From Tissierellia bacterium (lineage in GTDB: Bacteria; Bacillota; Clostridia; Tissierellales; Peptoniphilaceae), in NCBI GenBank assembly GCA_030537765.1, contig JAUNVH010000002.1:1-64000 (forward strand): a DNA stretch of 64,000 nucleotides, written 5' to 3'. The translations under genes and the position numbers were made by a program. The notes beneath the pieces are model-generated. The model was not told where the DNA came from, did no database searches, and saw only the letters and a list, made by a program, of their open reading frames with translations. Shown one piece after another: positions 1-64,000 of the stretch (positions are counted from its first letter, which is position 1; every line of letters starts with the position of its first letter).

Positions 1-21
1 GAATCAAATTTTTCAAATTGG

Positions 22-50
22 TTGATTTACAATGTGATATAATGTATAAT
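22..50 (+). promoter_or_regulatory. rpsU promoter
   Basis: A TTGATT -35 box at 22-27 and a perfect TATAAT -10 box at 45-50 are separated by 17 nt. This is a textbook sigma-A promoter about 50 nt upstream of the rpsU start. A second TATAAT at 38-43 has no convincing -35 box. This reads from sequence only. Confidence 0.75.
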
Positions 51-100
51 CATTTAGTACCCTAAGGTATTTACTACTCTTTTTGAGAGGAGGGATTTGA

Positions 101-283
101 ATGACAGAAATCAAAGTCGGAGACAACGAATCTCTTGATAATGCACTGAAAAGATTTAAAAGACAATGTGCTACTTCAGGTGTTCTAAAAGAAGCTAGAA
201 AAAGAGAACATTATGAAAAACCGAGTGTTCGCAGAAAGAAAAAATCTGAGGAAGCCAGGAGAAAGAAATTCTCCAGACACTAA
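101..283 (+). CDS. rpsU: 30S ribosomal protein S21
   Basis: A 60-aa, very basic protein (for example [13 protein letters not shown] near the C-terminus) with the typical S21 N-terminus, in which a short acidic start leads into [14 protein letters not shown]21 binds 16S rRNA in the small-subunit platform near the anti-Shine-Dalgarno region and helps initiation. Length is normal for Firmicutes. A strong AGGAGG at 88-93 lies 7 nt before the ATG. The gene is followed after 21 nt by a YqeY-family gene, the usual rpsU-yqeY pair, and both appear to share the promoter at 22-50. Confidence 0.97.
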
Positions 284-304
284 TTTTTTACAGAAGGTGA
301 TAAT

Positions 305-748
305 ATGTCTCTAAAAGAAAAATTAATGGTAGATTTAAAAAACGCAATGAAAGAAAAAAATACTGTGCGTAAAAACACCATAACTATGATTAGAGCTGCC
401 ATCAAACAAAAAGAAGTTGACGAGCGAAAAGAATTAAAAGATTCAGACATAATCGATATCATATCTAAGCAGTTAAAAGAACGCAAGTCTTCAATAATTG
501 AGTTTGAAAAAGGCAATCGCCAAGATTTGGTGGATTTAACAAATAAAGAAATAAAGATTCTTTTAGAGTATTTACCGCAGCAGCTTTCTGAATCAGAAAT
601 CGATGAACTAGTAAAAGAAGCCATCAACGAAACAGAAGCTACTTCGATAAAAGATATGGGGAAAATAATGAAAATCCTCATGCCCAAAGTAAAGGGTAAA
701 GCGGACGGAAATCTAGTGAATCAGTCCGTGAGAAAATTTCTAAATTGA
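305..748 (+). CDS. GatB/YqeY domain protein
   Basis: A 147-aa all-helical protein matching the YqeY family along its full length, with the internal landmarks RAAIKQKEVDERK, LEYLPQQLSE and MGKIMKILMPKVKGKADG. The family resembles the tail domain of GatB, which contacts tRNA in the Glu-tRNA(Gln) amidotransferase, but the role of free YqeY is not settled; tRNA or ribosome association is an inference. It follows rpsU as in many Firmicutes and ends in a good terminator, so rpsU-yqeY is probably a two-gene operon. Confidence 0.93.
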   Translation: MSLKEKLMVDLKNAMKEKNTVRKNTITMIRAAIKQKEVDERKELKDSDIIDIISKQLKERKSSIIEFEKGNRQDLVDLTNKEIKILLEYLPQQLSESEIDELVKEAINETEATSIKDMGKIMKILMPKVKGKADGNLVNQSVRKFLN

Positions 749-775
749 GATGTCGCAAATGCGGCATCTTTTTTT
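749..775 (+). terminator. rpsU-yqeY terminator
   Basis: An 8-bp stem (gatgtcgc at 749-756 with gcggcatc at 761-768, one G-T pair), a 4-nt AAAT loop and seven T residues at 769-775. It starts directly after the yqeY stop codon. Confidence 0.85.
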
Positions 776-870
776 AATATAAATACATATAATTTAAGTA
801 AATGGGTATATTATATATATGCATTTTGTTTAAACGACTAGTAATGTAAATCGAACAAGAGGAGGTCGTG

Positions 871-2157
871 ATGAAAAGACAAAAGTTTTTAATCTTAATT
901 ACAACATTTTTATTGCTAGTTTTTAATTTTATTCCGGCATTTTCAAAAAGTAGCAAAGATGTTTATATCATTCCCATAAAAGGTGAAATAAATTTGGCGA
1001 CATCAAATTTTGTTAAAGAATCTATTGAAAAAGCTGAATATAATGGCGCTGAAGCAATAATTTTTGAAATTGATACTTATGGCGGACTAATAGATTCGGC
1101 CGAAAAAATTAAAAACAGTATCTTTGGCACAGATATTCCTACAATATCATTTATAAATACTAAGGCAGAATCTGCCGGAGTCTTAATATCTTTGGCCTCT
1201 GAGAAAGTTGCGATGGCACCAGGCTCTACAATAGGCAGCGCAGAGCCCATACCCAATAATGAAAAGATTTTGAGTATGTGGCGAGCAATGCTTCGTGAAG
1301 TGGCAGAATATAGAGAACGAGATAAAGATATAGTCGAGGCGATGGCGGATAAAGATATTTATGTGCCAGGCCTTTCAGAAGAGGGTAAGCTACTAAATTT
1401 AACTGCCAAGGAAGCAAAGACTCATGGCATATGTGATATTATAAGCTCTAATAAACAAGATATTTTAAATGAATTTGGAATATCGGGCCAATTGGTAGAG
1501 ATTGAGGAATCTATTTCTGGAAAACTTGCCAGAATATTAGGATCGCAAGCTGTGAGCAGCTTTTTATTAGTCGTGGCATTTGTGGCAATGGCTGTAGAAA
1601 TATTTGCTCCAGGATTTGGACTTCCAGGAATTATAAGTATAATCGCATTCGTCTTATTCTTTAGTGGGAATGTGTTGGCAGGCTATTCAGGCTGGCTATC
1701 TATTTTATTATTCGTGATAGGGATTGTCTTGATGGGCATTGAGGCAATTATACCTGGATTTGGACTTCCTGGTATAGCTGGTATTATTCTATTGTTCTTA
1801 GGGCTGGCAAGTTCCATGGGCTCACTTGCAAAAGCTGCAACTGCTATAAGTCTTGCCGTTATTTCGGCAGTGATTGTAATTGTCGTATTGATAAAGTTTG
1901 GCAAGCGCTCTAAATTATTCGATAGAATAACACTTCAAAATACTTCGTCTAAAGAGAGAGGCTTTATTTCAAGTGATGAATATGATTTTCCAGTAGGGAC
2001 TGTGGCAATAGCACTTACAGATTTAAGGCCATCGGGATTTATAGAATTAGATGGCAAAAAGCTAGATGCTTTGGCAAGTTCAGACTATATTAATCGCGGT
2101 TCTACTGTAATTATAGATTCTATAGTGGGATCAAAAATAATCGTAAAGGAGAAATGA
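871..2157 (+). CDS. nfeD: NfeD-family membrane-bound ClpP-class serine protease
   Basis: A long-form NfeD protein (428 aa). Residues 1-25 form a signal peptide. A ClpP-like protease domain follows (about 30-205) with the nucleophile serine in [12 protein letters not shown] (about S101) and the downstream [10 protein letters not shown] segment. Membrane helices lie at about 229-340, and a C-terminal OB-fold at about 365-428. The phrase PGFGLPGI occurs twice in the membrane part (about 247-254 and 295-302), suggesting an internal duplication. I chose the ATG at 871 over the GTG at 868 because AGGAGG ends at 865, too close to the GTG. It overlaps the flotillin gene, the standard NfeD-flotillin membrane-quality pair. 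Confidence 0.92.
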
Positions 2158-2159
2158 TA

Positions 2160-3134
2160 ATGGACTATTTCACAATTTTTATTGCAGTACTCGTAGTTTT
2201 ATTCGTAATTTTATTTTTCACATTTATTCCCATCGGGCTTTGGATTACGGCTTCATTTTCAGGCGTAAGAATAAAGATTTCCAATTTGATAGGTATGAGA
2301 ATGAGAAGAGTAATACCTAATAGGATTGTAAATCCTATGATTAAGGCAACTAAAGCTGGGCTAGATTTAAATGTAGAAGATCTAGAAGCGCATTACTTAG
2401 CAGGCGGTAATATAGATGCCGTAGTAGATGCATTAATTGCAGCTCAAAGGGCAAATATACCATTGGAATTTGAAAGAGCGGCAGCAATTGATTTGGCTGG
2501 CAGAAATGTCTTAGAAGCTGTGCAAGTAAGCGTAAATCCAAAAGTTATAGAAACTCCAAATATTTCTGCAGTTGCAAAAGATGGTATCGAAGTAATTGTA
2601 AAAGCAAGAGTTACAGTTAGGGCAAATATCGACAGACTAGTCGGAGGTGCTGGAGAAGAAACTATAATAGCAAGAGTTGGTGAAGGAATTGTCACAACAG
2701 TAGGTAGTGCAGATTCTTATAAGAAGGTATTAGAAAATCCCGATTCAATATCGAAAGTAGTTTTAGAAAAAGGCCTAGATAGTGGAACTGCTTTTGAAAT
2801 TTTATCAATAGATATTGCAGATGTCGATGTTGCAAGAAATATTGGCGCAAAACTTCAAACAGATCAAGCTGAAGCCGATAAGAGAATCGCCGAAGCTAAA
2901 GCATCTGAAAGAAGAGCAATGGCGCTTGCTAAAGAGCAAGAGATGAAAGCCGAAGTTCAGCAGATGAGAGCAAAAGTTGTGGAAGCTGAATCTCAAGTTC
3001 CATTGGCACTTGCTGAAGCGCTTAAAGAAGGCAATTTGGGAGCTATGGATTATTACAATATGATGAATATATTAAGTGACACCGAAATGAGAAAATCTAT
3101 TGCAAAACCGGACGGTTCCAACACCACTAAGTAG
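2160..3134 (+). CDS. floA: Flotillin-like protein FloA (SPFH domain)
   Basis: About 324 aa, with one N-terminal membrane hairpin or anchor (residues about 3-30), then an SPFH/PHB domain and an alanine/glutamate-rich C-terminal coiled coil ([17 protein letters not shown] and following). This is the FloA (YqfA) architecture that scaffolds functional membrane microdomains in Bacillus. The ATG at 2160 has AAAGGAG at 2145-2151 with an 8-nt gap and is preferred to the ATG at 2154, which overlaps the nfeD stop. It is translationally coupled to nfeD. Confidence 0.94.
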
Positions 3135-3142
3135 GTGTTATT

Positions 3143-3811
3143 ATGGATCTTTTTACAATAATAATATTTTGGATTATAATTTCACTTTTTAGATCGGCTT
3201 CTAAGAATAAAAATACTAAGAATATAACGACACAAAAAGATATAAATCCAGATAATGCCAATCCATTTTGGAGCTTCGATGAGAAGATGGAAGATGGAGA
3301 TATTCCTTGGCGAGAATTCAAAATCGAGAGCAATGAATTTCAAAAAGCTATGGAAAAATCATTAAAGAGAAAACAAAAAACTAAAAAACGTGTAAAAAAA
3401 GATAAATGGCATGAGAGTTTAATTAGAAAATCTAATGAACGCTCAGCCAAAAAAGAAAGTCTTTTTAAAGAGAAAAAATTTGAACAATCTGAAGCTGAAA
3501 GAATTAAAGCTGAAAATATGGCAAAAAGACTAAAACACGTTGAAGAGGAGAGAAGAAAGGCCAGAGAAGGCTTCAATGCACACGTAGAATATAGAGGCGA
3601 AAGTCTTGCTAGAATGGAAGCCGATTATTTAGTAGATGAAGGCATTATTGACAATCTAGATGTCACTATAGAGCCTAGCGAGAATGATTTTTACAATATT
3701 GATTCAAATTTTAAATCAAATATTAAAAAATCTTCAATAAGAGATGCAATAATTGCTGCAGAAATTTTAGGCAAGCCAATCTCTAAAAGAAAAGATAAGA
3801 GAATCATATAA
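3143..3811 (+). CDS. Uncharacterised membrane-anchored charged protein
   Basis: Not recognised. The 222-aa protein starts with a single hydrophobic helix (residues 2-17). A tryptophan-containing acidic patch (NPFWSFDEKMEDGDIPW, about 41-57) follows, then a long lysine/glutamate-rich helical stretch (about 65-150), and a compact C-terminus with DAIIAAEILGKPISKR (about 201-216) that looks conserved rather than random. It lies 8 nt after floA and ends at a terminator, so it should be made with NfeD and FloA. A role in the flotillin membrane assembly is inference from position only. Confidence 0.75.
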   Translation: MDLFTIIIFWIIISLFRSASKNKNTKNITTQKDINPDNANPFWSFDEKMEDGDIPWREFKIESNEFQKAMEKSLKRKQKTKKRVKKDKWHESLIRKSNERSAKKESLFKEKKFEQSEAERIKAENMAKRLKHVEEERRKAREGFNAHVEYRGESLARMEADYLVDEGIIDNLDVTIEPSENDFYNIDSNFKSNIKKSSIRDAIIAAEILGKPISKRKDKRII

Positions 3812-3817
3812 TAAAGG

Positions 3818-3848
3818 GGAGTCATATTAAAATTATGACTCCTTTTTT
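3818..3848 (+). terminator. nfeD-floA operon terminator
   Basis: A 9-bp perfect stem GGAGTCATA (3818-3826) with TATGACTCC (3834-3842), a 7-nt loop and six T residues. It lies 7 nt after the stop codon at 3811. Confidence 0.9.
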
Positions 3849-3971
3849 AAACTAGATTTAAATATAGGATATTGTTATTTACTCTTTTTATAATCAGTTC
3901 AATTATGCTTAAATTATAGATATATAGAGCTGAATATGGTATTATAATCTAAAGGGGAGGACATATAATAA

Positions 3972-4973
3972 TTGAATATTTATAAAGAAAGAGTCGAGAT
4001 TTATGATCAGAATTTAATGATGACAATTCTTGGAAAGCTCGATGAGAATTTAAAATTTATAGAAAAATTATGTTTTGTTAAATTGTCGGTAAGTGATACG
4101 GCAATCGATATATTTTCAAAACAAGAAACAAATTCTAAACTATGCGCTGAACTTATCGAAAATTTAAAATATATTATAACTAGACAAAGAAAACTAGACA
4201 CTAAAGATATAAAACTTATATATGATCTCATAAAGACGAAACAGATTGATGAAATAAAAGATGTATTTGACGAAGTTGTGGTGAGAACGGCTAGTGGAAA
4301 ATCTATAAGACCAAAGACGATAGGGCAAATCCAATATGTAAACTCAATGAAGAAAAACGATATCGTATTTGGAGTTGGACCTGCTGGCACTGGAAAGACT
4401 TATCTTGCAATGGCAATGGCAGTAAATGCTTTTAAGAAAAAAGAAGTATCCCGCATAATTTTGACTAGACCGGCAGTCGAAGCAGGAGAGAGCTTAGGTT
4501 TTTTGCCAGGAGATTTGCAAATGAAAGTAGATCCATATTTAAGGCCGCTTTATGACGCTCTGTTTGAAATTATGGGTTTCGATAATTTTAATAAATTAGT
4601 GGAAAATAATGTAATTGAAGTTGCACCATTGGCATATATGCGTGGGAGAACTTTAGATTCATCTTATGTAATTTTAGACGAGGCGCAAAATACGACAAAT
4701 GAACAGATGAAGATGTTCTTAACTAGGCTTGGTTACGGTTCAAAGGCCATAATAACGGGAGATATTACTCAAATAGATTTGCCAGGCAATAAGCAATCTG
4801 GCTTAAAGACTGTGACTAGAATTTTAAAAGATATAAAGGGTCTAGATATAATCTATTTGACCAAAAACGATATAGTCAGACATGCTCTAGTGCAAAATAT
4901 AATTGATGCATATGAGCGTTACGAAAAGGAAAAGAATAAAAGATATGAAAACAAGTCTAAGAAAAAAACTTAA
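3972..4973 (+). CDS. phoH: PhoH family ATPase
   Basis: A 333-aa PhoH/PhoL-type P-loop protein with a KH-like N-terminal part, Walker A GPAGTGKT (136-143) and Walker B VILDEAQN (233-240). The family is linked to RNA metabolism and ribosome maturation through its constant neighbour YbeY, found here two genes downstream; its exact reaction is unsettled. The start is a TTG at 3972: an in-frame stop lies directly upstream and AAAGGGGAGG (3951-3960) is the only Shine-Dalgarno, with a somewhat long 11-nt gap. No other early in-frame start is credible. Confidence 0.93.
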   Translation: MNIYKERVEIYDQNLMMTILGKLDENLKFIEKLCFVKLSVSDTAIDIFSKQETNSKLCAELIENLKYIITRQRKLDTKDIKLIYDLIKTKQIDEIKDVFDEVVVRTASGKSIRPKTIGQIQYVNSMKKNDIVFGVGPAGTGKTYLAMAMAVNAFKKKEVSRIILTRPAVEAGESLGFLPGDLQMKVDPYLRPLYDALFEIMGFDNFNKLVENNVIEVAPLAYMRGRTLDSSYVILDEAQNTTNEQMKMFLTRLGYGSKAIITGDITQIDLPGNKQSGLKTVTRILKDIKGLDIIYLTKNDIVRHALVQNIIDAYERYEKEKNKRYENKSKKKT

Positions 4974-6957
4974 TTTCATAATTATAATTATATTTATAGC
5001 AGCGCTGATTCTATTTGATTATAATATCAAAGATTCCAGACATAAATCTATTATAATTGGAGAAGCGGCGCCGACTGATGTGTTTTCTCACAATACTTTC
5101 GAAGATGAATTGGCAACTAAAAACAATAGAGAATTGGCCAGAGAAAACACAGCAAATATATATAAATATTTGCCCAATGTGGCGATTGAATCTAGAGATA
5201 AATTATCATTTTTATTCGATGAATTAAAGGCTGTCAGATATCATGCATTACTTTCTGAAGAAGATAAATTAAAACAGCTAAAATCTCATATTGATCTAAA
5301 TCTTTCTGACGAAGATTTAAACTTGCTTATGAATCTAGATTACAAACAGCTAAATAATTTACAAGACACTTTAAATGATTTGATGGTGGCTGCCTATAAT
5401 AGAGGCATAAAGATTGAAGAATTGGAATATGTCCAAAACAATCTGCTCGATTCTATCGATACGATAGTAGTAAATGAGAAACTTAGACAGCCATCAAAAG
5501 ATATTATTGCAGAAATTCTAACTTACAACGAAATAGTAGATGAAGCGGCAACAGAAATTGCAAAAAACGAGGCAGAGGCTGCTGTAAAACCTGTAATTGT
5601 TGCGGCAGGGGATAGAATTTTTGAAAAGGGCGAAATGGTCACGCCAAATTCTGCTGCCATGCTTGAAAAAGCAGGAATTCAAGTTGGCAGTGTAAAAAGA
5701 GGACCGATAGATATTGCAAAATCGATTATAAAAATTCTTTTGCCCACAATTTTATGGACATATTATATGTATAATTACCAAACAAAAGTCTATCTATCGA
5801 GCATGCTATATCTATTATTATTCGTAGATTTTGTAGTAATACTTTTGTCGATAATAGCAGCTCAATTTACGATTTATGCGATGCCGATACTCATTTCAAC
5901 GCTCATCAGTGCAATGTTTTATGAAAAGGAAATTAATTTTATAAATAGCGCAGTGCTAGGCGTTTTAATTTGCGCAATGGGCAATTGGTCATATGAGGCG
6001 CTGATCTATTTAATTGCAATTTCATTTTTAACTGCAATGTTTGTAAAAGATTTTGATAAAAAGAGCTCAGTATTCTTAAAGGCGATCGCGGCTGCAATAT
6101 TTGCAACTCTTTTGAGTTTGGCGTCTTTAAATTACACAATTGCTTTCAAAAATGCAATCATATCTTTGGCCTATTCAGTTGGAACGGCTATTATTTCTGT
6201 TATAATCGTCTTGGGTAGCGCACCAGTTTGGGAGGGGCTTTTTGGAATAGTAACTCATCAAAAATTATACGAATTAACAAATACAAAAGCTCCGATATTA
6301 AAAAGGCTAGCAGAAGAAGCTCCCGGAACTTATCAGCATTCAATGATGGTAGCAAATCTTTCAGAAAATGCTGCCAAAAGAATAGGAGCAGATCATATCT
6401 TGGCAAGAGTTGGCGCCTATTATCACGATATAGGCAAACTTTCGAATCCAAAATATTTTTCAGAAAATCAATTTGGAATTGAAAATCCCCATAATGATTT
6501 GAGCCCATATGATAGCGCGGCCATTATACTTAGACATGTAGATTATGGAGTTGAACTGGCTTTGAAAGAAGAATTGCCAGATTCGATAATCAATTTTATA
6601 AAAGAACATCATGGTACTACAAAAGTTGCATACTTTTTGCACACTGCAAAAGAAAAAAATGAAAATGTCAATGAAGAATTATTCCGATATAGTGGAAGAA
6701 AACCACAGTCTAAGGAAACGGCAATATTGATGCTTGCCGATTCTTGCGAAGCTGCAGTTAGGAGCATTAAAAACCCCACAGATGTTTCGATTAAAAATAT
6801 GATTGATAATATCTTTAGACAAAAAGTAGATGATCAATTTGGAGAATGTAATTTGACTTTTAAAGAGCTAGAAGAGATAAAAGACGAGATGAAAAGAAAT
6901 TTAACTGCAATACATCACGATAGAATTGAATATCCAAAGGGAGAAGCTGATGATTAA
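4945..6957 (+). CDS. pgpH: 7TM-HD (PgpH/YqfF) cyclic di-AMP phosphodiesterase
   Basis: About 670 aa: an N-terminal membrane helix, an extracytoplasmic 7TMR-HDED domain (about 35-245), seven transmembrane helices (about 255-440) and a cytosolic HD domain. The catalytic HD pair is at about 494-495 within YYHDIGKL, with further metal ligands in QHSMM and EHHGT. Family members such as Listeria PgpH hydrolyse c-di-AMP; by homology this one should lower c-di-AMP. The open frame runs back to 4903, but the ATG at 4945 gives a clean positively charged N-terminus before the first helix. It overlaps phoH by 29 nt. Confidence 0.92.
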   Translation: MKTSLRKKLNFIIIIIFIAALILFDYNIKDSRHKSIIIGEAAPTDVFSHNTFEDELATKNNRELARENTANIYKYLPNVAIESRDKLSFLFDELKAVRYHALLSEEDKLKQLKSHIDLNLSDEDLNLLMNLDYKQLNNLQDTLNDLMVAAYNRGIKIEELEYVQNNLLDSIDTIVVNEKLRQPSKDIIAEILTYNEIVDEAATEIAKNEAEAAVKPVIVAAGDRIFEKGEMVTPNSAAMLEKAGIQVGSVKRGPIDIAKSIIKILLPTILWTYYMYNYQTKVYLSSMLYLLLFVDFVVILLSIIAAQFTIYAMPILISTLISAMFYEKEINFINSAVLGVLICAMGNWSYEALIYLIAISFLTAMFVKDFDKKSSVFLKAIAAAIFATLLSLASLNYTIAFKNAIISLAYSVGTAIISVIIVLGSAPVWEGLFGIVTHQKLYELTNTKAPILKRLAEEAPGTYQHSMMVANLSENAAKRIGADHILARVGAYYHDIGKLSNPKYFSENQFGIENPHNDLSPYDSAAIILRHVDYGVELALKEELPDSIINFIKEHHGTTKVAYFLHTAKEKNENVNEELFRYSGRKPQSKETAILMLADSCEAAVRSIKNPTDVSIKNMIDNIFRQKVDDQFGECNLTFKELEEIKDEMKRNLTAIHHDRIEYPKGEADD

Positions 6958-7408
6958 TATTTATTATGACGATAGACAGAGTTTTTTGAAAATCGATAAA
7001 AGCTTTACTGATAGCATAGAAAAAGCAATAAAAGCAGTTGTTGAAATGGAATTAGAAAATGATAGCGAATATGAAATTAGCGTGTCTTTTGTTGACGACA
7101 AAGAAATCAAAGAGCTAAATAGAGATTTTAGAAATAATGACAATGTCACTGATGTATTGAGCTTTCCATTAGATATGAGGATGGACGATTATATAATGCT
7201 TGGCGATATCGTTATAAATACAAAGAGAGTAACGGAGCAAGCAAAAGAATTTTCACATTCAATCGACAGAGAATTTATGTATTTGACTGTCCATAGTATG
7301 CTTCATCTTTTAGGATACGACCATGAAAGTTCTGAAGATAAAGCCTTTATGCGCAGCTTGGAAAAGAGAATTATGAACAAATTGGGTGTTTATAAAAATG
7401 AAAAATAA
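6950..7408 (+). CDS. ybeY: rRNA maturation endoribonuclease YbeY
   Basis: A 152-aa UPF0054 protein with the zinc motif H-x3-H-x5-H at H115, H119 and H125 (HSMLHLLGYDH). YbeY is a metal-dependent RNase required for 16S rRNA 3-prime-end maturation and 70S quality control. I chose the ATG at 6950 because AAAGGGAG ends 6 nt before it; a longer frame opens at 6926 but has no ribosome-binding site. It overlaps the end of the 7TM-HD gene by 8 nt. Confidence 0.95.
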   Translation: MINIYYDDRQSFLKIDKSFTDSIEKAIKAVVEMELENDSEYEISVSFVDDKEIKELNRDFRNNDNVTDVLSFPLDMRMDDYIMLGDIVINTKRVTEQAKEFSHSIDREFMYLTVHSMLHLLGYDHESSEDKAFMRSLEKRIMNKLGVYKNEK

Positions 7409-8132
7409 AAGAAGAAAATACGGCAAGAGTATAAAAATAATAGATAGCTTTAATCACGCAGTAAATGGAATAATTTCTGCCGTTGGCACAGAGAAAAATA
7501 TGAAAATTCATTATACTGTGGCGACAGTTGTATTGATTATGAGCTTGTTTTTTGATTTTACGCGCCTAGAATTTTTGACTTTGATTTTGACAATTTCATT
7601 AGTACTTGTGGCTGAACTTTTAAATACTGCCATAGAAAAGACAGTGGACTTAGTTACAATGGATTATAATCCTATTGCAAAATTGGCAAAAGACATTGCC
7701 GCAGGGGCAGTGCTGGTGGCTGCAATAAACTCTGTTATTGTAGGATATTTGCTATTTTTTGACAGACTTTCAGAAATGGGAAATATTATGATCTTTAAGA
7801 TTAGAAATTCTCCCATTCATTTGACAGTACTGGCAGTCTTATTCGTATTTATTATTACAATATTTTTGAAGCTATTGTTTGCAGATAAAGTTAGCGGCAC
7901 TCATTTTCAAGGAGGCGCAGTAAGCGGCCATTCAATGCTTGCTTTCTGTGCGGCAACTATTATATCAATTCTCGCACATAATGGCATTATAACAATGCTC
8001 AGCTTGCTTTTGGCGCTATTAGTTTTTGAAAGTAGAATTGAAGGCGGCATACACACTTTTTGGCAGGCATTATCTGGCTCAATTATAGGAATTGGGATCG
8101 GAATTTTAATTTTTCAATTGATGATAAGATAA
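7398..8132 (+). CDS. DgkA-type lipid kinase fused to PAP2 phosphatase
   Basis: Two lipid enzymes in one 244-aa chain. Residues about 1-120 are a diacylglycerol/undecaprenol kinase of the DgkA family (three helices, with ELLNTAIEKTVDL as the conserved segment). Residues about 125-244 are a PAP2 acid phosphatase domain with the SGHSM motif and SRIEGGIHTFWQ as motif 3. In Firmicutes the DgkA homologue phosphorylates undecaprenol, and PAP2 domains remove phosphates from undecaprenyl-PP, so a role in lipid-carrier recycling is inferred. The ATG at 7398 overlaps ybeY by 11 nt; a GTG at 7386 is possible. Confidence 0.9.
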   Translation: MKNKRRKYGKSIKIIDSFNHAVNGIISAVGTEKNMKIHYTVATVVLIMSLFFDFTRLEFLTLILTISLVLVAELLNTAIEKTVDLVTMDYNPIAKLAKDIAAGAVLVAAINSVIVGYLLFFDRLSEMGNIMIFKIRNSPIHLTVLAVLFVFIITIFLKLLFADKVSGTHFQGGAVSGHSMLAFCAATIISILAHNGIITMLSLLLALLVFESRIEGGIHTFWQALSGSIIGIGIGILIFQLMIR

Positions 8133-8147
8133 TTAAGGAAGGTAATT

Positions 8148-8549
8148 ATGACAATAAAAAATTTGATAAAAAAAGCTATTGAAGCAAAGGAAAATTCATA
8201 TTCGCCATATTCAAAATTTAGAGTTGGCTGTGCAGTATTGACTGATAGTGGTGAAGTATTTACAGGCTGCAATGTAGAGAATGCAGCTTTTTCGCCCTCG
8301 CTTTGCGCAGAGAGAAATGCAATTTCTACAGCCATTGCAAAAGGTTATAAAAGCTTTAAAGCCATTGCTATAACTGGCGACAGTGAATGGACATATCCAT
8401 GCGGAGTGTGCAGGCAATTTATGAAAGAATTTTTTGATAGCACCGATATCTATATTGTAAAATCTGAAACAGAATATCGAAAATACAAATTAGAAGATCT
8501 ATTGCCATGTGGATTTGGACCTGATAATTTGAATACGGAGGAAATATGA
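8148..8549 (+). CDS. cdd: Cytidine deaminase
   Basis: A 133-aa homotetrameric-type cytidine deaminase. The catalytic zinc site is complete: C53-A-E55 and P84-C85-x2-C88. It converts cytidine or deoxycytidine to uridine or deoxyuridine in pyrimidine salvage. AAGGAAGG precedes the ATG, and the gene overlaps era by ATGA. The dgkA-cdd-era order is the usual Firmicute arrangement. Confidence 0.96.
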   Translation: MTIKNLIKKAIEAKENSYSPYSKFRVGCAVLTDSGEVFTGCNVENAAFSPSLCAERNAISTAIAKGYKSFKAIAITGDSEWTYPCGVCRQFMKEFFDSTDIYIVKSETEYRKYKLEDLLPCGFGPDNLNTEEI

Positions 8550-9427
8550 AAAGCGGATATGTAACAATTCTTGGCCGACCAAATGTTGGCAAATCAACAC
8601 TTTTAAATATGATTATTGGGGAAAAGCTCTCAATTATTTCTGATAAGCCACAGACTACTAGAGAGAGAATTAATTTAATCTATAATGATGACGATATGCA
8701 AATTATATTTATAGATACTCCAGGTATGCAAAATCCAAGAAATAAGCTCGGAACATATATGCTAAACGAATCTAAGGCTTCTGCAAAAGATTCTGATGTT
8801 TTAATATATATGACAGATAATAGCGATTATATTGGCAGGCAAGATACCGAGATATTAGAATTTTTAAAAACTATGGAACAGCCTATAATTTGTGTAATAA
8901 ATAAAATTGATATTATGGACAAAAAGACATTGGCTGAAATTATGATGATGTATTCTGAATTACAGATTTTTTCAGAGATTATACCAATCTCGTCACTCAA
9001 TGCATCTGATGTGAAACTATTTATGAATGCTTTAAAAAAATATATACCAGATGGGCCAAGATACTATCCCGAAGATTATATTACTGATAAATCTGAAAAA
9101 TTTATAGTATCAGAAATCATTAGAGAAAAGACTTTGAAATATTTAAGAGATGAAATCCCGCATGGCATTGCTATCGAGATTGAACATATGAAAGAATTTG
9201 CCAATGAAAATAAATTTGAGATAAGCGCCACGATCTTTTGCGAAAGAGAATCTCATAAAGGTATGGTCATAGGTAAAGGTGGGCAGATGATTAAAAAAAT
9301 CAGACTGGCTGCCAAAAAAGATATTGAACTATTTTTAAATGCCAAAGTGTTTTTAGAACTATATGTCAAGGTTGAAAAGGACTGGCGTCAAAAAGACGGG
9401 AAAGTGAAGAGTTTTGGCTATAAATAG
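8546..9427 (+). CDS. era: GTPase Era
   Basis: A 293-aa Era GTPase with G1 GRPNVGKST (10-18), G3 DTPG and G4 NKID, followed by a C-terminal KH domain with VIGKGGQMIKKIR. Era binds the 3-prime end of 16S rRNA and promotes 30S assembly, acting in the same process as YbeY two genes upstream. The start overlaps the cdd stop (ATGA), and the end overlaps recO by 14 nt. Length and all motifs are normal. Confidence 0.97.
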   Translation: MKSGYVTILGRPNVGKSTLLNMIIGEKLSIISDKPQTTRERINLIYNDDDMQIIFIDTPGMQNPRNKLGTYMLNESKASAKDSDVLIYMTDNSDYIGRQDTEILEFLKTMEQPIICVINKIDIMDKKTLAEIMMMYSELQIFSEIIPISSLNASDVKLFMNALKKYIPDGPRYYPEDYITDKSEKFIVSEIIREKTLKYLRDEIPHGIAIEIEHMKEFANENKFEISATIFCERESHKGMVIGKGGQMIKKIRLAAKKDIELFLNAKVFLELYVKVEKDWRQKDGKVKSFGYK

Positions 9428-10178
9428 AAATTTAAAGACGGAAGGCATTGTACTGTCAGAAAATAGATATAAAGACAGCTCGAAGTTTTTAAATGTATTA
9501 ACTAAGGATTTTGGAAAGATAACTATAAATGCAAAAGGAGCAATGCGCCCTAAGAGCAAGATTTTATCAAGCTCTCAGACTTTGGCGCAATCTAAATTTG
9601 TGCTTAGTAAATATAATGATACTTTCTATATAATAGATTCCTCGTATATTAGAGGCTACAATATGTATTCAAATAATATCGAGAAACTTGTGACGGCTCT
9701 TTACTTTTCAGAATTAGTAGACAAATCTTTAATGCAAAATGAGCCAAATGAATTTATTTATACTTTTTTAGAAAGTGCAATGCTAAAACTGAAAGAAACT
9801 GATGCAAATATCAGAATTTTCAAACTGGCATTCGATTTAAAATATATTTCTTACTTGGGCTATAGACCAATACTTGAAAGATGTGTCGATTGTGGGAAAA
9901 AACCGACAGAGAATATGTTTTTTTCAGTAGAGGACGGAGGCCTGATTTGCAATAATTGTTTGATTTTTCACGATAATTATGTTAAATTATCAATTGAGAA
10001 TATAAATTTATTGAACTTGCTGCTCTATACTAAATTTTCAGATTTGAATGAGATTCCTAATACTGAAAATACTGAGTTGATTAAGCTTGATAAGATTATA
10101 AATTCATTTATTATGTATAATATTTCTGTAGATTCTTTAAATTCATACAAGAAATTGATGGAAATCTATAGCTTATAA
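9414..10178 (+). CDS. recO: DNA repair protein RecO
   Basis: A 254-aa RecO with an N-terminal OB fold ([22 protein letters not shown]) and a C-terminal zinc finger of the C-x2-C ... C-x2-C type (RCVDCGKKP and ICNNC). RecO works with RecF and RecR to load RecA on SSB-coated gaps. The start is a TTG at 9414 inside the 3-prime end of era; no ATG is available before the conserved N-terminus, and the ribosome-binding site is weak, so expression probably depends on coupling to era. Confidence 0.93.
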
Positions 10179-10191
10179 GGGAGGACTGAAG

Positions 10192-11082
10192 ATGTATTTT
10201 CAGGATTTAATGCTCAATTTATTAAAATATTGGGGCGACAAAGGTTGTATAATTTTAGAACCATATGATATGGAAAAAGGAGCGGGCACTATGAGTCCGT
10301 ATACTTTTTTGAGGACAATCGGGCCTGAACCATGGAAGACTGTTTATGTGGAGCCTTCAAGACGACCTGCCGATGCCCGTTATGGTGAAAACCCAAACAG
10401 ACTTTATCAACATCATCAGATGCAAGTTATTTTAAAACCTGCACCTGAAGACATTCAAGATCTATATTTAGAGAGCTTAAAGGTTTGTGGAATCGATCCT
10501 TTAAAACACGATATTAGATTTATCGAGGACAATTGGGAAGCACCAACCCTCGGAGCTTGGGGCTTAGGTTGGGAAGTGTGGCTCGATGGTATGGAAATTA
10601 CGCAATTCACTTATTTCCAACAAGTTGGAGGTATAAATTGTGAGCCAGAGTCGGGCGAGATAACTTATGGGCTGGAACGTATAGCCCTATATTTACAAGA
10701 TGTAAATAGCGTATACGATATTAAGTGGAATAAAGATTATAAATATGGCGATATATTTAAAACTGCTGAATATGAACATTCAGTTTATAGTTTTGAAAAT
10801 GCAGATGTAAAGATGTTAAAGGGCCTATTTGACACTTATGAAAGAGAAGCCCAAAGAATATTAGAAGAAGTAAAGGCAATTATACCGGCATATGATTATG
10901 TTTTAAAATGCTCGCATGTATTTAATGTATTAGATGCAAGAGGAGCAATTTCAGTTTCCGAACGAGCTGTATTTATTGCAAGAGTTAGAAACTTGGCTAG
11001 AACTGTGGCAAAGTATTATTATAAACAGCGCGAAGATGCAGGATTTCCGCTATTGAAAAGAGGTGTATCAAATGATGACTAA
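10192..11082 (+). CDS. glyQ: Glycyl-tRNA synthetase alpha chain
   Basis: A 296-aa class II catalytic subunit of the alpha2-beta2 glycyl-tRNA synthetase. The opening segment [19 protein letters not shown] and the motif region with [16 protein letters not shown] are diagnostic. A strong GGGAGG lies upstream. The stop region overlaps glyS by 11 nt. No riboswitch or T-box was seen upstream; recO ends only 14 nt before. Confidence 0.97.
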
Positions 11083-13138
11083 AGATTATCTTTTAGAAAT
11101 TGGTGTAGAAGAACTTCCTGCTGCATATATAAATAATGCTGAAAAGCAGTTGAAAAATCTATTTATAAAGGCGCTAGATGAAAATAAAATTAAATATAAA
11201 GATATAATCAATTATCAAAGTCCGAGAAGACTTGCAATATTAGTAAAAGATTTAGCTACTAAACAAGACGATATAACTGAGACTCAAAGAGGTCCAAAGC
11301 TAAATATAGCTTATGATGAAAATAAAAATCCCACCAAGGCATTGGAAGGATTTATGAAATCGAAAGGCGTAAGTCTAAATGATTTAGAAATAAAAGATGA
11401 TTATATCTATGCGACAATAAATAAAAAAGGGCAGGCTACTGCAGATATTTTGGCGCAAAATATTTCACAGATAATAAAGAATATTAATTTTCCAAAAAAT
11501 ATGAAATGGGGCGGCAAAGAAATAAGATTTGCAAGACCCATAAGATATATTGTATCCCTATTTGGAGATGAAGTACTAAATTTTGATTTTGAAGGAATTA
11601 AAGTTTCTAATATAACGAAGGGCCATAGATTTTTGGGTTCTTCTCATATTGAAATTAAAAATCCATTAGACTATGAAGAGCTATTGAAAGAAAATTATGT
11701 AATAGTCGATCCAAATAAGCGCAAAGAGATTATAAAATACGATTCAGAAAAATTGGCTAAAGAAGTTGGCGGAGAAATTTTGCCAGATGAAGGTCTATTG
11801 GAAGAATTAACTAATATTGTAGAATATCCAACGCCAGTTATGGGCAGAATTAAAGATGAATATCTCACATTGCCAAATGAAGTAATAACTACGCCAATGC
11901 GAGACCATTTGAGATTTATTCCCGTTTATAAATCTGAGACGACTCTCTTGCCTTATTTTATAACTATAGTGAATGGCACAGATGAATATAAAGATATAAT
12001 AATAAAAGGCAATGAAAAAGTGCTGCAAGCCAGACTTGAAGATGCTAAGTTTTTCTATCAAGAAGATTTGAAAAAGCCATTAGAAGATTATGTTAAAGAA
12101 TTAAATGGCATTGTATTTCACGATAAATTGGGCAATTTAGAAGAAAAATCTCAAAGAATTGCAAAATTGGGTGAAAAAATTGGAGAAACTCTAGAGATTG
12201 CACCTGAAGCAATAGAAAATTTGCTACGCGCAGCCAAATTATCAAAAGCAGATTTATTGACAAATATGGTAAATGAATTTACTGAACTGCAAGGCAAAAT
12301 GGGAATGATTTATGCCGAAAAATCGGGCGAAAATCAGCTTACATCTCAGGCCATATATGAGCAGTATTTGCCAGCTTTTTCAAAAGATAAATTACCCCAA
12401 TCGACTGCAGGCGCAATTTTGAGCATAGCAGACAAGGCTGATACAATATGCGGACTGTTCTCAATTGATGAAAAACCCTCAGGATCTCAAGATCCATTTG
12501 CTTTGAGAAGGGCGGCACTTGGAATTATAAGAATTCTCTTAGATAATAAATGGGATATATCAATTGAAAAACTTATAGACTATGCACTATATCTATATGT
12601 AGATGAAAATAATTTAGTATTTGACTATGACAGCACAAAAGCATCGATTATGCAATTTTTCAATTCTAGAATTAAAGTTATATTACTAGATCAAGGCATA
12701 AGATACGATATTGCTGATGCCGTTTTAGTTTCAAACAGCGATTCGCTTATAGATATATTTGCAAAGGCAGATGCATTGAATAAATTCTTCACTCAAGAAG
12801 AAGCTAAAAAAGTGGCTGAAGCCTTTACAAGACTCCACAATTTAGCTGTCAAGGCTGAGGCTAATGATTTTGTGGGTGAATTAATGGCTGAAGAAGAAAA
12901 GAATTTATTCGATAAATTCCAGATTATGAGAGAAACTGTTGAACAAAAAGTTTTAAAAAGAGATTATGAAGAGGCGTTTGAAGATATGAAATCTTTAGTT
13001 GAGCCTATAAATCATTTCTTTGATAATGTTATGATTATGGTAGAGGACGAAAAAATTAGAAATAATAGATTAGCTTTTATAAAATCTATAGATGATTTTA
13101 TAATCGATATAATCGATTTTTCAAAAATAATTAATTAG
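11072..13138 (+). CDS. glyS: Glycyl-tRNA synthetase beta chain
   Basis: A 688-aa beta subunit, which binds tRNA(Gly). It begins with [14 protein letters not shown] and contains an HD-like central domain and the C-terminal anticodon-binding DALR-like part. The start at 11072 (tandem ATG-ATG) is preferred over the GTG at 11063 because AAAGAGG ends at 11063, giving an 8-nt gap. It overlaps glyQ, consistent with 1:1 subunit synthesis. Confidence 0.96.
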
Positions 13139-13149
13139 GACTGATCTTT

Positions 13150-13794
13150 ATGGTAAACCTAACAGATCGACAGGAACAGATTATTTCTATTGTCAAAAAA
13201 AGAGATTTTATAACAGGCGAGGACATATCTAGCATTTTAAAGACTAAAAGATCGGCAATAAGATCTGATTTGACTTTGCTGACCATGATTGAAATCTTGG
13301 GCGTTGAATCTAATAAAGGTTATTTTTATCAAGGCCTTGATAAAAGGATCTTATTGGCTGAATCAATCAAAAGCTATAAAGTGAAAGATATTATGAGCTT
13401 GCCCATAGTAATTTCGGAGCATCTGTCCATATATGATGCCATCGCAACTCTTTTTTTAGAAAATGTTGGAACGATTTATGTCTTACGTGATGAACTGCTT
13501 TGTGGCGTCGTATCGAGAAAAGATTTATTAAAATGCACATTAGATGGACTGGATTTACAAAACACTCCAGTTAAAGATATTATGCTCAGAATGCCTAATA
13601 TCAAATATGTATTTTCGGATATGACAGTTTACGAATGCGCGAAAGAAATTGTGGACAGTCAGATTGACAGCTTGCCAGTAGTTAAAGAAACTAAATTTAA
13701 AAACAAATTCAAAGTTATTGGCCGAATTACCAAGACTAATATCACAAAATTATTTGTGGAATTTGGTAGCGAAATAGATTATAGGGAGATATGA
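13150..13794 (+). CDS. CcpN-like HTH and CBS-domain transcriptional regulator
   Basis: A 214-aa protein with an N-terminal winged helix (about 1-60; LTDRQEQIISIVKKRDFITGEDIS) and two CBS domains (about 76-130 and 140-205; VKDIMSLPIV and VKDIMLRMPNI). This is the CcpN/YqzB architecture. Bacillus CcpN represses gluconeogenic genes and senses the adenylate/glycolytic state through its CBS pair. The gene sits immediately before the pyruvate,phosphate dikinase regulator, the usual pairing, so control of PPDK or the PEP-pyruvate node is inferred. Confidence 0.9.
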   Translation: MVNLTDRQEQIISIVKKRDFITGEDISSILKTKRSAIRSDLTLLTMIEILGVESNKGYFYQGLDKRILLAESIKSYKVKDIMSLPIVISEHLSIYDAIATLFLENVGTIYVLRDELLCGVVSRKDLLKCTLDGLDLQNTPVKDIMLRMPNIKYVFSDMTVYECAKEIVDSQIDSLPVVKETKFKNKFKVIGRITKTNITKLFVEFGSEIDYREI

Positions 13795-13795
13795 T

Positions 13796-14620
13796 ATGAG
13801 CAAGAATAATATTACCATATACGTTATATCCGACTCAATAGGTGAGACGGGTGAACTTATTGCAAAAGCATCGATTAGACAATTTGAATCTGAGAATTTT
13901 GAGATTAAGAGGTTTCCGTATTCTAACAGAATATCTCAATTAGAGCCAATCTTTGAAGAGATTAATGATACTGAAAATAGCATGATAGTATATACTAGTG
14001 TAGAAACTGATACTAGAGAATATATAAAGATGCGTGCCGAACAATTGGGAATTCCGACTGTCGATATAATGGGTGAACCTATGAACGAGATTGAGGCAAT
14101 TCTAGGTTATCCACCACTAAGGGAACCGGGCCTAATCAGAAGACTTGACGAAAATTATTTTAAAAAAGTTGAAGCCATTGAATTTGCAGTAAAATATGAT
14201 GATGGCAAAGATCCTAGAGGAGCAAAAAGAGCTGATATATGTCTAGTTGGAATTTCAAGGACTTCTAAAACGCCACTGAGTATCTATTTGGCAAATAAAT
14301 TATATAAAGTTGCCAATATACCTCTAGTTCCTGAGGTGCCAGTGCCTAAAGAGGTTTATGAAAAAGATGTCAGACGAGTTATTGGACTTGTCGCTAATCC
14401 CAATAAGATAAATGCAATTAGATCAGAGCGATTAAAGACATTGGGTTTAGAAAGTGGCGCATCTTATGCGAGCATTGCAAGAATAGAAGAAGAGCTAGAA
14501 TATTCTAGAAAGATTTTTGATGAATTAGGTTGTGTAGTTTTAGACGTGACTAATAAAGCAATTGAAGAGACTGCTGGACTAATAATAGACCATATGAAAA
14601 CGAGCTTTCAAGAAAGTTAA
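13796..14620 (+). CDS. Pyruvate,phosphate dikinase regulatory protein (PSRP/DUF299)
   Basis: A 274-aa bifunctional Ser/Thr kinase and Pi-dependent phosphorylase of the DUF299 family. The N-terminus YVISDSIGETGE and the P-loop GISRTSKT (152-159) are both intact. These enzymes use ADP to inactivate PPDK (or PEP synthetase) and reactivate it by phosphorolysis. No ppdK gene is in the window. The gene starts 1 nt after the CcpN-like regulator, so the two are made together. Confidence 0.93.
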   Translation: MSKNNITIYVISDSIGETGELIAKASIRQFESENFEIKRFPYSNRISQLEPIFEEINDTENSMIVYTSVETDTREYIKMRAEQLGIPTVDIMGEPMNEIEAILGYPPLREPGLIRRLDENYFKKVEAIEFAVKYDDGKDPRGAKRADICLVGISRTSKTPLSIYLANKLYKVANIPLVPEVPVPKEVYEKDVRRVIGLVANPNKINAIRSERLKTLGLESGASYASIARIEEELEYSRKIFDELGCVVLDVTNKAIEETAGLIIDHMKTSFQES

Positions 14621-14646
14621 TTAAGGGCATCTACGGATGCTCTTAA
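14621..14646 (+). terminator. Hairpin after PPDK regulator gene
   Basis: An 11-bp stem TTAAGGGCATC (14621-14631) with GATGCTCTTAA (14636-14646, one G-T pair) and a TACG tetraloop begins right after the stop codon. The following bases have no real T run, so termination may be inefficient or Rho-aided. Confidence 0.6.
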
Positions 14647-14729
14647 ATTATGTATTTAATAATTCTTAACTTGGGTATAATAATAGCAAAGTAATTTTTT
14701 GCCAATTAACTAAGAATTAGGAGATTGAA

Positions 14730-15740
14730 TTGAATTATAGAAAGATTAGAGAGCAATTAGAAAAAGACTTTTTATCAAAATATGCTGTGAAGAGTTCTGA
14801 AACAATGGGCAGAAAATTGCCTGAAGAAAAATGTCATATCAGAACTGAATTTCAACGCGATAGAGACCGCATAATTCATTCTAAATCTTTTAGAAGATTG
14901 AAACATAAAACTCAAGTATTTATCGCACCTGAAGGCGATCATTTTAGAACTAGACTAACGCATACATTAGAAGTTTCTCAAATTGCAAGGACAATGGCAA
15001 GAGCACTGAATTTAAACGAAGATTTAGTAGAGGCTATAGCCTTAGGCCACGATTTAGGCCACACGCCATTTGGACATATTGGAGAAGATGTGTTAAATAA
15101 ATTAAATCCAAATGGATTTAAGCATTATAAACAAAGTATTAGAGTCGTGGAATTTTTAGAACATTCTGAAAAGAGAAGCGGCTTAAATTTGACATACGAA
15201 GTGTTAGACGGGATTATAAATCATTCTGGAGATAAAAAATCTATGACATTAGAGGGCCAAATTATAAAATATGCGGATAGATTCGCATATATAAATCATG
15301 ATATCGATGATGCTTTAAGGGCCTTAGTCATTACAGAAGCCGATTTACCAAAAGAGTCTATATCAATTTTAGGCTCAACTCATAGTCAAAGAATAGGAAA
15401 TATGATTGAAGATTTAATTGAAAATTCTTATGACAAAGCTGAAATAAAAACTAGTAAGAAAATAGGCGAAGAAACGAATCGATTGCGAGAGTTTTTATTC
15501 AAAAATGTATATTTCAATCCAATAGTCAGAAGCGAAACAAATAAGATTGAAAATATGTTAAAAGGTCTTTATAATTATTATTTAAAAGATTTAAATAGAC
15601 TACCCAAATCTCATTTGGCACTTTATGAAAATAGAAACGACACTAAAGATGATATTGTATGCGACTATATTGCGGGCATGACCGATATCTTTGCTGTTAA
15701 TAAATGGAGAGAAATTTTTGAACCGAAACATTGGAAGTGA
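14730..15740 (+). CDS. dgt: Deoxyguanosinetriphosphate triphosphohydrolase-like protein
   Basis: A 336-aa HD-domain dNTPase of the Dgt family. Metal ligands are visible: H78 (RLTHTLEV), H107-D108 (GHDLGH) and a distal Asp in NHDIDD. Such enzymes cleave dNTPs to deoxynucleosides plus triphosphate. It is the usual gene before dnaG in Clostridia. The start is a TTG at 14730 with TTAGGAG 6 nt upstream; the first ATG would cut into the domain. A -10-like TATAAT at 14676-14681 lies upstream. Confidence 0.93.
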   Translation: MNYRKIREQLEKDFLSKYAVKSSETMGRKLPEEKCHIRTEFQRDRDRIIHSKSFRRLKHKTQVFIAPEGDHFRTRLTHTLEVSQIARTMARALNLNEDLVEAIALGHDLGHTPFGHIGEDVLNKLNPNGFKHYKQSIRVVEFLEHSEKRSGLNLTYEVLDGIINHSGDKKSMTLEGQIIKYADRFAYINHDIDDALRALVITEADLPKESISILGSTHSQRIGNMIEDLIENSYDKAEIKTSKKIGEETNRLREFLFKNVYFNPIVRSETNKIENMLKGLYNYYLKDLNRLPKSHLALYENRNDTKDDIVCDYIAGMTDIFAVNKWREIFEPKHWK

Positions 15741-15745
15741 AAATT

Positions 15746-17554
15746 ATGAGCTATTTTATTGATCAAAGAACACTTGAAGAAATTAGAGATAGAGCTGATA
15801 TTGTAGATATTGTAGGAGAATATGTTAATTTGCAAAAAAGAGGTGCAAATTTTATGGGACTTTGCCCTTTTCATAATGAAAAAACGCCTTCTTTTTCAGT
15901 TTCTCCAAATAAGAATTTCTTCCACTGTTTTGGATGTGGTGCTGGTGGCGATGTAATAACATTTATAATGCGTATGGAAGGTTTAAGCTTTCCCGAGGCG
16001 GCAAAAAAACTGGCAGACCGCTATCAAATAAGTATCCAAGGCGGCTATAAAGTAGACGATAGTTTACAAAAAGAAAGAGAAGAGGCCTACAAAATAAATC
16101 GAACAGCAGCACTTTTCTTTAGAGAAAATTTAAAAAATTCCAAATATGCCATCAACTATTTATTAAAAAGAGGTATAAATATAAATGCGATCAATAGATT
16201 CGGAATAGGATATGCTCCCGACGAATGGGATTCTTTAATTAAACATTTAAATTCGCATAAACTATCTATAGAAATTGCTGAAAAAATAGGTCTTATAAAT
16301 AAGAGGAAAAATTCAGAAGGCTATTATGATACTTTTCGAAACAGAATAATTTTTCCAATAATAGATTATAAAAAAAGAGTCATCGGATTTGGCGCAAGAG
16401 TATTAGACGATTCTATGCCCAAATATCTAAACTCTTATGATTCGTTTATTTTTAATAAAGGCAATAATATTTACGGCATCAATTATCAATCCAGAACGAA
16501 AAAAGCCGACAGACTGATTGTCACTGAAGGCTATATGGACGTTATCGCACTATATATGGGAGGGATTGATTATGCAGTTGCCAGCTTAGGCACTGCCCTT
16601 ACGAGAAATCAAGTGAAACTCTTAAAGAGATATTCAGACAATTTCTTGATTTCTTACGATGGAGACGAAGCAGGACTAAAGGCGACAGAAAAGGCTATCG
16701 GCACTTTTAAATTAGAAAATATAAATCCTAAAATTATTAGATTGCCCGAAGGCCTAGACCCCGATGATTTTATAAAAAAATATGGCAAAATGCAATATGA
16801 ATCGATGGTCAATAAGGCAGAAGACTCTTTAGAATTTTTAATAAGTAATTATAAAAAAGATTTAGATCCAAAAAATATAGATGACAATATAAAACTTATA
16901 AAGTATATTGCAAATTTACTTAAGGGAATAAAAAGTCCAATAGAAAGAGATATTTATATTAACAAATTGGCAAAAGAGTATTCAATTTCACCACATAGCA
17001 TAAAAAGTGAAATAATGGGTAATAATGATTGGCTAAATAAAGATGAAAATTTAAAATCGATTTCATCTAATAAGGACGAAAAAAATTCACTAAATAGAAA
17101 ATCTTTTAAATATAAAATTATAGACGTTTTCAGATTGATGCTAGAAGATAGAATTTATTACGAAAAGATAAATGCCAAATTAAAGCCTGAAATCTTTTCA
17201 AATTCAGTCTTCGAAGAATTATATAGATCTATAAGAGAGATTTATCAAGAGAGTGAAACGGTTGATAAATTAGCTTTTTTGAATTATTTAAAAGAAAACT
17301 TTATTATAGATGAAACACTCTATAATGAATTGTTAAAACCGACAGATGAATATCACGAAAGTGATTTAGATGCAGTTATTAATGATTTTATTACAAATTT
17401 TGAGAAAAAAAGTCTACAAAAGGACAGAAAAGAAATTTTGAAGCGGATATCTTATCTGGAAAATAAGGAGCTTACCGAGACAGAACGAGAAGAATTGATT
17501 TCATTGATCAATAAATTGATGATTCTCAACAAAAGCTTAGATCAGATGATATGA
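15746..17554 (+). CDS. dnaG: DNA primase
   Basis: A 602-aa DnaG. The CHC2 zinc-binding domain uses C40, H43, C61 and C64 ([18 protein letters not shown]). The TOPRIM core has [11 protein letters not shown] and SYDGDEAG. The less conserved C-terminus binds the DnaB helicase. I chose the ATG at 15746 because it starts the standard [21 protein letters not shown]-terminus; a TTG at 15731 would overlap dgt and has no ribosome-binding site. The dnaG-rpoD-trmK-nif3 order is the classic macromolecular-synthesis cluster of Firmicutes. Confidence 0.97.
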
Positions 17555-17567
17555 AAGGGGAAAAACA

Positions 17568-18686
17568 ATGGACGACAATATAAATAAAAACGATATAATT
17601 GAAACTGAACATAAAGAAGCTTTGGGGGATTTGCTCGAAGTGGGCAAAAAGACAGGACTACTTTCATATTCAAAAGTGAGTGAATCGCTTGGGGAGCTCA
17701 ATCTGAGTACAGAAGAAGCAGAAGCAATTTATAAGGCATTAGAAGCAGAGGGCATTGAAGTTATGACCAAAAAGGAAATAGAAGCATTGGAAAAAGATTC
17801 TGAAGACGATGACGATATTGAAGTCGAAAAAGAAGATCTTTCCGTTCCAAAGGGCATTCAAGTAAATGACCCTGTTAGAATGTATTTAAAAGAGATTGGA
17901 AAAATTTCACTTTTGACTGCTGAAGAAGAAGTTGAATTAGCTAAGAGGATGGAAGCTGGTGATGAAATAGCTAAGACGAAACTTGCAGAGGCAAATCTTA
18001 GATTAGTTGTAAGTATAGCCAAGAGATATGTGGGCAGAGGTATGCTATTTTTAGATCTGATCCAAGAGGGAAATCTCGGGCTTATGAAGGCAGTTGAAAA
18101 ATTTGATTACACTAAGGGTTTTAAATTTTCCACATATGCAACTTGGTGGATAAGACAGGCGATTACAAGAGCGATAGCTGACCAAGCTCGAACTATAAGA
18201 ATACCAGTGCATATGGTAGAAACTATTAATAAACTAGTCAGAGTACAAAGACAATTGGTGCAAGAACTGGGCAGAGATGCAACTCCAGAAGAAGTTGCAG
18301 TCGAAATGAATATGGAACCTGAAAAAGTCAGAGAAATAATGAAAATTGCTCAAGAACCAGTCAGTCTTGAAACTCCAATAGGGGAAGAAGAAGATTCACA
18401 TTTGGGAGATTTCATTCCTGATGAAGACGTGTTATCTCCGTCCGATGCAGCTACATTTACAATGTTAAAAGAGCAATTAGACGATGTATTAGATACATTG
18501 ACACCTAGAGAAAGAAAAGTCTTGACACTTCGCTTCGGCTTAGACGATGGCAGAGCGAGAACGCTAGAAGAAGTGGGCAAAGAATTTGATGTAACAAGAG
18601 AAAGAATTAGACAGATTGAAGCAAAAGCATTGAGGAAACTGAGACATCCATCTAGAAGTAAAAAATTAAAGGATTTTTTAGAATAA
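17568..18686 (+). CDS. rpoD: RNA polymerase primary sigma factor (SigA/RpoD)
   Basis: A 372-aa housekeeping sigma factor with region 1.1, region 1.2 ([12 protein letters not shown]), region 2 ([31 protein letters not shown]), region 3 and region 4 ([31 protein letters not shown]). Length is that of Bacillus SigA. AAAGGGG precedes the ATG by 7 nt. The stop codon is shared with the start of trmK (TAATG overlap). It should recognise the TTGACA/TATAAT-like promoters listed here. Confidence 0.98.
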
Positions 18687-19396
18687 TGAATAGAGAAATT
18701 AAGCTAACTGAAAGATTACAGGCAGTTGCAGATTCGGTTGATACTTCATTTTGCACAGCCGACATAGGTACTGATCATGGTTTGCTACCCAATTATTTAA
18801 TCGAGAATAAAAAAGCGTCATATGTCATAGCAACAGATATTAGCAGACCATCCCTTCAAAAAAATATTGAATATACCTTATTGAGAGGCAATGAAAAATT
18901 TATAGAATCGCGGCTTGGGGACGGACTTGAGCCGCTTAAAATTGGTGAAGTTGACACCTGCATCATTGCAGGAATGGGCGGTGTATTAATTAAGGATATA
19001 TTGAATAGTTCAATGGAAAAAGTCAGGTCAATTGATAAATTTGTGCTCCAACCAATGACTGCTTCAAAAGAATTACGCGAATATCTTTACGATTATGGCT
19101 TTACCATAGAGAAGGAAAAGCTAGTCAGAGAAGGTAATCGATTCTATGAAATTATGACAGTAATTCATGGAGTTACACTTTTAGATGATGAAATATTTTT
19201 AGAATTTGGAAAAAATATTATAAAGGAAAGGCCTATGGTCTTTTTTGATTATCTCAAGATGAGGATTAGAAGCAATGAAAAACTGCTATATGAATTAGAG
19301 AATAAGGCCGGAGATAAAGTTGAAGATAGAATTGCAAAATTGAAAATTGAAACTTTAAAATTTAAGGAGCTCTATAATGGAAACAAATATAAATAA
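18686..19396 (+). CDS. trmK: tRNA (adenine(22)-N1)-methyltransferase TrmK
   Basis: A 236-aa Rossmann methyltransferase of the TrmK (YqfN) family. SAM motif I is seen in ADIGTDHGLLPNYLI, followed by IIAGMGGVLI and LQPMTASKELREYLYDYGF. It methylates N1 of A22 in bacterial tRNAs. Position between rpoD and the Nif3-like gene is standard for Firmicutes. It overlaps the next gene by 20 nt. Confidence 0.94.
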   Translation: MNREIKLTERLQAVADSVDTSFCTADIGTDHGLLPNYLIENKKASYVIATDISRPSLQKNIEYTLLRGNEKFIESRLGDGLEPLKIGEVDTCIIAGMGGVLIKDILNSSMEKVRSIDKFVLQPMTASKELREYLYDYGFTIEKEKLVREGNRFYEIMTVIHGVTLLDDEIFLEFGKNIIKERPMVFFDYLKMRIRSNEKLLYELENKAGDKVEDRIAKLKIETLKFKELYNGNKYK

Positions 19397-20153
19397 TATA
19401 ATAGATGCGCTAGATAAAATTGCACCATTTGAAACGGCGGAAGAATGGGACAATGTTGGTCTGATTGTAGGCGATAGATTCTCAAAAGTAAAGAAAGTCT
19501 TAATATCATTAGACATAACTGAAAAACTTATTGAAAAAGCAATTAAATCGAATTGTAATACAATCATAGCTCATCATCCTATAATATTTGCTCCCCAAAG
19601 TTCAATCACAACCGACAGTCAATTAGGAAAGAATTTGATAAGGGCAATAAAAAATGATATTAATATAATTTCGTATCATACAAATTATGATAAAGCACCA
19701 AAAGGCACAAATTATTGGCTTGCAAAAAAATTAGAACTTGAAAATATAAGACAAATTATAAAAGAGGATTGTCAATATGTCTTTGTAGGAGAAAAGAATT
19801 TTAAAAACATAGACTCGCTAAAGGCTTATATTTCTGACAAACTTGAAATGCCCATAGAACTAATAAAACTCTATGGTAAAAAGCCCAAAACAATCAATAA
19901 AATTTCAGTTGTGGGAGGCTCTGGCATCGATTTTATGGATATTGCCAAAAACGAATCTGATCTTTTGATAACTGCTGATATAAAGCATCACGACGGTCAA
20001 AGGGCTTATGAAAATAATTTCTTTATAGTCGATGCAAGTCATCATTATACCGAAATTCATGGTATAAAAGGCTTGAAAAAGCTATTAGAAAAAGATTTTA
20101 AAGAAGTAGAATTTGCGCTATATGAAGATTTGGAATATATGGTAGTGGAATAG
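19377..20153 (+). CDS. Nif3-like dinuclear metal-centre hexameric protein
   Basis: A 258-aa short-form NIF3/YqfO family protein, without the inserted PII-like domain of longer members. Metal-binding His residues are seen in AHHPI, SYHTNYDKAPKGTNYWLA and ASHHYTE. Members form ring hexamers with two metal ions per subunit, and some act as GTP cyclohydrolase I type 2; the true substrate is unclear. It shares the trmK transcript and overlaps it by 20 nt. Confidence 0.92.
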   Translation: METNINNIIDALDKIAPFETAEEWDNVGLIVGDRFSKVKKVLISLDITEKLIEKAIKSNCNTIIAHHPIIFAPQSSITTDSQLGKNLIRAIKNDINIISYHTNYDKAPKGTNYWLAKKLELENIRQIIKEDCQYVFVGEKNFKNIDSLKAYISDKLEMPIELIKLYGKKPKTINKISVVGGSGIDFMDIAKNESDLLITADIKHHDGQRAYENNFFIVDASHHYTEIHGIKGLKKLLEKDFKEVEFALYEDLEYMVVE

Positions 20154-20185
20154 ATTTTAATTTTAATTATTTATTATAGTTTGAA

Positions 20186-20218
20186 TAGACCAGTCAAAAA
20201 CTTGATTGGTCTAGTTTT
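20186..20218 (+). terminator. dgt/dnaG operon terminator
   Basis: A 12-bp stem TAGACCAGTCAA (20186-20197) with TTGATTGGTCTA (20202-20213, one G-T pair), a 4-nt loop and a short T tail. It lies 33 nt after the Nif3-like stop. Confidence 0.75.
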
Positions 20219-20337
20219 ATAAATTAAGCTGCTCTATAATGAAATGAATTATAAATGTTTTTATTTCGCCTATACTTATAAAAACTTCATTATAAATTTT
20301 TAAAACGGAAGTTTTGTTTTAATTTTTGGAAATTAAC

Positions 20338-20366
20338 TTGTAAATTTTAATTAAAAGTGTTAGCAT
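20338..20366 (+). promoter_or_regulatory. tRNA-Pro promoter
   Basis: TTGTAA at 20338-20343 and TAGCAT at 20361-20366 are separated by 17 nt. Predicted transcription starts a few bases before the mature tRNA 5-prime end at 20376. Confidence 0.6.
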
Positions 20367-20375
20367 AGAAAATAT

Positions 20376-20452
20376 CGGGGCGTGGCGCAGTTTGGTAGCG
20401 CGCATGGTTCGGGACCATGAGGTCGCAGGTTCAAATCCTGTCGCCCCGACCA
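20376..20452 (+). tRNA. tRNA-Pro (anticodon CGG)
   Basis: A full cloverleaf of 77 nt including an encoded CCA. The acceptor stem CGGGGCG pairs with CGCCCCG. The anticodon stem CATGG/CCATG encloses the loop TTCGGGA, so the anticodon is CGG (20410-20412), reading CCG. The T-arm contains GGTTCAAATCC. A terminator follows at 20460-20484. In a low-GC genome this would be the minor proline isoacceptor beside a TGG tRNA encoded elsewhere. Confidence 0.95.
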
Positions 20453-20459
20453 TCAAACT

Positions 20460-20484
20460 ATCCAAGTCTTAGACTTGGATTTTT
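20460..20484 (+). terminator. tRNA-Pro terminator
   Basis: A 9-bp perfect stem ATCCAAGTC (20460-20468) with GACTTGGAT (20472-20480), a TTA loop and a T tail. It abuts the stop codon of the convergent Crp-like gene and may also act on that transcript. Confidence 0.8.
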
Positions 20485-21121
20485 AAAATTTTAGCGTGAT
20501 TTTTCTATTATCTATCTCTATTAGATTCTCGTCTTTCATTTTTTTTAATTCTCGAAATAATGATGGTCTTTGAACGCCGAGATAGTTTGCCAAATCTTTT
20601 TTTGTAATCGGAAGTATTATAGTATCCGATTTATACTGCTCTCTAAGATTTTCTAGATACTCAATTATATTTTCTCTCAATGATTTATGTGCATAAATTT
20701 TTATCTTATGGTTCAGCCCTTGAGAATTCGCCGAAAGTGATCTTACAAATGGAATTACAAAGGTAAAATCTTTTAGTAAAACTATGACAGCAGATTTTAA
20801 AACATGAACAATCTTACAATCAGTTTTACAATTAATATCCATTGGATAATAATTCTCTTCTCCAAAAAGTAAATTTGCTCCAATGAGATTATTTGCTTTA
20901 AATTCAAATAATATATATTCGGAGCCATTGGGCAAAAGATATTGAGCAGTAAGCTCACCATCACAGACGATGTCCATCATTTCACATCTATTATCTTTAA
21001 AATGAATTGTGCTATTTTTTTTATAATCTTTTATATAGATTTTGTTCTCTGCAATAAGGCTTTTAAGCAAAGAAGAATCAACGTTTTTAAACAAATCTAA
21101 CGATTTAATTTGCTTCAACAT
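20483..21121 (-). CDS. Crp/Fnr family transcriptional regulator
   Basis: A 212-aa regulator with an N-terminal cyclic-nucleotide-binding-like beta roll (about 1-115), a dimerisation helix and a C-terminal winged helix (TKKDLANYLGVQRPSLFRELKKM, about 173-195). It has no FNR-type N-terminal cysteine cluster, but carries four cysteines at 46, 53, 98 and 102, the last two in NCKTDC, which could sense redox state or metal (inference). The ATG at 21121 is preceded by AAGGGGTGAT. It is divergent from the cupin-permease genes across 92 nt, so it most likely controls them and itself. Confidence 0.9.
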   Translation of the reverse strand: MLKQIKSLDLFKNVDSSLLKSLIAENKIYIKDYKKNSTIHFKDNRCEMMDIVCDGELTAQYLLPNGSEYILFEFKANNLIGANLLFGEENYYPMDINCKTDCKIVHVLKSAVIVLLKDFTFVIPFVRSLSANSQGLNHKIKIYAHKSLRENIIEYLENLREQYKSDTIILPITKKDLANYLGVQRPSLFRELKKMKDENLIEIDNRKITLKF

Positions 21122-21137
21122 AATATCACCCCTTATT

Positions 21138-21166
21138 ATTATAATAAAAAGAAACATAGGTGTCTA
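21138..21166 (-). promoter_or_regulatory. Crp-like regulator gene promoter
   Basis: Read on the minus strand, TAGACA (21166-21161) and TATAAT (21143-21138) are separated by exactly 17 nt. The -10 lies inside a 12-bp palindrome TTATTATAATAA (21136-21147), a possible autoregulatory site. The implied leader is only about 10 nt. Confidence 0.55.
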
Positions 21167-21193
21167 TATTATATAATATTCCTCTAATATAAT
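21166..21193 (+). promoter_or_regulatory. Candidate control region of the cupin-permease genes
   Basis: Two TATAAT hexamers on the + strand (21172-21177 and 21188-21193) precede the cupin gene. A perfect 14-bp palindrome ATATTATATAATAT spans 21166-21179. Neither -10 has a good -35, which would fit an activator-dependent promoter. From the 21172 hexamer, the other palindrome (centre 21141.5) falls near -42, the class II activator position. In such AT-rich DNA short palindromes arise easily, so this is tentative. Confidence 0.35.
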
Positions 21194-21213
21194 CTTAAAT
21201 AGGAGGGGATAAA

Positions 21214-21531
21214 ATGATTGAAAAAATCTATAATTTGAAAATGACAGACGAAGATATCGTTGAAAAAGTAATTGCTGATGATTATATTCATTATAATCAT
21301 ATGGTATTGACTAAAGGGAATAGTTTACCTGTTCACAATGCCAATTCCAATGTATATATGACAGTTTTACGTGGAACTTTGTCGCTCGATTTAGAAGATC
21401 AAAAAACACATGCTTACACTGCTGGAACGATAATAAATATTCCTAAGGGAACTAAAATGCATCCTCAAAATTTAAACGATGAGATTTTAGAATTTATCGT
21501 AATTAAAGCTCCTGCGCCAAAACATAAATAG
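21214..21531 (+). CDS. Small cupin-domain protein
   Basis: A 105-aa single-domain cupin. Motif 2 is clear (GTIINIPKGTKMHPQN), while motif 1 (KGNSLPVHNANSNVYMTVLRG) keeps one His but lacks the second His and the Glu of the usual metal site, so metal binding may be altered. AGGAGGGG precedes the ATG. It starts a three-gene run with the two permease halves 8 nt downstream and faces the Crp-like regulator. It may be a small-molecule sensor or a metal-handling partner; the substrate is unknown. Confidence 0.85.
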   Translation: MIEKIYNLKMTDEDIVEKVIADDYIHYNHMVLTKGNSLPVHNANSNVYMTVLRGTLSLDLEDQKTHAYTAGTIINIPKGTKMHPQNLNDEILEFIVIKAPAPKHK

Positions 21532-21539
21532 TAGATAAT

Positions 21540-22022
21540 ATGGATATTTTTACTTTAATCGTATGGATTATGACTCTGAGTTTTTTGCTTATCTCTTTTT
21601 TAAAAGACAAAGCTAAGACGAAAGATGCTTTAAAAATGGCATTTGGCTTGGGAAAAGGGATGGTGCTTAATATTCTAGTTATAATTTTTATTATAGGAAT
21701 AATTTTGACTGTTTTACCACCTGAAAGTATAGCACAAACAGTGAGCCAACATTCAGTCTTTATTTCAACTATTGGGGCGGCATTATTCGGGACAATAACA
21801 TTAGTGCCTGCCTTTATTGCATTTCCACTAGCTGGCAAATTAATGCTTGGAGGCGTCAATATTATGCCCATAGTATCATTCTTAACAACTTTAACTATGG
21901 TTGGAGTAGTAACAATGCCTTTAGAAAGAGAAGAATTTGGCAATAAATTTACAATTGTGAGAAACGGATTGAGCTTTTTATTTGCGATTATAATTGCTTT
22001 ACTGATGGGGTTATTGATATGA
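21540..22022 (+). CDS. Permease half A (DUF318/ArsP-like)
   Basis: A 160-aa integral membrane protein with about four helices. Its core FGTITLVPAFIAFPLAGK (83-100) and VTMPLEREEF resemble half of a DUF318/ArsP-type permease, a family that exports metalloids or metals and normally has both halves in one chain of about 300 aa. It overlaps half B by ATGA, so the two are probably co-translated and form a heterodimer. The substrate cannot be read from sequence. It lacks the Cys of the matching segment in half B. Confidence 0.8.
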   Translation: MDIFTLIVWIMTLSFLLISFLKDKAKTKDALKMAFGLGKGMVLNILVIIFIIGIILTVLPPESIAQTVSQHSVFISTIGAALFGTITLVPAFIAFPLAGKLMLGGVNIMPIVSFLTTLTMVGVVTMPLEREEFGNKFTIVRNGLSFLFAIIIALLMGLLI

Positions 22023-22732
22023 GAGTAAAAAAATGGATTTTAGAAAATAGATTAACATCTATTTTAGTAATTGTATATTTTGGACTATTTATATTTGCGC
22101 GTCAATTGGCTATGAAATCTATCCATAATAGTATGTACTTTATAAAAGAGATGATATTGATTATGCCAGTTATATTTATTCTGACAGCTCTTTTAGATTT
22201 ATGGGTTCCTAAAAACCGAATTGTCGAAGTTTTAGGTAAAGATTCTAAAATGAAGGGAGTTTTTCTGTCTTTTGTTATTGGAAGTATGTCTTGTGGGCCA
22301 ATTTATGCAGCATTTCCAATGTGTAAAATGCTACATAAAAAGGGTGCTTCTATCAGAAATATAATTATAATTTTGAGTTCATGGGCAGTTATAAAAGTGC
22401 CAATGTTGATCAATGAATTAAAATTTTTGGGAATGAAATTCATGATTACTCGTTGGATTTTGACTGTTATATCTATTATATTGTTTTCTTACATTGCGAG
22501 TCGCGTAATATCAGAAGAAGATTTACCGATTGAAGATGAAATAAAAAAAGAGGGTTTGTTTGTGAAGCAAAGTCAATGTATTGGTTGTAAGATTTGTTTC
22601 AATAATCATCAAGATATATTTGATTTTGAAAATAAAAAGGCAAGAGTAAAATTAGATTCAAAGACATTAAAGCCACAAACAGCAATTACTATTTCAAAAA
22701 TATGTCCGGTAGATGCAATAAAATATGAATAA
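22019..22732 (+). CDS. Permease half B fused to a 4Fe-4S ferredoxin domain
   Basis: A 237-aa protein. Residues about 1-165 are the second permease half with IGSMSCGPIYAAFP (87-100; C92, and C102 just after) and a KVPMLINELK segment matching half A. Residues about 180-237 are a single-cluster ferredoxin domain: C187-x2-C190-x2-C193 and a distal C229-P, giving four ligands for one 4Fe-4S cluster. A permease carrying its own electron-transfer domain suggests redox-coupled transport or substrate reduction; this is inference. A bidirectional terminator follows. Confidence 0.82.
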   Translation: MRVKKWILENRLTSILVIVYFGLFIFARQLAMKSIHNSMYFIKEMILIMPVIFILTALLDLWVPKNRIVEVLGKDSKMKGVFLSFVIGSMSCGPIYAAFPMCKMLHKKGASIRNIIIILSSWAVIKVPMLINELKFLGMKFMITRWILTVISIILFSYIASRVISEEDLPIEDEIKKEGLFVKQSQCIGCKICFNNHQDIFDFENKKARVKLDSKTLKPQTAITISKICPVDAIKYE

Positions 22733-22748
22733 TATGGATTTAGCATAA

Positions 22749-22774
22749 TAAAAGCACCTCAAAAGGGTGCTTTT
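22749..22774. terminator. Bidirectional terminator, permease operon / rnpB
   Basis: A 9-bp stem AAAAGCACC (22750-22758) with GGTGCTTTT (22766-22774). The A/T flanks give a T run on both strands. It ends the + strand permease genes and the minus-strand RNase P RNA. Confidence 0.85.
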
Positions 22775-22775
22775 A

Positions 22776-23084
22776 TAGTATATCTATAAGCCGTGTTCTG
22801 TATTATTCGATCATCAATCTAATCTCATAGTTGCCTATGAGCTCTAGCGATCTACCATTTGACTTTCGTCCCATTTGATCTTGCTCCGGATGGGGTTTAC
22901 ATGGCCAATATATCGCTATATCGCCGGTGGTCTCTTACACCACCTTTCCACCCTTACCGACTAATGTCGGCGGTATCTCTCTGTTGCACTTGCCTTAAGG
23001 TCGCCCTCACCGGATGTTATCCGGCATCCTTGTTTTGGAGCACGGACTTTCCTCATGAATATCATGCGATCGATCGATATACTA
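22776..23084 (-). ncRNA. rnpB: RNase P RNA (class A)
   Basis: Read on the minus strand, the universal landmarks appear in order: GAGGAAAGTCCGTGCTCC near the 5-prime end, GGTAAGGGTGGAAAGG, GTAAGAGACCACCGG, GTAAACCCC and finally ACAGAACACGGCTTATAGA. The ends are set by the P1 helix, TAGTATAT at the 5-prime end (23084-23077) pairing with ATATACTA at the 3-prime end (22783-22776). This is the catalytic RNA that removes tRNA 5-prime leaders. At about 309 nt it is short compared with the roughly 350-400 nt usual for bacteria. The + strand open frame at 22859-23101 is a by-product of this RNA. Confidence 0.96.
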
Positions 23085-23089
23085 AATTT

Positions 23090-23119
23090 ATTGTAACATA
23101 AAACTCTAATCTGTTTCAA
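23090..23119 (-). promoter_or_regulatory. rnpB promoter
   Basis: On the minus strand, TTGAAA (23119-23114) and TACAAT (23095-23090) are separated by 18 nt. Transcription would begin near 23083, matching the P1-defined 5-prime end. Confidence 0.7.
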
Positions 23120-23316
23120 TATTTATGATCTAAATTTGAAATTCTTATCAAATTGTTATATGATAAAAAAGCTCAACAAAAATTTATAATTATAAAAAAT
23201 AACCTAAAAACTAATTTTTTAATATATAAATTTCTAATAAACTTGTATTTTTTAGAGCCTAATCTCTAGTAAATGACGAAATATTATAAATTTTGTAATT
23301 ATTTTGTAACTTTTTG

Positions 23317-23345
23317 TTGCCTTTTCTTTATTATTCAGTTATAAT
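23317..23345 (+). promoter_or_regulatory. Promoter of the NlpC/P60 gene
   Basis: TTGCCT (23317-23322) and TATAAT (23340-23345) are separated by 17 nt, 41 nt before the GTG start. The rest of the 23120-23316 gap is AT-rich, and I see no riboswitch in it; in particular no ydaO/c-di-AMP consensus. Confidence 0.7.
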
Positions 23346-23385
23346 GAAAATATCGAACTAAAAATTAAATGTTAGGAGTGTTACT

Positions 23386-24546
23386 GTGCGACTTAGTAAA
23401 CGCAGTTTACCAGTAGGTTTAGCTTTTGTATGCCTAGTTGGTATAGTAGGTTTTAAAGATACAGGAATATTCGTAAATCAATATACAGCTAAATCTCCAA
23501 ATGGAGTTACCTTGAATTATGTACCAAATGATCGTGCTGAGATAATTTCAGAATCGGAGACAGAGTACATAATAACTCAAGACGGAATTAAATATAATGT
23601 TCCTAAAGTCGATTTATTAAAAATTGACAAAGGTATAAAAAGCTATAAAGTAATCAAAAGTAGTTCTATTATCGATCCCAATACGGGCGAGATTGAACGA
23701 ATGTTATTTACGGATGAAGTTTTAGAACATGTTGGCATAAAGGATAATAAATATATCGCAAGGACTGCTGAAGGATTTGTGGGATTCATCAATCCTGGTG
23801 ATATGGAATTTATTAGAGACCGTAATATTACACAAGGTCATACTAATTGTGATATTGTTTTAGAACAAGATGGTAAACAACTGAAATTAATCAAGGACGA
23901 AGCTATTTCAATTGCTTGGTTCCAAGAAGATTATTTCATTATATTTGATGCGCAAGGAAATAAGTTTAATATCGGAAAACAATTTGTAGATCTCTCTGAG
24001 AAAACAGCTGCAGAGTCTGTAATACAGCCCCAAGCAACTGAAGAACAGGAAGATCCAAATCTAAAAGATAATCTTCCGCCTTCAAATAGCACTCTCGAAG
24101 AAGCTCAATCAAAAATAGTAGAATTAGAAAAAGAATTCACAAAAGCTAAGGATACTGATTATGAAAAAGCGGCAATTCTTGTTGCAAAAGCACATGAGTA
24201 TTTGGGAGCACCATATGTATATGCAGATGCAGGCAAAGCAGGCTTTGACTGTTCAGGGCTTACTTATGCACTATATGGTGAATTATTCGATATAAAATTA
24301 CCAAGAAGCTCAAAGACACAGATCACTGCCGGAGTAAGAGTTTCGAAAGAAAATTTACAACCTGGCGACTTAGTATTCTTTAGAACTACTTCGAGTGGAA
24401 ATATTTCACATGTAGGTTTATATATTGGAGATGATACGATGATTCACGCTTCGTCTTCAAAAGCCAGTGTGATAAAATCAAAACTTTCTGAAAAATATTA
24501 TGCCGAAAGATATATGGGCGCTGTTAGAGTTTTGAACAATAATTAA
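23386..24546 (+). CDS. Secreted NlpC/P60 peptidoglycan endopeptidase
   Basis: A 386-aa protein with a signal-like N-terminus (RSLPVGLAFVCLVGIVGF), an SH3-like or unassigned middle region (about 40-220), a linker rich in P, E and S, a short helical stretch (about 240-265) and a C-terminal NlpC/P60 domain with Cys289 (FDCSGLTYALY) and His342 (SHVGLYIGDD). Such enzymes cut D-Glu/meso-DAP or similar stem-peptide bonds during wall growth. The start is GTG with TAGGAG upstream. It is monocistronic, with its own promoter and terminator. Confidence 0.93.
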   Translation: MRLSKRSLPVGLAFVCLVGIVGFKDTGIFVNQYTAKSPNGVTLNYVPNDRAEIISESETEYIITQDGIKYNVPKVDLLKIDKGIKSYKVIKSSSIIDPNTGEIERMLFTDEVLEHVGIKDNKYIARTAEGFVGFINPGDMEFIRDRNITQGHTNCDIVLEQDGKQLKLIKDEAISIAWFQEDYFIIFDAQGNKFNIGKQFVDLSEKTAAESVIQPQATEEQEDPNLKDNLPPSNSTLEEAQSKIVELEKEFTKAKDTDYEKAAILVAKAHEYLGAPYVYADAGKAGFDCSGLTYALYGELFDIKLPRSSKTQITAGVRVSKENLQPGDLVFFRTTSSGNISHVGLYIGDDTMIHASSSKASVIKSKLSEKYYAERYMGAVRVLNNN

Positions 24547-24560
24547 ATATAAACTAAAAT

Positions 24561-24583
24561 ACGGGCTTAGGCCCGTTTTTTTT
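24561..24583 (+). terminator. NlpC/P60 gene terminator
   Basis: A 6-bp GC-rich stem ACGGGC (24561-24566) with GCCCGT (24571-24576), a TTAG loop and a run of seven T residues. Confidence 0.9.
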
Positions 24584-24637
24584 ATGAAAAACTTGGGTAT
24601 AATTAAAGTTGTAGTAAAATTAGAATAGAGGTAAATT

Positions 24638-25339
24638 ATGGCATTTGTAAAATTTAAAGATGAGTATAAAATTTATAAAATGGGCGATGTAGAAATTGTC
24701 GCTAATAATGGAATCAATTTCGAGGTCAATAAAAACGAATTTTGTGTAATTGTTGGACCTTCGGGCGCTGGTAAATCCACGCTTTTAAATATTTTGGGCG
24801 GTATGGACAGACCTACTAAGGGCAATGTCTTAGTTGATGGAATTGATATTTCTCAATTTAATGACAAAGAGCTCACAAAATATAGGCGTCTCGATGTGGG
24901 ATTTGTGTTTCAGTTTTATAATTTGGTGCCTAATCTTACTGCACTTGAAAATGTGGAATTGGCAGCTGAAATTGCCGAAAGTAAAATGGACGCCAAAGAA
25001 GTTTTAAATGCAGTAGGCTTAACTAATAGAATGAACAATTTTCCGGCGCAACTTTCTGGTGGAGAACAGCAAAGAGTTGCAATTGCAAGGGCTTTAGCAA
25101 AAGAACCCAAGCTATTATTATGTGATGAGCCCACAGGTGCATTAGATTATAAAACGGGAAAATCTATATTGAAATTACTCCACAATTCCTGCAAGGAATT
25201 TGATGCCACAGTTATTGTAATTACTCATAATAAGGCGATTGCTCCAATGGCCGACAGAGTTATCGAAATAAATGATGCAGTAGTTAGAAATACCGATATT
25301 ATTAAAAACCCAGTTTCTATAGATGTGATTGAGTGGTAA
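24638..25339 (+). CDS. ABC transporter ATP-binding protein (MacB/LolD type)
   Basis: A 233-aa ATPase with Walker [10 protein letters not shown] (40-48), Q-loop VFQFYNLVP, signature [15 protein letters not shown], Walker [13 protein letters not shown] and the H-loop VITHN. The sequence is of the LolD/MacB/FtsE superclass that works with FtsX-type permeases. It abuts the giant FtsX-like gene. A TATAAT at 24598-24603 lies 35 nt upstream, after the preceding terminator, so this operon has its own start. Confidence 0.94.
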
Positions 25340-25343
25340 GGCT

Positions 25344-28300
25344 ATGAATAAAAAGACGCTTTGGAAAGATAATTTCAAAGAAATCACTCATTCTAAAGGC
25401 AGATTCTTTTCAATAATGACTTTGACATTTTTGAGTGTATTGGCATTAGTTGGAATAAAAAACAGTGGTATGGTTTTGAGAAATACTGCCGATGATTTCT
25501 TTGATCAAACAAAATATCAAGATATTACTATTCGTTCTACTTTGGGTCTAGACGAAAGAGATGAAGTCTTAGCCGATATTTATGAAAATACTGAATATGC
25601 AGAATTTGATTATTCTTACGATGTATATATTAAAGATAGTTCAGATATTATAAGGCTTCAATCCATGCCAAAAACTATGTCAAAAGCTCTTATTGTCGAG
25701 GGCAAGCTGCCCGAAAAAATGGACGAGATAGCATTAGATTACAATTTTGCCAAAGATAGATATAAAATTGGCGATATTATAAATATTACAGACAAAGACC
25801 AATCTGGTGAGATTGAAGAACTTAGACTTAGTTCTTTTAAAATAACTGCATTAGTATTAAGTCCTGAATATATTTCTGTTGTGTCTAAAGGAACTGCTGC
25901 ATTTGGTAGCGGAGATTTAGACGGATTTGCATTGACTGACAGATCTCTATTCGATATGGACTACTTTACTGTGGGCAGAATTAAACTAAAAAACAGCTCA
26001 GATTATCCAGCTTCTTCTAAAGAATACAAAGATTATGTAAACGAAGCTCAAAAAGATTTAAAAAAACTTTTCTACTCTAGACCTCCAGAAAGACTAAAGA
26101 AGGTAAAAACTGAAGCCGAAGAGAAGATAATAGATGGCGAAAAAGAGATTGAAGATGCAAAAATTAAGCTCAGTGATGCAGATAAAAAATTAGTCGATGC
26201 CAGAATTAAATTAAATGATGGTCATAAAAAATATGATGATGGCGTCATAGAGCTGCGCGAGGAGACTATAAAAAATCAGAAAAAAATTGACGATGCTAAA
26301 CAGAAACTAGAAGATGCAAAGCTTGAGATAGAAGAGGGCGAAGAAAAACTTGCAGACGCAAAAAAGACTTTGCAAGAAAAAGAAGAAGAATTAGAAGATG
26401 CAAGAATTAAATTAAATGACGGAAAAAAAGAATTAGAAGATGCATATAAAGAATATGAAGACGGAAAAGCCGACTATGAAGACGGTAAACGCAAGCTTGA
26501 ACTGGGCGAAGAAATGGCATCTTGGGGCCTTAGAGGCTTTATGGTTCAAGTTGAAAAAATAAAAAACGATAGAGATGATGCAAAGCTCCAAGTAAAAAAT
26601 GCTGAAGAAGAACTCTTAATTTTAAGAGATAGAAAAATAAGACTTGTTGACAAATTAGCTGAAAGCTCTGACGATAAGCAGAAGATAAAAAATGAAATCG
26701 TAGAAACAGATCTAATTATAGCTGAAACTGTTGAATATAGAGATTCGAAGCGCATGGAATATGAACGTTTAGATTTAAAGCTTGACGAAATAGAAGAACT
26801 TTCAAAACAGAGCATGACTTATGAAGAAATGCTACAGGCAAAAAATGATTTAGATGAAGCTAAAGAGAAGCTTGAAGAGGCAAAAGTCAAATTAGATGAT
26901 GCCAAAGCCGATTTGAAAGAGCATGAAAAAGAGTTTTACGATGGAGAACAAAAATTAATAGATGCCAAAGAAACTTTAAAAGAAAAAGAAATTGAACTTG
27001 AAGATGCTAAAAAATTGTGGCAAGAAAATATGCTCGAGCTTGAAGATGCAGAAAAAACATTCAAAACAGAAATTGCTAAAGCTCAAAAGAAATTAGATGA
27101 TGCTGCAATAGATATTGCAGAAGGCGAAGAAGAATATGCCGATGGTTTAAAAGAGTTTAGAGAAAAGAGTGCCGACGCAAAGGTTGATATTGCTTCTGGC
27201 GAAGAAAAAATTGCTGATGCCAAAGACGATATTTCAAAACTAAAAGAGCCGACATATTATATAGATACTAGGGAAGATGAATCGATGTATTTCGAATATT
27301 ACGATAGCACCAATAAATTGGATGTATTGGCTGTAATATTCTCCTCATTATCTGTACTAATTGCCATGTTCGTTGTGCTCACTACAATGACAAGACTAGT
27401 CGATGAACGCAGAATGCAAATAGGCACATTAAAATCTTTGGGTTATGATAATTTTGATATCAATACAAAATATCTATTATACGGTAGTGTGACGGCCATT
27501 TTGGGTACTATAGCAGGCACATTGGTTGGACATTATATGCTCACACCCTTAGTCTTTAGAGCCTATACTAATGGATTTGTCATAAAAGAGCCTATACTTA
27601 ATTTTTCTTGGCCGCTGACATTATTAGGCGGGATAATAGCTATGGCATGTACGACACTCTCGAGCTTCCTTGCAGTGAGATCTTCTTTGAAAGAAAATGC
27701 TGCTGAACTTTTAAGACCAAAAGCTCCAAAAGTCGGGATGCGAATTATGCTAGAAAGAATTGGCTTTATTTGGAAAAGACTTAGCTTTAAAAAGAAAATT
27801 ACTGCTAGAAATCTTTTCAGATATAAAAAGAGAATGTTTATGACATTACTTGGAGTTTGTGGTTGTACTGGCCTTATGTTTATGGGCTTTGGTTTAAGAG
27901 ATTCAATCACTGGTATAATCGATAAGCAGTATTCTGAAATTCAGCATTACGATTATATTATCGCATTTGATGACGGTATTACGCCAAATGAAAGAGCAGA
28001 TATTAATTATAAATCTTATAAAGACGATAGAATTTACGATACAAATTATATATATCTGAAAAAGCTAGATCTGGTATCAAAAAAAGGCTATAGACAAAAT
28101 GTAAATCTAATAGCTGCTATTGAAGATATTGGATTTGGAAATATGATCAATTTAGAAGAAGTCAAAACAAAAAACTCTTTGACATTGCCTAAAGATGGGG
28201 CGTTGATAACTGAAAAACTAGCAAAAGATAATGCGATTAAAGCAAATGATAAAATGACAATACAGTTAAACGATCAAGATGTGGAGATTGCAGTTGTATC

Positions 28301-28925
28301 TTCAGTTAAGAATTTCGTATCGAATTATATCTATATGGATAAAGATTATTTAGAAGAAATTACTGGCGAAAAAGTTGTGCAAAATTCGATAATGATATCA
28401 ATAAATAAAGATATGGACTTAGACGAAGACAAGCTGCTGAATGAATATTTAGATCTAGATGGAGTATCTGGTGTTATAAAGACTAAGACATTGATCAATA
28501 ATTTAGAAAATGTTACTGAAGCATTAAATATAATCGTTATTGTAATCGTTATTTTGGCTTCGATGTTAGCATTTGTAGTTTTATACAATTTGACCAATAT
28601 TAATATTTCAGAGAGAAATCGAGAAATTTCGACTTTGAAAGTTTTAGGTATGTATACTAGAGAGCTGACAAAATATATTTACAGAGAAACTTATATTTTG
28701 ACAACAATGGGTTCGATTTTGGGAATATTTTTGGGACTTGCACTACACGCATATATTGTCAGAGTGTTCTCGCCAGAATCTTTGATGATGGATCCGCAAG
28801 TAAGAGTTTCAACCTATATTGTTTCAGTGCTATTGACATTTTTATTTTCGGCTCTCGTAGAAATATTTATGTATTTTAAAATGAAACATATTGATATGGT
28901 GGAGGCATTAAAGTCTGTAGATTAG
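25344..28925 (+). CDS. FtsX-type ABC permease with long extracytoplasmic coiled coil
   Basis: About 1193 aa. One transmembrane helix (about 22-42) leads into an extracytoplasmic region of over 600 residues: a MacB-periplasmic-core-like part (about 50-240), then a charged coiled coil (about 250-635) built on repeats of the form L-x-DA-x-x-K/E-L (for example KKLVDARIKLNDG, EELEDARIKLNDG). Two FtsX domains follow (about 655-790 and 1065-1190), the first ending near SSLKENAAELLRPKAP. Such type VII-like ABC proteins transmit ATP hydrolysis to external partners or extract lipids. I chose the ATG at 25344, not the TTG at 25329 that overlaps the ATPase gene. Confidence 0.88.
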   Translation: MNKKTLWKDNFKEITHSKGRFFSIMTLTFLSVLALVGIKNSGMVLRNTADDFFDQTKYQDITIRSTLGLDERDEVLADIYENTEYAEFDYSYDVYIKDSSDIIRLQSMPKTMSKALIVEGKLPEKMDEIALDYNFAKDRYKIGDIINITDKDQSGEIEELRLSSFKITALVLSPEYISVVSKGTAAFGSGDLDGFALTDRSLFDMDYFTVGRIKLKNSSDYPASSKEYKDYVNEAQKDLKKLFYSRPPERLKKVKTEAEEKIIDGEKEIEDAKIKLSDADKKLVDARIKLNDGHKKYDDGVIELREETIKNQKKIDDAKQKLEDAKLEIEEGEEKLADAKKTLQEKEEELEDARIKLNDGKKELEDAYKEYEDGKADYEDGKRKLELGEEMASWGLRGFMVQVEKIKNDRDDAKLQVKNAEEELLILRDRKIRLVDKLAESSDDKQKIKNEIVETDLIIAETVEYRDSKRMEYERLDLKLDEIEELSKQSMTYEEMLQAKNDLDEAKEKLEEAKVKLDDAKADLKEHEKEFYDGEQKLIDAKETLKEKEIELEDAKKLWQENMLELEDAEKTFKTEIAKAQKKLDDAAIDIAEGEEEYADGLKEFREKSADAKVDIASGEEKIADAKDDISKLKEPTYYIDTREDESMYFEYYDSTNKLDVLAVIFSSLSVLIAMFVVLTTMTRLVDERRMQIGTLKSLGYDNFDINTKYLLYGSVTAILGTIAGTLVGHYMLTPLVFRAYTNGFVIKEPILNFSWPLTLLGGIIAMACTTLSSFLAVRSSLKENAAELLRPKAPKVGMRIMLERIGFIWKRLSFKKKITARNLFRYKKRMFMTLLGVCGCTGLMFMGFGLRDSITGIIDKQYSEIQHYDYIIAFDDGITPNERADINYKSYKDDRIYDTNYIYLKKLDLVSKKGYRQNVNLIAAIEDIGFGNMINLEEVKTKNSLTLPKDGALITEKLAKDNAIKANDKMTIQLNDQDVEIAVVSSVKNFVSNYIYMDKDYLEEITGEKVVQNSIMISINKDMDLDEDKLLNEYLDLDGVSGVIKTKTLINNLENVTEALNIIVIVIVILASMLAFVVLYNLTNINISERNREISTLKVLGMYTRELTKYIYRETYILTTMGSILGIFLGLALHAYIVRVFSPESLMMDPQVRVSTYIVSVLLTFLFSALVEIFMYFKMKHIDMVEALKSVD

Positions 28926-28933
28926 AGGAGAAT

Positions 28934-30166
28934 ATGAATATATGTATTATTGGCGGTGGACCAGCAGGCATGATGGCTGCTATATTTGCCGCAAAGTCGA
29001 ATTCTAAATTAAATATAGATATCTTTGAATCTAATGAGAGATTGGGAAAGAAGATCTTAGCCACAGGAAATGGCAGATGCAATTTTACTAATAGGAATAT
29101 GGACATTGAAAATTTTCATGGCAGAGATAATAGCTTTGCAAAATTTGCAATTGAAACTTTTGATAATTTAGATGTGATTGAATTTTTTGAAAATTTGGGA
29201 ATTTATCCCTATATAGACGATAGGGATAGAGTATATCCAAATTCATTACAAGCAAGCTCAATCTTAGATGTTTTGAGATTTGAACTCAAGAGATTAGGCA
29301 TTAAGGAAATTACTAATAATAGAGTTAGAAAGATTATCCCTAAAAACAAAGGCTTTATTATTAAGACAGATAATAATAGTTTTAAATATGATAAAGTCTT
29401 GCTCGCTGGAGGCGGTAATGCAATGCCTAAATCAGGTTCCGATGGCAATGCATATAGACTTGCTAGAGAATTAGGCCACAAAGTATTCGAACCATTGCCT
29501 ACTATTGTTCAATTAAATACAGACAGTCCATATTCTAAATCATTAGATGGTGTAAAAATTATTTCTAGATTAAATTTAACAGATGAGAGTGGAAATATTA
29601 TAAAAACTGAATTTGGAGATATATTATTTACTAGATATGGCCTTAGTGGCCCTACAATATTAGATTTATCTAGAACTGCAATTGAGCGTTTAAAAGAAAA
29701 TAGGCCCTCGTATCTACAAGTAAATTTGGTGGGTGATTTAAACCGCGAAGAGATAGAAAATATAATTTACGAAAGAAAAGAGAAACTATTTTACAAATCT
29801 ATAAGAGAGGCACTCATTGGGCTTATAAACAAAAGGCTGATCGTGCCATTATTAAAATATTGTAATATAGAATTTGAAAAAGAGATCTCCAAATTAAATA
29901 GCCAAGAGCTAAAATGCTTAATAGATGGACTATTTGCTTTTAAATCCAAAGTTACTGGCTCACAAGGTTTTGGGCAAGCTCAAAGTACAAATGGTGGCAT
30001 AAGTACAAAAGAGATATGCGATAAGACGATGGAGTCTAAATTGGTTTCAAATCTCTATTTAGCAGGCGAGATTATAGATATTGATGGCGATTGCGGAGGC
30101 TATAATTTGCAATGGGCATGGAGTAGTGGATATATAGCCGGTAAATCTTTAGCGGTAAATAAATAA
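28934..30166 (+). CDS. BaiN/HI0933-family FAD-dependent oxidoreductase
   Basis: A 410-aa flavoprotein with an N-terminal dinucleotide fold IIGGGPAGMMAA and the family-specific ATGNGRCNFTNRN segment, an insertion domain in the middle, and a C-terminal AGEIIDIDGDCGGYNLQWAWSSGY that completes the FAD site. The family (HI0933, YhiN, BaiN) is broadly annotated as an aminoacetone or bile-acid-related oxidoreductase, but the natural substrate is mostly unknown. It sits 8 nt after the ABC permease, with GAGGAG upstream, and is probably on that transcript without an obvious functional link. Confidence 0.9.
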   Translation: MNICIIGGGPAGMMAAIFAAKSNSKLNIDIFESNERLGKKILATGNGRCNFTNRNMDIENFHGRDNSFAKFAIETFDNLDVIEFFENLGIYPYIDDRDRVYPNSLQASSILDVLRFELKRLGIKEITNNRVRKIIPKNKGFIIKTDNNSFKYDKVLLAGGGNAMPKSGSDGNAYRLARELGHKVFEPLPTIVQLNTDSPYSKSLDGVKIISRLNLTDESGNIIKTEFGDILFTRYGLSGPTILDLSRTAIERLKENRPSYLQVNLVGDLNREEIENIIYERKEKLFYKSIREALIGLINKRLIVPLLKYCNIEFEKEISKLNSQELKCLIDGLFAFKSKVTGSQGFGQAQSTNGGISTKEICDKTMESKLVSNLYLAGEIIDIDGDCGGYNLQWAWSSGYIAGKSLAVNK

Positions 30167-30168
30167 AA

Positions 30169-30198
30169 TTGGATATTTATCTATTATTCTGATATAAT
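30169..30198 (+). promoter_or_regulatory. Rrf2 gene promoter
   Basis: TTGGAT (30169-30174) and TATAAT (30193-30198) are separated by 18 nt, 52 nt before the ATG. The -35 begins 2 nt after the upstream stop codon. Confidence 0.55.
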
Positions 30199-30249
30199 CT
30201 AATCTATAGTTTTTAAATATTATTATTTATTGAATTTTAAGGAGGATTA

Positions 30250-30669
30250 ATGAGATTAACGATACAGACGGATTACGCTTTTAGATTGGTTTTATATTTA
30301 TCGACATTTCCGGGAAAAGTAATATCGGCCCCAATACTTGCAGATAAACTATGTATTACTGAAAGATTTACACTGCGTATTCTAAGAAAGTTAAACTTAG
30401 CAGGCATTACGACTGCTTTACGCGGGCCATATGGTGGTTACAAGATAAATAGAGATCCAAAAGATATAACGATGTATGATGTCGTAAAGGCAATAAATGG
30501 AGATATCGAGATAAATTGTTGCACACAAGCTGATCCATACTGTTCTAGAAATGCAATTGCATGTTGCGCAGTCAATGTTGCCTTAACAGAAATTCAATCA
30601 ATGATAATTGAGGAATTTAAAAGTAGAACTTTTGATTATTTAGTAAAAGAAGGTTGTCGGCCCGTATAA
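30250..30669 (+). CDS. Rrf2-family (IscR/NsrR-like) transcriptional regulator
   Basis: A 139-aa Rrf2 protein with the N-terminal winged helix (TDYAFRLVLYLSTFP; RGPYGGYKINRDP as wing). Five cysteines cluster at 90, 91, 98, 105 and 106, wider spacing than the C-x5-C-x5-C of IscR but compatible with an Fe-S cluster as in NsrR/RsrR-type sensors. It may sense iron-sulfur status, nitric oxide or redox. No isc/suf gene follows; ileS does, behind its T-box. AAGGAGG lies before the ATG. Confidence 0.9.
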   Translation: MRLTIQTDYAFRLVLYLSTFPGKVISAPILADKLCITERFTLRILRKLNLAGITTALRGPYGGYKINRDPKDITMYDVVKAINGDIEINCCTQADPYCSRNAIACCAVNVALTEIQSMIIEEFKSRTFDYLVKEGCRPV

Positions 30670-30682
30670 GATAGGCTAAAAT
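30654..30682 (+). promoter_or_regulatory. T-box/ileS promoter inside the rrf2 end
   Basis: TTGTCG (30654-30659) and TAAAAT (30677-30682) are separated by 17 nt. Transcription would begin near 30689, just before the AGAGAC start of T-box stem I. Half of the promoter lies in the last codons of the Rrf2 gene. Confidence 0.5.
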
Positions 30683-30684
30683 AC

Positions 30685-30864
30685 AGAGAGACAATTATGG
30701 TGAGATTTGTCAAATGCCCCTTATTAGATCATCCGACTTCAACCCCTATTGCGATGAGTTGTAGGCGTATATTCTGCGTTAAAGAATTAAAGAGACAGAT
30801 CTAATCTGTAATCAAGGTGGTACCGCGATATTTCGTCCCTGAGTTTCTCAGGGATTATTTTTTT
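30685..30864 (+). promoter_or_regulatory. T-box riboswitch of ileS
   Basis: The T-box sequence AAGGTGGTACCGCG is at 30814-30827. A terminator stem TCCCTGAG (30836-30843) with CTCAGGGA (30847-30854) and a T run to 30864 can be replaced by an antiterminator using the T-box strand. Upstream, a stem I begins near AGAGAC with the distal GGTGAGA loop motif at about 30700-30706, and GAGT...GCGTTA follows the specifier region. The specifier should be an Ile codon; ATT (30748-30750) and ATC (30728-30730 or 30731-30733) are candidates, and I could not decide. Uncharged tRNA-Ile would switch ileS on. Confidence 0.93.
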
Positions 30865-30877
30865 AAGGAGTGATTTT

Positions 30878-33800
30878 ATGGAGAAGTTTCAGCCACTATC
30901 GACTGAAAAAGTAAGAGACAGAGAAAAAAAGACCTCTAAGTATTGGGAAGAAATTGATTTATTACATCTATCAATAACAGAAAGAGAAGATTCACCGGCT
31001 TTCGTATTTTATGAAGGCCCTCCAACTGCAAATGGCAGACCTGGAATACATCATGTCATTTCTAGAACATTGAAAGATATGACATGTAGATATAAGACTA
31101 TGCAAGGCTTTCAGGTTAAGCGTAAAGCTGGCTGGGACACACATGGCTTGCCTGTGGAGATTGAAGTAGAAAAGAGACTTGGGCTATCTGATAAGCAAGA
31201 TATTGAAAAATACGGAGTAGAGAAATTTAATAAAAAATGTCGGGAATCTGTATTTGAATACGAGAAAGAATGGCGTGAAATGACTGAACGCATGGCGTAT
31301 CTGATAGATTTGGACAATCCCTATATCACGCTTGACAATAATTATATAGAAACAATTTGGTGGATTTTAGACAATATGTTTAAAGATGGTCTCATATATG
31401 AAGGTCATAAAATTTTGCCTTATTGTTCTAGATGCGGGACAGGTCTTGCATCTCATGAAGTTGCTCAAGGCTACGAAGAAATAAAGACTGAAACAGTCTA
31501 TGCAAAGTTTAAATTAAAAGATAAAGACGAGTATTTTTTAGCTTGGACAACTACTCCTTGGACATTGCCTTCAAATATTGCATTGGCAGTTAATCCAAAT
31601 ATCGAATATATAAAAGTTAAATCTCAAGGCGAAATCTATTATTTGGCAAAAGATTTAGCAGATGAAGTTTTGATAGAAGAATATGAAATTTTAGAAAGCT
31701 TCAAAGGAAAAGAATTAGAATATATCGAATATGAACAGTTAATACCGATGCTTGAAGTTAAAGACAAGGCGTTTTACGTAGTTTGTGCCGATTATGTAAC
31801 TGTCGAAGACGGAACAGGCATAGTCCATCAGGCTCCTGCCTTTGGTGAAGATGACTACTATACTGCAAGAGATTATGATCTACCCGTAGTAAATCCCGTT
31901 GGAGAAGACGGAAAATTCTTAGATACAATATGGAAAGGCGAATTTGTAATGGATGCCGATCCAAAAATTATTGAATATTTGAGAAATGAAGGGAAACTTT
32001 ACAGAAAACAAAAATTCGAACATAATTATCCGCATTGTTGGAGATGCCACACTCCGCTACTTTACTATGCAAGACCTTCTTGGTATATCAGAGTTAGTGA
32101 ATATAAAGACAAATTAGTCGAAAATAATAAAAAAGTAAATTGGTATCCAAAATTTGTCGGTGAAAAGAGATTTGGCAATTGGCTTGAAAATCTTGAAGAC
32201 TGGGCTCTTTCAAGATCTAGATATTGGGGAACACCTCTGCCAATTTGGAGATGCGAGGAATGTGGCAAATTAAGTTCTTGCGGTTCGATAGAAGAATTAA
32301 AAGAAAGAGCTATCGAAAATATCGATGGAGAAGTTGATTTACACAGACCTTTCGTTGATAATATTCATTTTGAATGTGAATGTGGAAATCAGATGAGAAG
32401 AGAGCCTGATGTAATAGATGTCTGGTTCGATTCTGGAGCTATGCCATTTGCGCAGCACCATTATCCATTTGAACATAAAGATGATTTTGAACAATTATTC
32501 CCAGCCGATTTTATAAATGAAGGAATTGACCAAACTAGAGGTTGGTTTAATAGTTTATTAAATATTTCCACCTATGTAACTGGAAAATCTCCATTCAAAA
32601 ATGTGCTTGTCAATGATTTAGTATTAGATAAAGAGGGCAAGAAGATGAGTAAATCTCGTGGAAATACTGTAAATCCATTTGATTTATTTGATAAATATGG
32701 TGCAGATGCCGTAAGATGGTATCTCTTATATGTATCACCGCCTTGGACGCCAACTATGTTTGATGAAATGGGCATCGTTGAAGTAGAATCTAAATTCTTT
32801 AGAACTTTGAGAAATGTATATAATTTCTTCAGTCTATATGCAAATACTGATGGAGTCGACCCTAGGGATTTTGAAATTGATGTAGAATCTAGAACAGAAA
32901 TTGATCGATGGATAATCTCAAAATATAATAATTTGACTAAAACAGTTACGAAAGATATGGAAATCTTTGAAGTAACAAAAGCTGTCAGAACTATACAAAA
33001 TTTTGTAGTTGAAGATCTATCTAATTGGTATATCAGAAGATGCAGAAGAAGATTTTGGAAAACAGAATTAGACGATGACAAAAAGGCAGTTTATAAGACC
33101 ACATATGAAATTTTAGAAGGCATATCAAAAATGATTGCGCCAATGGTACCTTATATTGCCGAAGAATTGTATCACAATCTAAATGGAGGAAAATCTGTCC
33201 ATATCGAACATTATCCAAAATGGAACGAAAAATATATAGATCCACAATTAGAGCATAAGATGGATTTAGTTAGAGACATTGTAACTCTTGGAAGAGCTTG
33301 TCGTGAAGAGGTGGGAATAAAAGTTAGACAACCACTTTCAGAAATTGTAATAGACGGAAACAATAAAGAAATTATTGGATCGCTTACAGATTTGATTAAA
33401 GAGGAGTTAAATGTCAAAAATGTAGATTTTGAACAAGATCTTACTCGCTTTATGAATTACAATCTAAAACCAAATTTCAGAGTGGCTGGTAGGATTTTAG
33501 GTTCTAAAATAAAAAGCTTCGCCAAATATCTAACTAATGTAGATGCAAAAGAGTTTGTACAAAAACTTGAAAACGAAAATGTAGAAATAGAATTAAATGG
33601 CGAGATGACAGAAATCTTAAAAGATTATATAGAAGTTAAGATTGAAGCGAAAGAAGGCTTTGATATTAAAAAAGAAGGCGAGCTATTCGTAATACTAGAT
33701 ACTACTTTGACAGACGAATTAATCGCAGAAGGATATGCCAGAGAATTCATATCTAAAGTTCAACAGATGCGTAAAGCTGAAAATCTTGATGTATTAGATA

Positions 33801-33973
33801 ATATCCAAATTGAATACACAACAGAAGACAAAGTTGCAGATGCGATAAAAGCTCATGAAGAAATTATAAAATCTGAAACTTTGGCTAAAGAAATAATCAG
33901 AACTGAGAATTTAAAAGAAACAGAAGAATTAAATGGAGTACCAACTGCTATTAGCATAACAAAGATTAATTAA
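30878..33973 (+). CDS. ileS: Isoleucyl-tRNA synthetase, type 2, GXHH variant
   Basis: A 1031-aa class I synthetase with an editing (CP1) domain (WTTTPWTLPSNIALAVNP), the catalytic KMSKS loop (KKMSKSRGN) and a long C-terminal anticodon-binding region. Sequence style (PPTANGRPGIHHV, KRKAGWDTHGLPVEIEVEK) is that of the eukaryote-like type 2 bacterial IleRS. The HIGH signature reads GIHH (residues 57-60 region; codons at 31043-31054), that is the first and third positions of HXGH are swapped. This variant is known to accompany very high mupirocin resistance. Expression is controlled by the T-box upstream. Confidence 0.96.
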   Translation: MEKFQPLSTEKVRDREKKTSKYWEEIDLLHLSITEREDSPAFVFYEGPPTANGRPGIHHVISRTLKDMTCRYKTMQGFQVKRKAGWDTHGLPVEIEVEKRLGLSDKQDIEKYGVEKFNKKCRESVFEYEKEWREMTERMAYLIDLDNPYITLDNNYIETIWWILDNMFKDGLIYEGHKILPYCSRCGTGLASHEVAQGYEEIKTETVYAKFKLKDKDEYFLAWTTTPWTLPSNIALAVNPNIEYIKVKSQGEIYYLAKDLADEVLIEEYEILESFKGKELEYIEYEQLIPMLEVKDKAFYVVCADYVTVEDGTGIVHQAPAFGEDDYYTARDYDLPVVNPVGEDGKFLDTIWKGEFVMDADPKIIEYLRNEGKLYRKQKFEHNYPHCWRCHTPLLYYARPSWYIRVSEYKDKLVENNKKVNWYPKFVGEKRFGNWLENLEDWALSRSRYWGTPLPIWRCEECGKLSSCGSIEELKERAIENIDGEVDLHRPFVDNIHFECECGNQMRREPDVIDVWFDSGAMPFAQHHYPFEHKDDFEQLFPADFINEGIDQTRGWFNSLLNISTYVTGKSPFKNVLVNDLVLDKEGKKMSKSRGNTVNPFDLFDKYGADAVRWYLLYVSPPWTPTMFDEMGIVEVESKFFRTLRNVYNFFSLYANTDGVDPRDFEIDVESRTEIDRWIISKYNNLTKTVTKDMEIFEVTKAVRTIQNFVVEDLSNWYIRRCRRRFWKTELDDDKKAVYKTTYEILEGISKMIAPMVPYIAEELYHNLNGGKSVHIEHYPKWNEKYIDPQLEHKMDLVRDIVTLGRACREEVGIKVRQPLSEIVIDGNNKEIIGSLTDLIKEELNVKNVDFEQDLTRFMNYNLKPNFRVAGRILGSKIKSFAKYLTNVDAKEFVQKLENENVEIELNGEMTEILKDYIEVKIEAKEGFDIKKEGELFVILDTTLTDELIAEGYAREFISKVQQMRKAENLDVLDNIQIEYTTEDKVADAIKAHEEIIKSETLAKEIIRTENLKETEELNGVPTAISITKIN

Positions 33974-33978
33974 AATAT

Positions 33979-34026
33979 TTAGTGAAACTCTTTTTGAAAT
34001 AGAGCTTTTAAAAAGAGTTTCACTAA
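33979..34026. repeat. 17-bp perfect inverted repeat after ileS
   Basis: TTAGTGAAACTCTTTTT (33979-33995) is the exact complement of AAAAAGAGTTTCACTAA (34010-34026), with a 14-nt loop and a further AATATT pairing beyond a one-base bulge. It would form a long hairpin in the ileS mRNA tail. The + strand lacks a T run after it, so it looks more like a 3-prime-end protecting or Rho-type structure than a standard terminator. Confidence 0.75.
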
Positions 34027-34292
34027 TATTAAAAATTAAATTTACTTTATAAAAACACTGAATAAATGATATAAATTATCACTTACGAATGATAGTCAAT
34101 ATTAATTAAAAGTGGCTAAATAGAATATAATTGATAGTAATAATTAATTATATAATTCGTTTAAAATTATTAAGATATTTGAAAAATATCTAAGCTAGTA
34201 AAGCTTGATATTAAGCGATATTATACACCTTTCCAAATAGAGTTTAAGAATTTAAAGAAGATATTTAAATTGGAAAATATTTCACGCTTTAA

Positions 34293-34322
34293 CTGTTATT
34301 TTAAATTAATTTGTGGTATAAT
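34293..34322 (+). promoter_or_regulatory. Ferredoxin promoter with extended -10
   Basis: TGGTATAAT gives an extended -10 (TG at 34314-34315, TATAAT at 34317-34322). The -35 is weak (CTGTTA at 34293-34298, 18-nt spacer), as is common when the extended -10 is present. Confidence 0.6.
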
Positions 34323-34355
34323 CTTATTGCAAGATAGTTTGGGGAGGTGAATTAA

Positions 34356-34523
34356 ATGGCATACGTTATTAACGACGATTGTATAGCTTGCGGAGCATGC
34401 CTACCGGAATGCCCCACAGACTGCATCACTGAAGGAGATATCTACGTCATCGATGGTGATGAATGTATAGATTGTGGTAACTGCAACAGTGTTTGTCCTG
34501 TTGATGCTCCACAGCCTGAATAG
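34356..34523 (+). CDS. 2[4Fe-4S] ferredoxin
   Basis: A 55-aa clostridial-type ferredoxin, too short for many ORF filters. The two cluster motifs are DDCIACGACLPECPTDCI and DECIDCGNCNSVCPVDA, each with three closely spaced Cys and a distal Cys-Pro. It is a low-potential one-electron carrier of anaerobic metabolism. GGGGAGGTG precedes the ATG, and it has its own extended -10 promoter and a terminator, so it is probably highly expressed as a single gene. Confidence 0.96.
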   Translation: MAYVINDDCIACGACLPECPTDCITEGDIYVIDGDECIDCGNCNSVCPVDAPQPE

Positions 34524-34532
34524 TAACTAATG

Positions 34533-34562
34533 AAAGCTGCTCTTAAATCGAGCAGCTTTTTT
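34533..34562 (+). terminator. Ferredoxin terminator
   Basis: A 10-bp perfect stem AAAGCTGCTC (34533-34542) with GAGCAGCTTT (34550-34559), a 7-nt loop, then T residues. Only 17 nt separate it from the next start codon, so the following operon may rely on read-through or a promoter inside the ferredoxin gene. Confidence 0.9.
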
Positions 34563-34579
34563 ATTTAGGAGATGATTTC

Positions 34580-35332
34580 TTGAACGATATAAGATTAGAT
34601 ATAGTTCCTGGTACTAAATTTAAAATTTATCAGCAAAAGGGACAATTTTCATATACGACAGATTCTTTGGCTCTATCTGGCTTTGCAAAACCGAAGGGCA
34701 AGGTTATAGATTTGGGCGCAGGTACTGGAATACTTTGTTTTCGTATGGCAAATAATAAAAATGTAACTAAGATTGTTGCCGTCGAGAAAAACCCTATAAC
34801 TTTCGATCTATTAAATAAATCAATTAATATTAATGGCTTAAATAAAATTATATCTTCGTATAATATGGGTATAAATGAAATAATTAAACAAATGGGAAAA
34901 GCGAGCTTTAATACAGTTATTACAAATCCACCTTATTTTCTAAAAGAGGGTGGTATAACTAAGAGAAATTTAGATTTAAAAATGGCAATGCATGAAACAG
35001 ATTTAAGCTTGGCAGATTGGTTGAGAATTTCTTCTGAACTATTAGTTCCAAAAGGAAGTCTTTATATGATAAATAGACCGAATAGACTACAAGATATAAT
35101 GTATTATGCTCGCAAAGGCCGTTTAGAAATTAAAGAAATCAGATTTATAAAAAACACTCAAAAAGCTTTAGCCAAAGCAGTATTGATCAAGGCCATTAAA
35201 AATGGTGGCAATGGAATGAAATTACTTAGCGATTTAATCCTTTATGATGATAGTGGTAATATGACTAAAGATTATTTAAACTACTATCAACTATCAAATA
35301 ATACTCAAAATGAGGTGCAATGTGAAAGGTAG
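34580..35332 (+). CDS. tRNA1(Val) (adenine(37)-N6)-methyltransferase-like protein
   Basis: A 250-aa Rossmann methyltransferase with SAM motif I VIDLGAGTGILCFRMA and the N6-adenine catalytic motif NPPY (VITNPPYFLKEG). It belongs to the TrmN6/YfiC/YabB group. In Bacillus the homologue yabB lies next to rsmI, as here. The start is TTG at 34580 with TTAGGAG 8 nt upstream; the ATG at 34572 is in another frame. The end overlaps rsmI. Confidence 0.88.
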   Translation: MNDIRLDIVPGTKFKIYQQKGQFSYTTDSLALSGFAKPKGKVIDLGAGTGILCFRMANNKNVTKIVAVEKNPITFDLLNKSININGLNKIISSYNMGINEIIKQMGKASFNTVITNPPYFLKEGGITKRNLDLKMAMHETDLSLADWLRISSELLVPKGSLYMINRPNRLQDIMYYARKGRLEIKEIRFIKNTQKALAKAVLIKAIKNGGNGMKLLSDLILYDDSGNMTKDYLNYYQLSNNTQNEVQCER

Positions 35333-36155
35333 ACTATATATTTGTCCAACGCCGATTGGCAATTTAGAAGATATTAGCATTAGAACATTAAACATACTTA
35401 AAGAATGCGATTTTATAGCTTGCGAAGATAAAAGAATTAGCATAAAGCTATTAAATCATTACGAAATAAAAAAAGAACTCATCTCTTATCATAAATTTAA
35501 CGAAATGCAGATGACAAAAACTATTTTGGATAGGATTTCAAATGGGGAAGTTTGTGCATTGATAAGCGATGCAGGGATGCCAGGAATTTCTGACCCTGGA
35601 CATATATTAATAAAATCGGCAATTGAAAACAAAATAGAGATTACAGTTTTACCTGGAGCAAATGCTGCAATTACAGCGCTTGTATATTCTGGGCTACCTA
35701 GTAACAATTTTTATTTTGAAGGATTTTTACCTAAAAAAGCCATAGAGAGAAAGAAAAAATTTGAACTATATGAAAGTTTAAATTGTCCAATAATTATTTA
35801 CGAATCTCCAAATAGAATAAAGAGTACATTAAATGAAATGTTTGAATACTTTGGCGATATGGAAATTTCAATAGCTAGAGAGCTTACTAAAATTTATGAA
35901 GAATGTATTAGGGGAAGGCTAAAAGATATAATTATCAGCTTAGAAGACGAGAGTATCAAGGGTGAAATCGTTTTAATAATATATCCTAAAGCAAAATCTC
36001 AATATTATGATTTACAAAAAGAATTTTATAAATATTTCAAACTGGGCTTTAATAAAAAAGATGTGGTAAAAATTTTGTCGACTATGACAAATTATCCAAG
36101 GAATGAAATTTATAAAGCTTCATTAGAAATTGGTGATGAAGATGTATTCGATTGA
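35322..36155 (+). CDS. rsmI: 16S rRNA (cytidine(1402)-2-prime-O)-methyltransferase
   Basis: About 277 aa, tetrapyrrole-methylase fold. The N-terminus LYICPTPIGNLEDIS, the ACEDKR segment, DAGMPGISDPG and VLPGANAAITALVYSGLPS are all diagnostic of RsmI, which methylates the 2-prime OH of C1402 in the 16S decoding centre. I prefer the GTG at 35322 (giving VKGRLYICPTPIG) with AGGTG just upstream to the ATG at 35310. It overlaps both neighbours. Confidence 0.94.
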   Translation: MKGRLYICPTPIGNLEDISIRTLNILKECDFIACEDKRISIKLLNHYEIKKELISYHKFNEMQMTKTILDRISNGEVCALISDAGMPGISDPGHILIKSAIENKIEITVLPGANAAITALVYSGLPSNNFYFEGFLPKKAIERKKKFELYESLNCPIIIYESPNRIKSTLNEMFEYFGDMEISIARELTKIYEECIRGRLKDIIISLEDESIKGEIVLIIYPKAKSQYYDLQKEFYKYFKLGFNKKDVVKILSTMTNYPRNEIYKASLEIGDEDVFD

Positions 36156-37095
36156 TAAATCTATTAAAGATAAATTGAGAGATATTAATTCTTATTTTCA
36201 AGATATTTACAATAAACAATTAGTAAAAAAAGACGAATTAAGAAAATTTATAGTTGAAAATATTGCAGAAATCAAAAAAGCTAAAAAGCTTTCGACGGAT
36301 GAATTAAAAAAGATTAAAAATATTACTGCCGTGGACGGAAGCTTCAATCGATTTGGCGGAAATTACCCCCATTATATCGATTTTTATAAGGCTGTGGCGA
36401 AAGATAGCAAAAATGATGAGATAATAAAAACTTTTGTAGATTGTCCTTTCTATGAACAAAATGATAATAGGGAAGATAATGATGAGATTGATGATTCTAA
36501 TTCAATTTTGTCAAAACTTGAAATAGAGGCTGCAATCGAAGCTATTGAGAAATATAAACCAAAAGTTTTGATGCTCGATGGAGGCCTTATAAGGTATAAG
36601 ATCTATGCACCTAAGCTTTTCGAAAAATTAAAGGATTTATCAATCATCAATAAGACTATCGTAGTTGGAATTATTAAAGATATAAAAACTAATATGATTT
36701 CACGAAAATTTGAAGAGCTTGGGATAAATAGCTTTAAATTATACGATCGAGAATATCTTTATGGCGTATTAAAAAGTGGAGAATACTTTTTGGCACCCGA
36801 TAGTTTAAATTTAAAATTCTCTGAAGGCCTGAGGACTGCTTTTGCAAATCTTAGCGATTCTCCTGATCCTATAGGAATAGAAATTTTTGATTTTGAAATA
36901 ATGAGTCTTCCAATAGCTATAGACCTTTCATATTCATTAACGCCAAATAAATCGCGTGGTATTCCTATATGGATTGATATTGTAGATAAAGAAGCTAGAC
37001 TAAGTGATGAGATGGTAAAGACGAGTTTAAAAACTTTTATCGACCCTGAAATTTTTGAAATCTTTTTAAATGCTGAACGAAACAAAAGAACTTAA
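36142..37095 (+). CDS. nurA: NurA-domain nuclease
   Basis: About 317 aa. The NurA active-site motifs are in place: ITAVDGSFNRFGG (Asp65) near the start and VLMLDGGLIRYK (Asp146) in the middle, with a C-terminal SRGIPIWIDIVDKEARLSDE segment. NurA is a Mn-dependent 5-prime to 3-prime nuclease that works inside a HerA hexamer to resect DNA ends, best known in archaea. It is followed at once by herA, which strongly supports the call. The start ATG at 36142 overlaps rsmI by 14 nt; 36136 is also possible. Confidence 0.86.
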   Translation: MYSIDKSIKDKLRDINSYFQDIYNKQLVKKDELRKFIVENIAEIKKAKKLSTDELKKIKNITAVDGSFNRFGGNYPHYIDFYKAVAKDSKNDEIIKTFVDCPFYEQNDNREDNDEIDDSNSILSKLEIEAAIEAIEKYKPKVLMLDGGLIRYKIYAPKLFEKLKDLSIINKTIVVGIIKDIKTNMISRKFEELGINSFKLYDREYLYGVLKSGEYFLAPDSLNLKFSEGLRTAFANLSDSPDPIGIEIFDFEIMSLPIAIDLSYSLTPNKSRGIPIWIDIVDKEARLSDEMVKTSLKTFIDPEIFEIFLNAERNKRT

Positions 37096-37104
37096 GAGGT
37101 GTAT

Positions 37105-38931
37105 ATGAACGTTATAGGACTTACAAATCAACAAGAATTTTATATTGGTTCAAATGAAAGAAATTTCAGAATTAATGAATACTTGATAATTGAAGATAGA
37201 AAAATGGGAGATTTGATTGGTGAAGTTGTTGAAGCCAATACATTTAATCGCTATATACCTATGAGCTTGCAACAAGATTTTGTAGATAAGGCTGTGTTGG
37301 AATCTTTAAAGGCTATAGGGTATAATATTGATGAAGAGACAATTTATGTGGCAAAAGTTAGACTTTTAAACGAAGCTATATATCCTGTGGAAACTGGCTC
37401 AGATGTAAGACTGCCAAAGTTTTATGAATTAAAAGATATTTTAATAAAGGGAAAGCCTGAGTCTGGATTGACTTTAGCTGCGATTAAAAATACCGATACA
37501 TTATATGAAGATTTAGATGAAGAGCTTAAAAATATTTATACTCTTTACGATAATGAATATAGAATCCAAGAAGAAGTGCCATTTATTTTAGATTTAAAGA
37601 GCTTGCATCAATATCCCCATATTGGAGTATTTGGTGGCTCTGGTTCAGGAAAATCTTATGGACTTAGAGTTATACTGGAAGAACTTATGAAAAAAGGAAT
37701 TCCGACCATTGTTCTAGATCCTCATTATGAAATGAGCTTTGAGGCAAATACTAAAAACCCTTTTAGCGAAGATTATTCGAACAAATATGTAAATTTGAGA
37801 ATAGGCACTGATATAGGAGTAAAATTTGAACATCTAAATACTGGAGAATTAAAAAATCTGCTTTCAACTGCATCGAATCTAACCGAAGCGATGTCGGCCG
37901 TTGTAGACACATTACATTCAGGAAGAGTTGGATATACAGAGTTTTATCAGCGCTTAACAGATCTTTCTGAGGCATACGATATAGGCAGTGAAGAAGAAAT
38001 TAGAAATCGCATTGCAAATTGCCAAAATTCACAAGAGCGCTTTAGATATAATAGAATCTTAGATACATTTACTAAATTTGGAAAACAGTGTAACAAACAT
38101 TCTATAAATGGAATAATATGGCGCCTTGCAAAGCTTGATAGATCTGGTATATTTGCTAAAGACGATATACCTATAATCGAGGCTCTATCAAATGGAAAAT
38201 TAGCTGTAATACAAGGCGATACTATGATAATTGCAGTCTTTGGTACTTATATATTAAATAAACTCTATCATATGAGAAGAGATTATAAAGATGCAATGTA
38301 TTTAAATATTAATGCAGATTACTTTCCGCCATTTATGGTAGTTACAGATGAAGCTCATAATTTTGCGCCGAAAGCTTACGATTCACCTTCTAAAAAAATA
38401 ATTAAAGAGATTGCACAAGAAGGCAGAAAATATGGAGTGTTTCTAGCTTTGGCAACGCAAAGACCTGCACTTTTAGATGAGACGGTAACTGCACAGCTAA
38501 ATTCTAAATTCATATTTAGAACTGTTAGGGCATCTGATATTAATACTATTAGAGAAGAAACTGATCTGACACCAGAAGAGGGCAGAAGACTGCCTTATCT
38601 AAGAAGCGGAGATGTATTTGCATCGATGGCAATTATGGGTAGAACATTTTCATTGAGAATTAGAGCGGCCGAGACTAAATCGCCACATAGTATAAATCCA
38701 TTCGATGAGATTATACAAAAAAAATTAGAAGATAATGATGAGTTTTTAAATAAAATTAAAGAATACTTACCAATATCTGAATATGATGTATTGAAAATAC
38801 AAAAAGAACTAGGAAAAAACAGAGTTTCCTATTCTAAAGATGAAATAATAATGAAACTTAATTCATTATGTGATCAAAATATTTTAGAAAAAGAAAATGA
38901 TTTTTTGGGTTATATTTATAAATTGAAATAA
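37105..38931 (+). CDS. herA: HerA-type DNA translocase ATPase
   Basis: About 608 aa. An N-terminal HAS-barrel region (about 1-110) precedes a FtsK/HerA-like RecA core with Walker A GGSGSGKS (177-184), Walker B MVVTDEAHNFAP and the sensor/arginine region LATQRPALLDETV and FIFRTVRASDINT. HerA forms hexamers that push DNA into NurA. The C-terminus (last about 90 aa) is less conserved. The start at 37105 has AGAGG 5 nt upstream. It lies directly between nurA and glgB, with only 21 nt before glgB and no terminator. Confidence 0.9.
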   Translation: MNVIGLTNQQEFYIGSNERNFRINEYLIIEDRKMGDLIGEVVEANTFNRYIPMSLQQDFVDKAVLESLKAIGYNIDEETIYVAKVRLLNEAIYPVETGSDVRLPKFYELKDILIKGKPESGLTLAAIKNTDTLYEDLDEELKNIYTLYDNEYRIQEEVPFILDLKSLHQYPHIGVFGGSGSGKSYGLRVILEELMKKGIPTIVLDPHYEMSFEANTKNPFSEDYSNKYVNLRIGTDIGVKFEHLNTGELKNLLSTASNLTEAMSAVVDTLHSGRVGYTEFYQRLTDLSEAYDIGSEEEIRNRIANCQNSQERFRYNRILDTFTKFGKQCNKHSINGIIWRLAKLDRSGIFAKDDIPIIEALSNGKLAVIQGDTMIIAVFGTYILNKLYHMRRDYKDAMYLNINADYFPPFMVVTDEAHNFAPKAYDSPSKKIIKEIAQEGRKYGVFLALATQRPALLDETVTAQLNSKFIFRTVRASDINTIREETDLTPEEGRRLPYLRSGDVFASMAIMGRTFSLRIRAAETKSPHSINPFDEIIQKKLEDNDEFLNKIKEYLPISEYDVLKIQKELGKNRVSYSKDEIIMKLNSLCDQNILEKENDFLGYIYKLK

Positions 38932-38952
38932 TCCTTAGGGGAGGAAGATAGT

Positions 38953-40833
38953 ATGCAAGAAGTAAAGATAAAATACGTAGACAATTTGGACCATGATGCT
39001 TACTTGTTTCATGAAGGCACAAATTATATGGCATATAAATTTTTAGGTGCACATCCATATAAGACTAGGGGCTTTAATGGTGCAAGATTTGCATTATGGG
39101 CTCCGCGTGCAAAAGAGATTTATTTAATTGGAGATTTTAACGATTGGAATGAAGAAAATATTCCGATGAAGAGAATCGAAAATACTGGCATCTGGAGTGT
39201 ATGTGTCGACGGAGTAAAAGAATTTGATGCATATAAATATAAAATCATAACAGAACATGGCGAAGTTAGATATAAGGCAGATCCATTTGCTTTCCATGCT
39301 GAAGAAAGGCCAATGAGCGCATCTAAATTTTATGATATCAATGGCTATAAATGGAAAGATAAAAAATATCTAAAATCTTTGCAAGAAAAAGATATGTATA
39401 ATTCGCCAATGAATATTTACGAGGCCAATATTTTGTCATGGAGAAAAAATGAAGATGGCTCACAATATTCATATAGAAAATTTGCTGACGAAATTGTGCC
39501 ATATTTAAAGAGTATGGGCTATACACATTTGGAACTTATGCCTATTATGGAACATCCTTACGATGGTTCATGGGGCTATCAAATTACTGGCTATTTTGCA
39601 CCAACATCTAGATTTGGAACGCCAAAAGATTTTATGTATTTAGTTGATAAATTGCATCAAAATAATATTGGAATAATTTTAGATTGGGTGCCTGTACATT
39701 TTTGCAAAGACGATCACGGACTTGCAAGATTTGATGGAACATATTTATATGAGTCAATCGACAAGCAAAAGGCCGAAAACTATTCATGGGGTACACTCAA
39801 TTTTGACTATTCGAAACCCGAAGTCATCAGCTTTTTGATGAGTAATGCAGTCTATTGGCATGAAATGTATCATATAGACGGATTGAGAGTCGATGCAGTG
39901 AGCTTTATGATTTATGATGGTTATGGAAAGCCAGGTGTTGAGATATCTGAAAACGAAGATGGACTTAGATTTATTAAGACATTAAATGCTCAAATGGCAA
40001 AACAGTATCCAAATTCTTTGATGATTGCAGAAGAGGCAACGGCATATCCAAAAGTTACAGCAAAAGTTCAAGATGACGGATTAGGATTTAATTTTAAATG
40101 GAATATGGGATGGATGAACGATATTTTAGAATATTTTGAATCTGATCCAATAAATAGAAAATATCTTCACGACCAATTGAGATTTTCAATGACCTATATG
40201 TTTTCAGAAAAATATATATTGCCTCTTAGCCATGATGAAGTCGTACATGGCAAAAAATCATTGCTAGATAAGATGCCTGGAGATTATGAAAATAAATTTG
40301 CAAATTTGAGGCTGCTTTTAAGCTATATGATAGCCCATCCAGGTAAGAAGATATTATTTATGGGAGGAGAATTTGGGCAATTTATCGAATGGAATGAATG
40401 GAAAGAATTAGATTGGTTACTTCTAGACTATGATATGCATAAAAAATTAAAAGATTATGTATCAGAGTTAAATAAATTTTATACCGATTCTTCTGAATTT
40501 TGGGAATTAGACAATTCATTTGACGGATTTCAATGGGTCGAACACGAAAATGCCAATGAGAGTATTTTAGTATTTCAAAGAATTAATAAAGATGAGGAAA
40601 AGATAACTTGTATCTTTAACTTCACACCGGTTGAGAGATTAAATTATCCAATCGGAGTAGACGAAGAAGGCAGATACAGAACATTATTTAGTTCTGACAG
40701 GCTAAGATATGGTGGGGAAACGAAGAGAGTAAAGACTTATTACACCAAAGATGAAGCATTTCACGGAAGAAAGCACGGTTTAAGAGTTGATATTCCGCCA
40801 CTTTCAGCTTTATTTTTGAAAAAGAGTAAATAG
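38953..40833 (+). CDS. glgB: 1,4-alpha-glucan branching enzyme
   Basis: A 626-aa GH13 branching enzyme. An N-terminal CBM48/early-set domain (about 35-120; RFALWAPRAKEIYLIGDFNDWN) precedes the (beta/alpha)8 barrel with catalytic D314 (LRVDAVSF), E360 (IAEEATAYP) and the HDE motif in LPLSHDEVVHGK. A C-terminal all-beta domain ends the chain. It creates alpha-1,6 branches in glycogen. It is the first gene of the five-gene glycogen run and has GGGGAGG upstream. Confidence 0.96.
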   Translation: MQEVKIKYVDNLDHDAYLFHEGTNYMAYKFLGAHPYKTRGFNGARFALWAPRAKEIYLIGDFNDWNEENIPMKRIENTGIWSVCVDGVKEFDAYKYKIITEHGEVRYKADPFAFHAEERPMSASKFYDINGYKWKDKKYLKSLQEKDMYNSPMNIYEANILSWRKNEDGSQYSYRKFADEIVPYLKSMGYTHLELMPIMEHPYDGSWGYQITGYFAPTSRFGTPKDFMYLVDKLHQNNIGIILDWVPVHFCKDDHGLARFDGTYLYESIDKQKAENYSWGTLNFDYSKPEVISFLMSNAVYWHEMYHIDGLRVDAVSFMIYDGYGKPGVEISENEDGLRFIKTLNAQMAKQYPNSLMIAEEATAYPKVTAKVQDDGLGFNFKWNMGWMNDILEYFESDPINRKYLHDQLRFSMTYMFSEKYILPLSHDEVVHGKKSLLDKMPGDYENKFANLRLLLSYMIAHPGKKILFMGGEFGQFIEWNEWKELDWLLLDYDMHKKLKDYVSELNKFYTDSSEFWELDNSFDGFQWVEHENANESILVFQRINKDEEKITCIFNFTPVERLNYPIGVDEEGRYRTLFSSDRLRYGGETKRVKTYYTKDEAFHGRKHGLRVDIPPLSALFLKKSK

Positions 40834-40842
40834 GAGGTTGCT

Positions 40843-41982
40843 ATGGATAAGAAAACAAAGATGCTTGCACTATTATTGGCAGGCGGTCAAGGTTCTCGAC
40901 TTAAAGCATTGACTAAAGATATTGCCAAACCGGCAGTGCCATTTGGAGGTAAATATCGTATTATCGATTTTGCATTGAGTAATGCCACAAATTCCGGCAT
41001 AAAAGATATTGCTGTACTTACACAGTATAAGCCATTTGAACTCAATAGCCATTTGGGCATCGGCGCACCATGGGATTTTGACAAAACTTATGGAGGCCTT
41101 AGAGTGCTTTCACCATTTGCATCTGAAGATGGAGGAAGATGGTTTACGGGCACGGCAAATGCGATATACGAAAATATTGACTATATAGATCAAATCAATC
41201 CTCAATATGTTTTAGTTTTATCGGGCGACCACATCTATAAAATGAATTATAATAAAATGCTAAAATATCATATTCAAAAAGAGGCCGTATGTACAGTTTC
41301 AGTAATCGAAGTACCTTGGGAAGAGGCTTCTAGATTTGGCATTGTCAACACAGATGAAGACAATAAAATTGTCGAATTTGATGAAAAGCCAGCAGAGCCA
41401 AAAAACAATATGGCTTCGATGGGAATCTATATCTTTAATTGGGATATTTTGAGAAACTATCTGATTGAAGACGAAAAAAATCAAGATTCTGACCACGATT
41501 TTGGAAAAAATGTACTGCCAAAGATGTTAACTGACGGCAATCCAATGTATGCATTCCAATTTAAAGGCTATTGGAAAGACGTTGGAACAATAAGTAGCTA
41601 TTGGGAATCTAATCTCGATTTATTAGATATAGACAATGAATTAGACATTTATGATAAAACTTGGCGCATATATACAAATAATAAGAATTTGCCACCTCAA
41701 TATATTGGCAAATATGCAATATTAAATAATTCGATGATAAACGAAGGCTGCACAATAGAAGGTGAAGTGAACAATAGCGTATTGTTTTCTAATGTGACTG
41801 TAGAAAAGGGAGCCATTATTAATAAATCTGTAATTCTTCCAAATGCTGTTATTAAAGCTGGTGCAAATGTAAATAACGCAATTATTATGGAAGATATGGT
41901 CATCAAGGAAGATGAAAAAATTGGAACGCCTGATGATAAATCCATATATTTGGTTTCCGATGACGGCATTTTAAAAGAGTAA
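40843..41982 (+). CDS. glgC: Glucose-1-phosphate adenylyltransferase, catalytic subunit
   Basis: A 379-aa ADP-glucose pyrophosphorylase. The nucleotidyltransferase signature [21 protein letters not shown] is complete, with [14 protein letters not shown] and GDHIYKM (metal Asp) following, then a C-terminal left-handed beta helix. It makes ADP-glucose from glucose-1-P and ATP, the committed glycogen step. It pairs with glgD 11 nt downstream to form the GlgC-GlgD complex typical of Firmicutes. Confidence 0.96.
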
Positions 41983-41993
41983 AGGAGTATATC

Positions 41994-43121
41994 ATGGATA
42001 ATTGCATAGGAGTTATTAATAATACAAATCTAGAGAGAAATTTTGGACAATTGTGTAAGTCACGATCTCTTTATATGCTTCCATTTGGAAGTAGATATCG
42101 CTTAGTCGATTTTTTAATATCCAATATGGTAAATAATAATATCAATACGGTGGCAATCTATACAGGAGAAAAGATTAGATCTACGATGGACCATCTGGGT
42201 AGCGGTAGACCATGGGATCTAAATTCTAGATTCCAAGGACTATTTCTCTATCCTCCAATAACTGCTCCACCAATAGTTTCTAAGCTTGGAGATATTGCAG
42301 ACTTTTATAGTACGAGAAACTTTTATGAAAATTCTTCGTCAGATAATGTGTTTATTACGGCGTCAAATACATTGGCTAAAGTCAATTTGCAAGAAGCTTA
42401 TGACTATTTTCAGCAAACTGATGCAGATATAACACTGATTTATAAAGAGCAGAACGATGAATTGGGACAATTTATAAATTCAGACAAGCTACACATCGAC
42501 GATGATGGCAATTTAATAAATATTGGTTTAAATCTAGGCACTGAATTAAAATTTAATATGTATTTAAATATGCTATTTATTAAAAAAAGCGTACTGTTAA
42601 AATTGATTAATGAAACTGTCGAAAAAGGCAATGTACCTGGACTTAAAAATGCCATAATAAAAAATAAGGATCGATTTAAGATAAATACATTCGAACATAA
42701 GGGATATCTTGCCAATATAATAGATATAGATTCTTATTATAGGGCCAATTTAGATTTGCTCGATAGAGATATATTTAAAGAATTATTTATCGACACTGGT
42801 CGAGTTATGACTAAGACAAAGGACGAACCCTCTACGACTTATAGAGATTTTCCAACTGTCAAAAATTCGCTAATTGCAAATGGCTGTATTATCGAAGGCG
42901 AAGTTGAAAATAGCATAATCTTTAGAGGAGTTAAAATTGGCAAAAATGCCACTGTCAAGAATTCAATAGTCATGCAAAAATCTACTATCGAAGACTCTTC
43001 AGTAGTAGTAAATTCAATACTAGATAAATATACGCTTATCGAAAGAGGAGCGACAATTGTAGGAGCATATGCACAGCCTTATGTATTAGGTAAATATATG
43101 AAGATTGGAAGAGATCAATGA
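41994..43121 (+). CDS. glgD: Glucose-1-phosphate adenylyltransferase, GlgD subunit
   Basis: A 375-aa paralogue of GlgC that has lost the glycine-rich nucleotide signature: where GlgC has AGGQGSRL, this protein has INNTNLERNFGQL. It keeps the sugar-binding PFGSRYRLVDFLISN and the C-terminal beta helix. In Bacillus-type systems GlgD is a non-catalytic partner that raises GlgC activity. It overlaps glgA by ATGA. Confidence 0.94.
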   Translation: MDNCIGVINNTNLERNFGQLCKSRSLYMLPFGSRYRLVDFLISNMVNNNINTVAIYTGEKIRSTMDHLGSGRPWDLNSRFQGLFLYPPITAPPIVSKLGDIADFYSTRNFYENSSSDNVFITASNTLAKVNLQEAYDYFQQTDADITLIYKEQNDELGQFINSDKLHIDDDGNLINIGLNLGTELKFNMYLNMLFIKKSVLLKLINETVEKGNVPGLKNAIIKNKDRFKINTFEHKGYLANIIDIDSYYRANLDLLDRDIFKELFIDTGRVMTKTKDEPSTTYRDFPTVKNSLIANGCIIEGEVENSIIFRGVKIGKNATVKNSIVMQKSTIEDSSVVVNSILDKYTLIERGATIVGAYAQPYVLGKYMKIGRDQ

Positions 43122-44548
43122 AAATATTTTATATAGCAGCAGAGGCATCACCATTTATTAAAACAGGAGGGCTTGCAGATGTTGCAGGCTCTTTGCCTAA
43201 AGCTTTGGCAAAAAACGATCAAGAAGTTTCAGTAGTATTGCCGCTTTATTCAGCAATAGATTGGAAATACAGATCACAATTTGAATTTGTGGGTTATTTC
43301 TATGTAGATTTAGATTGGCGACATCAATATGTGGGAGTATTTAAATATGAAAAAGATGATGTAAATTATTATTTCATAGATAATGAATACTACTTTGCGA
43401 GAAACTCTCTTTACGGTGAAATAGACGACGGAGAAAGATTTATATTTTTCAATAGAGCAGTAGTTGGTCTATTAAAATATCTAGACATAAAGCCTGATAT
43501 TGTGCACGCTAATGATTGGCACACGGGATTAATACCTTTATATTTAAAAGATTATTCAAAAGGTGATTCATTTTATAAAGATATTAAATCGGTATATACA
43601 ATTCATAATATTAAATATCAAGGAATATTTAAAAGTGATATATTGTCAATAGCAGGACTTGGAGGCCAATATTATAACGAAGAGGGAATAAAATATTATG
43701 ACTGCATAAATATGATGAAGGCTGGAATCGTCTATTGCGATTTATTGACTACAGTCTCTCACACTTATGCACAAGAAATTAGATATAGTTTTTTCGGTCA
43801 AGGTCTAGATGGAATTATAAGAAAACATCAGCATAAGCTAAAAGGTATAATTAATGGAATTGATTATGATATTTTCAATCCAAAAACTGATAAAACAATA
43901 GATTATAATTATGATGCCAAAGATTTTTCGCAAAAAAAGAAAAACAAAGCCGAACTACAAAGACTATTTCATCTCCCAGAAAATCCAGATGTGCCTTTGA
44001 TTGGAATGGTAACGAGGCTTGTAGATCTCAAAGGTATCGATCTATTAGACTATGTCATGGACGAACTTATGAATGAAGATATTCAATTGGTAGTTTTGGG
44101 CACTGGCGAAAATAATTATGAAGATATGTTAAAGTATTATTCTTATAGATATAAAAATAAATTAGCAGCTGGAATATATTTTGATGAAGCTCATTCTAAA
44201 AAAATATATGCCGGAGCCGATTTTTTCTTGATGCCTTCAGTTGCTGAACCTTGCGGAATTTCACAATTGATTGCTATGCGTTATGGCACAATCCCGATTG
44301 TTCGAGAAACGGGCGGCCTTTCAGATACTGTAATACCTTATAATAAATATACTAATGAAGGTACTGGATTTGGCTTTAAAACAATAAATGCACATGAAAT
44401 GCTATATGCAATTAAGAAAGCGATAAAATTATATCAAGATAAAGACTCTTTTAACAAGCTAATTAAAAGAGATTTGGAACTTGACAACAGTTGGAATAAA
44501 TCTTCAATAGAATATTTGGAGGAATATAAAAGAATTACTAATGGTTAA
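43118..44548 (+). CDS. glgA: Glycogen synthase
   Basis: A 476-aa GT5 glycogen synthase with the ADP-glucose binding motif KTGGLADVAGSLPKAL near the N-terminus, HANDWHTGLIPLYL and the C-terminal PSVAEPCGISQLIAMRYGTIPIVRETGGL region (quoted here as two overlapping motifs EPCGISQ and RETGGL). It transfers glucose from ADP-glucose to the growing alpha-1,4 chain. It directly abuts pulA. Confidence 0.95.
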   Translation: MKIFYIAAEASPFIKTGGLADVAGSLPKALAKNDQEVSVVLPLYSAIDWKYRSQFEFVGYFYVDLDWRHQYVGVFKYEKDDVNYYFIDNEYYFARNSLYGEIDDGERFIFFNRAVVGLLKYLDIKPDIVHANDWHTGLIPLYLKDYSKGDSFYKDIKSVYTIHNIKYQGIFKSDILSIAGLGGQYYNEEGIKYYDCINMMKAGIVYCDLLTTVSHTYAQEIRYSFFGQGLDGIIRKHQHKLKGIINGIDYDIFNPKTDKTIDYNYDAKDFSQKKKNKAELQRLFHLPENPDVPLIGMVTRLVDLKGIDLLDYVMDELMNEDIQLVVLGTGENNYEDMLKYYSYRYKNKLAAGIYFDEAHSKKIYAGADFFLMPSVAEPCGISQLIAMRYGTIPIVRETGGLSDTVIPYNKYTNEGTGFGFKTINAHEMLYAIKKAIKLYQDKDSFNKLIKRDLELDNSWNKSSIEYLEEYKRITNG

Positions 44549-46471
44549 ATGAAGATGATAAAGAAGAATAAATTGGAATTAAAAAATGTTGAATTTGGTG
44601 CTAATTACTCTGAAAAAAGTACAATATTCAGAGTATTTAGCCCTAATAGAAAGAGCATCAAGCTCAGATTATTTGAGTATTCTAATGCAATCCAATATGA
44701 AGAATTTCATATGAAGAAAAACGAACTTGGGATTTGGGAGATTGAGATAAAAAGAGATCTCGACGGCTACTTTTACACATATATAGCCGACGATTATTTA
44801 GAAGTCACAGATCCTTATTCATACGCCTTGAGCATCAATTCAACTAGATCTGCAATTATTGATATTAATAAAACAAATCCCTATGGATGGGAAGATCAAA
44901 AAATGCCATATACGCCTAATAATGAGGCGATAATATATGAGATGAGCATTAAAGATTTCACTTATGACAAAAGCTCGGGAGCTCAAAAACGAGGAAAATT
45001 TTTGGGCGTTTCTGAACATGGAACATCATATAATTATTTCAAAACGGGCATCGATCATCTAATTGAACTTGGGATTACTCATGTCCATTTGATGCCCATT
45101 TATGATTTTTTGACCGTAGACGAAAATCCTGATTTGTTTTTTGAAGATGAAAATTATAATTGGGGCTACGATCCTGAACATTTTAATGTACCAGAGGGAT
45201 CTTATGCGACAAGACCTGATGATCCTAAAAACCGCATTATTGAATTAAAGACGATGATAATGAAGCTTCATGAGGCAAATATTAAAGTGATAATCGATGT
45301 TGTCTATAATCACACATATAGATCTTTAGATAGCAATTTTTACACTCTCTATCCGGGATATTATAGATTGATAAATTCATGTTTTGCAAATGGTTCAGGT
45401 TGCGGAAATGAAACTAATTCTGAAGATATATATTTTCAAAAGTTTCTACTCGATTCTATTAAATTTTGGATTAAAGAGTATAAAATTGATGGCTTTAGAT
45501 TCGATCTGATGGGTCTTATAGATATAGATACTATGGAAAAAATCGTCGAAACTGCAAAGAGTTTGAGAGAAGATATTTTAATTTATGGAGAACCATGGGT
45601 TGGCGGATTATCAGCTTTAGAAGAAGCTAAAAGAACAGTCAAAGGAACACAAAAGAACAAAGGCTTTGCAGTATTTAATGATGATTTTAGAGATAGCATC
45701 AAAGGTTCGAATAACGGCTCAATAGGCGGCTTTATAAATGGAAAACAAGAACTCAAATTAGAAGTTGAAAAAGGCATTAGTGGCTCGATTAATTACGATA
45801 AGATTCACCATGGCTTTGCTGCCGATGCGCTAGAAAGTATAAACTATTTTAATTCACATGACGATTTGATAATTGCAGATAAATTAAAATTGGTAAGTCC
45901 CGAAAAATCTGATGAAGAAATTGCCGAAGAAGCAAAATTAGCTTTTGGAATTATCTTTACTTCCTTTGGAATTCCATTTATACATTCGGGAAATGAATTT
46001 ATGAGAAATAAATCTGGAGTTTCGAATAGCTTTAATGCTCCTGCTAGTTTAAATTCTGTCAAATGGGATTTGAAAGAAAAAAATTTAAACTTTTATAATT
46101 ATGTAAGATCACTTATAGATTTTAGAAAGCGGACAAAAGTCTTTAGAATGCATAGACAAAAAGATATAAAAGATAATTTAATATTCTTAGACTTAAATAC
46201 AGATCCAATAATAGCTTATATTATACGTGAGAATAAAAATAGATACTTTTTAATTGCGCATAATAGCGGCACACATCCATATAGAATTGACAAATATAGG
46301 ATTGTAAATAAAATTGAGAGCCGTTTTACAGATGAAAAAATTGAAAATTTAGAAATTATAAAACTTTTTGGAAATTTAGGCTACACCAGAAAACATATTA
46401 GACATCGCAGAGATTATTTATTTATAAAAGGAATATCTACTGAGATCTATTTGATTAATTTAGAAAAATGA
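44549..46471 (+). CDS. pulA: Type I pullulanase (glycogen debranching)
   Basis: A 640-aa GH13 type I pullulanase: CBM48 domain (about 15-110), then the barrel with YNWGYDPEHFNVPEGSY (the family signature), catalytic D319 (DGFRFDLMG), E348 (IYGEPW) and NYFNSHDD. No signal peptide, so it is an intracellular debranching enzyme that cuts alpha-1,6 bonds and balances GlgB. It starts right after the glgA stop with no close ribosome-binding site, so it is likely translated by coupling; an ATG at 44555 is an alternative. Confidence 0.93.
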   Translation: MKMIKKNKLELKNVEFGANYSEKSTIFRVFSPNRKSIKLRLFEYSNAIQYEEFHMKKNELGIWEIEIKRDLDGYFYTYIADDYLEVTDPYSYALSINSTRSAIIDINKTNPYGWEDQKMPYTPNNEAIIYEMSIKDFTYDKSSGAQKRGKFLGVSEHGTSYNYFKTGIDHLIELGITHVHLMPIYDFLTVDENPDLFFEDENYNWGYDPEHFNVPEGSYATRPDDPKNRIIELKTMIMKLHEANIKVIIDVVYNHTYRSLDSNFYTLYPGYYRLINSCFANGSGCGNETNSEDIYFQKFLLDSIKFWIKEYKIDGFRFDLMGLIDIDTMEKIVETAKSLREDILIYGEPWVGGLSALEEAKRTVKGTQKNKGFAVFNDDFRDSIKGSNNGSIGGFINGKQELKLEVEKGISGSINYDKIHHGFAADALESINYFNSHDDLIIADKLKLVSPEKSDEEIAEEAKLAFGIIFTSFGIPFIHSGNEFMRNKSGVSNSFNAPASLNSVKWDLKEKNLNFYNYVRSLIDFRKRTKVFRMHRQKDIKDNLIFLDLNTDPIIAYIIRENKNRYFLIAHNSGTHPYRIDKYRIVNKIESRFTDEKIENLEIIKLFGNLGYTRKHIRHRRDYLFIKGISTEIYLINLEK

Positions 46472-46483
46472 TTGGAGAATTTT

Positions 46484-47842
46484 ATGAGACTTGGGACGAC
46501 TCAAGAATTAAGACTGCAACAAAAGTTAATAATGACTCAAGAGTTGAGACAGTCTATACAAATACTTCAATATTCTACATTGGAGCTTGTTGAATTTTTG
46601 TCAATCCAGACAGAAATTAATCCAATTTTGGAAATAGAGTCATTTGGCAAAAGTATAGAATTTGAAATCGTAAATCCATGCGAAGATCTTCATCACAAAG
46701 AAGATTATGATAATTATGCCTATACTCCTTATGATCCAAATAAAGATGAATTCGATTATGAGCGCTTCACTAGTTATAATAATACCTTATATGATTTTCT
46801 ATATGAGCAGCTTTATATGTCTCATTTAAATAAAGGCGAGCAATCGATCATCTCTTATCTGATCGAGAATATAAATTCAAATGGATATTTAAATCCTGAA
46901 TTCGAAATTGAATTAAAAGAATATGGTTGGAATGATGAAGAAATTGAAAACTGTGTAAAAATTCTTCAGACATTTGAGCCATTGGGAATTGGCGCTAGAA
47001 ATCTTTCAGAATGTTTAGAAATTCAATTAAAGAGCATGGAGAATATTCCAGATTATGCAATTGAGATTGTTCGAAATAATCTAGTCGAACTATCTAATAA
47101 TCGATTAGATTTGATTTCAAAAGCATATAAAATAAGCACAAATAAAGTTCAGGCCATATATGATCTAATAAAAAAATTGGATCCCAAGCCTGGAAGTGCT
47201 TTTAGATCTGATAGAAATTCTATAAAATATATTGTACCTGATGTCTATTTAAGAAAGATAGACGGAGGCTTTGAGATTGATTTAAATTCCGAAATTTTGC
47301 CAAAGCTTAAATATAATGAAACATATATTAAGATAATCGAATCTGACACTGATGAAAAGGCTAAAGAATTTTTAGAAAATAAATATAAATCGGCCGAAAA
47401 TATTTTAAAAGGCATTGAGCAAAGAGAAAACACTATTTTAAGAATAACAAATGCAATTTTAGACTATCAAAGAGATTATTTTTATGAAAACAAACCGTTA
47501 AAGCCAATGACATTAAAAGATATTGCAAATATGACTGACTTACATGAATCAACAATCTCTAGGGGAGTCAATCATAAATATATTCAAACAGATTCGGGGA
47601 TAATGGAACTCAAATGCTATTTCACATCGGCATTACAAGGTTCGAAAGGCGAAGTTTCAAGCAATGAAATTAAGAAGAGAATCGAACAGATGATAAAAAA
47701 TGAAGATCCTAAAAAACCACTAAGCGATCAAAAAATTGCTGAAGCTTTAAATCAATCGGGAGTTGAAATATCGAGGCGCACGATTGCAAAATATAGAGAT
47801 GAATTAAATATTTTATCTTCATCAAAGAGAAGAAGATATTAG
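46484..47842 (+). CDS. rpoN: RNA polymerase sigma-54 factor
   Basis: A 452-aa RpoN. Region I is glutamine/leucine-rich (LRLQQKLIMTQELRQSIQILQ), the core-binding middle follows, and the C-terminus has the helix-turn-helix and the RpoN box (ISRRTIAKYRDEL). It directs RNAP to -24/-12 promoters with enhancer-binding ATPases, none of which is in the window. The ATG at 46484 is preferred to the TTG at 46472 because TTGGAGAA sits before it. It trails the glycogen genes and precedes the cggR operon, a common clostridial location. Confidence 0.95.
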   Translation: MRLGTTQELRLQQKLIMTQELRQSIQILQYSTLELVEFLSIQTEINPILEIESFGKSIEFEIVNPCEDLHHKEDYDNYAYTPYDPNKDEFDYERFTSYNNTLYDFLYEQLYMSHLNKGEQSIISYLIENINSNGYLNPEFEIELKEYGWNDEEIENCVKILQTFEPLGIGARNLSECLEIQLKSMENIPDYAIEIVRNNLVELSNNRLDLISKAYKISTNKVQAIYDLIKKLDPKPGSAFRSDRNSIKYIVPDVYLRKIDGGFEIDLNSEILPKLKYNETYIKIIESDTDEKAKEFLENKYKSAENILKGIEQRENTILRITNAILDYQRDYFYENKPLKPMTLKDIANMTDLHESTISRGVNHKYIQTDSGIMELKCYFTSALQGSKGEVSSNEIKKRIEQMIKNEDPKKPLSDQKIAEALNQSGVEISRRTIAKYRDELNILSSSKRRRY

Positions 47843-47848
47843 ATACTT

Positions 47849-47884
47849 GAGCAGCTTATATAATCTTATATGAGCTGCTTTTTT
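47849..47884 (+). terminator. Glycogen-rpoN operon terminator
   Basis: A 15-bp stem (47849-47863 with 47866-47880; allowing a G-T pair and a mismatch), ending in AGCTGCTT and a T run. It separates rpoN from the glycolytic promoter. Confidence 0.85.
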
Positions 47885-47913
47885 AAATTTTTATAATAAT
47901 TTTATCTAAATAC

Positions 47914-47942
47914 TTGCATGTAAATTTGTCTTATGATATTAT
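47914..47942 (+). promoter_or_regulatory. Glycolytic operon (cggR-gap-pgk-tpi-gpm-eno) promoter
   Basis: TTGCAT (47914-47919) and TATTAT (47937-47942) are separated by 17 nt. The predicted start near 47949 falls inside the CggR operator, 60 nt ahead of the cggR ATG. Confidence 0.75.
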
Positions 47943-47945
47943 TAA

Positions 47946-47982
47946 AGGGACGAAAAAAGTATCGCAGGGACAAATTAAGACC
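47946..47982 (+). promoter_or_regulatory. CggR operator (tandem direct repeat)
   Basis: Two AGGGAC half-sites at 47946-47951 and 47966-47971, exactly 20 bp apart, with AT-rich spacers and an AGAC-C end. This matches base for base in layout the Bacillus subtilis CggR operator (CGGGAC-N14-CGGGAC-N6-TGTCC). It lies directly downstream of the -10, so bound CggR should block elongation or clearance, relieved by fructose-1,6-bisphosphate. Confidence 0.8.
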
Positions 47983-48001
47983 AAAGGGGTGATGCCAATA
48001 G

Positions 48002-49030
48002 ATGATAGACAAACTGTTTGAGTTTTTGCCAGAAGCGAGAGAAATTTTTTTAAAGAGATATATTATTCTAAAGGGAGTCTATGAAAATCCTTCGATTGGA
48101 AGGCGCGCTTTGAGTGAAAAGCTTGATTTATCTGAAAGAATCGTAAGAGATGAAGCAATGCGCTTGCGTGATTTAGACCTTTTAGAAATTAATAACTCGG
48201 GTATGAATATTACAGATAAAGGCATAGAAACTATCGAGGTTTTTGCAGCCGATTATCTGAGACTTGAAAGATTGCCTTCGCTTCAAAAGGCGATTAGAAA
48301 TCATCTTCAAAATGATTCGATTTATGTAGTTAAAAAAAACAGCATAGGATATTTGAGAGCTATTGGAATGCAAGCTGCTTTGGTTTTATCTCAAATTCTA
48401 TCTGACACAGATGTATTAGGAGTAACTGGAGGCACTACTGTATTAAATGTTGCCGAAGAATTTAATTTTTCAAATGAGATTCAAAATATCAGCGTAGTTC
48501 CTGCGAGAGGAAGCGTTGGCAATCTCTTAGAAGAACAGTCAAATTCAGTGGCATCAAAATTTGCAAATAAACTAAATGCCAAATATCACCCAATTTATCT
48601 GCCCGATAGTTTAGACAAACAATCTATGGATATATTAATAAATAACCATGAGATTAAAAAGAGTTACGATATGCTAAAGAAAATTGATACATTATTATTT
48701 GGCATCGGCCGAGCAGATATTATGGCTAAAAAACGCGGGCTGAAACGAGAAACTAAAGATTTTATATTAAAAAATGGTGCAGTCGGTGAAGCCTTTGGTC
48801 ATTATTTTGATATCGATGGCAAAGAAATTTATAAGCATGAAACTATTGGCATAAGTTTAGAAGATTTTTTGAAAATTAAAAGAGTAATTGGTGTTGCAGG
48901 CACCAAAGATAAAGCAAAGGCTATTATTGCAGTTTCGAAAATAAGAAAAGATATGACTTTAATTATTGACGAAGATGCATGTGTTGAAATATTAAATATA
49001 TTAAATTATGAAATGGAGGAAGTAAAATGA
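48002..49030 (+). CDS. cggR: Central glycolytic genes regulator CggR
   Basis: A 342-aa SorC/DeoR-like repressor with an N-terminal helix-turn-helix (about 20-75; ENPSIGRRALSEKLDLSERIVRDEAMRLRD is the region, key residues GRR and RIVRDE) and a sugar-binding domain with GVTGGTTVLNVAEE and VVPARGS. Bacillus CggR is inactivated by fructose-1,6-bisphosphate. The ATG at 48002 is fixed by an in-frame stop just before it. It overlaps gap by ATGA and should repress its own operon through the operator upstream. Confidence 0.95.
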   Translation: MIDKLFEFLPEAREIFLKRYIILKGVYENPSIGRRALSEKLDLSERIVRDEAMRLRDLDLLEINNSGMNITDKGIETIEVFAADYLRLERLPSLQKAIRNHLQNDSIYVVKKNSIGYLRAIGMQAALVLSQILSDTDVLGVTGGTTVLNVAEEFNFSNEIQNISVVPARGSVGNLLEEQSNSVASKFANKLNAKYHPIYLPDSLDKQSMDILINNHEIKKSYDMLKKIDTLLFGIGRADIMAKKRGLKRETKDFILKNGAVGEAFGHYFDIDGKEIYKHETIGISLEDFLKIKRVIGVAGTKDKAKAIIAVSKIRKDMTLIIDEDACVEILNILNYEMEEVK

Positions 49031-50043
49031 GTATTAAAGTAGGAGTTAACGGTTTTGGTAGAATCGGCAGAGATGTAGTGAGAGGTTATTATGAAAAAGG
49101 TTTCAATAATAAGAATCTTGAATTAGTTGCAATAAACGCAACTGGTGATTTGGAAGCTTTCAGAAATCTCTTCAAATACGACAGTGCATATGGAAGATTT
49201 GAAGGCACAGTTGAAACTTATGAAGAAGGTTTGGTAATTAATGGTGATAAAATTAAATTTGTAAACCATAGAGATCCAGCTGAAATTCCTTGGAAAGATT
49301 TAGGAGTTGAATTAGTAATAGACTCAACTGGAGCATTTAGAGATCAAGAAAGCCTTGAAAAGCATATTGCCGCTGGAGCAAAAAAAGTTTTATTAACAGC
49401 TCCTGGTAAGGGCGTAGATTGCACAGTCGTTATGGGTGTAAACGAAGATACCTATGATGCAGAAAAACACAATGTAATTTCAAATGCTTCATGCACAACC
49501 AATTGCTTAGCTCCACTTACTAAAGTTATTTTAGATAACTTTGGCATCGTAAAAGGTCTAATGACTACAATACACGCATATACTAATGACCAAAATATCA
49601 TGGATAATAAACATAAAAAAGATATGCGTAGAGCAAGAGCTGCTGCAATAAATATGATTCCTACAAGCACAGGCGCTGCCAAAGCTGTTGGTCTTGTAAT
49701 TCCTGAAGTACAAGGAAAGCTTACAGGTTATGCAGTCAGAGTTCCAGTCATAACAGGTTCCATGGTAGATGTAGTATTTGAACTTGAAAAAGAAGCTACA
49801 GTTGAAGAGATAAATGCTGCTGTTAAAAAGGCTGCAGAAGGCGAAATGAAAGGCGTTTTAGCATATACAGAAGATCCACTAGTATCTACTGATATAGTTG
49901 CAGACGACCATTCCTCCATCTTCGACTCTGGATTAACACTTGTTAAAGACAATATGGTTAAACTCGTTTCATGGTACGACAATGAATGGGGTTATGCCAT
50001 GAGAGTATTAGATTTAGCAGAATTTGTAGCAGACAAAATGTAA
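49027..50043 (+). CDS. gap: Glyceraldehyde-3-phosphate dehydrogenase, type I
   Basis: A 338-aa phosphorylating GAPDH with catalytic C156 (NASCTTNCLAP), the His in TIHAYTNDQ and the NEWGY end. Two features differ from standard glycolytic NAD enzymes: the cofactor-selecting Asp after VAIN is Ala38 (INATGD), and the S-loop LP pair of NAD enzymes is replaced by DNKHKKD with one extra residue. Both changes resemble GapB-type NADP-tolerant enzymes. It is nevertheless the only gap gene here and is in the glycolytic operon. Confidence 0.97.
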   Translation: MSIKVGVNGFGRIGRDVVRGYYEKGFNNKNLELVAINATGDLEAFRNLFKYDSAYGRFEGTVETYEEGLVINGDKIKFVNHRDPAEIPWKDLGVELVIDSTGAFRDQESLEKHIAAGAKKVLLTAPGKGVDCTVVMGVNEDTYDAEKHNVISNASCTTNCLAPLTKVILDNFGIVKGLMTTIHAYTNDQNIMDNKHKKDMRRARAAAINMIPTSTGAAKAVGLVIPEVQGKLTGYAVRVPVITGSMVDVVFELEKEATVEEINAAVKKAAEGEMKGVLAYTEDPLVSTDIVADDHSSIFDSGLTLVKDNMVKLVSWYDNEWGYAMRVLDLAEFVADKM

Positions 50044-50052
50044 TAATATAGT

Positions 50053-50082
50053 TATAGATTCGGATTTTTATCCGAATCTATA
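50053..50082 (+). terminator. Strong hairpin between gap and pgk
   Basis: A 13-bp perfect stem TATAGATTCGGAT (50053-50065) with ATCCGAATCTATA (50070-50082) and a TTTT loop. No good T run follows (TTCCTTTAT), so it may be a partial attenuator or an mRNA 3-prime-end stabiliser that raises gap over pgk output. Confidence 0.6.
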
Positions 50083-50106
50083 TTCCTTTATACGAGGGAG
50101 GAAATT

Positions 50107-51294
50107 ATGAATAAAATGACTTTAAAAGACTTCGATTACAATGGCAAAAAAGTACTTGTGAGATGCGATTTCAATGTACCGATGAAAGACGGAGTAATCA
50201 CTGATGACCAAAGAATTGTGGCTTCAATTCCCACAATTAAATATCTCTTAGATCAAAATTGCGCTATAATTTTGATGTCACATCTAGGCAGACCTAAGGG
50301 CGTTTCTAATCCAAAATTTTCATTGGAAGCAGTTTCAAAGAGATTGAGCGAATTATTAAATCAAGAAGTAGAATTTTTAGACGATGATCAAGTCGTATCA
50401 GATGATGTGAAAGCTAAAGTAAAAGAATTGAAACCAGGACAAATAGCTTTGCTTCAGAATACGAGATTTAGAGCAGAGGAAACTAAATGCGGCGAAGAAT
50501 TTTCGAAAGATTTAGCTTCACTTGCAGATTTTTATGTAAATGATGCTTTTGGAACTTCGCATAGAGCGCATGCATCTAATGTCGGCGTTTCGGGATATTT
50601 GCCATCGGCACTTGGGCTTTTGGTTCAAAAAGAAGTAGATATAATGGGCAAAGCTATTAAAGATCCAGAAAGACCATTCGTTGCAATTTTAGGTGGCGCA
50701 AAAGTTTCGGACAAAATTGGAGTTATCGAAAACTTATTAAACTTAGTCGACAAGATCATTATTGTTGGCGCCATGGCCAATACATTTTTGAAGGCACAAG
50801 GCAAAAATCTAGGCAAATCTTTAGTTGAAGATGATAAATTAGATATTGCAAAAGATCTTTTAGATAAAGCAAAAGCTAAAAATATAGAAATATTACTACC
50901 TAAAGATTTAGTTGTGGCAAAAGAAATGGAAAATGATGCAGAGTCAAAGACTGTTTCAGTCGATGAGATCGAATCAGATTATATGGCCCTAGATATTGGC
51001 AATAAGACTTTAGATGCAATTGAAAATGCTCTAAAAGATGCAAAGACTGTGGTTTGGAATGGACCTGCCGGTGTATTTGAAATGGATAATTTCAATAAAG
51101 GCACATTCGGCATTGCAAAGTTTTTGGCTAATCTAGATGCAATCACTATTATAGGCGGAGGAGATAGTGCTGCCGCTGTTGAAAAAGCAGGCTTGAAAGA
51201 TAAGATTACTCATGTTTCAACTGGTGGAGGAGCTAGCTTGGAACTTTTAGAAGGCAAGGAATTGCCTGGAATAAAAGCAATAAAAGATAAGTAG
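50107..51294 (+). CDS. pgk: Phosphoglycerate kinase
   Basis: A 395-aa PGK with the N-terminal KVLVRCDFNVPMKDG, LMSHLGRPKG and the C-terminal ATP-binding WNGPAGVFEMDNF and STGGGASLELLEGK motifs. It makes ATP from 1,3-bisphosphoglycerate. GGGAGG lies before the ATG. It is next to gap across the 50053-50082 hairpin and ends 7 nt before tpiA. Confidence 0.97.
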   Translation: MNKMTLKDFDYNGKKVLVRCDFNVPMKDGVITDDQRIVASIPTIKYLLDQNCAIILMSHLGRPKGVSNPKFSLEAVSKRLSELLNQEVEFLDDDQVVSDDVKAKVKELKPGQIALLQNTRFRAEETKCGEEFSKDLASLADFYVNDAFGTSHRAHASNVGVSGYLPSALGLLVQKEVDIMGKAIKDPERPFVAILGGAKVSDKIGVIENLLNLVDKIIIVGAMANTFLKAQGKNLGKSLVEDDKLDIAKDLLDKAKAKNIEILLPKDLVVAKEMENDAESKTVSVDEIESDYMALDIGNKTLDAIENALKDAKTVVWNGPAGVFEMDNFNKGTFGIAKFLANLDAITIIGGGDSAAAVEKAGLKDKITHVSTGGGASLELLEGKELPGIKAIKDK

Positions 51295-51301
51295 GGTGAA
51301 A

Positions 51302-52048
51302 ATGAGAAAAAAATTAATTGCGGGAAATTGGAAAATGAATAAAACCGCTAATGAAACAAAAGAATTTTTTGAAGAATTAAAAAAATACGATTTAAATAAA
51401 GATGTAAATATGGTTATATGTCCACCATTTAGCTCATTAGATAGGGCTGTAAATGCAGCAAAAGATATTGGCGTGGCTATCGGGGCTCAAAATATGAGCG
51501 ATCAAGAATCAGGAGCATTTACCGGTGAAATTTCTGCAAATATGCTCTTAGATTTGGGCGTAGAATACGTTATTTTGGGTCATTCTGAAAGAAGAGAAAT
51601 ATTTAATGAACAAGATGGGTATATAAACTCTAAAGTTCGTTACGCAATTGAGAAAAATCTGATTCCAATACTTTGTATAGGTGAAACTTTAGAAGAAAGA
51701 GAAGCAGATGGTCATTTTGACAAGGTTAAATCTCAAATTGAAAAAGATTTTGAAAATATCTCAGCTGAAGATGCCATTAAAGTGATCATTGCATATGAAC
51801 CTATTTGGGCAATTGGAACTGGAAAGACTGCAACTGCAAAAGACGCATCTGAAATGTGTCATTTCATAAGAGAAGAAATTAAGAAAATGTATAATGACGA
51901 AGTTGCGAATAATATTTCTATACTTTATGGCGGTTCCGTAAAGCCTGCCAATGTCAATGAGTTGATGAACGCTCCTGATATTGACGGAGCATTAGTTGGA
52001 GGAGCCAGTCTAAAAGCTGAAGATTATTCAAAGCTCGTTAATTTTTAA
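51302..52048 (+). CDS. tpiA: Triosephosphate isomerase
   Basis: A 248-aa TIM barrel with AGNWKMNK at the N-terminus, catalytic His in ILGHSERR, Glu in YEPIWAIGTGKTA and the phosphate-binding YGGSVKP and GGASL. The start ATG at 51302 gives the standard MRKKLIAGNWKMN; the GTG at 51296 is possible but poorer. It interconverts DHAP and GAP. Confidence 0.97.
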   Translation: MRKKLIAGNWKMNKTANETKEFFEELKKYDLNKDVNMVICPPFSSLDRAVNAAKDIGVAIGAQNMSDQESGAFTGEISANMLLDLGVEYVILGHSERREIFNEQDGYINSKVRYAIEKNLIPILCIGETLEEREADGHFDKVKSQIEKDFENISAEDAIKVIIAYEPIWAIGTGKTATAKDASEMCHFIREEIKKMYNDEVANNISILYGGSVKPANVNELMNAPDIDGALVGGASLKAEDYSKLVNF

Positions 52049-52058
52049 CGGAGGTAAA

Positions 52059-54895
<2,837 letters not shown>

Positions 54896-54905
54896 TATTA
54901 AAAAT

Positions 54906-54938
54906 TTATCCCGGTTTGATTGATACAGACCGGGATAA
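54906..54938. terminator. Bidirectional terminator, eno / hemL
   Basis: A 10-bp perfect stem TTATCCCGGT (54906-54915) with ACCGGGATAA (54929-54938), T-rich on the + side (54939-54943) and five T residues on the minus side. It separates the convergent glycolytic and tetrapyrrole operons; the hemL stop is at 54942. Confidence 0.85.
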
Positions 54939-54941
54939 TTT

Positions 54942-56207
54942 TTATAGATTTTTAAGCACTCTTAAATTTGCTTCTATTGCTTTATCTATAATATCTTCAT
55001 TATGTGCATGCGATAAGAATATTGCTTCAAATTGCGCCGGTGCAAATATAAAACCTTCTTCCAGCATGCCCTTAAAATAATTTGCGTACATATGGGTATC
55101 GGCATTTTTTACATCTTCGTAAGATTTAATTTGATCAAACTTTCCAAAAAACAGACTCATCATAGATTTATATCTAGAAATTTTGGCATCTGTCTTCGTA
55201 ATTTCGATATTTTTCAAAAATCCTTTTTCAAGTCTGACTGCCAATTTTTCTATATCTTCATAAATCTCGGGACTTTCTTTTAATTTTAAAATGACATCTC
55301 TGCCCATTTTCATTGCTAATGGATTGCCCGATAAAGTTCCTGCTTGATAGACATTGCCCACAGGACTTAATAATTCCATAATCTCTCTTTTGCCTGCAAA
55401 TGCGCCAACGGGCAAGCCGCCGCCAATTATTTTTCCAAAGCAATACAGATCTGCTTCGATATCAAAATCTTTTGCAATAGAGCCAAAACTCGTTCTAAAT
55501 CCAGTTATTACTTCATCAAAGATTAATATAATATTATTTTTTGCAGTGAGTTCTCTAAGCTCTTTTATAAAGCTTTTATCTGGAACGACAACGCCCATAT
55601 TTCCAGCAATCGGTTCAATTATTACACAGGAAATATCGTCAAATTTATCGATTGCTAATTTCACAGAATCGATACTATTATATTCGCAAACAATCGTGTC
55701 TTTTATTACATCTAGTGGAACTCCTAAAGAAGTTGGGGAATTGAATGTCAATGTGCCGCTGCCAGATTTGACCAGTAGCGCATCTGAATGCCCGTGATAG
55801 CAACCTTCAAACTTTATGATTTTATTTTTACTAGTATAAGCTCTTGCAAGTCTAATTGCACTCATTGTAGCCTCTGTGCCGGAATTTACCATTCGGACCA
55901 TATCAGTATTGGTAGACTCTGTAAATAATTGTGCCATCTCCACTTCAATCTTTGTGGGCAGACCAAAAGTTATGCCTTCTTCGATATAATTGTGTATATT
56001 TTTTCTAGTTTCTTTGGGATTGTGTCCAAGTATTAATGGACCCCAAGAATTTACAAAATCTATATATTTTTTGCCTTCAGTGTCATATACATAAGGACCA
56101 TCTCCGCGCGTGATAAAGATTGGATCCATCTCAACGCTTTTAAAAGCCCTAACTGGTGAATTTACACCCCCAGGAATTACTTTCTTTGCTTGTTCATATA
56201 GATTCAA
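54942..56207 (-). CDS. hemL: Glutamate-1-semialdehyde 2,1-aminomutase
   Basis: A 421-aa PLP enzyme (class III aminotransferase fold). Key segments: IPGGVNSPVRAF, VNSGTEATMSAIRLARAYT, FDEVITGFR and the PLP lysine K259 (CFGKIIGGGLPVG). It converts glutamate-1-semialdehyde to 5-aminolaevulinate, the second step of the C5 pathway started by HemA in this operon. Last gene of the minus-strand operon; overlaps hemB by ATGA. Confidence 0.96.
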   Translation of the reverse strand: MNLYEQAKKVIPGGVNSPVRAFKSVEMDPIFITRGDGPYVYDTEGKKYIDFVNSWGPLILGHNPKETRKNIHNYIEEGITFGLPTKIEVEMAQLFTESTNTDMVRMVNSGTEATMSAIRLARAYTSKNKIIKFEGCYHGHSDALLVKSGSGTLTFNSPTSLGVPLDVIKDTIVCEYNSIDSVKLAIDKFDDISCVIIEPIAGNMGVVVPDKSFIKELRELTAKNNIILIFDEVITGFRTSFGSIAKDFDIEADLYCFGKIIGGGLPVGAFAGKREIMELLSPVGNVYQAGTLSGNPLAMKMGRDVILKLKESPEIYEDIEKLAVRLEKGFLKNIEITKTDAKISRYKSMMSLFFGKFDQIKSYEDVKNADTHMYANYFKGMLEEGFIFAPAQFEAIFLSHAHNEDIIDKAIEANLRVLKNL

Positions 56208-57172
56208 TATTTTCCCTCCTTAATCCATTTAGCCATTTGCTTTGCATGGTACGAGATAATTAGATCAGCGCCGGCTCTCTTTATTGATATAAGTTTTTCA
56301 TAGATAATCGATTCATCTAGCAGTCCGGCTTTGATAGCATTTGTGACCATAGAATATTCTCCACTAACATTATAAGCTACAATATGAGTGTTGAAATTAT
56401 ATTTAGCCTCTTTTATAATGTCTAGATACGATAGAGCAGGCTTTATAATAATGAAATCTGCGCCTTCTTCTAAGTCTAATTCAATTTCTCGCATTGCCTC
56501 TTGACCATTATGAAAATCCATTTGATAAGATAATCTATCTCCAAATTGCGGTGCAGATTCTGCAGCATCTCTAAATGGACCATAATAGCTACTGGCATAT
56601 TTGGCGCTATATGACATGATAGGCGTATATTTAAAACCATTTTCATCTAATGCTTTTCTAATTTTTTCAACACGCAAGTCCATCATATCTGACGGAGCAA
56701 TAATATCTGCACCCATCTTTGCATGAGATACAGAAATCTTTGCAAGATATTCTAAAGTCTCATCATTTAAAACATTGCCATTTTCATCTACGATGCCACA
56801 ATGGCCATGATCAGTATATTCACACATGCATACATCGGTTATTACTAAGATTTCATCTGTAATAGATTTAATTTTTTTAATTCCTCTTTGAATTATACCA
56901 TCATCTGCATAGGCAGAACTTCCACAAGAATCTTTCGAAGCTGGAACTCCAAATAAGAGTACTGCCTTAATGCCTAAATCTACTAATTCTAAAATTTCTT
57001 CTTCCAATTTATCTAATGAAAAATGGTATATGCCAGGCATAGATTTAATTTCTCTCTTTATATTTTCACCCTCGACTAAAAATAAAGGATATATAAATTC
57101 AGATACATTAAGTCTTGTCTCTTTTAACATTTCTCTAATCACTTTATTCTGTCTCAATCTTCGCATTCGCAA
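56204..57172 (-). CDS. hemB: Delta-aminolaevulinic acid dehydratase (porphobilinogen synthase)
   Basis: About 322 aa. Zinc-type HemB: the cysteine-rich VCMCEYTDHGHCG segment binds zinc, and the Schiff-base lysines are in SYSAKYASSYYGPFRDA and IIKPALSY. It joins two ALA into porphobilinogen. The open frame continues upstream, but AAGGAGG ends at 57182; the TTG at 57172 has ideal spacing (9 nt), the ATG at 57166 is the alternative, and the ATG at 57181 touches the Shine-Dalgarno. It overlaps cobA/hemD by about 29 nt. Confidence 0.93.
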   Translation of the reverse strand: MRMRRLRQNKVIREMLKETRLNVSEFIYPLFLVEGENIKREIKSMPGIYHFSLDKLEEEILELVDLGIKAVLLFGVPASKDSCGSSAYADDGIIQRGIKKIKSITDEILVITDVCMCEYTDHGHCGIVDENGNVLNDETLEYLAKISVSHAKMGADIIAPSDMMDLRVEKIRKALDENGFKYTPIMSYSAKYASSYYGPFRDAAESAPQFGDRLSYQMDFHNGQEAMREIELDLEEGADFIIIKPALSYLDIIKEAKYNFNTHIVAYNVSGEYSMVTNAIKAGLLDESIIYEKLISIKRAGADLIISYHAKQMAKWIKEGKY

Positions 57173-58646
57173 TTTTAACATCCTCCTTAATACATTTGAC
57201 CATAGACTCGATTGTGGCTTCATCACTTTGGCGATAAAGTTTTAGACCTTGCTTTTCAATCGCCATAGAAGTGATGGGACCAATTGAAATAATCTTTTTG
57301 TTTTCCAAATCAAAATCCTCATACAATTTTTTAAAATTTTTAACAGTTGAGGAAGAAGTAAACAAAATATAATCTATATTTTTTGGAAGTTCAGTTCTTT
57401 CAATTGGCACAATTGAAGTATATATGGAATGCTCGTGCAATTCTCCTAGATTTTTATATTCTTTTAAAAGTTTATCCCTACTCAATGCCGAGTGGGGGAT
57501 CATAATCTTTGCAGCACTATTTGAAATATCTCTTTTTAGTTCTTCAATCAGATCTTCGCCAATATAATTTTCAGGTACAATATCGGCTTTTATACCGTAT
57601 TTTGCAAGTGTTTTATAGCTGGCTTTACCGATAGTACAAATCGTCTTTGGTAAATCTCTTATATCATTATACTTTAAAAAATATTTCATAAAAATTTCAA
57701 TACCGTTCACAGAATGAAATACTAGATGAGTAAAATTTAAATTCTTAAAATTTTTAATTTCATTTAAGAAGTTCTCATCTATGGTTTCTTTTATTTCAAT
57801 TGCAGGCGCTTCAATTACATTTGCGCCCAATTCGCTAAGCTTCTTTGAAAGTTTAGATATCTGTGTTCTGGCTCTAGTAATTACAACATTTTTTCCAAAT
57901 AGAGGTAGCTTTTCATAAAAGTTTAATCTATCTCTATATTTTATAACATCTCCAATCACTATTAATGCTGGAGTTTCAAAATTTAAATTCTTTATTTCGC
58001 TTGCAATATCTTTTACTGTCGACACTAAAACTCTTTGATTTGGATAGGCACCGTTTGAAATTACTGCTGCCAATTTATCTTTTGACATTCCGCCTAAAAT
58101 CAATTCATTAGTTATGTTTTCAATATTGCCAAGCCCCATATAAAAAACTAATGTGCCGTCTAGTTTTGCATACTGTCTAAAATTTTCAGTTTCGCCCGCT
58201 TTGCGATGGCCCGTTATAAAGCTAACAGAAGTAGATGCATCGCGATGTGTAACTGGAATTCCTGCATACATTAGGGAAACTACGCCTGAAGTTAAGCCCG
58301 GAATAATTTCAAATTCGATACCGTTTTTTAATAAAATTTCGGCTTCTTCCGCTCCTCGTCCAAAAACATAGGGATCTCCACCTTTCAATCTGACAACATT
58401 TTTTCCGCTTTTTGCTTTTTCAACTATCAAATTATTGATTTCATCTTGAGTTAGATAGTGATCTTTCGCTTTTTTTCCGGCATAATAAGTTTCTTTTTCT
58501 AAAATATATGGCTTAATTAAATTTTCATTTAATAATCTATCATATATGATTACATCTGCCCATTGTAGCGATTCTTTAGCTTTGATAGTAATTAAATCTT
58601 CAGATCCGATGCCTGCACCTACAATTTTAACTTTGCCTTTTTGCAT
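57144..58646 (-). CDS. cobA-hemD: Uroporphyrinogen-III C-methyltransferase / uroporphyrinogen-III synthase fusion
   Basis: A 500-aa bifunctional protein. Residues about 1-245 are the SUMT domain (GAGIGSEDLITIKA, VVRLKGGDPYVFGRGAEE, PGLTSGVVSLMYAGIPVTHR key motifs), which methylates uroporphyrinogen III at C2 and C7 to give precorrin-2. Residues about 250-500 are a HemD-like synthase that closes hydroxymethylbilane into uroporphyrinogen III. The fusion is common in Clostridia and channels the intermediate toward siroheme and corrinoids. It overlaps hemC by 20 nt. Confidence 0.95.
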   Translation of the reverse strand: MQKGKVKIVGAGIGSEDLITIKAKESLQWADVIIYDRLLNENLIKPYILEKETYYAGKKAKDHYLTQDEINNLIVEKAKSGKNVVRLKGGDPYVFGRGAEEAEILLKNGIEFEIIPGLTSGVVSLMYAGIPVTHRDASTSVSFITGHRKAGETENFRQYAKLDGTLVFYMGLGNIENITNELILGGMSKDKLAAVISNGAYPNQRVLVSTVKDIASEIKNLNFETPALIVIGDVIKYRDRLNFYEKLPLFGKNVVITRARTQISKLSKKLSELGANVIEAPAIEIKETIDENFLNEIKNFKNLNFTHLVFHSVNGIEIFMKYFLKYNDIRDLPKTICTIGKASYKTLAKYGIKADIVPENYIGEDLIEELKRDISNSAAKIMIPHSALSRDKLLKEYKNLGELHEHSIYTSIVPIERTELPKNIDYILFTSSSTVKNFKKLYEDFDLENKKIISIGPITSMAIEKQGLKLYRQSDEATIESMVKCIKEDVKIANAKIETE

Positions 58647-59532
58647 TTACATTCTCCTTTAGCCTCTTTGCTAAAATTCTGCCTAGCTCGATTCTATCTT
58701 TTAAATCACCCTTGATAAAATCTCTAATCAAGATATTTTTATCTGCATCGCCAAAGACTGCATTGATTATTATTTTTTCCCCGTCTACTTTTGCATAGAC
58801 GCCAATTGGACTGTGACAATCGGCGTTTAATTCTGCTTGAAAAGCTCTCTCAGCCTCATATCTATAAGTCGTCATTGGATCAGATATGGAATCTAAAAGT
58901 TTTTTCATTTCCAAATCATCTTCTCTATACTGTATTGCCAATATTCCTTGGCAGGGCGCAGGTATAATCTCATCTGTAGAGAAATAATAATCTATTCTAT
59001 GGCCATGATTTGCCCTCAATAAGCCGGCAGCTGCTAAGATAACGCCGCTTAGATTTTCAGTTTCAATTTTTTTCATGCGCGTTTCAATATTTCCTCTGAT
59101 AGCTTTAGTTTCGACATTAGGCAATAAATTTTTCAATTGCATACTGCGGCGTAAAGAACCGGTGCCTAAAATTTTGTTTTCTAGATCTTTTAATGTTTGG
59201 ATCTTTTTATTGCTGACTATTGCATCTCTAGGATCACTTTGCATCGGCGGGTTTGAAAATTTCAAACCTTCAGTTTTTTGAGATGGCATATCTTTCATAG
59301 AATGAACGGCCAAATCAATTTCTTCATTTAAGAGTGCCAATTCCAGTTCTTTGACGAACACACCTTTGTCTCCGATTTTATGAATAGGGCGGTCTAACAT
59401 TTTGTCGCCTTTAGTCTTTATTATCTTTATTTCAATGTCTAGATTAGGATTTTTTTCTTTCAGTAGATCTCTAACACTTTCAGATTGTATTACTGCAAGA
59501 TTGCTACCTCTAGATCCTATTATTATCTTCAT
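58627..59532 (-). CDS. hemC: Porphobilinogen deaminase (hydroxymethylbilane synthase)
   Basis: A 301-aa HemC. The dipyrromethane-cofactor cysteine is C239 (ELNADCHSPIGVYA). Other landmarks are IGSRGSNLAVIQSE at the start, HSMKDMPS, and LGTGSLRRSMQL with the substrate arginines. It polymerises four porphobilinogens. It overlaps the upstream SirC gene by 23 nt and cobA/hemD by 20 nt. Confidence 0.97.
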   Translation of the reverse strand: MKIIIGSRGSNLAVIQSESVRDLLKEKNPNLDIEIKIIKTKGDKMLDRPIHKIGDKGVFVKELELALLNEEIDLAVHSMKDMPSQKTEGLKFSNPPMQSDPRDAIVSNKKIQTLKDLENKILGTGSLRRSMQLKNLLPNVETKAIRGNIETRMKKIETENLSGVILAAAGLLRANHGHRIDYYFSTDEIIPAPCQGILAIQYREDDLEMKKLLDSISDPMTTYRYEAERAFQAELNADCHSPIGVYAKVDGEKIIINAVFGDADKNILIRDFIKGDLKDRIELGRILAKRLKENVNAKRQS

Positions 59533-60127
59533 TCAATTCCTCCAAATATCTATCTATATATTCAATATCCTTATAATAAAGTTTTTGGATAATTTTGGAT
59601 ATATTTTTTGATTCTTTCTTTACTAATTGTGCTCTCAATAAGAACAGTTTTTCTATCTTTTTAGTATCGAGCTTATCTAATAGAGCTTCTATTTCAGCTG
59701 CCACAATTTTTGTCAAAGTAGGGCTTTTGCCAGAAGTAGAAATTGATACTATAATATTAGATTTTTCGATTACTTTATTCATCAGAAAAGATGAATCTGA
59801 TTTTACTGCACTATTTACATACATAATATTGGCGCTTTTTGCTTTTTCTTCTAATAGCTCATTTGCCTTTAAATCGTCAGTTGCAATAATTATATAATCA
59901 TATTCATCTACTGAAATACTTTCATCAATATTCATTTTTATCAAATCTATTCTATCATTAAATTCTTCTTTTAAATCTAAAATAGTTTGCGTAAAAGATT
60001 TTGAAACAATATCAAATATAAATTCTGTATCTAAAAGTGTTTTTAATTTCCTTTCAGCTACTTTACCACCACCGGCAATTAAAACTTTTCTGTCTAAAGT
60101 GTCAATATTTATTGGATAATATCTCAT
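59510..60127 (-). CDS. Precorrin-2 dehydrogenase (SirC/CysG N-terminal type)
   Basis: A 205-aa protein with the NAD-binding start YYPINIDTLDRKVLIAGGGKVAERK and the SKSFTQ, ATDD and SFLMNKVIEKSNIIVSISTSGKSPTL segments of the SirC/Met8 family. It oxidises precorrin-2 to sirohydrochlorin; some members also insert iron, and this cannot be told here. Its place between hemA and hemC supports a siroheme or cobalamin precursor role. It overlaps hemA by ATGA. Confidence 0.92.
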   Translation of the reverse strand: MRYYPINIDTLDRKVLIAGGGKVAERKLKTLLDTEFIFDIVSKSFTQTILDLKEEFNDRIDLIKMNIDESISVDEYDYIIIATDDLKANELLEEKAKSANIMYVNSAVKSDSSFLMNKVIEKSNIIVSISTSGKSPTLTKIVAAEIEALLDKLDTKKIEKLFLLRAQLVKKESKNISKIIQKLYYKDIEYIDRYLEELNEDNNRI

Positions 60128-61353
60128 TTTGAAAATACCTCATCTAAAATCTTCACGGCAATATTTTTATCTTCTGAATCTGGCATTCTCTTAACTGCTA
60201 AAATTGGTTCTCTCATAACTTTCTTTAAGGCACTGCGCACAATTTTATCTACCTTTTTCTTTTCATTGTGACTCATATCTGTTTTTCTGTAGATATAATT
60301 TAATGTATCATCGGCAATTTCATCACAACGTTCATTTGCAGATTTCATTATTGGATCAACTTTAGCTTCCATTTGCCAGTTTTGCAATTCAGAAATCTTT
60401 TCATCAATTTTTGGTAAATAAGAATCTATTTTTTCTAAACGCTCTTTTAGATTCTTATCTGAAATTGATTTTAGACTCTCAATATTATAAAGCTCTATAC
60501 TATTTATATTTTCAATCTTAGGATCTATATCTCTAGGTAAACTTAAATCCATAATATATAAGGGATCTGTTCTAGAAGAGAGATCTTCATACTTTAAAAT
60601 TGTATGAGGAGAGCCTGTTGCCGAAATTATAATATCCATATTTTCAATTGCCAAAATCATTTTTTCAAATGGAATAATTTCGATATATGGAAATTCTTTT
60701 TTCATCTTCAATGAATTATTATAAGTTCTATTGCAGACAAATATATTGGCATCTCTATCTTTTAGACTCTTCAAAGCAAGCTTTCCCATTTCGCCCAAGC
60801 CAATAATCATTATATTCTTATTTGCAAGATCCATTTTGCTCTCTAACTTTTTAACACCTATATAGGCTATAGATATAGGATTTTCGCTCACGGCTGTTTC
60901 TGCTTTTAATTGCTTAGCAAAAGTTATGGCTTCTCTAAACAATTTATTTAAAAACTTTTTGCTGCCGCCAATTTCCATAGCAGTCATATGCGCTTCGACA
61001 ATCTGTCCAAGAATTTGATCTTCGCCAATGACTACACTATTATATCCTATTGCAACTTCGAATAAATGTCTAATTGCCAAATCGCCATATTTAATATTTA
61101 AGGCCGATATAGGTATATCGATTTTAAAATAATCGCATAAATAATTCTTTACCTTTTCAATATCATTTTTATAATCTTCTGATAAAAAATATATTTCTGA
61201 ACGATTGCATGTAGATAGAATTAATATTTCTTTTAAAGTATCGCTTTGTAAAGCGTCAGAAACTTCGATTATATCGGTTTCTTTAAAATGCAACTTTTCT
61301 ATTAAATCTATAGATGCAAGTTCTTGATTAACTCCTATTATACAGAATTTCAT
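60124..61353 (-). CDS. hemA: Glutamyl-tRNA reductase
   Basis: A 409-aa GluTR. The nucleophile C49 lies in ILSTCNRSEIYF; VIGEDQILGQ and the NADPH fold IMIIGLGEMGKLALKSL follow, and the C-terminal helical dimerisation domain is complete. It reduces Glu-tRNA to glutamate-1-semialdehyde and starts the C5 tetrapyrrole pathway. It is the first gene of the six-gene minus-strand operon. GGGGAG lies before the ATG. The promoter is overlaid by a 10-bp inverted repeat (see 61390-61422). Confidence 0.96.
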   Translation of the reverse strand: MKFCIIGVNQELASIDLIEKLHFKETDIIEVSDALQSDTLKEILILSTCNRSEIYFLSEDYKNDIEKVKNYLCDYFKIDIPISALNIKYGDLAIRHLFEVAIGYNSVVIGEDQILGQIVEAHMTAMEIGGSKKFLNKLFREAITFAKQLKAETAVSENPISIAYIGVKKLESKMDLANKNIMIIGLGEMGKLALKSLKDRDANIFVCNRTYNNSLKMKKEFPYIEIIPFEKMILAIENMDIIISATGSPHTILKYEDLSSRTDPLYIMDLSLPRDIDPKIENINSIELYNIESLKSISDKNLKERLEKIDSYLPKIDEKISELQNWQMEAKVDPIMKSANERCDEIADDTLNYIYRKTDMSHNEKKKVDKIVRSALKKVMREPILAVKRMPDSEDKNIAVKILDEVFSK

Positions 61354-61387
61354 TAATTTCTCCCCATTTATATTTATTCACTTTTAT

Positions 61388-61422
61388 ATTATACCTTTAT
61401 ATAGAGAGTATTTAAAGGTATA
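61388..61422 (-). promoter_or_regulatory. hemA operon promoter with overlapping dyad
   Basis: On the minus strand, TTTAAA (61416-61411) and TATAAT (61393-61388) are separated by 17 nt. A perfect 10-bp inverted repeat, TATACCTTTA (61390-61399) and TAAAGGTATA (61413-61422) with a 13-nt spacer, brackets the region from -10 to beyond -35. The dyad is a good operator candidate for a dimeric regulator, about two turns between half-site centres. Confidence 0.55.
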
Positions 61423-61529
61423 AGCTTAATATTAAAATTTTTATTTCATAATTTGAAGTTAAAACCATAAATTTTAATAAAGACTTTAAAATTTCATTAA
61501 AATATGCTACAATAATGTTTCGAAATTAA

Positions 61530-61561
61530 TTGAATTATCTTGATTTTAATGGTAAAATCAA
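61530..61561 (+). promoter_or_regulatory. secG promoter with overlapping hairpin
   Basis: TTGAAT (61530-61535) and TAAAAT (61553-61558) are separated by 17 nt. A 9-bp perfect dyad TTGATTTTA (61540-61548) with TAAAATCAA (61553-61561) covers the spacer and -10. It may be a protein-binding site or chance in AT-rich DNA. Confidence 0.5.
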
Positions 61562-61593
61562 TTTGTTAAGAACGAGATAGGAGGTTTATAAGG

Positions 61594-61821
61594 ATGTTAA
61601 CATTTGTTTCAGTACTAGTAGTTATCTCCAGCGTAGCTTTAATTGCGGCTGTAATGATGCAAGAGAGCGCTGATGGCTCTATGGATGCATTGACAGGCGG
61701 TTCCAGCGAATCATATTTTGGCAAAAATACCGTTAAGACAAAAGACGCAATGCTGGATAAAATAGTGATCATTGCTGCAATAGTATTTATGGTATCACTT
61801 ATTATATTGGCTAAATTTTAG
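61594..61821 (+). CDS. secG: Preprotein translocase subunit SecG
   Basis: A 75-aa membrane protein with two hydrophobic helices (about 2-20 and 54-73) and the conserved QESADGSMDALTGGSSESYFGKN loop, whose short form here is DALTGGSSESYFGKN. It is a small auxiliary part of the SecYEG channel. AGGAGG lies upstream. It has its own promoter and is followed after 13 nt by the pyrophosphatase gene; the usual clostridial neighbours rnr and smpB are not next to it here. Confidence 0.95.
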   Translation: MLTFVSVLVVISSVALIAAVMMQESADGSMDALTGGSSESYFGKNTVKTKDAMLDKIVIIAAIVFMVSLIILAKF

Positions 61822-61834
61822 TTAGGAGGACGAA

Positions 61835-63844
61835 ATGGAAGAAATTTTAATCTGGCTAGCACCAGTTTCAGGTGTGTTAGCCCTATTATTTGCTGCATAT
61901 AAGGCAAAATATGTAGCATCACTTGACGCCGGAAATGAAAGAATGAGAGAAATCTCAATGCACATTTCCGATGGAGCGATGGCATTTTTGAAAAGAGAAT
62001 ATAATTCAATCGCTATATTTATGGTGGTAATGGGAATTGTACTCGGAATTGCAAATGGAGCTAATGGAATAAAAGTTGTTATCAACTTTTTAATAGGAGG
62101 AATTTTCTCAATTATCGCAGGTTATGTAGGAATGAAAGTGGCAACTAAAGCCAATGTTAGAACTGCTAATATGGCTATGCAATCAGGCATGGGAAAAGCA
62201 TTAGATGTTGCATTTTCTGGCGGTGCTGTAATGGGCATGGGCGTAGTTGGATTGGGAATATTAGGAATAAGCTGCTCATATTTTATATTTAAAGACCCAG
62301 CAATTATAACTGGTTTTTCATTAGGAGCATCTTCAATTGCATTATTCTCAAGAGTAGGTGGAGGTATATATACCAAAGCTGCAGACGTAGGCGCTGACTT
62401 AGTTGGTAAAGTTGAAGCTGGAATTCCTGAAGATGACCCAAGAAACCCAGCAGTTATAGCAGACAATGTTGGAGACAATGTCGGTGACGTAGCTGGTATG
62501 GGAGCAGATTTATTCGAATCTTATGTGGGCGCTTTATTATCGGGAATCACTCTAGGAGCTTTGGCATATCAAGCTTCAGGTGTAGGATTTGCTCTTACAC
62601 TTGCAGCAGTTGGAGTTTTAGCTTCAATTATAGGTGTATTCTTCGTAAAAGGAGACAAAGATCCTCAAAAAGCATTAAATAATGGAACAATATCAGCATC
62701 AGTCATTACAATACTTGTGTCTGCATTACTTAGCAAAATGTACTTCGATAATTTTAGACCATTTATCGCAGTATTTGCAGGCGTATTAGTAGGACTGATA
62801 ATTTCTAAAATAACTGAATACTATACTTCAGCTGATTACAAACCTGTTAAAAAGATTTCATTCGAATCTCAAACAGGAGCTTCTACAAATATTATTTCAG
62901 GCCTAAGCGTAGGTATGATGTCTACAGCAGGACCTGCAATTGTTATTGCTGTGGGAATTTTGGTGGCATATATTGGAGCTGGCGGAAACGAATCTGCAGC
63001 TCATGGTCTATATGGAATCGCAATAGCGGCAATTGGAATGTTAGCAACTGCAGGAATGACGATTGCAGTTGACGCATATGGCCCAATAGCTGACAATGCT
63101 GGCGGAATTGCTGAAATGTGCGAACTTCCAGAAAATGTAAGAGAAATAACTGACTCCCTAGATGCAGTAGGCAATACTACAGCAGCAATAGGTAAAGGAT
63201 TTGCAATTGGTTCAGCTGCATTAACAGCTCTATCACTATTTGCATCCTATATACAAACTGTTCAGCTTACATCTATTGATGTGAGTAAGCCTTTAGTTAT
63301 TTCAGGAATGCTTATCGGTGGCATGCTTCCATTTGCATTTTCGGCTCTAACTATGGATGCTGTTGGTAAGGCAGCTTCCTCAATGATTGACGAAGTTAGA
63401 AGACAATTTAGAGAAATGCCAGGAATTATGGAAGGAACAGAAACTCCTGATTATAAAACATGCGTAGACATTTCAACTGCGGCGGCATTAAAAGAAATGA
63501 TTGTGCCAGGCGTGATTGCTGTTGTATCGCCAATTTTAGTAGGTATTATACTTGGAACTGAAGCTTTGGGCGGTTTACTAGCTGGTGCTTTAGTAACAGG
63601 TGTATTGATGGCAATATTTATGTCAAACGCTGGTGGAGCATGGGACAATGCAAAGAAATTTATTGAAGGTGGAGAATTTGGCGGAAAAGGCTCTGCGGCA
63701 CATTCAGCTGCAGTAACTGGAGACACCGTAGGTGACCCATTTAAAGATACATCTGGACCTTCACTAAACATCCTTATTAAACTTATGACCATAGTAGCAT
63801 TAGTTTTTGCACCACTGTTTTTAAAATTCGGCGGTTTCTTCTAG
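61835..63844 (+). CDS. hppA: K+-dependent membrane-bound pyrophosphatase
   Basis: A 669-aa ion-pumping PPase with about 16 membrane helices. The substrate site is intact ([31 protein letters not shown], and the C-terminal [14 protein letters not shown] and [15 protein letters not shown]). The signature GNTTAA (446-451) has Ala450 where K+-independent enzymes carry Lys, so it should need K+. Whether it moves Na+, H+ or both cannot be decided by eye. It couples PPi hydrolysis to a cation gradient, useful in an anaerobe. AGGAGG lies before the ATG. Confidence 0.95.
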
Positions 63845-63854
63845 AACTGAATTG

Positions 63855-63881
63855 AAAACCTCGGCGAGTCCGAGGTTTTTT
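63855..63881 (+). terminator. secG-hppA terminator
   Basis: A 10-bp perfect stem AAAACCTCGG (63855-63864) with CCGAGGTTTT (63870-63879), a 5-nt loop and a T tail, 11 nt after the hppA stop. Confidence 0.9.
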
Positions 63882-63917
63882 ACTGTCTATTAAATGGGAT
63901 ATTAAAAATATAATTTT

Positions 63918-63947
63918 TAGATAAACTATGTTAAAATATGTTATAAT
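63918..63947 (+). promoter_or_regulatory. Promoter of the gene at the right edge
   Basis: TAGATA (63918-63923) and TATAAT (63942-63947) are separated by 18 nt, ahead of the partial frame at 63969. Confidence 0.5.
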
Positions 63948-63968
63948 AGGTAAGATGATGGTGATTAA

Positions 63969-64000
63969 ATGCAAATAATTATTGATGATAATTTAATAAA
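63969..64000 (+). CDS. Start of an unidentified gene (partial)
   Basis: Only about 10 codons are in the window, beginning MQIIIDDNLI, with GGTGAT 6 nt before the ATG and a plausible promoter upstream. Too little is visible to name it. Confidence 0.4.
   Translation, partial: MQIIIDDNLI

Follow-up and report, generated by a model that had tools for sequence, protein, structure and literature searches.

A four-gene module in the window (the whole 64,000-nucleotide stretch of DNA analysed) is, at roughly even odds (about 0.5), a stress cassette in which a dedicated Crp-family switch governs an antiparallel transporter of two half-permeases, A and B, serving defence against reactive nitrogen species. 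Its anatomy and regulation are well supported by sequence evidence, and a role in nitrosative stress moderately so. The module is a new variant of the ArsP transporter family and is essentially unstudied, one prior passing mention having been found.

Gene layout and control region

An earlier note, made from the letters alone, had described a four-gene module at 20483-22732 with an ATGA overlap, and both were recovered: all four ORFs were present, and the stop of A and the start of B shared ATGA at 22019-22022. The regulator gene lies on the minus strand, divergent from the genes for the cupin, half-permease A and half-permease B on the plus strand (Table 1).

Table 1. Positions of genes, RNA genes and control elements of the module and its borders in the window.
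Feature	Position	Strand	Remarks
tRNA-Pro(cgg)	20376..20452	+	shares nif3-rnpB gap with the module
Crp/Fnr-family regulator	20483..21121	-	212 aa likely, ATG 21121; ORF extensible to 21157; Pfam cNMP_binding and HTH_Crp_2
predicted -10 box TATAAT, regulator gene	21138..21143	-	identical geometry in 43 loci
operator AGAAACATAGGTGTCT	21150..21165	.	12/12 match; sole exact copy in genome
predicted -35 box TAGACA, regulator gene	at operator, plus strand 21161-21166	-	
predicted -10 box TATAAT, cupin-A-B operon	21188..21193	+	30 nt from operator centre; equal spacing in 37 loci
small cupin, 105 aa	21214..21531	+	Pfam Cupin_2
half-permease A, 160 aa	21540..22022	+	Pfam ArsP_1; aligns with N-half of full-length ArsP; AlphaFold pLDDT 79.7
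half-permease B with C-terminal 4Fe-4S domain, 237 aa	22019..22732	+	Pfam ArsP_1 and Fer4_13; AlphaFold pLDDT 87.1
4Fe-4S ligands C187, C190, C193, C229-Pro of B	22577..22708	+	invariant in 77/77 sequences
RNase P RNA class A (Rfam RF00010)	22771-23085	-	directly downstream of B

The regulator probably starts at ATG 21121 and not at 21157, because the longer ORF would cross the operator (21150-21165); the shorter one has the same length as its relatives (212 aa), and its ATG is preceded by an RBS-like GGGGTGAT.

A scan of 84,980 species' genomes yielded 276 confirmed relatives, of which the best 80 were kept. The arrangement of regulator (-) and A(+)B(+) was found in nearly all of these best 80 loci of 276 that reached far enough, with regulator orthologues divergent from A-B in 67 kept loci. 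Since the arrangement recurs in 80 loci (the best of 276) and all 77 B proteins compared keep the four cluster cysteines, it is more than a chance association.

In almost every locus the gap between regulator and operon carries a 16-bp palindrome, which reads AGAAACN4GTGTCT in most loci and AGTTACN4GTAACT in a second group. A perfect operator was present in 51 of 70 gaps (44 of the window type, 7 of the second type); in shuffled gaps a 12/12 match was never obtained and an 11/12 match occurred in about 0.1%. The recognition helix of the regulator also differs between the two operator groups, mainly by F201 to S and P198 to T. Relative to the predicted start of cupin-A-B transcription the operator is centred at about -42, as the TATAAT-like box begins 30 nt past the centre in 37 loci. 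Crp-type activators of class II act from about this position, and class II activation of cupin-A-B is therefore predicted. In the other direction, the -10 box of the regulator gene lies 14 nt from the operator in 43 loci and its -35 box (TAGACA in nearly all) lies at the operator itself, which matches the expectation for autorepression. The switching by the Crp-like protein that the earlier note had proposed is thus backed, at the level of prediction, by a conserved operator at the class II position.

Because the exact operator occurs once in the window's genome, at the module, the regulator looks dedicated to it. A genome-wide search for a wider regulon gave no exact site beyond the module, the sole site with one mismatch being inside an SDR-like gene, and the exact operator was almost absent elsewhere within the loci examined. 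The module-specific regulators form one clade (99/100 support), separate from the hcpR genes that adjoin frdX.

The cupin matched Cupin_2 with 28.7 bits (cut-off 27.2). In 35 of 77 loci a matching cupin gene is no more than 3.5 kb away from B, and some of these loci have it between A-B and hcp. The metal-cupin motifs HxH(x)3-4E(x)6G and P-x-G-x2-H are degenerate in it, the first keeping just one of its histidines (H41) and the second having M for His. The suggestion of a substrate-sensing cupin loses ground here, as the cupin is often missing or part of an hcp operon and the canonical metal ligands are absent.

A split permease with an iron-sulfur tail

Both halves matched the Pfam family ArsP_1 (PF03773; cut-off 32.3), A with 38.0 bits and B with 50.9 bits. 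Profile comparison gave E 6e-14 for A with the N-half of full-length ArsP and 1e-6 with the C-half, E 1.8e-9 for A with B, and E 5e-12 for the internal repeat, i.e., the N-half against the C-half of full-length ArsP. A and B were separate genes in all related loci examined, and A adjoined B in 24 of 24 further loci with tailed and tail-less B. The idea that the two short membrane genes make up one permease-like unit is borne out, in that A and B were always adjacent in the loci examined, are homologous, and A aligns to the ArsP N-half; unlinked halves, each complete alone, which had been named as the finding that would speak against it, occurred in no locus examined. B is not assigned to either half of ArsP, since it scored best with the C-half against close full-length ArsP yet tied between the two halves against a diverse set. 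PDB structural comparison of A with VIA-align gave a best Z of 5.5 (Gut transporter, 96 residues), too weak to use.

Helix order is equal in the AlphaFold models of A and B, each having two broken helices. Mean K+R counts for the segments N, L12, L23, L34 and L45 were 0.1/5.0/0.8/0.0/3.9 in A and 3.0/2.3/3.8/2.7/2.8 in B; the bias is thus opposite, K+R being concentrated in loops 1-2 and 4-5 of A, and in the N-terminus and loops 2-3 and 3-4 of B. Under the positive-inside rule, and if the third, broken helix is a re-entrant hairpin, this opposite bias of equivalent segments suggests that A and B pair antiparallel and that the ferredoxin tail of B is cytosolic. The same opposite bias, together with the matching folds predicted for A and B modelled separately, may reflect homologous halves of opposite topology, as in antiparallel two-subunit transporters. 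It was also noticed that A (window 21540-22022), compared with full-length ArsP, is N-half-like in sequence yet C-half-like in its loop charges. The split pair may be upside down relative to ArsP, and this could bear on the direction of transport.

The C-terminus of B is a complete 4Fe-4S domain (Fer4_13, 27.1 bits; cut-off 24.5) with the single-cluster ligand set CxxCxxC...CP. Foldseek with B matched ferredoxins alone (top E 5e-3), and a PDB sequence search gave weak ferredoxin matches only. Elsewhere, B homologues in three loci (L235, L236 and L221) carry another Fe-S tail, PF04060 (CGGCGY...C), and the two unrelated tails appear to have been joined to the same half independently. The redox link drawn in the earlier note therefore finds support, the 4Fe-4S domain being intact and a tail of independent kind being present on other B proteins. 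Several A-B pairs have no Fe-S tail, so the tail is optional for the fold.

Compared with ArsP/DUF318 proteins (PF03773, COG0701), the module shares the Pfam match of both halves, the alignment of A along the N-half and the internal-repeat design. In contrast, the ArsP organoarsenical exporters are single polypeptides of about 300-400 aa with two repeats, whereas the module has two genes (160 and 237 aa), a fused Fe-S domain, Crp-type and not ArsR-type regulation, and no C(S/T)C motif. According to PMC4435449, every ArsP protein encoded in an ars operon has this motif. A has no cysteine at all, and within the stretch GSMSCGPIYAAFPMC of B the intramembrane C102 alone is conserved (92%).

These differences bear on a possible, though unlikely, alternative, namely that A-B is an efflux pump for trivalent (organo)arsenicals or for a soft metal, the ferredoxin tail reducing the pentavalent to the exported trivalent form. 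Besides the family membership of both halves, it is favoured by the export of organoarsenicals by characterised ArsP (PMC4435449) and by several neighbourhoods: full-length ArsP is near 4, ArsR near 4 and a P-type ATPase near 8 of 81 loci; on a Thermococcus peptonophilus plasmid (L142) the split pair follows genes for an ArsR-type regulator and for a heavy-metal P-type ATPase; and in L015 and L237 a tail-less A-B is followed by an HlyD/CusB-like protein and the start of an RND-like ORF. Such neighbours would fit metal stress and weigh against a nitrosative role. However, most neighbourhoods were without ars genes, Acr3 was not found in the window's own genome, and the model of SO_0444-family Cu/Zn efflux (NF033936), to which both halves are distantly homologous, gave 13.1 and 20.8 bits against a cut-off of 300. 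The metal or metalloid substrate suggested in the earlier note is not supported, because the C(S/T)C motif is absent and the best-linked enzyme is Hcp.

Link to hcp and proposed mechanism

Hcp, the hybrid cluster protein, is a nitrosative-stress enzyme. Of 81 loci, 12 have its gene in their flanks, against a rough chance expectation of 0.4 loci, estimated from a density of about 1.3 prismane genes per 2.4 Mb and some 9.4 kb of flanking sequence at each locus. Some of the 12 belong to related lineages, yet about five arrangements are represented. Among these, 1) the genes run A-B-cupin-hcp in L060, L067 and L077, 2) hcp-cupin-frdX faces hcpR beside the module in L063 and L085, and 3) in two genomes of another family (L235 and L236) the order is regulator/hcp-A-B, B having the PF04060 tail, and the operator, GTAACATATGTTAC, fits the HcpR2 consensus GTAACnnnnGTTAC, the box of hcp derived by Rodionov et al. 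2005 (PMC1274295). The same study assigned CTC0897-0898 of C. tetani (permease and ferredoxin-like) to a divergent HcpR2 paralogue and, in one sentence, predicted CTC0896-CTC0898 to be part of the nitrogen-oxide response (PMC1274295). Compared by description, these genes share with the module the divergent HcpR2-paralogue regulator and the permease gene followed by a ferredoxin-like gene, and they probably represent the same module; the split permease, fused ferredoxin, operator, spread and mobility were not described there. Beyond this passing mention, the module was not found in the open-access full texts searched. In a 2026 C. difficile study, HcpR is shown to control frdX-hcp under NO stress (PMC12915319), and term searches of that text returned no mention of the module.

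With the HcpR/HcpR2 regulon (hcp, frdX) the module shares Crp/Fnr-family control, palindrome architecture and physical linkage in several lineages. The window regulator, however, represents a distinct variant together with its operator. It has the Crp/Fnr-family domains of HcpR/HcpR2 regulators (cNMP_binding and HTH_Crp in Pfam), yet the operator, GAAACnnnnGTGTC / GAAACATAGGTGTC, is not the HcpR2 consensus. The exact operator was found once, at the module, in a genome that may be incomplete and whose hcp is cut by a contig end. Because the regulator belongs to a separate, well-supported clade and has its own operator, we leave it outside HcpR; it may also respond to another signal. A nitrosative role is further weakened by the 69 of 81 loci with no hcp in the examined flanks, by the location of the window genome's hcp on another contig, and by the existence of tail-less A-B pairs. 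Co-occurrence with Hcp at the genome level was uninformative, as a prismane-family protein was present in 212 of 249 genomes.

We propose that the dedicated Crp-family regulator occupies the single operator between the two transcription units; on a signal, possibly nitrosative, it would recruit RNA polymerase from about -42 and turn on cupin-A-B, and, since it would then mask the -35 box of the regulator gene, it would act as an autorepressor. The homologous half-permeases would insert in opposite orientations and jointly form one ArsP-superfamily transporter, with the ferredoxin domain of B facing the cytosol. The cassette would most likely serve the reactive-nitrogen defence of an anaerobe, within the Hcp/HcpR circle, with the transporter carrying a small toxic product out of the cell and the Fe-S tail either handing electrons to the cargo or letting redox state gate transport.

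A bolder version, which we regard as distinctly unlikely, has the antiparallel halves form an electron-worked or electron-gated nitrosative-stress transporter, spread by prophages and conjugative elements, whose cytosolic tail draws electrons from the ferredoxin pool and hands them to the cargo during export, two unrelated Fe-S tails having been joined separately to the same half. Quite improbable is an ordinary ArsP-superfamily transporter gated by a tail that senses redox or iron and passes no electrons to the cargo; the single cluster on a tail with a low-confidence linker (pLDDT about 61, residues 171-180) and the optional presence of the tail across relatives are consistent with it, and nothing specific speaks against it, as sequence does not separate it from electron delivery. 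About as improbable is a tail acting as membrane-anchored electron donor for Hcp in place of FrdX, the permease being chiefly an anchor or product remover: the gene runs with hcp, the two unrelated tails on the same half and the coupling of hcp with ferredoxin-like FrdX in HcpR regulons (PMC1274295) suit it, but FrdX is still beside some modules (L063, L085 and L057), many modules are distant from hcp, and tail-less versions exist.

Apart from Hcp, little is known of the means by which strict anaerobes withstand nitric oxide and related radicals. If the proposed defence cassette is real, it would represent a new type of redox-linked transport, widespread and mobile, in which one half of a transporter has its own electron-transfer domain. 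Thanks to the dedicated operator, a reporter should readily reveal the inducing signal, and inverted-repeat transporters could be studied in the naturally split halves.

Distribution and mobility

A relative of B at E 1e-15 or better was present in 70 of 249 genomes of the window's order. rnpB comes directly after the nif3-like gene in 21 of 29 relatives, and only in the window did tRNA-Pro and the module lie between them, in agreement with the earlier description of the block as accessory. It was noticed that tRNA-Pro(cgg) and the module jointly fill window positions 20376-22732, the gap being empty in those 21 of 29 relatives. Copies 97-99% identical were found in Peptoniphilus stercorisuis, Clostridium algidicarnis, Peptostreptococcus russellii and an Erysipelotrichaceae strain. 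The cassette is widespread and mobile among gut and sludge anaerobes, and in the window it appears to be horizontally acquired.

Prophage-like flanks were seen in L050, L071 and L074, with endolysin, holin, tail and integrase genes between them, and TrbL conjugation genes in L043 and L060 (Pfam), with TrbL homologues in L058 and L067. Two scans of IMG/VR and one of INPHARED gave no relative. The evidence for phage carriage is therefore confined to three bacterial contigs that have lysis and tail genes, and the module is no general trait of phages. A search for flanking direct repeats as marks of insertion gave none that was convincing.

In Clostridium algidicarnis (L074, 2637-10390) a prophage-like region has two holin/endolysin sets, with the module placed between them. 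In Clostridium luticellarii (L050) two hcp genes and the cupin gene are on one side of the module (212-4580), and the opposite side (6969-12584) has serine integrases, endolysin and holin, as if hcp and the module travelled together on a phage. A Desulfobulbaceae MAG contig (L081) carries a module about 87% identical to the clostridial copies, which reflects either transfer across phyla or mis-binning.
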